Source of the DNA: a virus
Length of the DNA stretch: 32,780 nucleotides
Reading direction: 5' to 3' (one strand)
IMG/VR virus record: IMGVR_UViG_3300032050_000499
Span: 1-32,780 of that record
The notes beneath the pieces are model-generated. The model was not told the DNA's origin and made no database searches. It worked only from the letters and a program-made list of their open reading frames with translations. The translations under genes were made by a program, and so were the position numbers. Positions 1-32,780 of the stretch are shown in pieces. Position 1 is the first letter of the stretch, and every line of letters begins with the position of its first letter.

Positions 1-197
1 GAACTGAATTGCCACTTAACTGGCATAACGCATCCACACAAAGTGAATTCCTGACCATTATAGACCACTTTATCTCCAAGTGGATTCACCGCCCTAAAAG
101 TTCCACAAGTCCTTGTATCGGCTTTATAATACTCGCAGGCAAGGCATAGTGACCTTCTGCGCTCCTTCTCTTTATTATCGACAAAGATTTTAAACAT
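1..197 (-). CDS. Cys-rich putative zinc-binding protein (3' part cut by window edge)
   Basis: This is the first 65 codons of a gene whose full homologue lies at 28153-28581 (142 aa). The start at 197 overlaps the stop of the sigma-like gene (190-192), as in the other copy. The visible part has a CxxC pair (CLAC) and later a CGC motif, fitting a small zinc-ribbon-like protein. The function is not known to me. Compared with the full copy there are a few substitutions in this stretch (for example A for S in the CxxC pair). Confidence 0.8.
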   Translation of the reverse strand, partial: MFKIFVDNKEKERRRSLCLACEYYKADTRTCGTFRAVNPLGDKVVYNGQEFTLCGCVMPVKWQFS

Positions 198-636
198 ATT
201 CGTGTATGATTTTTTTTACCTTGTCTAAAGTAGAATAAATCGTTCGTTCCGGGATTCCAGTATTCACGGCTAATTGCCTCATATTTTCGCCCTGTAGATA
301 TAGGTCGAATACCAATCTATCAAACGCATCGAGATATCGAATTATCTCATCTATTTTCTCAATGCATTCTCTTCTATCCATATCGTAAGTCGCAACTATT
401 TCGGGCATCTCATCCGTATCCTGATGGCTACTCCGCTTCCACTTGGAATCTCTTATGATTCTGCTTATAGTCAGTTTAAAGTAATAGTCCGTTTGTGCAT
501 CACTTTGGTATTCAAAATCCGCATTAATTACTTTGATGTAGGCTTCGTGAACTAAATCGTGAGGTAGGTTAGTCATTGCCCCTGCATACCTAACCATCCG
601 TGAATAATTACGATGCACCCAGTTATCCAAGTTCAT
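190..636 (-). CDS. sigma-70-family-like (ECF-type) transcription factor, left copy
   Basis: The 148-aa protein has a region-2-like helix near its N-terminus (HDLVHEAYIKVIN) and a C-terminal region-4-like helix-turn-helix (LVFDLYLQGENMRQLAV followed by IPERTIYSTLDKVKK). This is the layout of small ECF-type sigma factors. In a phage, such a protein placed at the end of the early module and before the virion genes plausibly directs late transcription; that is inference. I chose the ATG at 636, which overlaps the HNH stop by 14 nt; an in-frame ATG at 669 would overlap by 47 nt. Over the longer 159-aa frame the two copies differ by only three amino acids although the DNA differs much more, so both appear to be under purifying selection. 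Confidence 0.72.
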   Translation of the reverse strand: MNLDNWVHRNYSRMVRYAGAMTNLPHDLVHEAYIKVINADFEYQSDAQTDYYFKLTISRIIRDSKWKRSSHQDTDEMPEIVATYDMDRRECIEKIDEIIRYLDAFDRLVFDLYLQGENMRQLAVNTGIPERTIYSTLDKVKKIIHEYV

Positions 637-1009
637 CGACCTTCCTTTTGTAAAGTTCAATGAGTTCACGCAAATCGGAGATTGAGAACTTGGCTATCTG
701 CTGACTCTTGACTAATATCTCTTGTGCAGTTCCTTCTCCGTACACTTCATCGAGTCGAATGCCAAATTGATATTGCTGACCTCCGTTGGTCATATTACAT
801 CTCTTACATTGGAATTGAACATTGCGTTCATCCCACCGGGTAGACATCTTCATTCTACTTTGGAAATGTCCGGCATCAACTTCGCTCCAATGCTTCGATA
901 CACCACAAGTAAAGCAAACTCCAAACCCATCACCACGACTGACTCGCATCCGAATGTACTTCGAAAATATCGTGTCAAGTTTGGTGACAAGTTTGGTGCG
1001 CTCGCTCAT
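623..1009 (-). CDS. NinG-like HNH/zinc recombination protein, left copy
   Basis: The 128-aa protein resembles lambda NinG (Rap): an N-terminal LDTIFSKYIRMR segment, a CFTCG pair (C32, C35), VDAGHF (H48), RWDERNVQFQCKRCN (C68, C71) and a C-terminal helical part. In this family the Cys/His residues form a zinc-bound HNH-like fold that acts on branched recombination intermediates. Its start overlaps the stop of the RecE-type nuclease gene as ATGA (1006-1009), which fits a recombination operon. In the right copy a 105-aa gene sits at exactly this junction. Confidence 0.85.
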   Translation of the reverse strand: MSERTKLVTKLDTIFSKYIRMRVSRGDGFGVCFTCGVSKHWSEVDAGHFQSRMKMSTRWDERNVQFQCKRCNMTNGGQQYQFGIRLDEVYGEGTAQEILVKSQQIAKFSISDLRELIELYKRKVDELG

Positions 1010-1716
1010 CTATACCAAGTTGGAATAGTGACTTCGTATGTACCTATGGAATAAGATTCGGGAGTGCCATCCCAATTCTTAAATTTCCTAATTAATTCCA
1101 ATAACTGAACTCGACCAGCAGATAATACCTCATAGGTCAGGTGATATTCCTGAACATTAAATGGCGCAGAATTCTCGACTGCAAGAATGTAGTAATCACT
1201 CATCCCAGTTATCTCACAATAGATTGCCGCCTGAATGTGGTACATCATATCGAATATCGTTCTGCTGAATGCTTTAGGAGATGCGTCTTGAGTTGTTTTG
1301 ATGTCTACTATATGTCGAATAGATATGCCGTCTACAATGCCTTTAAATTCGATGCCTTCAATCATTCCCGAAATGGGAACTTCAGGATTGATTTTTTTAA
1401 GGCTTCTGCGTTCTTCCGACTGGACATTGGCAACCATCTTCAAGAGGTTTTCGTAATCACCACCATCTATTGCTTCCTTGCCTTTGTTTGCTTCGCTAAA
1501 CGATTGCCATTCATCCTTCCCTGCTTTCGTTCGCTTGTCGCATTTTGGCGCAATGGCGAATCGTTCTTCAAAGGTATCAGGCTCTAATAAGAGTGCGTGA
1601 AATGCTCTTCCGAATGCCATCGCAGGGGTGTCCTTATAATCTCTTGAGATGTATTCGAGATAGTGGTTTGGTGATTTGGCAAATGCCTTGAGTGATGAAT
1701 AAGATAAGTGCTTCAT
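1006..1716 (-). CDS. RecE-type PD-(D/E)XK exonuclease, left copy
   Basis: The 236-aa protein fits the PDDEXK exodeoxyribonuclease VIII-like family. It has an N-terminal SYSSLKAF...SPNHY motif, GRAFHALLLEP (H40), GIVDG (D129), VDIKTT (D138, K140) and HIQAAIYCE (Q162), which match the expected catalytic order. It probably resects dsDNA ends for phage recombination or replication together with the OB-fold and NinG-like proteins. I did not recognise a single-strand annealing protein next to it. The start at 1716 has an A-rich leader ending in ACACAATG. The right copy is nearly identical in protein sequence. Confidence 0.85.
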   Translation of the reverse strand: MKHLSYSSLKAFAKSPNHYLEYISRDYKDTPAMAFGRAFHALLLEPDTFEERFAIAPKCDKRTKAGKDEWQSFSEANKGKEAIDGGDYENLLKMVANVQSEERRSLKKINPEVPISGMIEGIEFKGIVDGISIRHIVDIKTTQDASPKAFSRTIFDMMYHIQAAIYCEITGMSDYYILAVENSAPFNVQEYHLTYEVLSAGRVQLLELIRKFKNWDGTPESYSIGTYEVTIPTWYR

Positions 1717-1730
1717 TGTGTTCTGTTATT

Positions 1731-1958
1731 TTATTTGTTAATGTAATTATTAATGCCTGCTCTAACTAATTGGCTAATACATATGTCATTTGCTTTACAA
1801 TATTCGTGAATCTCATCATATTGTTTTTTTGTAACAACACATTTTATTATTGCCTCTGCTTTTTCAAGTTTTCTTTGGAAACCTCTTTTGCCTTTAATTG
1901 CCTTTCCTATTGCTCTGCCCTCGTTAAATGGGGCTGATTTAATTTCATTTGCTTTCAT
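1731..1958 (-). CDS. ribbon-helix-helix-like DNA-binding protein, left copy only
   Basis: The 75-aa basic protein ends in a segment typical of RHH/Arc-MetJ folds: a beta-like VVTKKQYDEI followed by HEYCKANDICISQLVRAGI. It is likely a small DNA-binding regulator. It starts 1 nt after the stop of the 43-aa gene (TAA T ATG), so it is well embedded in the operon. The right copy lacks it completely: there, the 43-aa gene is followed almost directly by the exonuclease gene. It is therefore accessory. Its target is unknown. Confidence 0.75.
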   Translation of the reverse strand: MKANEIKSAPFNEGRAIGKAIKGKRGFQRKLEKAEAIIKCVVTKKQYDEIHEYCKANDICISQLVRAGINNYINK

Positions 1959-1959
1959 A

Positions 1960-2091
1960 TTATCCTTGTCCGATTTTGAGTTTGAGATATGTTTTGCTCG
2001 ACTTCAGGAGGCTTCTCTTCTTGGAGTGCCTGCCTTTCATCTTTTTCTTGGGTTTGATGATGCGCTTCTGCGCTTCCTTTTGTTTAGCCAT
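1960..2091 (-). CDS. small basic protein, 43 aa, left copy
   Basis: The frame starts MAKQKEAQKRIIKPKKKMKG and is very rich in Lys/Arg. Its ATG overlaps the stop of the 169-aa gene by 8 nt and its TAA is followed after 1 nt by the next start. The right copy (30449-30580) encodes the same length with only a few changes (Q4P, and LNVGQG for LKIGQG at the C-terminus). Conservation of length, frame and junctions supports a real gene. The charge suggests nucleic-acid binding, but I do not recognise the family. Confidence 0.75.
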   Translation of the reverse strand: MAKQKEAQKRIIKPKKKMKGRHSKKRSLLKSSKTYLKLKIGQG

Positions 2092-2593
2092 TTGGATTAA
2101 TGCTTGTTCTTATGTGTTGCCAAGGGTCACCGCCCCCAATCCTTTGGGAGTATCGGTTATCGTTTTCGTATCGGTTGATTCGTTCCAATAATTCGGAGCG
2201 TTGGCCTTCAAAGGTACGAAAGATATCGAGAATTTCGGGAGTCTTTAACCTCTCATAGAATTTCCCCCACTTGCCTTGTTTCATCTCTTGGAACACCACA
2301 ACTATCTCTTCCAGTTTTAATGCCGGGAAATCCTCGATAATCGACTCGATTGTGAACATTAAATCCTCTTCGGTTTCAATGGTTTTCTTTGCGTCGATGA
2401 ACTTGATTAGTTTCCCCAGTTCGATGACCAAGAATGTCTTGAGTTCCTTTGGGTGTTCCTTATTGGCCTTTCGAATGTTTAGACCTTGTGTCCACGCATC
2501 TTCTCTTGATGCAACCTGAACTTCGAATCTGCCATTCTCAAGCCTTGTTAAGCCATTGCTCGAATTTGCTTGTAAGTTGAATTTTTGTTCCAT
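2084..2593 (-). CDS. possible replication accessory protein (169 aa), left copy
   Basis: The start at 2593 (MEQKFNLQANSS) matches the start in the right copy; an upstream in-frame ATG at 2623 has no counterpart there and overlaps the initiator gene further. The middle has an acidic helical segment (EEDLMFTIESIIEDFPALK) followed by QEMKQGKWGKFYERLKTPEIL. A pattern of pre-helices then GK(W/Y)GK(F/I)Y occurs in uncharacterised Bacteroidota phage proteins next to initiators, where helicase-loader-like roles have been suggested. That link is weak. Its position directly after the initiator gene, overlapping it by 56 nt, supports a replication role. Confidence 0.7.
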   Translation of the reverse strand: MEQKFNLQANSSNGLTRLENGRFEVQVASREDAWTQGLNIRKANKEHPKELKTFLVIELGKLIKFIDAKKTIETEEDLMFTIESIIEDFPALKLEEIVVVFQEMKQGKWGKFYERLKTPEILDIFRTFEGQRSELLERINRYENDNRYSQRIGGGDPWQHIRTSINPNG

Positions 2594-3233
2594 TGGTTTG
2601 TTGTTTTGATTTATCAGGTGCAAATATACCTTTATAGCCTTGTGCGATTGAATGATGTATCATTTCGATTGCGAACTCTTCATTGCCCTGCGAGGTCTTC
2701 GCCAGTTGGGCAAGTGCGATGTTCTCCGAATCTATAGTCTTGTAACTAAATCGGTGAGAGGTCTTCTTATAATCCTTCCATTGCTCCCATACCTCGATGA
2801 ATGATTCGCTGAATGGATTAGTTGGTTTCTCCTTGACAATCCTCTTCCTATTTACAATTCTATTTTCATTTTCATTTTCATTTTCCATATGTATAGACAT
2901 ATGTGTTGACATATGTTGTGACATATGTTTTTCACTTTTGTCTTGTGGTTTAGAATTTCGATTCTTTCTCCTTGACTCACAAAAGTTTCTGCGCTTGTCG
3001 ACTTCAAGGCGCAATCTTTCGTTAAAAAAATTTCCATCAGAGTCTTGCTCGAATTTCGCCCAAATGTCCTTGTCATATGTTCCACATATGTTCGACATAT
3101 GTTCCTTTGTAAGAGAGCCGATTTGGTGTTGGGCGCATAGTAATCGAATGTACTTTCCTACCTGCTCGTTGGTCATAAACATAGTCCCAGTAAGAAAGTC
3201 ACTTGAATAAAATAAGAATGCAGGGTCTTTCAT
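2538..3233 (-). CDS. phage replication initiator-like protein with internal iterons, left copy
   Basis: The 231-aa protein has an N-terminal domain (PAFLFYSSDFLTGTMFMT...GKYIRLLCAQHQIG, about 1-90) typical of phage replisome organisers related to DUF1376. A charged linker (about 85-125) contains HM(S)xHM repeats and ENENENEN. A C-terminal domain follows (NPFSESFIEVWEQWKDYKK onward). By analogy with lambda O, the DNA under the linker may be the origin: CATATG arrays at 2886-2927 and 3074-3101 and an AT-rich ATTTTC repeat lie in the gene. The start follows a two-hairpin RNA element (3246-3331). The right copy (31027-31722) has the same length, with changes concentrated in the linker. Confidence 0.8.
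   Translation of the reverse strand: MKDPAFLFYSSDFLTGTMFMTNEQVGKYIRLLCAQHQIGSLTKEHMSNICGTYDKDIWAKFEQDSDGNFFNERLRLEVDKRRNFCESRRKNRNSKPQDKSEKHMSQHMSTHMSIHMENENENENRIVNRKRIVKEKPTNPFSESFIEVWEQWKDYKKTSHRFSYKTIDSENIALAQLAKTSQGNEEFAIEMIHHSIAQGYKGIFAPDKSKQQTNGTKIQLTSKFEQWLNKA
2849..2885. repeat. AT-rich direct repeat beside iterons (possible unwinding element), left copy
   Basis: On the plus strand an AT-rich tract runs into four tandem ATTTTC hexamers, which encode the ENENENEN stretch on the minus strand. The tract directly abuts the first CATATG of the 12-bp array. In lambda-type origins an AT-rich unwinding region flanks the iterons inside the initiator gene, so the layout is comparable; the role here is inferred. 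The same tract is kept at 31338-31374. Confidence 0.5.
2886..2927. repeat. four CATATG iterons at 12-bp period (putative origin), left copy
   Basis: CATATG palindromes start at 2886, 2898, 2910 and 2922, exactly 12 bp apart, usually as ACATATGT. They encode HM dipeptides at residues 103-116 of the initiator. In the right copy the six-base spacers and the encoded residues between the HM pairs differ, but all four palindromes and the period are kept. This suggests selection on the DNA motif. Confidence 0.75.
3074..3101. repeat. three CATATG iterons at 11-bp period read in three frames, left copy
   Basis: CATATG starts at 3074, 3085 and 3096, 11 bp apart, each as GAACATATG on the minus strand. 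Because 11 is not a multiple of 3, the three copies encode different residues (HM, then N-I-C, then T-Y-D). A peptide repeat therefore cannot explain them, and 11 bp places them on one face of the helix. The right copy keeps all three (31563-31590). Confidence 0.78.
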
Positions 3234-3245
3234 ATTAAAATAAAT

Positions 3246-3331
3246 CCCATTGGCTTTCGGTGTGTCCGCACCTACTTACCAATGGGTTTAATGTTTCTTA
3301 ATGCATCATTCAGTCGGACACCTGAACGATG
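3246..3331 (-). ncRNA. two-hairpin kissing-loop RNA upstream of initiator gene, left copy
   Basis: In transcript order the first hairpin has a 10-bp stem (3322-3331 with 3304-3313; one G-U) and an 8-nt loop containing UGUCCG. The second has outer arms CCCAUUGG/CCAAUGGG (3279-3286 with 3246-3253) and an inner GGUG/CACC stem (3269-3272 with 3259-3262) closing a 6-nt loop, CGGACA (3263-3268). The two loops are perfectly complementary over six bases. In the right copy they read UAUCCG and CGGAUA, a compensatory G-C to A-U change. The element fills the gap between the 61-aa gene and the initiator start, so it probably controls initiator translation. Confidence 0.75.
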
Positions 3332-3339
3332 GTGCTAAT

Positions 3340-3525
3340 TTAATGACTTCTTCTAAATATTGCCCATTTGCCATCGATGGGAATTATTTTGTCCTTTTCG
3401 AAGAGGTCAATTATGACTCTATCAACTTCATCCATAGTTAACCATAATGATGCAGACAACTCTCTCCGGGACATCGAATTCCTATGCAGTAACTCAATTA
3501 CCCTCGTTTCCAATGATTGCTCCAT
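3340..3525 (-). CDS. small winged-helix-like protein (61 aa), left copy
   Basis: The sequence (TRVIELLHRNSMSRRELSAS, then DEVDRVIIDLFEKDKIIPIDG) has the helix-turn-helix plus wing pattern of small winged-helix DNA-binding proteins. It overlaps the upstream 68-aa gene by 32 nt and is followed by the kissing-loop RNA and the initiator. The right copy differs by one residue near the C-terminus (A versus C). It may regulate the replication genes, or be a subunit binding the iterons; neither is shown. Confidence 0.7.
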   Translation of the reverse strand: MEQSLETRVIELLHRNSMSRRELSASLWLTMDEVDRVIIDLFEKDKIIPIDGKWAIFRRSH

Positions 3526-3700
3526 ATAGTTCCTCGATTGAAAGTTTAGTCGCTTTGTGTAATTCAGGGAGGTATTTTAGAAGGAGTCTTCGCTCTTCCT
3601 CTTCTCTTAATAGGACTCGCATCCGTACGGATGTTAATCCGCATACTTTGCTCATCCCTTTTAAGCCTCCAAGAGATTCGGTTATTTCATTTAAGTTCAT
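3494..3700 (-). CDS. YdaS/Cro-like helix-turn-helix protein (68 aa), left copy
   Basis: The layout LNEITESLGGLKGMSKVCGL, then a basic segment, then YLPELHKATKLSIEELYG, follows that of YdaS/Cro-like HTH proteins (GG..xLA..LGV ... LP.IE.ATG....L). The recognition-helix region is unusually charged (REEEERR), so the match is partial. The start overlaps the stop of the 110-aa gene by 14 nt. It is probably a small transcriptional regulator of the early operon; as a lone gene it does not establish lysogeny. Confidence 0.65.
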   Translation of the reverse strand: MNLNEITESLGGLKGMSKVCGLTSVRMRVLLREEEERRLLLKYLPELHKATKLSIEELYGAIIGNEGN

Positions 3701-4019
3701 AATTCAATTTATATTTATGTCTACTACCTTCTTTATTTGCATTCACTATTCCCTTATCAATTGCTGATTTTAAGCCATTGTTTATGTCAAGTACAAAGTG
3801 CTTTTGTCTTAACTCTAATATGGCTCTTTCATCAGCAATCCATTCGGATTTTCCCTTTATCGAATAAACATCTTTCAGGAATCCTATGGTCTTTTTGTGC
3901 AGACCCTTGAGGTCTATTTGCCGAGAATCGAATAGGTCTCTTTGCGTAAACAATTGCTCAAACTCTTTGCGAGGAATTATTATGGCAATATCTCCGTTGG
4001 TTGTGGTTGTGATGCGCAT
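3687..4019 (-). CDS. variable early protein (110 aa), left copy
   Basis: The start at 4019 (MRITTTTNGDIAIIIP) lies 1 nt after the stop of the OB-fold gene (TAA T ATG); the longer frame from 4055 would overlap that gene. The first about 20 and last about 8 residues are almost identical to the right copy, but the middle is only moderately similar, far less than flanking genes. No motif is recognised. The pattern suggests rapid change or allele swapping, for example by pressure from a host or a competing phage. Confidence 0.75.
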   Translation of the reverse strand: MRITTTTNGDIAIIIPRKEFEQLFTQRDLFDSRQIDLKGLHKKTIGFLKDVYSIKGKSEWIADERAILELRQKHFVLDINNGLKSAIDKGIVNANKEGSRHKYKLNYELK

Positions 4020-4020
4020 A

Positions 4021-4428
4021 TTAAAATGGTTGTTCGTTATTAGTTTCTTGACCATACACCCCAGTCATTACCCATTGCGTGAAGATTTCTGCACGGAGGA
4101 TGATGTTTGCCGGGTCACCTGATGGGTTACATTCAACCGCCGCTTTCAGGCACGATTGGCGAACGATTAAGAGTTGCCTATCGATGTCATTGCCTCCTGA
4201 TGGGGAAGATATCGTTTCGGCTTTCTTAATCTTGCCCTGCTTGCCAAATTTCCCTGCTTTGGTGACCTCGTAATCTACTACATCACCCACCTGGTAAGGA
4301 GGTGTTTCGGTTTTCGCATTGACCTCAAGAGTCTCATCGTTTTGAAATGTGACCTTAAAGGAATACATAGTTCCAAATTGCCCAGTCCACTGACCTTTTG
4401 CTTCGATGTTTGTGATTGTTGATTGCAT
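4021..4428 (-). CDS. putative OB-fold ssDNA-binding protein (135 aa), left copy
   Basis: The N-terminal half (ITNIEAKGQWTGQFGTMYSF, then NDETLEVNAKTETPPYQVGDVVDYEV) resembles small phage OB-fold proteins. The C-terminal half has RQSCLKAAVECNPSGDPANI followed by AEIFTQWV, a helix pattern I associate with phage single-stranded-DNA-binding proteins. It probably coats ssDNA for replication and RecE-type recombination encoded downstream. The start overlaps the previous stop by 1 nt (TAATG). Its right-hand homologue is truncated by the window end. Confidence 0.6.
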   Translation of the reverse strand: MQSTITNIEAKGQWTGQFGTMYSFKVTFQNDETLEVNAKTETPPYQVGDVVDYEVTKAGKFGKQGKIKKAETISSPSGGNDIDRQLLIVRQSCLKAAVECNPSGDPANIILRAEIFTQWVMTGVYGQETNNEQPF

Positions 4429-4634
4429 TAGAAATTGATTTTAATTGTTATTAAACGATTGTGAATTGCTGGATAGATTTCGATGTAAGGGCGTAATCCA
4501 AAGTCGAATAGTTTGTCATAGATTTCGGAGACCTCATTGAAGGTTATTGTCGGAGTATCTACCTCCCAACATCCGTCAGTTGTGATTGTCACCTCTCCGA
4601 AGAGATTCGTTAGATAATCGAGTGCTTTGTCCAT
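4428..4634 (-). CDS. hypothetical early protein (68 aa)
   Basis: I place the start at 4634 (MDKALDYLTNLFGEVTITTD); an in-frame ATG at 4676 would add 14 residues whose DNA forms a hairpin (4665-4687). The protein is small and mixed alpha/beta in appearance, with no recognised family. It ends in a 1-nt overlap with the OB-fold gene, so it belongs to the same operon. Only the left copy is visible, because the right copy runs off the window before this point. Confidence 0.65.
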   Translation of the reverse strand: MDKALDYLTNLFGEVTITTDGCWEVDTPTITFNEVSEIYDKLFDFGLRPYIEIYPAIHNRLITIKINF

Positions 4635-4725
4635 ATTGTTTTTTGATTTCGGTGTGGATATAAACCCACCACTCATTTAGTGATGGGCGTTCGTTTGGGT
4701 GAATGGTTTTACTGATTCTTGGCAT
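4576..4725 (-). CDS. possible overlapping small ORF (49 aa)
   Basis: From the ATG at 4725 the frame reads MPRISKTIHPNERPSLNEWW onward, overlapping the 136-aa gene by 17 nt and the 68-aa gene by 59 nt. The composition is protein-like (SLNEWWVYIHTEIKKQYG) and it bridges the otherwise empty 4635-4708 gap. It may instead be a shadow frame over a structured leader. There is no second copy in the window to test conservation. Confidence 0.35.
   Translation of the reverse strand: MPRISKTIHPNERPSLNEWWVYIHTEIKKQYGQSTRLSNESLRRGDNHN
4665..4687 (-). other. 9-bp hairpin in the 136-aa/68-aa gene gap
   Basis: On the transcript, CCCAUCACU pairs with AGUGGUGGG (one U-G) around a 5-nt loop, followed by an A-rich stretch and the start at 4634. 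It is not followed by a U-tract, so it is not a terminator. It could tune translation, or be chance within the overlapping 49-aa frame. Confidence 0.35.
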
Positions 4726-5119
4726 AAGGATAGATTTGTTCAGGTTCGTTATCACTTTTGCCAAAAGAGTTCTCGTTTGCGCTCAAGTCCATACATCTTT
4801 CGATTGCATCTGCTTGCGTATCGAATATTTTATCTAAATCCCAATAAACCAAGCTTGAATATGCCTTTGTGCGTCTTATCTCCGTGCGAAAGCGGTAGGT
4901 CAGGAAATAAAATGAAAAGTATCTTATCACTCTATAGTTGCCATAGTTATTGACCTCTTGGTCTTTTCGAGGATTAATGAATTCTACATCTTTGACATAG
5001 GTCAATGCCTCTGCTTCGGTGTCGAATCCGTTGATGTTTACACCATCATCGTAAACGAGGTAGCGGTGTTTTTCGAAGGTCGGAGAATACTCTTTCCAAA
5101 TTGTAAATCTTGATTCCAT
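4709..5119 (-). CDS. hypothetical early protein (136 aa)
   Basis: The start at 5119 follows an A-rich leader ending in AAAACACAATG. The protein has an N-terminal VYDDGVNINGFDTEAEALTY segment and later KIFDTQADAIERCM. Both are like short repeats in small phage proteins where a strand is followed by an EAxA helix. No family or function is recognised. It is read early, second or third behind the putative promoter. Confidence 0.7.
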   Translation of the reverse strand: MESRFTIWKEYSPTFEKHRYLVYDDGVNINGFDTEAEALTYVKDVEFINPRKDQEVNNYGNYRVIRYFSFYFLTYRFRTEIRRTKAYSSLVYWDLDKIFDTQADAIERCMDLSANENSFGKSDNEPEQIYPYAKNQ

Positions 5120-5131
5120 TGTGTTTTGTTT

Positions 5132-5224
5132 TTAAGGGTTGATTAAAAATTCATTGAGTGATTGTGCGTACCAGTAGGCAATAACTACGATTGCCAAAAG
5201 TAACTTTTTTTTCTTATTCTTCAT
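5132..5224 (-). CDS. tiny membrane protein (30 aa)
   Basis: The frame encodes MKNKKKKLLLAIVVIAYWYA and ten more residues: a Lys-rich start followed by one hydrophobic span, so a single-pass inner-membrane peptide is likely. Its ATG lies 11 nt inside the end of the 149-aa gene, overlapping the stop region in the same coupled style as other junctions here. Function unknown; such early membrane peptides in phages can be superinfection-exclusion or host-takeover factors, but nothing here shows that. Confidence 0.6.
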   Translation of the reverse strand: MKNKKKKLLLAIVVIAYWYAQSLNEFLINP

Positions 5225-5663
5225 TGCTTTCGATTGTGGCGGTTACTGCATCGAGAGTCAGGATTCCATATTTATTAATCTCATAGATCGCATCATTAAG
5301 GTCTTGCTCATCCTCAAAGTACATCTCTGCCCGGTCACGGAGATAGTCTTTGGCTTCTTCTTCGGTGTCGAATTCCAAACTCGCAATGAATCTGCCATAT
5401 GAATTAATGTATGGCATTCCAAAGGATAGCATTGATGAGAATTGGTAAGAGGTCGGTGCTATTGCGGTTATTTTAAAAGAGGGTATTGCTTGCGCAATTA
5501 CCTCCCCTCTACATTTAATTTGCTCCGCAGTCACCTCGAAATCCTCTTCCGTGTAGTCAGTTCCCCAATCGGAATTGTTTTCAATGATCATTTCGATGAT
5601 TGATTCTGCGGTAGCCTTGTCTGCTGATTGGCTGAAATTTTCGTTTGTGATTGTGTACATCAT
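5214..5663 (-). CDS. hypothetical first early protein (149 aa)
   Basis: This is the first gene after the putative promoter at 5689-5696 and the terminator at 5766-5798. The start (MMYTITNENF, 5663 or the second ATG at 5660) has an A-rich leader with AAACAAAAACACAATACAATG. The protein is acidic (many Glu/Asp) and has a FDTEEEAKDYL motif like the TEAEALTY segment of the next gene, suggesting related small folds. An acidic early protein could be a DNA mimic, but that is speculation. Confidence 0.72.
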   Translation of the reverse strand: MMYTITNENFSQSADKATAESIIEMIIENNSDWGTDYTEEDFEVTAEQIKCRGEVIAQAIPSFKITAIAPTSYQFSSMLSFGMPYINSYGRFIASLEFDTEEEAKDYLRDRAEMYFEDEQDLNDAIYEINKYGILTLDAVTATIESNEE

Positions 5664-5688
5664 TGTATTGTGTTTTTGTTTGATGCCG

Positions 5689-5696
5689 TAAAGGTA
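5689..5696 (-). promoter_or_regulatory. putative Bacteroidota-type -7 element of the early promoter
   Basis: On the minus strand TACCTTTA matches the Bacteroidota -7 consensus TAnnTTTG at seven of eight positions. It lies just downstream of the terminator at 5766-5798 and about 25 nt before the first early start, as expected for the single leftward early promoter. I see no clear TTG/TTTG box at the usual upstream distance, so confidence is limited. Confidence 0.45.
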
Positions 5697-5765
5697 AGAA
5701 AGAAAATTTTACACTTCCTAATCTTTTCGGAAACTTTTTTTTACTTTTTCTTGTAACTCGCTGAA

Positions 5766-5798
5766 AACCAAAAAAGAAAGCCCCCCTTTCGGGAGGCC
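5766..5798 (-). terminator. rho-independent terminator of the late transcription unit
   Basis: On the minus strand a 7-bp GC-rich stem (GCCUCCC/GGGGGGC, one U-G) closes a GAAA tetraloop (5780-5797) and is followed by a U-rich run (CUUUCUUUUUUGG). It sits after the last late gene (DUF5675) and before the early promoter. Confidence 0.88.
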
Positions 5799-5807
5799 AA
5801 CACAAAA

Positions 5808-5837
5808 CACAATGAAATCATCCCTATTGGGATTGTG
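5808..5837. other. nested inverted repeat over the end of the DUF5675 gene
   Basis: CACAAT (5808-5813) pairs with ATTGTG (5832-5837), and inside it ATCCC (5820-5824) pairs with GGGAT (5829-5833) around a 4-nt loop. It lies just before the terminator in transcript order and includes the stop codon of the lysis-type gene. It may stabilise the mRNA 3' end; it may also be chance. Confidence 0.4.
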
Positions 5838-6279
5838 CCAAGTTACGAACTTCGAGGATACATTCGTGGTTATTTTGGATATATTCTTTCACCAAATCGG
5901 TAATCTCCTTCTCGCAACTGCCTGAAATCTTCTCATCACTTAACTTATTCTTGCCTACAATTATGCACCCCCACGAAGATAGGTGCGTATTACCTCCGTG
6001 TATACGAATTCCTTTGAACTCGATGCCTCCTGCTTTCAATTCATACTGGTTGGCTTCCGTGTAGACCATCACCATCTCCCTTTTAAACTTCTGCGACATA
6101 CTAACGCACATAAAGTACCTCCCTGCAGGGATAGCAGTATTGCCTCCGTCTTTAATTCCCCACGCTCTTACTACATCCTCTAATGTGTAACAAGAGTCAC
6201 CATTCGGATATTCGAGTTCTCCTATGGTGGTCAGTCCACGATAGGTCTTCCGTGTTAATTTGAATAGTGCGACACCCAT
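5824..6279 (-). CDS. DUF5675-like putative cell-wall/lysis protein
   Basis: The 151-aa protein has the features of DUF5675: IPAGRYFMCV, then GIRIHGGNTHLSSWGCIIVG with H94 and C105 as likely active-site residues. The H-x-GN...GC arrangement recalls L,D-transpeptidase-like folds. Next to a holin-like gene it is the best candidate for the lysis enzyme, because I see no lysozyme or amidase. It has no signal peptide, so a holin would be needed for export. It is the last gene before the terminator. Confidence 0.75.
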   Translation of the reverse strand: MGVALFKLTRKTYRGLTTIGELEYPNGDSCYTLEDVVRAWGIKDGGNTAIPAGRYFMCVSMSQKFKREMVMVYTEANQYELKAGGIEFKGIRIHGGNTHLSSWGCIIVGKNKLSDEKISGSCEKEITDLVKEYIQNNHECILEVRNLAQSQ

Positions 6280-6307
6280 ATGAATTCGATATATGTGTTA
6301 GATTGAT

Positions 6308-6814
6308 TCATCGTTTTAATTCTTTGAGTTTACTTCCAAGTGAAGAGCCGAAATAGTAACTGAAAATTGATAGCACAACTCCTTCAATAATGCCAAGCAA
6401 GTGAACGAAGATTTCCCGATTCTCTTCGCTGACTTCATCTTGCGTTATAAACCAAACGAGATAAGAAAATAGGATAAGTCCTATCGTTCCTACTATGTAT
6501 TGAAACCAATCTCGATGTCCTGCTTGAGCAAGGCTTACTTCCCGATTCCGTGCGCTTTCCCGATCACGGATTTCGAGTTGATACATCTCCGTCATCCATT
6601 GCATCTTGTTCGCTTCAAGTTCCTTTAGGAGTTCTGCCTTCTTTGTGTCTTCAATTTTGCCTTCTATGATTGCTCCACGCACTACTTCGATAGCACCACC
6701 GATGTCTCCAGTAGCCACTTCTGCTGCGACATTAACTATCGTTCCAAGATGGCTTCCAACTTTGGATATGAACTTGCCAAAGCCCGTTTCCTTAAATGGT
6801 TTTTTTTCCTTCAT
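6308..6814 (-). CDS. holin-like membrane protein (168 aa)
   Basis: The N-terminal part is amphipathic (AAEVATGDIGGAIEVVRGAI), the middle has a charged helix with RDRESARNREVSLAQAGHRD, and there are two membrane spans (WFQYIVGTIGLILFSYLVWF and LLGIIEGVVLSIFSYYFGSS). The charged RESARNRE segment before the spans is typical of the phage 'holin of 3TMs' type. Its place before the DUF5675 gene supports a lysis role. An alternative is a membrane protein of the tail or head. Confidence 0.7.
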   Translation of the reverse strand: MKEKKPFKETGFGKFISKVGSHLGTIVNVAAEVATGDIGGAIEVVRGAIIEGKIEDTKKAELLKELEANKMQWMTEMYQLEIRDRESARNREVSLAQAGHRDWFQYIVGTIGLILFSYLVWFITQDEVSEENREIFVHLLGIIEGVVLSIFSYYFGSSLGSKLKELKR

Positions 6815-6843
6815 AATTGATTACAAAATCCTTACAATTTCCT

Positions 6844-7083
6844 TCAATTATCCTTCAATACTCGTTTGATGTACTTGAGTAACTGCATTCCAATGGCATT
6901 GCGGATATGCTCGTTAAAGGCGAATTCACCAGTAATAGGGTTAGTCACCGCACTTACTCTTGCGATTGTTTCCATTAGTATTTCGGGATAGGTGTACTCT
7001 ATCTCAATATCTCCTGCCTGAAACAACTCTTCTATTTGTGACTTCGAAGAGTCCCCCTGCGAATTCGATAACTGCGTAGCCAT
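6844..7083 (-). CDS. hypothetical late protein (79 aa)
   Basis: I prefer the start at 7083 (MATQLSNSQGDSSKSQIEEL); an ATG at 7140 would extend a very long overlap with the phosphoesterase gene (stop 7004). Even so the overlap is 80 nt. The C-terminal half (AFNEHIRNAIGMQLLKYIKRVL) is helical. No family recognised. It may be a small virion or lysis-associated protein by location. Confidence 0.6.
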   Translation of the reverse strand: MATQLSNSQGDSSKSQIEELFQAGDIEIEYTYPEILMETIARVSAVTNPITGEFAFNEHIRNAIGMQLLKYIKRVLKDN

Positions 7084-7969
7084 TGTTGTATTTATTAAGT
7101 GGTCTATATTCCGGGTTAAGTCCTGATAAACATCCGACACTCCAACAGGTCACCACATTTCCTTGTATGTCAGGTTCGGAATGTTCGGAGGTTTGGTGAT
7201 GGTGACCGCAGATTGCATTGCGTTTGGCCTTCATATAAAGTCCTCTCGCAGGGTTGACTGGAGAGAATATCTGCTGACCGAATTCGTGTCCGTGAATAAT
7301 GTTTAATCCATCCTTATGTGCGTATCTTTTTTTGTCTATGATTTGCACCCCATATGTCGCACATTGCAGAAGAGTATCCAACTTGAATTCACTCACTCCA
7401 AGTAATTCAGGCGCACGAGTGTACATATAGTTTTCAAACCTCTCTTCGTGGTTTCCTAATTGGTAAATGATATCCGAATTGGGAGAGAGTTCACGGAGGA
7501 TTTGGAAGAACTTTTTGCCCATCTCAAGTTCCTGACTGAATGACCTTCTGCGTGGGTCTTTTTGAAACCTGCTCAACTGATAAAAGTCGAGCATATCACC
7601 TCCGATGTAAATGCAATCGGGTTGCCTTTCATTTATCTCATCAAGTGCGACATTCAGCGCAGGGATAGAATGGAATGGAAAGTGGATGTCGTAGAGAAGA
7701 ACTGCACTTCCGTAATCGGGAAGAGTGTACGGAAGATATTCATCCTCATCACTTTCGGGCAATCCGTATTTATTTTCAAAATAATTATTCGTATTAAGGC
7801 GATTCTTCTTTCCAGCAACACCACGATAGTATCTAATCATACTTCGTGCTTGCTCTTCATCCTTGAATACTTTCGGGTGCTTATCCCTTAACATTCGAGC
7901 CATCGTAAGTGATGGCATATTAGGATTGAGTTTAATTGCTTCGATAACGAGTTCACCGCCTATTGTCAT
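7004..7969 (-). CDS. calcineurin-like metallophosphoesterase
   Basis: The 321-aa protein carries the five metallophosphoesterase motifs in order: DIH (D94, H96), GGDMLD (123-128), GNHEE (172-176), HGHE (226-229) and GHHH (255-258). An N-terminal 60 residues look helical with a possible helix-turn-helix (LTMARMLRDKHPKVFKDEEQ). The family hydrolyses phosphodiesters in nucleotides or DNA using two metal ions; the substrate here is unknown. It lies among connector and lysis genes rather than with replication genes, which is odd and leaves room for a host-signal or anti-defence role. Confidence 0.9.
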   Translation of the reverse strand: MTIGGELVIEAIKLNPNMPSLTMARMLRDKHPKVFKDEEQARSMIRYYRGVAGKKNRLNTNNYFENKYGLPESDEDEYLPYTLPDYGSAVLLYDIHFPFHSIPALNVALDEINERQPDCIYIGGDMLDFYQLSRFQKDPRRRSFSQELEMGKKFFQILRELSPNSDIIYQLGNHEERFENYMYTRAPELLGVSEFKLDTLLQCATYGVQIIDKKRYAHKDGLNIIHGHEFGQQIFSPVNPARGLYMKAKRNAICGHHHQTSEHSEPDIQGNVVTCWSVGCLSGLNPEYRPLNKYNNGYAVIEFAGGLFEVTNRRVVSGRRY

Positions 7970-7971
7970 AA

Positions 7972-8154
7972 TTAATTAATTAAGTTTTTCACCCAAGCAC
8001 CGATGGCTAAAATAAATCCACCAAGTGCAGTCCACCATCTTGTTTCCAATCCACTCAATCGTTTGGAGTGGTTGTCAATTGTTTCTTTGTGGTGGTCTAT
8101 CTTGGTCTCTATCCTTGCCATTCCGCAGAGGATTTCGTTCAATTTGTCTTCCAT
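7972..8154 (-). CDS. XhlA-like small membrane protein (60 aa)
   Basis: A coiled-coil-like N-terminal half (IETKIDHHKETIDNHSKRLS) is followed by one membrane span (WWTALGGFILAIGAWV). This is the layout of XhlA/haemolysin-type proteins that accompany holins. It lies 2 nt before the phosphoesterase start and downstream of the head connector. It may be a second holin or holin partner. Confidence 0.7.
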   Translation of the reverse strand: MEDKLNEILCGMARIETKIDHHKETIDNHSKRLSGLETRWWTALGGFILAIGAWVKNLIN

Positions 8155-8199
8155 TAAGGTAGGCAGTCAATTTAAGTAAATTCTCTTCTCGCTTTTTAT

Positions 8200-8760
8200 T
8201 CATCTATCTAATACCCACTTTAATTTCTCATTAGTAACTCTACCTCTTTGGATTTCCATTCCGCTCTCGAAATATACTTGCTTTTCGGGACATATGTCAC
8301 CTGGATTCAGGTCGGTATATTCGGGAAATAAAGATGAGTTATTGCAGAGATAATCGACCATCCGTTCGGTATAAAATTGAGCATTCGTTCTTGCCCGGTC
8401 TATCTCACGATTCAAGTCACCTTTTGTGATGGGAGTTGTGTCTTCGGAGATTCTAACCACAAGTCCTCCGTTGTCAAGTCGCACATAGAGAGAAGGAATC
8501 ATCTCAACCATTGTCCACCACAATGTAACTTTGCGGATATGCGTATCCATTAGTGTGACATAGTTGCCTGCAAGTGTGTTATTGCTGATGTCGGTCTTGA
8601 TTTTGTTAAATAGGCTTGTGCCAAGAAACGATTGCACATATTTGTCTTGAGCAAGCATAATGTGGCTAACCATATATGCTTCTTCCACACTTCCATTTAA
8701 GTGGGAATAACGCTTCATAAAATCAGCGTTGATGAATAATACTTCAGGTGTTAGTGGCAT
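8200..8760 (-). CDS. DUF6712-like head-tail connector protein
   Basis: The 186-aa sequence (PLTPEVLFINADFMKRYSHL, then AYMVSHIMLAQDKYVQSFLG and VRKVTLWWTMVEMIPSLYVR) matches what I remember of the DUF6712 family of Bacteroidota phages, usually placed among head-completion genes. It follows the portal gene by 1 nt. A connector or adaptor role is inferred from family context and location. A Cys near the C-terminus (GDICPEKQVY) is conserved in my memory of the family, but this is not certain. Confidence 0.7.
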   Translation of the reverse strand: MPLTPEVLFINADFMKRYSHLNGSVEEAYMVSHIMLAQDKYVQSFLGTSLFNKIKTDISNNTLAGNYVTLMDTHIRKVTLWWTMVEMIPSLYVRLDNGGLVVRISEDTTPITKGDLNREIDRARTNAQFYTERMVDYLCNNSSLFPEYTDLNPGDICPEKQVYFESGMEIQRGRVTNEKLKWVLDR

Positions 8761-8761
8761 A

Positions 8762-10429
8762 TCAATTTAATTTACCTCGTGATGGTGTGTTAATCGGGGC
8801 GGTTGATGCTTGCGCCCAGTTCTTGCCTTCATCCTTCATAGGAACATCGGCTTTGATTGCTTGTGATTCGGGGATGCGAGTGTCATTGGCAAGTCCTTTG
8901 TTCGGGAGGAATTTTCCGTTTTCCCTCTTTCTAAAGTAAACTTGGCGCACCCAACGATGGTGACAATATACTCCCCCTTTCCATTCCCAAATTGAATACG
9001 AATTACTTCCCTTTGGGGAGAATTCCGTGTTCACTTGACCATCCATAGATTGAATGTCTTCGAATCGGTACACTACCCCTCCTTTGGAATTACTAACCAT
9101 ATTCCGACAAAACAAACGAGAATTATCCTTGAGGTTTTGTGAGTATCGGTATCTAATTTTGTAGAGTCCAGTATCATTGGAACTCTTGGCATCAGGGTCT
9201 GCGAATCGTTTAAAGAACTTTTGTTTTTCAAGATGAATTTTGTACTCGTTTTTCTCATCCTCCACTTCTTGTTCGCTGATTAATTCCCATTCATCACCAA
9301 TCTTCTCGCCGACACTTTCAAGATACTCCAAGAGTTGCGCTTCGAGTTCTTCGGTGAGTTCACTTGAAAGCATTAATGGCTCACTCGTTGCCTTTGCTGA
9401 TGTGTATATTCCGCTCTCTCTTAAAAGTGTGCTTATGGTCTCGTTAATCAGTAATTGATATGGCGCAATAACATTCCTTTGGAATAGTTCACTTGCCACT
9501 TTCAACTCTTCGGTGCTTCCCAGTTGCCCGGCTGTCTTCACCCCGAATAAAGCAGGGGAGGTAACACGATGACCAATCATTATTTTATTGGTGCTTTCAT
9601 CGGAGAGGTATTGGTACTGGTTATGTGCATCACTCAACGCAAATGGAGTAAAGTCAGGAGCAGTATCTCCCCCATCACTAAAGGTCATAAAGAACTTCCC
9701 TGCGTTGTACGGAGAGGTCATTTGGTTTTCAATGTCCCTTCTTATTTCGCTTCTCTTTTCCTTCGGAGGAATTCCGTTCTTAAAGTGGATAGCAAACGAG
9801 GGTGACATTCCATTGCGCAAATTTGCGTTGTGATATATTGCAATTTGCTTATCGCACTCAATCCAATTTATGCTACCTTGATAGTCGGGTTTCGGATAGT
9901 ACATCGAGCCGACTGCGAAAGGTTTGATGTACATTAACTGATGTGGATGCTCGACCTTGTGTTCAGGTGAGAAAGACTTGATTTCGGTATAGCCTGCTTT
10001 CCTCCAATTCTCCCAGTTAAGGCAATGGTAATAGAAAGGAACTTCGCCATCCACATTAGCGACTCCTGAACGGATTTGCTCGAAAGGAATGTGAGATACT
10101 TTTGCGATTTTAGTGCGGTCAATTGACCACATAATTTCCAAAGCAAAACCACCTTGTAATTTCAAATCTAAACAAGCCTTGCGAATCTCATCGTTCAATC
10201 CCCACTTCTCGACTTGTAATTTTGCTTCTCCTTCGCTGTCAATTCCCTTTCCGAAAATCATATACGCAATCGAGTCCACAAGTGCGTGATGAACTGCGGA
10301 TGAGTTGTAAAGGTCTATTAAGTATTGAGGATAAAGATTGTCATCCCCATACTGGACAAAGCCTTGTGTAGTTGCCTTTTCTTCGTAGTTTGGCTCGACA
10401 TATTTGGCGAACTGAATTGATTCTATCAT
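8762..10429 (-). CDS. portal protein with C-terminal MuF-like domain
   Basis: The 555-aa protein has a portal-type core: GFVQYGDDNLYPQYLIDLYN near the N-terminus, a central GHRVTSPALFGVKTAGQLGS, and helical stem and crown regions to about residue 370. Residues about 420-510 (CRNMVSNSKGGVVYRFEDI...WKGGVYCHHRWVRQVYFRK) look like an added MuF-type Cys/His domain. The portal forms the vertex for DNA entry; MuF-like domains are often injected or involved in head assembly. It overlaps the 134-aa gene by 4 nt. Its place at the far end of the virion block, away from terminase, is unusual. Confidence 0.82.
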   Translation of the reverse strand: MIESIQFAKYVEPNYEEKATTQGFVQYGDDNLYPQYLIDLYNSSAVHHALVDSIAYMIFGKGIDSEGEAKLQVEKWGLNDEIRKACLDLKLQGGFALEIMWSIDRTKIAKVSHIPFEQIRSGVANVDGEVPFYYHCLNWENWRKAGYTEIKSFSPEHKVEHPHQLMYIKPFAVGSMYYPKPDYQGSINWIECDKQIAIYHNANLRNGMSPSFAIHFKNGIPPKEKRSEIRRDIENQMTSPYNAGKFFMTFSDGGDTAPDFTPFALSDAHNQYQYLSDESTNKIMIGHRVTSPALFGVKTAGQLGSTEELKVASELFQRNVIAPYQLLINETISTLLRESGIYTSAKATSEPLMLSSELTEELEAQLLEYLESVGEKIGDEWELISEQEVEDEKNEYKIHLEKQKFFKRFADPDAKSSNDTGLYKIRYRYSQNLKDNSRLFCRNMVSNSKGGVVYRFEDIQSMDGQVNTEFSPKGSNSYSIWEWKGGVYCHHRWVRQVYFRKRENGKFLPNKGLANDTRIPESQAIKADVPMKDEGKNWAQASTAPINTPSRGKLN

Positions 10430-10830
10430 TGGTAGTAAATTATATTGTCAGGAATTGTGACTGCGTTCGGGTTGTAGAATGTTTCTTGAGTGATAACTTG
10501 CAGAGTTCCTCGCTCTATCTCACCCACTACGGATGCGTTTAAAGGGTCAAGATTCGAAGAACTATTTTGTCCCCATACATTATACCAAAACTGCCCGGTT
10601 TCCTCGATTAAAACATCCCCATTGGTTGGAGCATTCGTGTCCGTGTTGATAGCAATCTTTGTGTACCTATCATTGTCCGTTACCACATTAGCTACAAAGG
10701 CATATTCCACTCTGCTTGTCATATTCGTAAAGATAACAAGGTAGTGGGTATAAAGGGGTAAATCCTTCGCTTTTTCTCGCAGAGTTAAATAGACATCTTG
10801 CGATGGTGTATTTGGAAGCAGACTTATCAT
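10426..10830 (-). CDS. hypothetical virion-associated protein (134 aa)
   Basis: The protein (VYLTLREKAKDLPLYTHYLV, then YAFVANVVTDNDRYTKIAI) reads as a beta-rich small structural protein that I associate with Bacteroidota phage virion operons, but without a named family. It sits between the tail-tube gene and the portal, after a strong terminator-like hairpin, so it may be translated at lower levels than the tube and capsid genes. Confidence 0.65.
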   Translation of the reverse strand: MISLLPNTPSQDVYLTLREKAKDLPLYTHYLVIFTNMTSRVEYAFVANVVTDNDRYTKIAINTDTNAPTNGDVLIEETGQFWYNVWGQNSSSNLDPLNASVVGEIERGTLQVITQETFYNPNAVTIPDNIIYYQ

Positions 10831-10834
10831 AAAG

Positions 10835-10865
10835 CAAAAAAGGGGAGGGGAATTACTCCCTCCCC
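10835..10865 (-). terminator. GC-rich terminator-like hairpin after the tail-tube gene
   Basis: On the minus strand GGGGAGGG (10858-10865) pairs perfectly with CCCUCCCC (10842-10849), followed by six U (10836-10841). The start of the 134-aa gene follows 5 nt beyond the U-run. It is probably a partial terminator that lowers expression of portal and downstream genes relative to capsid and tube. Confidence 0.82.
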
Positions 10866-10885
10866 CAATTTAAAGGTTAAGAATC

Positions 10886-11428
10886 TTAATAAGCAGGGTC
10901 GATAGTAATCGTACCAGTCAATCCACTAACTGCGGTAGCATCCGTAAAGTTAATAGTGAATGGAGCAGGCGCAGCCTCTTCTGCGGTGAACACTATATTG
11001 TATCCGTTCAGGTCGCCAGGTGCAGTACCAGTTCCAAAGTTTCCACCAGTAACTTCGACTCCACGAGAGTATCCCATAATGTGGAAATTATCGTTATTGT
11101 CACGAACGATAACTTGCAAACGAGATTGAAGAACTGCGTAGAGTTCCTCGCTGACTAACGCTTCGAGTTTCGGAGTTTGGATAGTTAGAGTCTGCGTGAA
11201 GAAGATAGTTCCATTTTCAACGCTTGAGGTTATCTCTTGCTGAAACGAGCCACTATTCTTGGTTATTGCCCAACGGAAAAGAGTTGCAGTTCCGTCTATA
11301 TCACTTACTGCTCCGCCCGAAATCGAGTCATATATCATCGTGCCTTCTTTACACCAAAGCACCTCCTTAATTCCACCTATTGCATCTTTGCAGGGGAACG
11401 CTCTCCCTGCGGCTAAATCACACGCCAT
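10886..11428 (-). CDS. major tail tube protein
   Basis: The 180-aa protein starts MACDLAAGRAFPCKDAIGGIKEV, which matches my memory of a tail-tube family in Bacteroidota siphophages. FQQEITSSVENGTIFFTQTL and GDLNGYNIVFTAEE also fit the pattern. It is beta-rich and polymerises into the tail tube. The gene is flanked by two hairpins (11450-11473 upstream, 10835-10865 downstream), in keeping with high and separately tuned expression. It comes straight after the major capsid gene. Confidence 0.75.
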   Translation of the reverse strand: MACDLAAGRAFPCKDAIGGIKEVLWCKEGTMIYDSISGGAVSDIDGTATLFRWAITKNSGSFQQEITSSVENGTIFFTQTLTIQTPKLEALVSEELYAVLQSRLQVIVRDNNDNFHIMGYSRGVEVTGGNFGTGTAPGDLNGYNIVFTAEEAAPAPFTINFTDATAVSGLTGTITIDPAY

Positions 11429-11449
11429 AGTTGTTTTTTTTAAGACATT

Positions 11450-11473
11450 AGGAAGAGGATTGCTCCCCCTCCC
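11450..11473 (-). other. intergenic hairpin with GCAA tetraloop before the tail-tube gene
   Basis: On the transcript a 10-bp stem (with three G-U pairs) closes a GCAA loop. No U-run follows, so it is not a usual terminator. It may protect or process mRNA between the capsid and tail-tube genes. Confidence 0.55.
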
Positions 11474-11488
11474 TTTGTCGGTTTATAT

Positions 11489-12457
11489 TTAGGATGAACG
11501 GCGAACTACGCTCAAGTCATTGATATGAGCAACTTGAGTTCCGCCACAAAAACGCATTGCGATACGCACATTGTCGGATGCATCAGTTTGGGTCATATCC
11601 ACAACCACCGCTTGATTGTAATCGGATGTCAGGTCAGTTCCAAAGAACAAGTTGCCTACATAACTCATCAACAGGGTGTCGTTCGGGAAACCAGCAGGTG
11701 TTACAATCGGGAAACCAAGGAAAGTGGTTGGGCGATTCTCGCCTACGAAAGTCGGAGAGTAAGCACCTGATGTAACCAATAGACCTGCCATTGCTCTCTG
11801 AAGAAGGAACAATGAACGCTTCGACATCATAATAACTGAATTGCTATTATTTTGAATCGTAAAAGGAGCGTTGTTCACAAGAGTGTTCAGGTGAGTAAGG
11901 ATACCAGTAGTACCATTGGCATCAGGAGTGAAAGCACCTGCAACCAAAGTTTCAGCAGTCGGCGCGCCTGCAACGATGTGGGCAAGGATTCCAGTGAAAG
12001 CAGTTACTGCGTTACCACCAGTTGTAGCACCAGTTGTCTCGTTGTAATCTCCGTGCCACATATTGCGCTCGATAGACTCTGATACACGAGCAGCAAGATA
12101 CTGAAGGAGGAAGGTTTCGAAATTAGGAGGCAATTGGTCATTTATAAAACCTCTTCCAGTTTGGAGTGCTTCCCAATCGGAACGGAAATCAGCCTTACAA
12201 ATTTGCTCGTTTACCATAAGATTGGTAACGGACAAAATAACTTCATCGAGTTCGAGGTCAGTTTCGCCATCGGTAAAGTCGCAAGTTGCTGCTTGAATAG
12301 AGCCACCTGAAAGTGACTTCAGTACTGCTTGGTACTTTACATTCTCTTTGAGGGTGATGTAGCCATTGGCTATTGAGTCTGCGGCAAGAATCGCAGGGGC
12401 AATGTATGGCAGGGCTAATTCACCTGCATAACTGCTTGAATTAATTACTAATCCCAT
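11489..12457 (-). CDS. major capsid protein (HK97-like)
   Basis: The 322-aa protein follows the scaffold and protease genes. It shows the outline of an HK97-fold capsid: an N-terminal helical part, an LLQYLAARVSESIERNMWHG spine-like segment, SNSVIMMSKRSLFLLQRAM, FLGFPIVTPAGFPNDTLLMS (P-domain loop) and a C-terminal VRIAMRFCGGTQVAH strand. These are typical of Bacteroidota siphophage capsids. It is the best capsid candidate in the window by size and context. Confidence 0.85.
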   Translation of the reverse strand: MGLVINSSSYAGELALPYIAPAILAADSIANGYITLKENVKYQAVLKSLSGGSIQAATCDFTDGETDLELDEVILSVTNLMVNEQICKADFRSDWEALQTGRGFINDQLPPNFETFLLQYLAARVSESIERNMWHGDYNETTGATTGGNAVTAFTGILAHIVAGAPTAETLVAGAFTPDANGTTGILTHLNTLVNNAPFTIQNNSNSVIMMSKRSLFLLQRAMAGLLVTSGAYSPTFVGENRPTTFLGFPIVTPAGFPNDTLLMSYVGNLFFGTDLTSDYNQAVVVDMTQTDASDNVRIAMRFCGGTQVAHINDLSVVRRSS

Positions 12458-12459
12458 TA

Positions 12460-13026
12460 TTAATAGTTGTTATAGATTGCACGGATTCTTTGCTCCGTGG
12501 TCATTGATTTAATTTCTTCCCGATTAATTTTTTTTGCTACAACTGCTTTCGGGAGAGCAGGGGCGGCTTGTGCTGATTTAAGGTTAACTATTTCAGCATC
12601 TTTTTTCTTGAGTTCGCTCTTGAACTCCGTGCGTAGTTTTGCGACCGCACTTTCAATCATCGTGAGGACATCCTCCTTTGAAAGTGATTCGCTCTGCTGC
12701 ACTTCTTCAGCAGATTCAACTTCTTCGGTTGCGGCAGGCTCATTGATTGCTTCAACGATACCATCCACAACTACCACAATCTTTCCGTCTTCTAATTCGT
12801 ATTCGCCAGAAGGAACTGGAATCTTTTCGCTCTCGTCGTTGAGGATAAAGATGTTCACTCCAGGCTCCCACGAATCGGCATCGGAATAGATTTTCGTGCC
12901 ATCCTTCAAAGTTCCTTCAGCCATAAAAAGCACTTGCTCCGCTTGGGGTTCTGCGCTTAATTTAACCGAGTACTTTTGAAACAAGGCATTGATGCGCTCT
13001 TGTAAATTCATAGTAGTCATATTCAA
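12460..13026 (-). CDS. capsid scaffold-like protein
   Basis: The 188-aa protein has a beta-rich N-terminal domain (GTKIYSDADSWEPGVNIFIL, then PVPSGEYELEDGKIVVVVDG), an acidic linker and a C-terminal coiled coil (AVAKLRTEFKSELKKKDAEI). This, together with its place between protease and capsid, suggests the assembly scaffold. The C-terminal KINREEIKSMTTEQRIRAIY may bind the capsid protein. Two other ATGs lie within the first six codons; the start at 13026 is 7 nt after the protease stop. Confidence 0.75.
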   Translation of the reverse strand: MNMTTMNLQERINALFQKYSVKLSAEPQAEQVLFMAEGTLKDGTKIYSDADSWEPGVNIFILNDESEKIPVPSGEYELEDGKIVVVVDGIVEAINEPAATEEVESAEEVQQSESLSKEDVLTMIESAVAKLRTEFKSELKKKDAEIVNLKSAQAAPALPKAVVAKKINREEIKSMTTEQRIRAIYNNY

Positions 13027-13033
13027 TAGAACT

Positions 13034-13939
13034 TTAATCTTGGCTGCTTTGCAGAACTTCCTCTATCGCAGATAACATCTCAAGTTCTTTTAACTTGGAT
13101 TCGCTCCATCGTAGACCTGCAAGACCTCCCCATAAAAGATAAGAGATAGTGCCACAAGCCTCCGTATCTCCTTCATCGTAATACTCTTGCGCCCGGCTTA
13201 AGTAAGAGTACATCCTCTTAATCGTTTCTTCCGAAATGGCTTCGCCACTTGCGAGTTGTTGCGCTCTTACTTTGCCAACTTGAGTTGCACATTTATTGTT
13301 TACTTTCTCATTCAATTCGATGCCTTTCTTTGCGTTGTTTTTCACCGCTTCAGGATAGTCTGCGTAACTTTCCATCTCTATCTTTTTTCCGCTCTTGGTA
13401 CGCTTGTCGCTCTTCACGATGGCTTTTGCGAATTGTGCCTTGTCTGCAAAGTATCCTTCGATGGAGAAGCCTTTCACCTTCCCGGTCTTGACGTAATCGT
13501 TCCAAATCACATCGTTCAAAATCTTCATCGAGACCATCCAAGTGCCTTGCGGAAGATTCATTCCAAAGTTCTGCGACTTATCGTGTTCACCTTCGACTAT
13601 CCAACTTTCAACTACGCAACATCCATCTATCTTCTCATCGTGTTCAAATGTTGCTTCGTGTTGGTTTTGGCGCATTAGATAAAGTTCTGCCGCTTGCCTG
13701 ATGGTTGATTTAGACATATAGACATAGTACTCATCCTCGCCCTTCCTTCGGTAGATTGGTTTGTCGGGAACGAGTGCCGCACCTATAAGGATTCGCTTCT
13801 CTTCATCCATCGTTTTGAATTCAACTCTTTCTTCTTTGAGTGCAATCCAATTTTCCTCGATGGCAGGATTCTCAACTAACGAGATGGCATCCACTCCGTA
13901 GATGTCCTCATCTTCGATTACTAATTCTACTAATCTCAT
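13034..13939 (-). CDS. XkdF-like prohead serine protease
   Basis: The 301-aa protein matches XkdF-type head maturation proteases: IGAALVPDKPIYRRKG, then EYYVYMSKSTIRQAAELYL, ATFEHD (H100 likely catalytic), VESWIVEGEHDKS and KTGKVKGFSIEGYF (S159 likely nucleophile). A separate helical C-terminal domain (about 190-290, YPEAVKNNAKKGIELNE...YLLWGGLAGLRWSESKL) is of a kind I have seen fused to phage head proteases. It cleaves scaffold and capsid during maturation. It overlaps the tape-measure gene by 4 nt. Confidence 0.88.
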   Translation of the reverse strand: MRLVELVIEDEDIYGVDAISLVENPAIEENWIALKEERVEFKTMDEEKRILIGAALVPDKPIYRRKGEDEYYVYMSKSTIRQAAELYLMRQNQHEATFEHDEKIDGCCVVESWIVEGEHDKSQNFGMNLPQGTWMVSMKILNDVIWNDYVKTGKVKGFSIEGYFADKAQFAKAIVKSDKRTKSGKKIEMESYADYPEAVKNNAKKGIELNEKVNNKCATQVGKVRAQQLASGEAISEETIKRMYSYLSRAQEYYDEGDTEACGTISYLLWGGLAGLRWSESKLKELEMLSAIEEVLQSSQD

Positions 13940-15636
13940 AATACTGATTGGTCTTTAATTTTTTGATTGGCTTGTTGTGAGTTGGTTACATTGGTTTCCA
14001 GCACATAGGCTTGAATAGAGTTTTGATTGGCTCCTTGTTGGAGGAATCCAAAGTTGGGAGTCAAAGTGGTTTGTGCGGTCGGGATATTTGCACCTCCACC
14101 GCCACCACCTCCACTTACACTACTTGGAGGTGTATTGCTTTCGAATTTAGTTGCGGCAATTTTGGCAACTGCGGCTAATCCAGTAGCGACTGATGTGGCT
14201 ATCAGGAAAGGCTTCGCTAAAGGTGGAGTGGTCTTATCTGCTAATACTGCGGTGATGCTTGTGTAAGTATTCGCAATGGCTTCCGCAAGGTTTAGTGCTT
14301 TAGTTAATGCGAATGCTTTCTTGGCTCGTTTCTCGTTATCCCCTGCGAGAACTTCTGCAAGGTCTTTCAATGCGGCAGAGGTAGCAAATGCGAAACCTAT
14401 CTTCGCATCTTTTACCCTTTGCTCATCAGCGAGTTGTTTATCTATTAATGCTTGGTCTTCTTTGTCTTTTATCTCTCTATATCTATCTTGAATTGCCTTT
14501 AACTCAAGTTGCTTTGCTTCCTCTAATGATGCAGTTTCAAGCCCATTGGCAATAGCAAGTTCCGTGAGTTGGGCATACTTATCTTTAACGGCTTGTACTT
14601 CTTTCTCTTCTTGCGTTGCTTTTGCCTCAAAGATGGCTTTATCAATGTCTTGAATGGCTTTTGCCAGTTCTTCCTTTTTCTTTAGTTCTGCGGCGGCATC
14701 TTCCTCTGCTTTCTTCAGTCGGTCTGCTTCTGCTTTTGCCGCTTCAGCATTGGCTTTCTCTTGGTCTGCCTTTCGCTTATCATTTGCTCCTTTGTCTATT
14801 GCTTGAATAGAGAGTTGATACCCTGCTCTTGCATTCTTTAAACTGGTCAATGCCTTTTGTGTTTCGGCTATTGAGGCATCGGCTTCTTGAGCGACTTCTT
14901 CCGGGTCGAAAATTAATCCGGCGCTGAAATCTAAAAATCCTTCAACGAGACCAAACTCCTGACCTAATGCCGCTCCGACTTGGTCAATAGTAGTCAACAA
15001 TAAAGTAAGTGGAGCAGTAATGAATCCAATAATTCCCTTGAGAATATCTTTGTTCCTTTGGGCGGCGGCAATCTGCTCTTCCTTTTGCTTTTGTAGTGCT
15101 ATTAATTGTAATTCATTGGCGGCTATAATTTCATCAGTTGCCGCCATCTTCATTTGGAGGATTTCCTTCTCCGTTTTGCCTTGTGCTTTGAGTATATTCT
15201 CTTGAGCGGAAACAGCATCGAGTTCTGCTTGTTTAGCAGCAACCATTCCTTGTGCATCGGCTAATTGTTTAGCAGTTTCATCACTTGCGGAATTCGCCCA
15301 CTTGCTTATGTCTTCCCAATATGTAACGAGTAATCCAACTCCGACAATAACCGCTCCAATTCCAGTTGCTATCAATGCTCCCTTCAATCCATTCAAGGCA
15401 GGTATTGCCGCCTGAACACCTTCCTTTAAGGCTTTCATCTGCCCGAAAAGACCACCGGTAAATTGGTCAAGTGCTGCGCCTATCTTATCACTCGCAGAGT
15501 TGAATTCCTTTGCGGTATCGGCGGCAACTACTTTCGCCTCTTTCTTGACCTTTTGAATCTTATCCTCGACTACTTCTATTTTAGAGGTAATCTCGCCGGT
15601 CTCCGCATCGAACTTTATTACTATTTCCTTCTTCAT
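13936..15636 (-). CDS. tape measure protein
   Basis: The 566-aa protein has a hydrophobic span at about 85-107 (ALIATGIGAVIVGVGLLVTY), long Ala/Lys/Glu-rich coiled coils (about 110-430), a second hydrophobic helical stretch (about 195-215), a Gly run (SGGGGGGG) and a Gln/Asn-rich tail. This is typical of tape measure proteins, which set tail length and help DNA injection. At 566 aa it is short for the role, predicting a short tail. It follows a 48-aa membrane protein gene with ATGA overlap. Confidence 0.82.
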   Translation of the reverse strand: MKKEIVIKFDAETGEITSKIEVVEDKIQKVKKEAKVVAADTAKEFNSASDKIGAALDQFTGGLFGQMKALKEGVQAAIPALNGLKGALIATGIGAVIVGVGLLVTYWEDISKWANSASDETAKQLADAQGMVAAKQAELDAVSAQENILKAQGKTEKEILQMKMAATDEIIAANELQLIALQKQKEEQIAAAQRNKDILKGIIGFITAPLTLLLTTIDQVGAALGQEFGLVEGFLDFSAGLIFDPEEVAQEADASIAETQKALTSLKNARAGYQLSIQAIDKGANDKRKADQEKANAEAAKAEADRLKKAEEDAAAELKKKEELAKAIQDIDKAIFEAKATQEEKEVQAVKDKYAQLTELAIANGLETASLEEAKQLELKAIQDRYREIKDKEDQALIDKQLADEQRVKDAKIGFAFATSAALKDLAEVLAGDNEKRAKKAFALTKALNLAEAIANTYTSITAVLADKTTPPLAKPFLIATSVATGLAAVAKIAATKFESNTPPSSVSGGGGGGGANIPTAQTTLTPNFGFLQQGANQNSIQAYVLETNVTNSQQANQKIKDQSVL

Positions 15637-15779
15637 TTAAGTATCCAATAAAAGATTGTGACAATCCCCCCTACATATAACGAGAGATAGATGGTAGTTA
15701 ACACGATGTCGAGTGCCTTAATCCATTTCGGGAATAAAGTTCTTCGCTTGGTCTTTATTAAAGCATTAATGGTATCCAT
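15633..15779 (-). CDS. small membrane protein before the tape measure gene (48 aa)
   Basis: The frame encodes MDTINALIKTKRRTLFPKWI followed by a hydrophobic span (VLTTIYLSLYVGGIVTIFYW). It exactly fills the gap: its ATG overlaps the TAA of the 1001-aa gene, and its TGA overlaps the tape-measure ATG (ATGA). This coupling makes it very likely real. It has one clear membrane span with a basic N-terminus. Function unknown; it may act with the tape measure at injection. Confidence 0.78.
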   Translation of the reverse strand: MDTINALIKTKRRTLFPKWIKALDIVLTTIYLSLYVGGIVTIFYWILK

Positions 15780-18700
15780 TACCATTGTGCCATCACATAA
15801 GTTATCCAGCATACTATTCGTGTATTTTTGGTGTTAGTTTGGGAGTTATTTTCAAAGAGAATTCGGTGTTGTGCGGTGTTGGTTGTGACATCCACATCCA
15901 GATGGAATTTATTAGTAGCCGTTCCGAAATCACCAAGAGTCACATTCGCTAAATTCTTTGATGTTCCGTGATAATCGACAGCCACTCCATTGACCTTTTT
16001 AAATGCTTCGTAGAACACCATCGTTTGCTGCTCTGCGACACTATTCGTAGATGCGTTGTAGGTTGTAATGCAGACATCCGCACGGATGTACATACCTGTG
16101 TCATCAGGAATTGAAAGTCTATTATCTTGCTTGCCTTCGATGAATAATTCAACTACATCACCTTGGTCGAAATCACCTTCATATAGGAATGGAATAACTC
16201 CATTTTGACCATAGCCAAGAATCTCATCAGCATCATAATAAAATCCACCACCACGATGCGCTCCCTCTACGAATGCATTTGTCCACGCTCCAGTTGCTTG
16301 GATGTAATTCCGTTCAGTTACTTCGATATTGCTTCCGATTGCAGTTACTACCGCACCTCCGTTTGGAATTGAGATGTTGTATCCGCTTACAATATGGTCA
16401 ACTGATTTAGCGTGAATGACATTGTCAACTCCCTGATTAAATCCAGTTCCTTGTGCAATGTCCCCGGTGGTTGCACTTGTGATTAATAAGTTATCAGTCG
16501 GCTTTACTTTTGGAGGTCTTTTGCTTCCGCTCCTATAGCAAGTTCCATTGATGAATTCATATCCGTAAAGAGTGCAACATTCTTCGGTAGGTGTTCCAGT
16601 ATTTCCGTTGGAATCAATAAAGGTTATTACTCCATTAACTCCACTTGTATGAGGTAGCCACTCACAAGGTCGAATGTCTGCAAGTATTTTTATCAATCGG
16701 CACTTTACGAGGTCATTTGAATTGGGTGAATAGTTCATCTCTATCACTCTCCAATAACTATCTTTAATCCAAATGCTATCGTTCCATTGAAAGTCTGCGA
16801 TGTCTGCTGCGGTAAGATAAAAGTGGGCATCCATTAATCGAGAATCACTCGAATAGAGTTGGTCTACATATTGCCTCCAATAAGTATTGTAAAGGTTATC
16901 ATACGGATTCGCATCTATTGGATGTGCAGGTATCTCACCTCCGAAATTCAAGTCGATATCTTGAACATCAGGATTCGGAAGAGAGTAATGCCCAAAGTAC
17001 GGATATGAGGCAAGATTCACATTAGCGTTTGTGGCATCGTTATATGCCCATAATTCATCGTTCGTTTGAAGACCGCCCCAATACACCACTTTGCATTTCG
17101 GGTCGGTTATAACTTGCCCATTCGCTCCGATAGATTTATGAATGAGTACTTCCGTTCCTCCGATATTCGTTAAAGGATAAGCACTAAATAGTGGTTGAAC
17201 TTTGTAGTCACCAGTTGCAAAATCATTCTCGCCATCTTCGATTAAGTACCTTCCGTAAATTCGATTGGCATTCTCTTTGTAAAAAACATTCAGGTAATCT
17301 TTATCCTCCGAATATGTCCATTCATAGTTCTTGAATTGAAGGTCGGTAGTTGGACTTATCACTACATCTTTATCATAATCAATGTATGGAGTCCAATCTT
17401 TCGGCAAGCCTGCACCTGCATAGTCATTGAAAGGCTCGATGGTTATTTTTATCGGGTCATTTTTATCAGGAATAAAAACAAGATTGAACATCTTCTGAAG
17501 AGATGTTAAATAATCAATCTGCTTTATGTCTGGTGCGTTGAAAGCAGTATCAATGGTCTGCCCGAATAGGAATGGTTGAATCTCCGTACACTTCCACCAA
17601 GTGCCTCCGAAATCAACTCCGTTGGCTAATACATCCGTTCCACTTGGAGGGCTTATAGTGATGTCAGTTGACCTCCCTAAAGAGATGGCTTTTTTATAAC
17701 TCATTGATGAGTCGAGAGCCAAAGTCACAAAGTGATTAAATGTATGTGGGTCGCCATCGTTTGGCACGGAATAAATTGGGCTTGCCCATACGATGTTATT
17801 GCTTCCATCTACGATTAGATTTCTTGCGAAGAACGAGCCATTATATCCCGGCAATAAAGGAATGTCTACACTAGTTTGCAATTGGAAGGTGTAATACCCA
17901 TCCGCAGGGGGAGTGAAGGCATTCGATGCAAAGTTACTTCCGTTATCATAGAAGGGAGTTGTATCACTTACTGAAGGCACAAGCACATCTCCGTAAATTG
18001 GAGATTCGAAAGTCGCAGTCCAAGTGGTTAAAGTAGTTTGAAGACCTGCTTGAAAAGTTTCATTCTCCAAGCCTTGCAGTTCTGCAATGGTGTTGAATCC
18101 ATTAAATAGCGGAGTGTAATAATTGTCGAATGCGGCATCACTAAAAAACGATGAATCCAAAGTGAATCCATTGTCTGCGAATATAGCATTCACTATTTCT
18201 CTCACCCGAAGAAAGGGAGTGAATTCCGCAGGGTAGATAGCGTTATTGGAATTGATTGGATTGCCTATTCCAGTATTGTCCCAATTTCTTCCTTTGTCGA
18301 TTATTCCATATCTCACTTTGCCTGAAAATAGGCCACCGCTCCACGATGAATTTACATTCGAATAGTTTACGATGTGGTCGAATGCAGAGAGGTCTAAATC
18401 TTTTAATTTTTTATCTCCGAGAGTCCGTGCAAGAGAGACATTCTCGCCAAAGAAAACCACCTCGAAATCGGCATAGTTTTCTTTTTGGATGTAGACCGCT
18501 TTTAACTGAATAAACCCACTTGCGATGGGGATAGTGTTGTAACTTAATTCAGCATCCTTCTTCCTCTTTGGATTAAAGCCACCAGTTAAATTCGCATTGA
18601 AGAAAGTCCCAAAGAAATCGACATTCGGTTGAGTAGCAGGGATTCGAAATGTCTGCGAATATGTACCTGCCGCCTTTTGGATTTCGGTGATGTCGGAATA

Positions 18701-18784
18701 CTGGAATTTTAAATTGACTGGGTCATTCTCGTATAGGTCGAGAAAGTGGTCATTCGTTCCATCGTTTACTTTGAGTGTTAGCAT
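15779..18784 (-). CDS. large tail tip/baseplate protein (1001 aa)
   Basis: This is the largest gene. The N-terminal part (LTLKVNDGTNDHFLDLYEND, then SDITEIQKAAGTYSQTFRIP) matches a conserved Bacteroidota phage tail-tip family as I remember it. The long middle is beta-rich. The C-terminal quarter (from about 730, VNGVITFIDSNGNTGTPTEE onward) looks like a separate adhesion or carbohydrate-binding part. It is probably the baseplate or tip protein that contacts the host. It overlaps the 430-aa gene by 7 nt. Confidence 0.7.
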   Translation of the reverse strand: MLTLKVNDGTNDHFLDLYENDPVNLKFQYSDITEIQKAAGTYSQTFRIPATQPNVDFFGTFFNANLTGGFNPKRKKDAELSYNTIPIASGFIQLKAVYIQKENYADFEVVFFGENVSLARTLGDKKLKDLDLSAFDHIVNYSNVNSSWSGGLFSGKVRYGIIDKGRNWDNTGIGNPINSNNAIYPAEFTPFLRVREIVNAIFADNGFTLDSSFFSDAAFDNYYTPLFNGFNTIAELQGLENETFQAGLQTTLTTWTATFESPIYGDVLVPSVSDTTPFYDNGSNFASNAFTPPADGYYTFQLQTSVDIPLLPGYNGSFFARNLIVDGSNNIVWASPIYSVPNDGDPHTFNHFVTLALDSSMSYKKAISLGRSTDITISPPSGTDVLANGVDFGGTWWKCTEIQPFLFGQTIDTAFNAPDIKQIDYLTSLQKMFNLVFIPDKNDPIKITIEPFNDYAGAGLPKDWTPYIDYDKDVVISPTTDLQFKNYEWTYSEDKDYLNVFYKENANRIYGRYLIEDGENDFATGDYKVQPLFSAYPLTNIGGTEVLIHKSIGANGQVITDPKCKVVYWGGLQTNDELWAYNDATNANVNLASYPYFGHYSLPNPDVQDIDLNFGGEIPAHPIDANPYDNLYNTYWRQYVDQLYSSDSRLMDAHFYLTAADIADFQWNDSIWIKDSYWRVIEMNYSPNSNDLVKCRLIKILADIRPCEWLPHTSGVNGVITFIDSNGNTGTPTEECCTLYGYEFINGTCYRSGSKRPPKVKPTDNLLITSATTGDIAQGTGFNQGVDNVIHAKSVDHIVSGYNISIPNGGAVVTAIGSNIEVTERNYIQATGAWTNAFVEGAHRGGGFYYDADEILGYGQNGVIPFLYEGDFDQGDVVELFIEGKQDNRLSIPDDTGMYIRADVCITTYNASTNSVAEQQTMVFYEAFKKVNGVAVDYHGTSKNLANVTLGDFGTATNKFHLDVDVTTNTAQHRILFENNSQTNTKNTRIVCWITYVMAQW

Positions 18785-20070
18785 ACTTCCTTTTGCGCTA
18801 ATTTAACATTGACACTTGCCACTAATCTTTTGCTAATGGTGTCTTTCTCGAAGGAGAGCGAGCCACTATCCACAACGATTGGTAGCCACGCTCCATCAAT
18901 GTACATCATTACATTTTTACTCTTCACCATATTGGTCAGGAGTTCCGTGTCAACTACTTTGAGCCAATCACTCTGCAACACATATTCGAGTTGTGCTTCC
19001 TTATGATAGGGAACTATTTGCGCATCGAAAGTATCAAAGGTGAATTCGGTAGTTGCCGTTCCATAGTTGCCAATCGTTTTTCGATAGTCCTTCGATTGAG
19101 AGGTGATTCTTCTTTGAGTTCGTGCATCGAATCTAAAGTAGTCCCAAGCACCTAAAGTATTTTTCCAAGCCACCTGAACAGGGGAGTGCTTGCACGGATG
19201 CGGAGTGTTTACGATGAATAGTTGAAGGCTCTTTCCCGGCGAGCCAAGTTGCCAAGTGTAATATGTCCATCCACTAACTGATGAAGGCTTATTCACTACC
19301 GGGTGGTCGGCCTGATTCACATTAGCAGGGAACGCTCCGAAATAAATTAACTTATCTTCAGCAGTAGTCGATGCAGGGTTAGCACCTCCATAGGTTGTGC
19401 CTATCGTAAAGTTCTCCGATGCTACGAATCCTGATTGATTGTAAATTCGATAAATGATGTTAGTTGCGCTCGATGAGATTATCGCACCGCTATCGTTCCA
19501 AAATGCGAGCGTTCCAAAGTCATCTTCGCTTGCGTTGATTTCGATGTTTGTTTTTGAATACTTATTCTCATCCGATATCTGCCTATTGGTCAGGAATCCA
19601 ATCACCGAAGAAGAGTTGGCAATGTAGTCGGTTAAGTTCTTGCGATAGCCATCTCTCAACTGAAGATACCCATCCACAAGGTAAACATTAATAGTTGCCA
19701 AGTTGGGATACTCGACAAGCGGAGAGCCGTACACCTCTCCTACATTCACAACATATTTTTTGCAACCTTCGGGCGCAGTCGACATAAAGTTATTCAGCGA
19801 GTTCGGGAGTTGATGTATAATCTCATCATCAGTCGCATCAGTTGTGTCTACCTTGACATCTTCCCGAATCACTTCCGATAGGTCAAAGACAAGCCTATTT
19901 TGAGGATTCTTCGGTATGTAATACTTGGCTATTAAGTTGCCAAGTTCATCATCTACTTCGATGAGGTATTTAAACCCGGTTTGCGCTTGCATATTCGAAG
20001 ATGCAAGTATGATTAACTTCTGCCCTTTGAGGGTTAAAGCACGAGGTTGTTCTGCGATGGTTATTGCCAT
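18778..20070 (-). CDS. tail-associated structural protein (430 aa)
   Basis: A beta-rich protein with an N-terminal ITIAEQPRALTLKGQKLIIL, a central VQVAWKNTLGAWDYFRFDAR and a C-terminal WLPIVVDSGSLSFEKDTISK. These features recur in Bacteroidota phage tail operons, between the tail-completion and baseplate genes. A distal-tail-like role is inferred. It starts in a 1-nt overlap with the gp10-like gene (stop 20070). Confidence 0.68.
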   Translation of the reverse strand: MAITIAEQPRALTLKGQKLIILASSNMQAQTGFKYLIEVDDELGNLIAKYYIPKNPQNRLVFDLSEVIREDVKVDTTDATDDEIIHQLPNSLNNFMSTAPEGCKKYVVNVGEVYGSPLVEYPNLATINVYLVDGYLQLRDGYRKNLTDYIANSSSVIGFLTNRQISDENKYSKTNIEINASEDDFGTLAFWNDSGAIISSSATNIIYRIYNQSGFVASENFTIGTTYGGANPASTTAEDKLIYFGAFPANVNQADHPVVNKPSSVSGWTYYTWQLGSPGKSLQLFIVNTPHPCKHSPVQVAWKNTLGAWDYFRFDARTQRRITSQSKDYRKTIGNYGTATTEFTFDTFDAQIVPYHKEAQLEYVLQSDWLKVVDTELLTNMVKSKNVMMYIDGAWLPIVVDSGSLSFEKDTISKRLVASVNVKLAQKEVC

Positions 20071-20630
20071 TATTTAAAAAAGTTCAATGTGTCGATTTCG
20101 ATTGCTTCTGCGATTTTACTTTCCCACTTCGGATAGACATTGTCTACTGCAAGTCGATAAAATGGAAGAGGTGCGATGCCTTTCCTTGCTACGCTCTTTG
20201 CGATTGCTATTGCGGCACTCTTCAAGTTCTTTTCGTTCTGCTCCACGAACTGCGAGACCTTTTGTCCGTTCGCATTTATGAAGGTCTTGCGGAGCCTGAT
20301 GGGTTTTACTTTAATCCACCGCTCGATTGCTCCGACATTCACCATTGCTGATTTAAATGAGAATGGAGAGCCTTGATTTACCCTCGTTCCGTTCACTCCT
20401 TCGTGAATGAATAGACCATATTCAGCACCGCCAAAATCCACTCGCATCTTTCCCTTGCGAACGAAGACCTTGTGATAGAGTGATTGCTTCAAAGCACCTG
20501 ATGCTACTCTGCGAACTTTCCTTCCACCAATCATTTGGGTAGTGCCAAGTTCTAATTGAGCAGATTCAACTACCTCCGCTCCGAATTGATTGAGAGCCTT
20601 GCCTAATTCTATGAATTCGATATCGTTCAT
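20070..20630 (-). CDS. HK97 gp10-like tail completion protein
   Basis: The 186-aa protein has a typical outline: an N-terminal helix (FIELGKALNQFGAEVVESAQ), RRVASGALKQSLYHKVFVRK, VDFGGAEYGLFIHEGVNGTR and a C-terminal helix. The SGALxxSL and YGxFIHEGV motifs are characteristic of HK97 gp10-like proteins that complete the tail or head-tail joint. It overlaps both neighbours by 1-4 nt. Confidence 0.78.
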   Translation of the reverse strand: MNDIEFIELGKALNQFGAEVVESAQLELGTTQMIGGRKVRRVASGALKQSLYHKVFVRKGKMRVDFGGAEYGLFIHEGVNGTRVNQGSPFSFKSAMVNVGAIERWIKVKPIRLRKTFINANGQKVSQFVEQNEKNLKSAAIAIAKSVARKGIAPLPFYRLAVDNVYPKWESKIAEAIEIDTLNFFK

Positions 20631-20911
20631 AGCAACTCATCACCGCTTATTTGCACGGCAGTCGGAAAGTTCATCGTGATGAATAGTTTGATATTTTGAG
20701 CGGTCAATCCTTCATCTTGTTCGGGAACTTGAAGGCTGAACATTCGGGAGTGCGGAGCAACTCCTTCGTAAAATACCACCTCGATATCTGCCTTCCTGGA
20801 AGGTGCGTGGTAGTAAACCGATTCAACCCGAAATTCGGGATTGCGTAAAGTGAGTTCGGGATAAACTTCTTTGTCTCCCGAAATCTTCCATCTATAGTCT
20901 GCTAATGCCAT
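20627..20911 (-). CDS. hypothetical tail-region protein (94 aa)
   Basis: A small beta-rich protein (YPELTLRNPEFRVESVYYHA, then RMFSLQVPEQDEGLTAQNIK). It lies between the neck/adhesin gene and the gp10-like gene and overlaps the latter by 4 nt. It may be a small neck or tail protein. I do not recognise a family. Confidence 0.65.
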   Translation of the reverse strand: MALADYRWKISGDKEVYPELTLRNPEFRVESVYYHAPSRKADIEVVFYEGVAPHSRMFSLQVPEQDEGLTAQNIKLFITMNFPTAVQISGDELL

Positions 20912-20914
20912 ATG

Positions 20915-22681
20915 TTAAGAGTATTTGCGAACGAGTACAACTCGCAATGTGTTAGTTGTTTTTGCTGATGTTGAAATTAATCTTCCATTGAATACGGATA
21001 GTGCTTGCGTAGTTGTGGCAGGATTGGTAGTTGATGTCCAATATAAAGCGGTCGGCCAGTTGCTGAATGGATTCCTAAAAGCGGTCGATGCATTGTGTTC
21101 CTCAAGGATGCTCCACCATTCACCTTTGCTTGGTAATCTCCAATTGCCAAATCCTCCAGTAAGTGCCGCATTTGCATTAGACACTAAAGTGAAAGCATTA
21201 CTCCACGATGTTGCTATCCCCTGATTCGTTCCCCACCACATAAGGTTGTAAAGGTGGTCGATGATTATTCCACTTGCGCCTGCTCCACTCAAGTCAGCAC
21301 CTGCTCCGTTCGTAAATCGGAATTTATTACCGAAGGAATTATTGAACTTTAATGTGTAATAGACATTCGCCGCAGTAGCAGTATAATCAAGGTCTTGAAT
21401 GACATCAGGATAAAGCGGAGGAGTGTAATCGTAAACTCCATTTGACATATTGTTCCCCTCATCCCCAGTATTGTAAGAGGTCTTCTGCGTATACAATGGC
21501 GCACGATAAAGTATCCCCGAATTCAAAGTACGAATGTCAAAATTCTTTACCGAAGGATAGGATGCAGTTGAGCCATTTTGGTCGGTGATGGTGATGTCGG
21601 GAAGAGTCAACGAGCCTTCTGCAACTACACTACCTGAATAGGTGGCATCGGAGTTCACTACACTTGCGTTAGCCACTTGCCAATCACCTCCAACGAGAGA
21701 GCCAACCAAAGTGCCAAGAGTGTTTTCGACAACCACATTCGTAGTGCCATCACTTGGGACACTTCCGTATGCGACTGAATTGACTTGGATGTCACCATCA
21801 GGCACTTGCCAATCACCGCCAATTATATTGCCAACTGGATTTCCCAAAGTATTTTCAACTACAACATTGGCACTTCCATCACTTGGCACACTACTATATG
21901 GGATTGAATTGACATTTATATCTCCATCTGGAACTTGCCATACACCACTAACCAAACTACCTACTGGAGCATTTAATGTATTCTCCACATCAACATTGAA
22001 AGTTCCTCCTGAAGGCTCACTCCCATAGGCCACGCCATTCACTTCGATATCTACATCATCGCAAATTATTGGGTTAGGAATCTCAACTACATTACCGACT
22101 ATCGTACCTATTGGAGTTCCATTTACATACCTGACAAGCACATTAAGAAAACTTCCACTTGCTACACTTCCGTAAGCATTTCCATTCACTTGAACATCAG
22201 CATCCGCACAACTATCGGTTGGAGTAACTCCAGTAAGCGGAGCATTGCAACTATCGTATTGATATGGAACTTGAATCTCGATATCAAGCACCACTCCTGA
22301 AAGCACATTCTTCGTTTCTTCCTCAAGCGGAGTGATGGTGGCATTGGTGAGTTCGTAGTCCCAAAATCCGAATATCTGCCCTCCATTGGTCAGGTCAGCA
22401 AGTAAGTCTTCGGCGCATTGCTCCGAATCACTTATCACCTCTCTTTGGTAACTTATCTTGTCAATCTTATCGGAGGGATTATCGACTATGTAAATTTCGA
22501 AACGATAGGTCTTCGTTCCGTCATCGTAGGTACTACCCACATAGATAACGTGGAGGAGAGGAAATAGAGTGTATTTGTCAAGGTCGATTTCTTCTATGTT
22601 TCCGTGACCGAAAGACTTGATGAAGAAATGATTATTGGCAAAGTTCTCAAGTGCGGTTATTATGTTATTGAATGTAATCAT
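20915..22681 (-). CDS. neck-type protein fused to tandem repeats and DUF1566-like lectin domain
   Basis: The 588-aa protein is modular. Residues 1-150 (FNNIITALENFANNHFFIKS ... IEIQVPYQYDSCNAP) resemble a tail-completion/neck protein. Residues about 160-345 hold four imperfect units of about 43 residues (VNGxxYGSVPSxG...NTL..PVG...G.WQVPD). Residues about 455-588 look like DUF1566/Lcl: GFGNWRLPSKGEWWSILEE, then ALYWTST and VVLVRKYS. The C-terminal domain is a C-type-lectin-like fold often used in adhesion. A neck-located adhesin is the simplest reading. No reverse transcriptase is in the window, so targeted diversification is not supported. Confidence 0.72.
   Translation of the reverse strand: MITFNNIITALENFANNHFFIKSFGHGNIEEIDLDKYTLFPLLHVIYVGSTYDDGTKTYRFEIYIVDNPSDKIDKISYQREVISDSEQCAEDLLADLTNGGQIFGFWDYELTNATITPLEEETKNVLSGVVLDIEIQVPYQYDSCNAPLTGVTPTDSCADADVQVNGNAYGSVASGSFLNVLVRYVNGTPIGTIVGNVVEIPNPIICDDVDIEVNGVAYGSEPSGGTFNVDVENTLNAPVGSLVSGVWQVPDGDINVNSIPYSSVPSDGSANVVVENTLGNPVGNIIGGDWQVPDGDIQVNSVAYGSVPSDGTTNVVVENTLGTLVGSLVGGDWQVANASVVNSDATYSGSVVAEGSLTLPDITITDQNGSTASYPSVKNFDIRTLNSGILYRAPLYTQKTSYNTGDEGNNMSNGVYDYTPPLYPDVIQDLDYTATAANVYYTLKFNNSFGNKFRFTNGAGADLSGAGASGIIIDHLYNLMWWGTNQGIATSWSNAFTLVSNANAALTGGFGNWRLPSKGEWWSILEEHNASTAFRNPFSNWPTALYWTSTTNPATTTQALSVFNGRLISTSAKTTNTLRVVLVRKYS
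21668..22204. repeat. in-gene tandem repeats of about 129 bp
   Basis: Four degenerate direct units encode the VNGxxYGSVPSxG...VWQVPD repeats of the 588-aa protein. The third and fourth units are the most alike in DNA (ACTTCCATCACTTGG-type stretches recur), which points to recent expansion of the unit number. Confidence 0.7.
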
Positions 22682-23363
22682 TTGGCTCTGCTGACATCAT
22701 TTAAATAAGCGAGGTGAGTTAAGACTTGGGTGATAGGTAGTTCAGTAATCGGCGAAACTTTGAGTAGGTTGCCTTCCGCAAGTTGTACCAAAGCGTGATA
22801 CCAACCCCATTTGGAGGCGATTGTCTCTTGAGCAGGAGTAGAGTCTCCTTCGCTAAAGATTGCGCTAAACTGAAGGCTAATTCCTTTCTTGTAGTCGAAA
22901 AAAAAAGCAGCGCACCATAGAATTCTTGCGCCGAAACTTTGGCGAAATCCTTATGCCCTGCGCTCCCATTATACTTTTCTATTTCGTACTTATCCTTATA
23001 CTGCCGGGTGATAGGGCGGTAAAGTAAGTGCATTACTTTCGTGGCATTGGCCGTGAGGTCTTTCGACCATTCTTCCATATCAATATACTCTCCAGTTGTG
23101 AACTCACTCCAATCAGGAATAAAACCATATAACTTTCCATCAACTTCAATGATGTTATGATGAACTCTTTGAGGATTCGTTAATATCATCTCGATGTGCC
23201 TTGCTCCCTTCTCGATAAGTTGATAGGGAAGAGTCTTCAGGTAATCCGCAGAATGGTCACTATAAATGAGTAACAATTCGAAATCACTCACCTGCCTTTC
23301 GCCGTGCTTCATCACCTGCTCGATGGTGATGTCTGCGAATGTTAATGGCAACTCCAACTTCAT
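22678..23363 (-). CDS. tail assembly chaperone-like protein with apparent -1 frameshift at T9
   Basis: Read straight, the frame runs 214 aa (23363-22719). At codons 153-155 (CTT TTT TTT) there is a run of nine T (22898-22906) containing the in-phase slippery heptamer U UUU UUU. A -1 shift there gives a 228-aa product whose C-terminus reads SKWGWYHALVQLAEGNLLKV and ends in a TGA that overlaps the next ATG (ATGA, 22678-22681). The -1 tail fits my memory of a conserved WGWY...LPITQVLTHL region of Bacteroidota phage proteins, and the coupling fits this genome's habit. Either programmed frameshifting or a one-base homopolymer error explains it. The chaperone role is inferred. Confidence 0.65.
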
Positions 23364-23390
23364 ATTAATATAACGATTTAGTTCTCAAAA

Positions 23391-24536
23391 TTAACCTATT
23401 GCGTAATCTCCGTAATTAGGTCTTAATTGCTTCCAAGTTATTGCGTATCTCGATGCATCGACAAAGTGATTGAAGGCATCTACTGGATGGTTACTCAAGT
23501 GTCCGTTTTTGTCTTCTTGATACTTATAGTTCCTCAACTCTTTCAGTCCGTTTACACTTCGGGAGGTAATGAATAAAGGTCTGCTCCGCATAAATTGAAT
23601 CCCTGCTCTAACACTATCTGCGCCTTTCATACAAGGATGAATGTTCACTCCATAGCGATGTATCTCATCAATTGATTTCGGCTCTGCGGAATCGGCTATC
23701 ACCGGGCATTCATATTCCTTCAAAGTTCGTGCGATATCAGAGTTGCTCAAGTTCGTTGAGTATACCAACTCATCCATCAGGAAGGAGTGACCATCGGAGT
23801 AAATTGCCACTATCGCAGTAGGATCATTCGAGTATCCGAAATCGACTCCGATATTATAAAGTTTGAATCCTGATGGGATACATTCCACTTCTTTGTAGTG
23901 CGTGAATATCGTTGCCCTGCTGACTCCTCTTTCTCCTAATCCGTAAACTCTCCAATAATTTTCATCGGCCTCTTTTAACCTCTCGATTTCCCTGATGGTG
24001 TTGTCATCGAGGTAAGGGTTGTCAAGGTAAGTGGTTTGAAAGAACTCCACATCATCTCTCGTTAAGACTTGGTCATATATCCAATGAAACTCATCGGAGG
24101 GGTTATAGTCAATAATCACCCTATCGGTAGTCCGTAGTAGTAACTGCCTCCAATCTTCCAGGTCTATTTCGTTCGCTTCGTTGATGAATAGGATATCCCT
24201 CTTCCTTCCCCGAACCTTCTGCGGTTGGTCGATAGAGATGAACTCGACTAAATTGCCGAAGAGGATATAAGTGCCTTCGGTCTTGTTATGCAACTTCTCA
24301 TCATACCATCCTTCTCGATTAATGATTTGGAAAAAGTCACGCATCGCAGTTGCCTTCAAAGCAGGATATGTCTTTCTGCAAATGGTTATGACCGAACTTG
24401 AGTTCTTGTTCTTCAGGCAGTATTCGATGAGAACGAGTAGGATTGAATAGGTCTTCCCGGAACGAGTACCTCCTTGATGCACCTGAACTCGCTTGGTGCT
24501 TTTTTTAGAATGGTAATAGGTCGATGGTTGCTTCAT
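23391..24536 (-). CDS. terminase large subunit
   Basis: The 381-aa protein has a Walker A motif (GGTRSGKT, 22-29), Walker B (DILFINE, 114-120) and an RNase H-like nuclease domain (VDFGYSNDPTA with D232, and IADSAEPKSI with D282; C-terminal DAFNHFVDASRYA). This is the XtmB/PBSX-type packaging motor that cuts and translocates concatemeric DNA. It overlaps the small subunit gene by 4 nt. The length is a little short for the family but complete. Confidence 0.93.
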   Translation of the reverse strand: MKQPSTYYHSKKSTKRVQVHQGGTRSGKTYSILLVLIEYCLKNKNSSSVITICRKTYPALKATAMRDFFQIINREGWYDEKLHNKTEGTYILFGNLVEFISIDQPQKVRGRKRDILFINEANEIDLEDWRQLLLRTTDRVIIDYNPSDEFHWIYDQVLTRDDVEFFQTTYLDNPYLDDNTIREIERLKEADENYWRVYGLGERGVSRATIFTHYKEVECIPSGFKLYNIGVDFGYSNDPTAIVAIYSDGHSFLMDELVYSTNLSNSDIARTLKEYECPVIADSAEPKSIDEIHRYGVNIHPCMKGADSVRAGIQFMRSRPLFITSRSVNGLKELRNYKYQEDKNGHLSNHPVDAFNHFVDASRYAITWKQLRPNYGDYAIG

Positions 24537-24862
24537 TCAGTAAACCAAGAAGGCTTGATGCTCTCCGTGACATTTATCTCTTGGCTTTCCACATATCCCC
24601 TCTTCTTGCCTTTTGTCTTCAAAAAGAAAATAGTCGCAGTTGAATTGCCATCTTGGATTTGCTTGTGGAGTTGGCTCTCTGCAAAATCTATTGCTACATC
24701 ACCTATCTCTTCGACTGCCTTCTTGTAATCGGCATCATCCTTCATCCATTCGTAGTGAGTAGTCCTCCCGATGCCTACTATCTTGCAAGCAGAGGTCACA
24801 ACTCCAAGAGATTTTTCCAAAGCATCCAACATTGCTTTTTTATGTTGTTCAGTTTTGTCCAT
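24533..24862 (-). CDS. terminase small subunit
   Basis: The 109-aa protein has an N-terminal helix-turn-helix (LGVVTSACKIVGIGRTTHYE, WMKDD) and a helical oligomerisation part with AESQLHKQIQDGNSTATIFF, LKTKGKKRGY. This is typical of small terminase subunits that recognise packaging sites. Its place directly upstream of the large subunit in transcript order agrees. A spacing of 3 nt separates it from the methyltransferase gene. Confidence 0.88.
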   Translation of the reverse strand: MDKTEQHKKAMLDALEKSLGVVTSACKIVGIGRTTHYEWMKDDADYKKAVEEIGDVAIDFAESQLHKQIQDGNSTATIFFLKTKGKKRGYVESQEINVTESIKPSWFTE

Positions 24863-24865
24863 TAT

Positions 24866-25963
24866 TTATATCTCTTTGCCATTCTTTTTGATTATCAATG
24901 TTGAATCCAACTTTCTCATTCGGTCTACAATCACTTGGCAGTATTTAGGGTCTAATTCCATCCCGTAACATTTACGTTTTAGTTGGTGTGATGCAACCAT
25001 TGTTGAACCGCTGCCTGTGAATGCATCAAAAATCAAATTGCAATTTTCCGCCCACTTCAAACAAAATGACATAACTTCAATTGGTTTTTGTGTTGGGTGT
25101 ACACTACCCTGCAAAGCTGCTCTGTTGACCGTAACTGCTCTTAAGGGTTTGTCTTCGCTTGTCCATGCAAGTTCGCCGTCACTCATTGTTAAACCATCTT
25201 GTCCTTTTGACCAATAAATCCATCCACGGGTTGCTGGCAATAAATCTGCAAAGTAATTTCCACCCCAAATAATTGCCTTATTTGCAAAAGACAAAATCAG
25301 TTCAAATGTGCTTTGTTCTGGTCGCTGATTATCCCATCCCCTAAATTCGTGATGCTTTCTATTATGCTTTGGGTTTTTTGCTTTGCTTTCCTTTTGTCCA
25401 TCAATACCTATTCCATAGGGTGGGTCAGTCAATAATAAATCCGCTTTCTCGCCGTTCATCAACCTTGCCACTTGGTCGCTATCTGTACTATCCCCACAAA
25501 GCAAACGGTGTTCGCCTATCTCAAATAAATCTCCTAAAACAATATCCGTTTTTATTTCATCAGGCATTTCAAAATCATCTTCTTCTGCTTCCAATTCCTG
25601 AAATGCGAATCCCGGAACTTCAAGTCCCCACTCTTCTAATTGAGAGACATCCCAATCATTGGCAAGGATATCCCAATCCCATTCGCCGAATCCAACATTG
25701 TCTTTGATTATGAACTCTTGCTGCTTCTCTTCCGACCAATCAACTATTTCGATAGGTACTTCTTTCCACCCTGCTTCTTGCATTGCCTTCAGTCGCATAT
25801 TGCCGCCCAGTACTATCATATCTTGATTGACTACGATAGGGCGCACCTCTGCCATTTCAGGAAGGTCTTTCAATGACTGAACAAGTTTCCGAAACTTGTC
25901 ATCCTTAATTACTCTTGGGTTGTTCGGATTGCTTTTTACTTCGGATATTTTTACTCTCTTCAT
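24866..25963 (-). CDS. ParB-like domain fused to a DNA methyltransferase
   Basis: The 365-aa protein has a ParB/Srx-like N-terminal domain (about 1-115: ISEVKSNPNNPRVI, then VLGGNMRLKAMQEAGWKEVP). A beta-class N4/N6 amino-methyltransferase follows: LLTDPPYGIGIDG (DPPY 180-183), HPTQKP (289-294), FDAFTGSGST (SAM site, about 312-321). It likely methylates phage DNA at a specific site, protecting it from host nucleases or marking it for packaging next to terminase. The methyltransferase part uses more A/T-rich codons than the N-terminal part, hinting at a fusion of separate origin. Three 15-bp repeats overlap its start. Confidence 0.9.
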   Translation of the reverse strand: MKRVKISEVKSNPNNPRVIKDDKFRKLVQSLKDLPEMAEVRPIVVNQDMIVLGGNMRLKAMQEAGWKEVPIEIVDWSEEKQQEFIIKDNVGFGEWDWDILANDWDVSQLEEWGLEVPGFAFQELEAEEDDFEMPDEIKTDIVLGDLFEIGEHRLLCGDSTDSDQVARLMNGEKADLLLTDPPYGIGIDGQKESKAKNPKHNRKHHEFRGWDNQRPEQSTFELILSFANKAIIWGGNYFADLLPATRGWIYWSKGQDGLTMSDGELAWTSEDKPLRAVTVNRAALQGSVHPTQKPIEVMSFCLKWAENCNLIFDAFTGSGSTMVASHQLKRKCYGMELDPKYCQVIVDRMRKLDSTLIIKKNGKEI

Positions 25964-26001
25964 ATAGTACCTTTGGGTATAGTACCACTTGGTATAGTGG
26001 A
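25963..26001. promoter_or_regulatory. three 15-bp direct repeats upstream of the ParB-methyltransferase gene
   Basis: TATAGTACC begins at 25963 and 25978, with the related TATAGTGGA at 25993, an exact 15-bp period. The first copy reaches into the start codon. On the transcript part of the array can also form a short hairpin (CCACU/AGUGG, 25985-26000). They lie in one of the larger gene-free gaps (25964-26053) and may be operator sites or a translational control element. Confidence 0.5.
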
Positions 26002-26053
26002 AAGCACTCGAAGATTCTCAATCTGCCTGAAAATGCTCTTCTTTAAGTTCTTT

Positions 26054-26275
26054 TTATTTTTCGGCTTTTGCTTCACCTTTTTTTTCCTTGCCATTCTCTT
26101 TATCTATTAACATAGTTAGGTAGTGCATTGCCTTGTATAGGTCTTTTACTCCGTCTTTGCGCTTATACCTCGTTACATACTTTATTATGTTCCCTTCGCA
26201 GAACCCTAAACCATTCGCCTCGATATAATCGATTGGTTGAATAGGAACATCGTAGTGAGTTACTTTTTCTCCCAT
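26054..26275 (-). CDS. DUF3310-like protein
   Basis: From the ATG at 26275 (MGEKVTHYDVPIQPIDYIEA) the 73-aa protein carries the DUF3310 core: HYDVPIQPIDYIEANGLGFC, EGNIIKYVTRYKRKDGVKDL, KAMHYL. It ends in a Lys/Glu-rich tail. DUF3310 proteins are common in phages and near nucleotide-metabolism or replication genes; the function is not established. An ATG at 26287 is also possible. The longer frame from 26338 begins with TTG within the upstream gene and is less likely. Confidence 0.8.
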   Translation of the reverse strand: MGEKVTHYDVPIQPIDYIEANGLGFCEGNIIKYVTRYKRKDGVKDLYKAMHYLTMLIDKENGKEKKGEAKAEK

Positions 26276-26391
26276 TGATTTATGCATATTGCGTAGGCTT
26301 GGTCTTCGCCGTATTCCCCTATGATTTGAGTTATACAACGAGTGAGAAACTCATCCTCGTTCTCCCCTGCGTTTGGTTTTGGTATTGGCAT
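26260..26391 (-). CDS. small protein with C...CxxQW motif (43 aa)
   Basis: The frame begins MPIPKPNAGENEDEFLTRCI and ends AYAICINQWEKK. This closely follows a phage motif (PxPxxxE.ExEFxxRC...EY.D..QA.AIC..QW) that I have seen as a short stand-alone protein and at the ends of phage head proteins. It overlaps the DUF3310 start by 16 nt. Given the specific motif it is very probably real. Role unknown. Confidence 0.75.
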   Translation of the reverse strand: MPIPKPNAGENEDEFLTRCITQIIGEYGEDQAYAICINQWEKK

Positions 26392-26593
26392 AATCTCTTA
26401 TATTACTGCGGTCATCAATATATGGGTGAGTCAGGTCGATGTTAATCCCTCTTCTGGAGTAGATTATCTGCTTCGCCATCTTCCCCAGTTCCGTTCCCCG
26501 ATTCAACCACCATATCTGCCCGAGCCTCTCTTGCGAGTATCTCGATAGCATATCGTAGTTGATTTCTATTTCTTGTGTATCGTTCATATTCAT
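26351..26593 (-). CDS. possible overlapping ORF (80 aa)
   Basis: The frame (MLSRYSQERLGQIWWLNRGT, then LGKMAKQIIYSRRGINIDLT) has protein-like composition. It overlaps the 86-aa ORF upstream by about 152 nt and the 43-aa gene by 41 nt. It may start at 26551 instead. Either this or the 3' part of the 86-aa ORF may be a shadow; from sequence alone I cannot choose. Confidence 0.5.
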   Translation of the reverse strand: MNMNDTQEIEINYDMLSRYSQERLGQIWWLNRGTELGKMAKQIIYSRRGINIDLTHPYIDDRSNIRDYANTKTKRRGERG

Positions 26594-26702
26594 CCTTTTT
26601 TTCTCTCCTTAATTTCCGTGTCCATTGCACTTGGTCATAAGCAATTAAGCCAGTAACCAAGAATTCTATAGGATAACTTAATCCAACTTTTTCTTCAGCC
26701 AT
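26442..26702 (-). CDS. hypothetical protein (86 aa), overlapping ORF pair
   Basis: The start at 26702 overlaps the 119-aa gene by 25 nt. The N-terminal two thirds (LSYPIEFLVTGLIAYDQVQW, then DEYERYTRNRNQLRYAIEIL) look like a real charged helical protein. The last 30 residues (GNGTGEDGEADNLL) are low-complexity and coincide with the overlap with the 80-aa ORF, so they may be read-through into shadow sequence. Confidence 0.55.
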   Translation of the reverse strand: MAEEKVGLSYPIEFLVTGLIAYDQVQWTRKLRREKKDEYERYTRNRNQLRYAIEILAREARADMVVESGNGTGEDGEADNLLQKRD

Positions 26703-27037
26703 TCGATTATTTTTTCGGTGTGGTGTTTATAGAAATCTTTGAATTGAGAGTATCCTTTATTATCCTGCTCCCACATCTTAAAAAGCACTCCCCTGATGCG
26801 TTGCGATTGTGTTTTTGGTTGGTCATAGAGGTCGGTCTCCAAAGCATCAAGTTCATCTATCTCTTCCTTGCTTAATTGTTCCTCTGCCCGAAAGTACAAG
26901 TATCCAAATCCGTCAAGCATTTGGTGAATGTGCATAATCTCTTCAGGTGATTTCTCTTGAGTAATAAATCGAAGAGTAACACATTTATCCTTTCGTGGCG
27001 AATATCCATCTAATTGTGCTGCGGTGATTAACTTCAT
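26678..27037 (-). CDS. hypothetical phage protein (119 aa)
   Basis: An acidic helical protein (EEIMHIHQMLDGFGYLYFRA, then QRIRGVLFKMWEQDNKGYSQ, FKDFYKHHTEKIIEWLKKKL). The arrangement 'IRGVLFxxWxxxxxGFxxFxxFYxxxMExII' recurs in uncharacterised proteins from many phages. No function assigned. It lies among replication- and methylation-related small genes. Confidence 0.75.
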   Translation of the reverse strand: MKLITAAQLDGYSPRKDKCVTLRFITQEKSPEEIMHIHQMLDGFGYLYFRAEEQLSKEEIDELDALETDLYDQPKTQSQRIRGVLFKMWEQDNKGYSQFKDFYKHHTEKIIEWLKKKLD

Positions 27038-27058
27038 CGTACTAATATAACGATTTTG

Positions 27059-27283
27059 CTATAAATATAGACACCTATTGCTAACTATCTCAAGCAGTTT
27101 CATCCCATATTTTTCAGCCAAGTCAATCTCGATTGCTGATGCCTCCCCTCCATTAATACTCTCTCCGTACTTTGTAGTAAGTCGAAGATATGAGTTCATC
27201 TCGTGTACGCACGAACTCCATAGGTGACCATTGAGTGCCATCTCTGCATCCTCTTGGTTGTCAAACTCGATTGTTATTTTCAT
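27059..27283 (-). CDS. small conserved phage protein (74 aa)
   Basis: The protein (MKITIEFDNQEDAEMALNGH, then CVHEMNSYLRLTTKYGESIN) resembles a widespread small phage protein with ITIEF...EA..AL.G......ExxxxLR...KY. No activity is known to me. It lies 1 nt after the methyltransferase gene stop, so it is part of the operon. Confidence 0.75.
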   Translation of the reverse strand: MKITIEFDNQEDAEMALNGHLWSSCVHEMNSYLRLTTKYGESINGGEASAIEIDLAEKYGMKLLEIVSNRCLYL

Positions 27284-27284
27284 T

Positions 27285-27899
27285 TCAAAATAGTTTTTGT
27301 TGAGCCATATGGTTGTTTATTCTCTCCATTGCTTTATCGAAATACTCTTTGTCAAGTTCACACGCTGTCAAGTCAAAGCCGTAGTCATGGCACGCTATTG
27401 CTATTGAGCCACTACCTAAATGCGTATCAAGTATTTTATCTTTTGGCTTTGCGTATTTGTCTAAAAGCCATTTGTAAAGGGCAACGGGTTTTTGTGTGGG
27501 GTGTATTCTATTTTGTTGACTTGGGTGTTTATCAAACTTTTTAGCACTTGAATTAAACGAAGTCCACGCCAGTTCTAATTGAGCAAATGTAACATCTTCA
27601 GAAAAACCTTTATCCCATAATAACCAACATGAAGACGGTTTTAAAAATTCAGTCATGTAATTACCACCCCAAACAATTTGATTTTTGCTAACTCTAAATA
27701 ACTCATTAAAATATTCTTTTGTAGGTATTGAACTGTCATTTCCAGCAAATTTATGATAATTGCTTTTTTTATCTCCTTTTCTTCTACCCATTGAAATATT
27801 AATTCCTATCCCATAAGGCGGATCTACAATAGCCAAATCAAAATACTTATCAGGATAGCGAGCCATTAACTCCATATTATCCTCGTTTGTTATTTTCAT
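27285..27899 (-). CDS. stand-alone N4/N6 DNA methyltransferase
   Basis: The 204-aa protein has DPPYG (26-30), a WGGNYMTEFL segment, HPTQKP (133-138) and a SAM-binding DTHLGSGSIAIA (about 158-169), typical of beta-class amino-methyltransferases of phage type. No cognate restriction enzyme is adjacent, so it is an orphan enzyme, likely modifying phage DNA. The gene is visibly richer in A/T than its neighbours, suggesting recent acquisition. ATGA overlap with the upstream membrane-protein gene integrates it in the operon. Confidence 0.9.
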   Translation of the reverse strand: MKITNEDNMELMARYPDKYFDLAIVDPPYGIGINISMGRRKGDKKSNYHKFAGNDSSIPTKEYFNELFRVSKNQIVWGGNYMTEFLKPSSCWLLWDKGFSEDVTFAQLELAWTSFNSSAKKFDKHPSQQNRIHPTQKPVALYKWLLDKYAKPKDKILDTHLGSGSIAIACHDYGFDLTACELDKEYFDKAMERINNHMAQQKLF

Positions 27900-28156
27900 T
27901 TATGCGCTGTTTTTCGTAATCTAATTCCTTCTATGGTTATGATTGCTCCGAATCCAATAAGTGGCACATCGTATCTCTGCGGAACTTGATTCTGCCCAGC
28001 ATAGATGCCACCTGCAATCATTGTCAATCCTACAACCTTCCACACTCTGCTATATTGTACTTTCGTTTTATAAGTCATTCGTTGGTTGTGCCACTCCGAC
28101 CCTCGCCCGAATTGACCATAGGTGTTAATGCTAATGAACAAAAGTAGCCACTTCAT
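27896..28156 (-). CDS. hypothetical membrane protein (86 aa)
   Basis: The N-terminus (MKWLLLFISINTYGQ) looks like a signal peptide or first span. Two more hydrophobic stretches follow (VWKVVGLTMIAGGIYAG and VPLIGFGAIITIEGI). It overlaps both neighbours by 4 nt as ATGA. Likely a small inner-membrane protein; function unknown. Confidence 0.7.
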   Translation of the reverse strand: MKWLLLFISINTYGQFGRGSEWHNQRMTYKTKVQYSRVWKVVGLTMIAGGIYAGQNQVPQRYDVPLIGFGAIITIEGIRLRKTAHK

Positions 28157-28581
28157 TCGTTATCCACTAATTTAATTAGTTCATTCAGCATATCTTTAAC
28201 GCACTTGCCACAAGTGGTGTACTTCTGCTTTTTAGAGGTAGCCATATTGTAAGCATTCACTATCCTCTTCATATCATCGTTCAGGATTGATGGCTTGCCC
28301 TTATAATCTTTAACGATAGCCTTCAATTCTTCCATTGCTTCTGCGCTTATTTGCCTCTCCCATTTACCTACACTACAACTCGCTGAACTGAATTGCCACT
28401 TAACTGGCATAACGCATCCACACAAAGTGAATTCCTGACCATTATAGACTACTTTATCTCCAAGTGGATTCACCGCTCTAAATGTTCCACAAGTCCTCGT
28501 ATCGGGCTTGTAATACTCGCAGGAGAGACATAGTGACCTTCTGCGCTCCTTCTCTTTATTATCGACAAAGATTTTAAACAT
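28153..28581 (-). CDS. Cys-rich putative zinc-binding protein (142 aa)
   Basis: The protein has LCLSCEYY, RTCG, LCGCVM, ASCSVGKW and a C-terminal TTCGKCVKDML. The Cys pattern with CxxC and CGC...C...KW suggests one or two zinc ribbons. I recall similar Cys-rich proteins in Bacteroidota phages without known function. It follows the sigma-like gene, overlapping it by 8 nt. The left copy is truncated at the window start. Confidence 0.75.
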   Translation of the reverse strand: MFKIFVDNKEKERRRSLCLSCEYYKPDTRTCGTFRAVNPLGDKVVYNGQEFTLCGCVMPVKWQFSSASCSVGKWERQISAEAMEELKAIVKDYKGKPSILNDDMKRIVNAYNMATSKKQKYTTCGKCVKDMLNELIKLVDNE

Positions 28582-29020
28582 ATTCGTGGATGATTTTCTT
28601 GACCTTATCTAATGTAGAATAAATCGTTCTTTCTGGTATCCCAGTATTCACCGCAAGTTGTCGCATATTTTCCCCCTGAAGATATAAGTCAAACACCAAT
28701 CTATCAAACGCATCGAGATAACGAATTATCTCATCAATTTTCTCAAGGCACTCCCTTCTATCCATATCATAAGTAGCAACTATTTCGGGCATATCATCGG
28801 TATCCTGATGACTGCTCCTCTTCCACTTGGAATCTCTTATTATTCTGCTTATGGTAAGTTTAAAATAGTAGTCGGTTTGTGCATCACTTTGGTATTCGAA
28901 ATCCGCATTAATTACCTTGATGTAGGCTTCGTGAACTAAATCGTGAGGTAAGTTAGTCATTGCCCCTGCATACCTGACCATTCGTGAATAATTACGATGT
29001 ACCCAACTATCCAAGTTCAT
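28574..29020 (-). CDS. sigma-70-family-like factor, right copy
   Basis: Homologue of 190-636. The protein changes are minimal (N to S, E to D, I to L in the longer frame), while many synonymous bases differ. In this copy the gene leads straight into the Cys-rich, methyltransferase, terminase and virion genes, so it is the last early regulator before the late block. The start at 29020 overlaps the HNH stop by 14 nt, as in the left copy. Confidence 0.72.
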   Translation of the reverse strand: MNLDSWVHRNYSRMVRYAGAMTNLPHDLVHEAYIKVINADFEYQSDAQTDYYFKLTISRIIRDSKWKRSSHQDTDDMPEIVATYDMDRRECLEKIDEIIRYLDAFDRLVFDLYLQGENMRQLAVNTGIPERTIYSTLDKVKKIIHEYV

Positions 29021-29393
29021 CGACCTTCCTTTTGTAAAGTTCAATGAGTTCACGCAAATCGGAGATAGAGAACTTTGCTATCTGCTGACTCTTGACTAAT
29101 ATCTCTTGTGCAGTTCCTTCGCCGTAGACCTCATCCAGTCTAATGCCAAATTGATATTGCTGACCTCCATTGGTCATATTGCACCGCTTACATTGAAACT
29201 GGACATTCCTTTCATCCCACCTTGTACTCATCTTCATTCGACTTTGGAAATGCCCTGCATCTACTTCGCTCCAATGTTTTGAAATTCCACAAGTGAAGCA
29301 AACTCCAAACCCATCACCACGACTGACACGCATCCGAATGTACTTCGAAAATATCGTGTCAAGTTTGGTGACAAGTTTGGTGCGTTCGCTCAT
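29007..29393 (-). CDS. NinG-like HNH/zinc recombination protein, right copy
   Basis: 128 aa, differing from the left copy by a single residue (V to I after CFTCG). All Cys/His positions are kept. Unlike the left copy, its start is not fused to the nuclease stop; it lies 6 nt after the stop of the 105-aa inserted gene. Confidence 0.85.
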   Translation of the reverse strand: MSERTKLVTKLDTIFSKYIRMRVSRGDGFGVCFTCGISKHWSEVDAGHFQSRMKMSTRWDERNVQFQCKRCNMTNGGQQYQFGIRLDEVYGEGTAQEILVKSQQIAKFSISDLRELIELYKRKVDELG

Positions 29394-29399
29394 ACGTTT

Positions 29400-29717
29400 T
29401 CACTTTTTTTTAAATCTGCATATGAAAGAGTTTTTGCTATATCGATACCATTCAAATCTATTTTCGAATTTGACTTTTAATAGATTTCCATCTTTAACTA
29501 AAGATAGCAATGCATTGTCACTTTGCGGATTAATTACAACCACATTAGTGGTGTGACTTTGGATGTATTCAATTTTATTTTTATCGAGAAAGGTCAATAT
29601 TTCTTTTACACTTCTATCTCTTTTTCTCTTTTTATCTTCTCGCATTGCTGCCGTAACGCAGTCACAAAAATCTTTGTGCCAATTGTCGCAGCAATATTGT
29701 GTCAATTCTTCCCTCAT
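29400..29717 (-). CDS. inserted accessory protein (105 aa), right copy only
   Basis: The start at 29717 (MREELTQYCCDNWHKDFCDC) overlaps the nuclease stop as ATGA. A longer frame to 29783 lies inside the nuclease gene and is unlikely. The sequence has a Cys-rich N-terminus, a basic middle (MREDKKRKRDRSVKE) and a C-terminal strand-rich part (VVVINPQSDNALLSLVKDGN). The gene is richer in A/T than its neighbours and absent in the left copy, where nuclease and NinG-like genes touch. It is a mobile accessory gene (moron-like). Function unknown. Confidence 0.75.
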   Translation of the reverse strand: MREELTQYCCDNWHKDFCDCVTAAMREDKKRKRDRSVKEILTFLDKNKIEYIQSHTTNVVVINPQSDNALLSLVKDGNLLKVKFENRFEWYRYSKNSFICRFKKK

Positions 29718-30424
29718 CGATACCAAGTTGGAATTGTCACTTCGTATGTTCCGATTGCATAAGATTCGGGAGTGCCATCCCAATTCTTAAATTTCCTAAT
29801 TAATTCCAATAACTGAACTCGCCCAGCAGATAATACCTCATAAGTCAGGTGATATTCCTGGACATTAAATGGCGCAGAATTCTCCACCGCAAGAATGTAG
29901 TAATCACTCATCCCAGTTATCTCACAATAGATTGCCGCTTGGATGTGGTACATCATATCGAATATCGTTCTGCTAAACGATTTAGGAGATGCGTCTTGAG
30001 TTGTTTTGATGTCTACTATATGTCGAATAGATATGCCGTCTACAATGCCTTTAAATTCGATGCCTTCAATCATTCCCGAAATTGGAACTTCAGGATTGAT
30101 TTTTTTAAGGCTTCTCCTCTCTTCGGATTGAACATTAGAAACCATCTTCAGGAGATTCTCATAGTCACCTCCATCTATTGCTTCCTTGCCTTTGTGTGCT
30201 TCGCTAAACGATTGCCATTCATCCTTACCTGCTTTTGTCCGCTTGTCGCATTTAGGCGCAATGGCGAATCGTTCTTCAAAGGTATCCGGCTCTAATAAGA
30301 GTGCGTGGAAGGCTCTTCCGAATGCCATCGCAGGAGTGTCCTTGTATTCCTTTGATATATATTCGAGATAGTGATTTGGTGACTTTGAAAAAGCCTTGAG
30401 TGATGAGTACGATAGATGTTTCAT
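29714..30424 (-). CDS. RecE-type PD-(D/E)XK exonuclease, right copy
   Basis: 236 aa, same motifs as the left copy (H40, D129, D138/K140, Q162) and only a handful of conservative differences. The start at 30424 has a leader ending in ATACACAATG. Here the gene is preceded directly by the 43-aa gene because the RHH gene is missing. Confidence 0.85.
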   Translation of the reverse strand: MKHLSYSSLKAFSKSPNHYLEYISKEYKDTPAMAFGRAFHALLLEPDTFEERFAIAPKCDKRTKAGKDEWQSFSEAHKGKEAIDGGDYENLLKMVSNVQSEERRSLKKINPEVPISGMIEGIEFKGIVDGISIRHIVDIKTTQDASPKSFSRTIFDMMYHIQAAIYCEITGMSDYYILAVENSAPFNVQEYHLTYEVLSAGRVQLLELIRKFKNWDGTPESYAIGTYEVTIPTWYR

Positions 30425-30448
30425 TGTGTATTGATTTTGTGTTTAATG

Positions 30449-30580
30449 TTATCCTTGTCCTACATTTAATTTGAGATATGTCTTGCTTGACTTCAGGAGG
30501 CTTCTCTTCTTTGAGTGCCTGCCTTTCATCTTTTTCTTCGGTTTGATGATGCGCTTCTGCGCTTCTTTCGGTTTAGCCAT
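30449..30580 (-). CDS. small basic protein, 43 aa, right copy
   Basis: MAKPKEAQKRIIKPKKKMKG and onward, with the same length as the left copy and few changes. Start overlaps the 169-aa gene stop by 8 nt. Its preserved frame while third positions drift supports a genuine protein. Confidence 0.75.
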   Translation of the reverse strand: MAKPKEAQKRIIKPKKKMKGRHSKKRSLLKSSKTYLKLNVGQG

Positions 30581-31082
30581 TTGGATTAATGCTTGTTCTT
30601 ATATGTTGCCACGGATCACCGCCACCAATTCGTTGAGAGTATCGGTTATCGTTTTCGTATCGGTTTATCCTTTCCAATAGTTCGGAGCGTTGTCCTTCAA
30701 AGGTACGAAAGATATCCAAAATTTCGGGAGTCTTCAGTCGCTCATAAAACTTCCCCCATTTGCCTTGCTTCATTTCCTGAAAGACTATTACTATCTCTTC
30801 CAGTTTTAATGCCGGGAAATCCTCTATAATGGACTCGATTGTGAACATTAAATCCTCTTCGGTTTCGATGGTTTTCTTTGCGTCAATAAACTTAATTAGT
30901 TTCCCTAATTCGATAACGAGGAATGTCTTCAATTCCTTCGGATGTTCCTTGTTGGCTTTGCGGATGTTGAGACCTTGAGTCCAAGCTTCCTCTCTTGTGG
31001 CAACCTGAACTTCGAATCTGCCATTATTAATCCTTGTTAAGCCATTGCTCGAATTTACTTGTAAGTTGAATTTTTGTTCCAT
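30573..31082 (-). CDS. possible replication accessory protein (169 aa), right copy
   Basis: Homologue of 2084-2593, with few residue changes (for example VNSS for ANSS, INNGRF for LENGRF, TREEAW for SREDAW). The start at 31082 is 56 nt inside the initiator gene, as in the left copy. The GKWGKFYERLKTPEIL segment is identical. Confidence 0.7.
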   Translation of the reverse strand: MEQKFNLQVNSSNGLTRINNGRFEVQVATREEAWTQGLNIRKANKEHPKELKTFLVIELGKLIKFIDAKKTIETEEDLMFTIESIIEDFPALKLEEIVIVFQEMKQGKWGKFYERLKTPEILDIFRTFEGQRSELLERINRYENDNRYSQRIGGGDPWQHIRTSINPNG

Positions 31083-31722
31083 TGGTTTGTTGTTTTGATT
31101 TATCCGGTGCGAATATACCTTTGTAGCCTTGTGCGATTGAATGATGAATCATTTCGATGGCGAACTCTTCGTTGCCTTGCGAGGTCTTTGCTAATTGGGC
31201 TAGTGCGATGTTCTCCGAGTCGATGGTCTTGTAAGAGAATCTATGAGAGGTCTTCTTGTAATCCTTCCATATCTCCCATACCTCGATGAACGATTCACTA
31301 AATGGGTTAGTTGGTTTTTCCCCTGCACCCCTTTTCCTATTTACAATTCTATTTTCATTTTCATTTTCATTTTCCATATGTTGATACATATGTGGTGACA
31401 TATGTTGTGACATATGTTTTTCATTTTTGTCTTGTGGTTTTGAATTTCTATTCTTTCTCCTTGACTCACAAAAGCTTCTGCGCTTGTCAACTTCCAGTCG
31501 CAGTCTTTCGTTAAAAAAATTACCATCGGAGTCTTGCTCGAATTTCGCCCAAATGTCCTTGTCATATGTTCCACATATGTTCGACATATGTTCTTTCGTT
31601 AGCGCACCGATTTGGTGTTGGGCGCATAATAATCGAATGTACTTTCCTACCTGCTCGTTTGTCATAAACATCGTTCCAGTAAGAAAGTCGCTTGAATAAA
31701 ATAAGAAAGCAGGGTCTTTCAT
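31027..31722 (-). CDS. phage replication initiator-like protein with internal iterons, right copy
   Basis: 231 aa from the ATG at 31722, matching the left copy; a frame extended to 31761 runs into the hairpin element and is rejected. The N-terminal domain and C-terminal domain are nearly identical to the left copy, whereas the linker differs (SPHMYQHM instead of STHMSIHM, GAGEKP instead of IVKEKP). Within that linker all four CATATG palindromes remain. Confidence 0.8.
   Translation of the reverse strand: MKDPAFLFYSSDFLTGTMFMTNEQVGKYIRLLCAQHQIGALTKEHMSNICGTYDKDIWAKFEQDSDGNFFNERLRLEVDKRRSFCESRRKNRNSKPQDKNEKHMSQHMSPHMYQHMENENENENRIVNRKRGAGEKPTNPFSESFIEVWEIWKDYKKTSHRFSYKTIDSENIALAQLAKTSQGNEEFAIEMIHHSIAQGYKGIFAPDKSKQQTNGTKIQLTSKFEQWLNKD
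31375..31416. repeat. four CATATG iterons at 12-bp period, right copy
   Basis: CATATG starts at 31375, 31387, 31399 and 31411. The spacers differ from the left copy (for example TTGATA against TATAGA) but number and period are unchanged. The AT-rich ATTTTC repeat abuts it at 31338-31374. Confidence 0.75.
31563..31590. repeat. three CATATG iterons at 11-bp period, right copy
   Basis: CATATG starts at 31563, 31574 and 31585, out of phase with the codons exactly as in the left copy. Confidence 0.75.
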
Positions 31723-31735
31723 AGTTAAAAAAAAT

Positions 31736-31822
31736 CCCATTAGGTTTCGGTGTATCCGCACCTACTCCCCAATGGGTTTAATGTTTTTGAATTTCACCAT
31801 TCAGTCGGATACCTGAATGATG
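31736..31822 (-). ncRNA. two-hairpin kissing-loop RNA upstream of initiator gene, right copy
   Basis: First hairpin arms are 31813-31822 and 31795-31804 (10 bp with one G-U). The second hairpin has an outer stem with a 1-nt bulge and the inner GGUG/CACC stem. Loop bases 31806-31811 and 31753-31758 are complementary (UAUCCG with CGGAUA). Relative to the left copy one loop base and its partner have both changed, keeping the pair. Confidence 0.75.
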
Positions 31823-31830
31823 GTGCTAAT

Positions 31831-32016
31831 TTAATGACTTCTCCTGAAGATACACCACTTGCCATCAATGGGAATTATTTTGTCTTTTTCGAAAAGGTCT
31901 ATAATCACTCTATCAACTTCATCCATAGTTAGCCACAAGGATGCAGATAACTCTCTCCTGGACATCGAATTCCTATGCAGTAACTCAATTACTCTCGTTT
32001 CCAATGATTGCTCCAT
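31831..32016 (-). CDS. small winged-helix-like protein (61 aa), right copy
   Basis: Almost identical to 3340-3525; W-C-I replaces W-A-I near the C-terminus. Overlaps the 68-aa gene by 32 nt. The constant sequence between two diverged haplotypes points to a conserved interaction. Confidence 0.7.
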   Translation of the reverse strand: MEQSLETRVIELLHRNSMSRRELSASLWLTMDEVDRVIIDLFEKDKIIPIDGKWCIFRRSH

Positions 32017-32191
32017 ACAATGTTTCGATTGGTAGTTTAGTGGCTTTGTGGAGTTCCGGGAGGTACTTGAGAAGGAGTCTTCGCTCCTCCTCTTCCCTTA
32101 ATAGGACTCGCATCCGGACTGATGTTAATCCGCATACTTTGCTCATCCCTTTAAGACCTCCAAGAGATTCTGTTATCTCATTTAAATTCAT
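31985..32191 (-). CDS. YdaS/Cro-like helix-turn-helix protein (68 aa), right copy
   Basis: Identical to the left copy over the first 52 residues, with a few changes after KATKL (PIETLYGAIIGNESN for SIEELYGAIIGNEGN). Start overlaps the 110-aa gene stop by 14 nt. Interpretation as for the left copy. Confidence 0.65.
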   Translation of the reverse strand: MNLNEITESLGGLKGMSKVCGLTSVRMRVLLREEEERRLLLKYLPELHKATKLPIETLYGAIIGNESN

Positions 32192-32510
32192 AATTCAATT
32201 TGTATTTATATCGTTTTCCTTGTTTACTAACTTCAATAAGACCTCTCTCTATTGATACTCGCATTGCTTTGTTTACATCCGGAACAAAGTGCTTCATCCG
32301 TAAATTAACAATTGGCAGTTCATCTGCTATCCATTCGGATTTGCCTTTTAATGCGTATACATCTTTTAAGAAATCTAATGTCTTATTATGGATTCCTGCC
32401 AAGTCAATTTGCGGTTGGTCGAATAAATCCTTTTGTACGAAAAATTGCTCGAACTCCTTCTTGGGGATAATGATGGCAATATCTCCGTTAGTTGTGGTTG
32501 TGATGCGCAT
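32178..32510 (-). CDS. variable early protein (110 aa), right copy
   Basis: Starts MRITTTTNGDIAIIIPKKEF and ends KYKLNYEFK, but the middle (for example DLFDQPQIDLAGIHNKTLDF) differs strongly from the left copy. By eye roughly 60 percent identity overall, against about 95 percent or more for neighbours. Length is unchanged, so both are probably functional alleles. Confidence 0.75.
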   Translation of the reverse strand: MRITTTTNGDIAIIIPKKEFEQFFVQKDLFDQPQIDLAGIHNKTLDFLKDVYALKGKSEWIADELPIVNLRMKHFVPDVNKAMRVSIERGLIEVSKQGKRYKYKLNYEFK

Positions 32511-32511
32511 A

Positions 32512-32780
32512 TTAAAATGGTTGTTCGTTATTAGTTTCTTGACCATACACCCCAGTCATTACCCATTGCGTGAAGATTTCCGCACGGAGAATAATGTTTG
32601 CAGGGTCTCCTGATGGGTTACATTCAACCGCTGCTTTCAGGCACGATTGGCGAACGATTAAGAGTTGCCTATCGATGTCATTGCCAGTTACTGGATTTGC
32701 TATCGTTTCGGCTTTTTTAATCTTGCCTTGCTTGCCAAATTTCCCTGCTTTGGTGACTTCGTAGTCTACCACATCACCTA
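32512..32780 (-). CDS. putative OB-fold ssDNA-binding protein, right copy (5' part cut by window edge)
   Basis: C-terminal part of the homologue of 4021-4428, including VDYEVTKAGKFGKQGKIKKA and DRQLLIVRQSCLKAAVECNP. A small linker differs (NPVTGN for SPSGGN). The N-terminus lies beyond the window. Confidence 0.6.
   Translation of the reverse strand, partial: GDVVDYEVTKAGKFGKQGKIKKAETIANPVTGNDIDRQLLIVRQSCLKAAVECNPSGDPANIILRAEIFTQWVMTGVYGQETNNEQPF

Follow-up and report, generated by a model that had tools for sequence, protein, structure and literature searches.

A covarying kissing-loop RNA in the leader of phage replication operons, a candidate cis-acting attenuator in Bacteroidota viruses

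The DNA analysed here (a virus record of 32,780 nt, called the window throughout) has its main genes all reading leftward, and for this reason the RNA of the element that we describe is assigned to the minus strand. The element consists of two hairpins, H1 and H2, carrying complementary loop sequences, X and X', and lies directly ahead of an open reading frame for a replication initiator of 231 aa. Upstream of it is a 61-aa open reading frame that gave no match in family searches and whose stop codon overlaps a promoter-like box. About 4.4 kb of the window is repeated after ~28.4 kb (positions 1-4400 and 28385-32780, 88-94% identity), and the record is longer than one genome, apparently a contig in which two strain variants have been merged. 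A sigma-factor-like phage protein (phrog_1740), a possible late regulator, is encoded at 190-669 and again at 28574-29053. The features of the two copies of the element are as follows.

3340..3525, minus strand: upstream 61-aa open reading frame (from the sequence)
3335..3342, minus strand: putative flavobacterial -7 box TAAATTAG (from the sequence; its place is homologous to the boxes of other leaders)
3330, minus strand: predicted start of transcription (+1), where the H1 stem begins at its base (from the box spacing in Flavobacterium psychrophilum)
3304..3331, minus strand: hairpin H1, 10-bp stem and 8-nt loop GTGTCCGA (fold; helix covariation in homologs)
3315..3321, minus strand: X, the kissing sequence GTGTCCG in the H1 loop (sequence; homolog pairing; covariation)
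3246..3286, minus strand: hairpin H2, with internal loops and a terminator-like basal stem (fold; covariation)
3262..3268, minus strand: X', CGGACAC, apical in H2 and complementary to X (sequence; homolog pairing; covariation)
3234..3245, minus strand: U-rich tract between H2 and the initiator start codon (sequence; T-enrichment in homologs)
2538..3233, minus strand: replication initiator open reading frame, 231 aa, DUF1376/O-like family (family searches)
3084..3102, minus strand: iterons ACATATGT starting at 3084 and 3095, inside the initiator gene (repeat search)
2886..2928, minus strand: CATATG at 2886 and three ACATATGT iterons at 2897, 2909 and 2921, with 12-nt spacing (repeat search)
31826..31833, minus strand: copy 2, putative -7 box TAAATTAG (sequence)
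31795..31822, minus strand: copy 2, H1 with loop GTATCCGA (fold)
31806..31812, minus strand: copy 2, X, GTATCCG (sequence)
31736..31776, minus strand: copy 2, H2 (fold)
31752..31758, minus strand: copy 2, X', CGGATAC (sequence)
31723..31735, minus strand: copy 2, U-tract ATTTTTTTTAACT, ahead of the ATG at 31722 (sequence)
31375-31418 and 31573-31591: copy 2, iterons in the initiator gene, with an adjacent (GAAAAT)n run

The original prediction held that two hairpins with complementary loops precede the initiator gene, and both are indeed present on the minus strand, with loops that match over seven pairs instead of the six first read. The compensatory change that it reported in the second copy is equally real, a single double change from G-C to A-U that gives GTATCCG and CGGATAC, and all stem differences between the copies are to other allowed pairs. 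In both copies the MFE fold contains H1 and H2 (z of -4.5 and -3.7), the stability of either leader was matched by none of 200 shuffles, and the combined score for H1, H2 and the loop match was reached in each copy by only one of 5000 dinucleotide shuffles. Within the window X occurs only in the two leaders, and X' once elsewhere, which is within chance expectation. The loop allele of copy 2 is no assembly error, for it recurs in the independent contigs L004 and L005, of which L005 comes from a different metagenome.

Homologs of the 231-aa protein were gathered from viral contigs and bacterial genomes, covering viral and prophage loci, and their leaders have the same two-part layout with differing loop sequences. 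Among 65 non-redundant leaders with a U-tailed H2 (detected with a T filter), 75% have a Watson-Crick X/X' partner of at least 7 nt upstream of H2, against 7.6% of mismatched controls in which the upstream part of one leader was joined to the H2 of another, and 71 unique leaders contain 46 distinct X sequences. A stricter scanner, run upstream of the initiator in 108 non-redundant viral loci, found the element on the sense strand in 46 of them and on the antisense strand in none; because this scanner requires a perfect 7-nt X/X' pair and misses leaders that have none, 46/108 is a lower bound on presence. Three layouts were distinguished. In type A, which includes the window, L019, L142 and phage lillamy, X lies in the H1 loop and X' is apical in H2; in the tail type (L099, L100, L101, L103, L176, L016) X is the bare 5' end; and in the nested layout (L028, L053, L056, L120) X is placed in a two-part H1 and X' adjoins a nested hairpin of a longer H2. 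The cultivated Flavobacterium phages lillamy, morran, mumin and snusmum have the element in otherwise very similar leaders with the alleles GTGAGACG, GTGAGAAG and GTGGAACG, each accompanied by its exact complement, and the three alleles occur among phages of the same host strains. Part of the replication protein is shared by the Flavobacterium elemo phages and by Cellulophaga phage Calle_1; the stretches scanned in them showed no convincing element. Comparison across these sequences places the element at the head of the DNA-replication operon in many phages of Bacteroidota, and the fact that its pairing sequences differ from phage to phage and yet always match makes it look like a real RNA switch.

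The pairing is also supported by covariation in separately aligned groups. In an alignment of seven related leaders (A3), 96.8% of the cells are paired and 15 of 27 pairs have changed on both sides, a degree of pairing that none of 500 shuffles equalled and that fell below 50% when the partners were slid by one to three columns; its kissing helix is paired in all 49 cells, with four of the seven pairs doubly changed. When X and X' were located by flanking anchors only, in six leaders of another type, all 54 possible pairs formed and positions 3, 4 and 5 each showed three pair types; only 2 of 720 permutations pair equally well, and two of the six leaders have identical X. A third group of six leaders (A5) gave 48 paired cells of 48 in the kissing helix and two doubly changed pairs. 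Uncompensated loop changes in homologous leaders had been named beforehand as the observation that would speak against the element; many homologs were examined for them, with a favourable outcome. A covariance model built from seven seeds of a subgroup (R1) matched about a dozen further leaders and did not find the window copies, because such a model cannot represent the kiss. General hypervariability of X was rejected, since in 23 disjoint pairs its divergence (0.115) is similar to that of the linker (0.122) and lower than that of fourfold sites (0.298). Clear replacement of X is confined to the tail-type group, where X and X' are exchanged in leaders that are otherwise nearly identical (between L099 and L104, 6 of 18 sites differ in X and X', against 5 of 96 in the rest).

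The strand asymmetry of the element supports its reading as RNA and not as a DNA hairpin: in 41 of 43 leaders the sense strand gives the more stable fold (p = 2e-8), as expected if G-U pairs are used, and on this bias, together with the 46/108 against 0/108 of the strict scanner, the DNA-hairpin reading was rejected. The -7 box close upstream and the U-tract that follows H2 likewise favour RNA. Of 52 leaders, 40 have a box of the form TAnnTT(T/C)G at a distance of 8-60 nt upstream of X, where 4.1 would be expected; the box of the window, TAAATTAG, has one mismatch to the consensus TAnnTTTG and is therefore considered putative. In F. psychrophilum the TAnnTTTG box occupies -12 to -5 (PMC9723704), a spacing that puts +1 at or near the base of H1 (position 3330 in the window) and that, applied to tail-type leaders (L099-L104, L016), predicts that the RNA begins with X (7-9 nt). 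Antisense-strand -7 boxes are not enriched (1 of 52 against 3.8 expected, this being the only promoter type scanned), which lends no support to an antisense RNA from the opposite strand.

Downstream of H2 the fraction of T is 0.66, compared with 0.31 for the leaders overall when no T filter is applied. In leaders whose ATG is 17-33 nt away, the run of T remains at the hairpin and the sequence ahead of the ATG is for the most part A-rich. H2 and its U-tract look like an intrinsic terminator and we predict that they function as one; a simple terminator scan of the window did not call H2, the H2 stems are broken by internal loops, and some U-tracts include A or C. The linker between H1 and H2 has 21% GC and pairs with the arms of H2 no more than expected, so that a classical antiterminator, with a mutually exclusive helix, can be ruled out. 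Fold, RNA strand, position, promoter box and U-tract are in this way established by comparison of sequences.

The original prediction also called the downstream gene an initiator, and this label is well founded because the protein belongs to a DUF1376 or 'primosomal/replication O-like' family and the gene contains iterons. PF07120 (DUF1376) matches 20 of 39 initiator homologs, and homologs match primosomal, replication-initiation and O-like PHROG families; the 231-aa protein of the window is itself marginal, with no Pfam match and a match to phrog_3992, and Foldseek comparison of an AlphaFold model of the initiator returned weak DnaD and winged-helix matches only. The motif ACATATGT occurs 94 times in 93 homologous genes, where 1.7 occurrences would be expected, and five times in 444 kb elsewhere. 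As it is found in all three reading frames (33/36/25), it must be conserved as DNA. The iterons at 2886..2928 adjoin an AT-rich (GAAAAT)n run, and the cluster is a candidate intragenic replication origin of the lambda O kind, whose conservation as DNA would account for the conserved HMENENEN peptide. Like the gene for lambda O, the initiator gene has iterons and an AT-rich run in its coding sequence; it differs in the iteron, ACATATGT, in the DUF1376-type protein and in the RNA leader, and to our knowledge lambda O has no RNA leader of this kind.

The distance from the end of the element to the initiator ATG is 8-42, ~183-236 or ~518-544 nt, and the more distant elements head the operon. Copies are also found at other genes. 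In contig L139 an additional one (809-913) precedes a DNA methyltransferase gene with the loop pair CTAACGG/CCGTTAG, unlike the initiator leader of the same contig, where X is GTCGCCG; in a Lutibacter MAG contig (L239:726-833) one precedes a helicase-like gene, the initiator leader being of the tail type; and in Muminvirus (snusmum9-1, L342; mumin6-1, L343) the leader heads a helicase operon and not the operon of the DUF1376 initiator.

We propose, with a probability of about 0.6, that the element is a cis-acting attenuator in the 5' leader RNA of the phage replication operon. Transcription from a flavobacterial promoter would produce an RNA whose first nucleotides carry X, either in a 5'-terminal H1 loop or as a bare 5' end. 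Some 18-40 nt later the polymerase would make H2 and the U-tract, a partial intrinsic terminator placed before the operon, and X would pair with X' in the H2 loop over 7-9 bp to give, during transcription, an H1-kiss-H2 tertiary fold. This fold would govern what share of the polymerases continues into the initiator gene, with its intragenic origin, and the switch would probably determine in this way how much replication protein is made. The kiss is the likely control element because it is the only conserved long-range contact seen, and we favour a mechanism in which it probably locks H2 in the terminating form. Termination at H2, the direction in which the kiss acts and a factor that releases it are features that we infer from sequence. 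Several observations are less comfortable for attenuation: besides the broken H2 stems, the mixed U-tracts, the negative terminator scan and the mismatch in the window's -7 box, the element is not present in every homolog (46/108 with the strict scanner), and an excess of ATG codons in the leaders also fits control coupled to translation.

This excess concerns ATGs near X or H1, present in 43 of 52 leaders (28.8 expected), and open reading frames that run from a leader ATG as far as X', found in 25 (16.2 expected). It supports control at the level of translation, in which H2 and the kiss would hinder ribosome access to the nearby start codon or a leader peptide starting in or after H1/X would open the fold, as with RepY in IncB/IncI-alpha plasmids, and it is joined by the tail-type leaders with ATGAAA directly 3' of X. 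However, no conserved leader peptide could be recognized, given that even related leaders encode different peptides (the two window alleles give MMH and MVKFKNIKPIGE); in addition, H2 may be as far as ~180-544 nt upstream of the initiator, and the U-tract tracks the hairpin and not the start codon, all of which makes translational control distinctly unlikely. In six tail-type leaders (L099, L100, L101, L103, L104, L310) the ATGAAA is situated at or ~1 base after X, and the short, near-leaderless open reading frame that begins there (MKTFLNP.ITALP-like) may allow translation coupling. A purely structural role, with a fold that shields the 5' end of the mRNA from RNases or belongs to a primer or origin-activating transcript without any switching, would agree with the location of the fold at the extreme 5' end and with the origin-like iterons of the downstream gene. 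Nevertheless, these iterons are within the gene, downstream of the U-tract, and copies precede a methyltransferase gene and helicase operons, where no origin is expected; we regard this role as very improbable.

Pairing could also take place between molecules. An H2-terminated small RNA of ~75-125 nt would then, through its X or X', bind the leader of another phage copy while this is being transcribed, and alter its read-through or translation, with loop alleles as specificity groups in a control of dosage or superinfection. Such action in trans is conceivable because the RNA would be discrete and co-occurring phages differ in allele, and much else is compatible with it: the unit has its own promoter box and a terminator-like 3' end, X exists in 46 alleles, X and X' have been replaced in nearly unchanged tail-type leaders (L099/L104), cultivated phages of the same host strains have three alleles, the two elements of contig L139 differ in their loops, and P4 CI RNA and Salmonella IsrK offer precedents (PMC4825925). 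Yet X and X' are carried by one RNA, so local pairing should win, the rate of change of X does not exceed that of the linker, and the window holds no further CI/seqA/seqC-like copy of X or X', as a third site, beyond chance. Moreover, the Mumin phages have been described as virulent (PMC7077304), which makes a lysogenic immunity like that of P4 unlikely there. The evidence does not require action in trans, and we consider it unlikely.

The attenuator that we favour has relatives in function among plasmids and phages. In ColE1, RNA I and RNA II control replication through fully paired 7-nt loops, and the element shares such loops and their association with replication, although ColE1 uses two RNAs and the element one. 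Replication control in plasmids of the IncB (pMU720) and IncI-alpha (ColIb-P9) groups uses translation, a leader peptide and an antisense RNA, and the original prediction had suggested a similar scheme here. The likeness is that in both a loop in the initiator-gene leader pairs at long range; the element differs in combining its kissing pair with a terminator-like hairpin, and the translation and antisense parts of the analogy are not supported. H2 is followed by a U-tract, as intrinsic terminators are, X' is within a second hairpin that ends 8 to >500 nt upstream and not beside a ribosome-binding site, the antisense -7 box is not enriched, and the hosts, being Bacteroidota, naturally lack Shine-Dalgarno sequences (PMC6847099). 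Further parallels are the plasmid attenuators of pT181 and pIP501/pAMbeta1, which have a leader terminator before the initiator and loop-loop contacts that set specificity (PMC3753616). The element shares with them the leader, with a hairpin that is terminator-like in sequence ahead of a replication initiator, and the loop-loop contacts, whereas its loop partner is in cis and it shows neither an antisense promoter signal of the -7 type nor an alternative antiterminator helix.

Functionally closest are P4 CI RNA, which shuts off the replication operon to which it belongs through premature termination, and IsrK, which works as short and read-through isoforms (PMC4825925). With P4 CI, P1 c4 and Gifsy-1 IsrK (RF01695 and relatives) the element has in common that it is a phage leader RNA with internal complementarities and that control of early or replication genes would act through termination or read-through, with a short and a longer, read-through form of the RNA. 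C4-type RNAs, however, are processed antisense RNAs with targets on both sides, while the element has one X and one X' in adjacent hairpins, no conserved sequence, no flanking targets and no Rfam match, and because of these last two differences it does not belong to the C4 family. Indeed, an Rfam search of the window and 20 homolog loci found no family above threshold, and the C4 model RF01695 gave no match at E values up to 10. A riboswitch, which would have conserved ligand-binding nucleotides, finds no support either: Rfam gives no match, and no loop base is conserved throughout the aligned groups (46 X alleles in 71 leaders). The expectation that no phage element with this exact layout had been described holds for Rfam and for the open-licence literature. 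By its sequence features, the element would work like a phage or plasmid replication attenuator, by means of a kissing loop in cis, and falls outside the described families that we found.

The combination of a conserved structure with a free pairing sequence amounts to a natural set of orthogonal attenuators, and could therefore be useful for synthetic biology. The most far-reaching version of this idea, a new class of self-recognising RNA attenuators with exchangeable orthogonal alleles that also act in trans between co-infecting phages, seems to us quite improbable; if it were true, allele identity would define replication interference groups in virulent phages, much as incompatibility does in plasmids. 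Since three alleles are available in cultivated phages that infect the same host strains, the choice between cis and trans can be tested directly. In any case, the element appears to be a widespread structured phage RNA, absent from Rfam and apparently undescribed, at a control point of DNA replication in the viruses of Bacteroidota, a major phylum for which few phage regulators are known.
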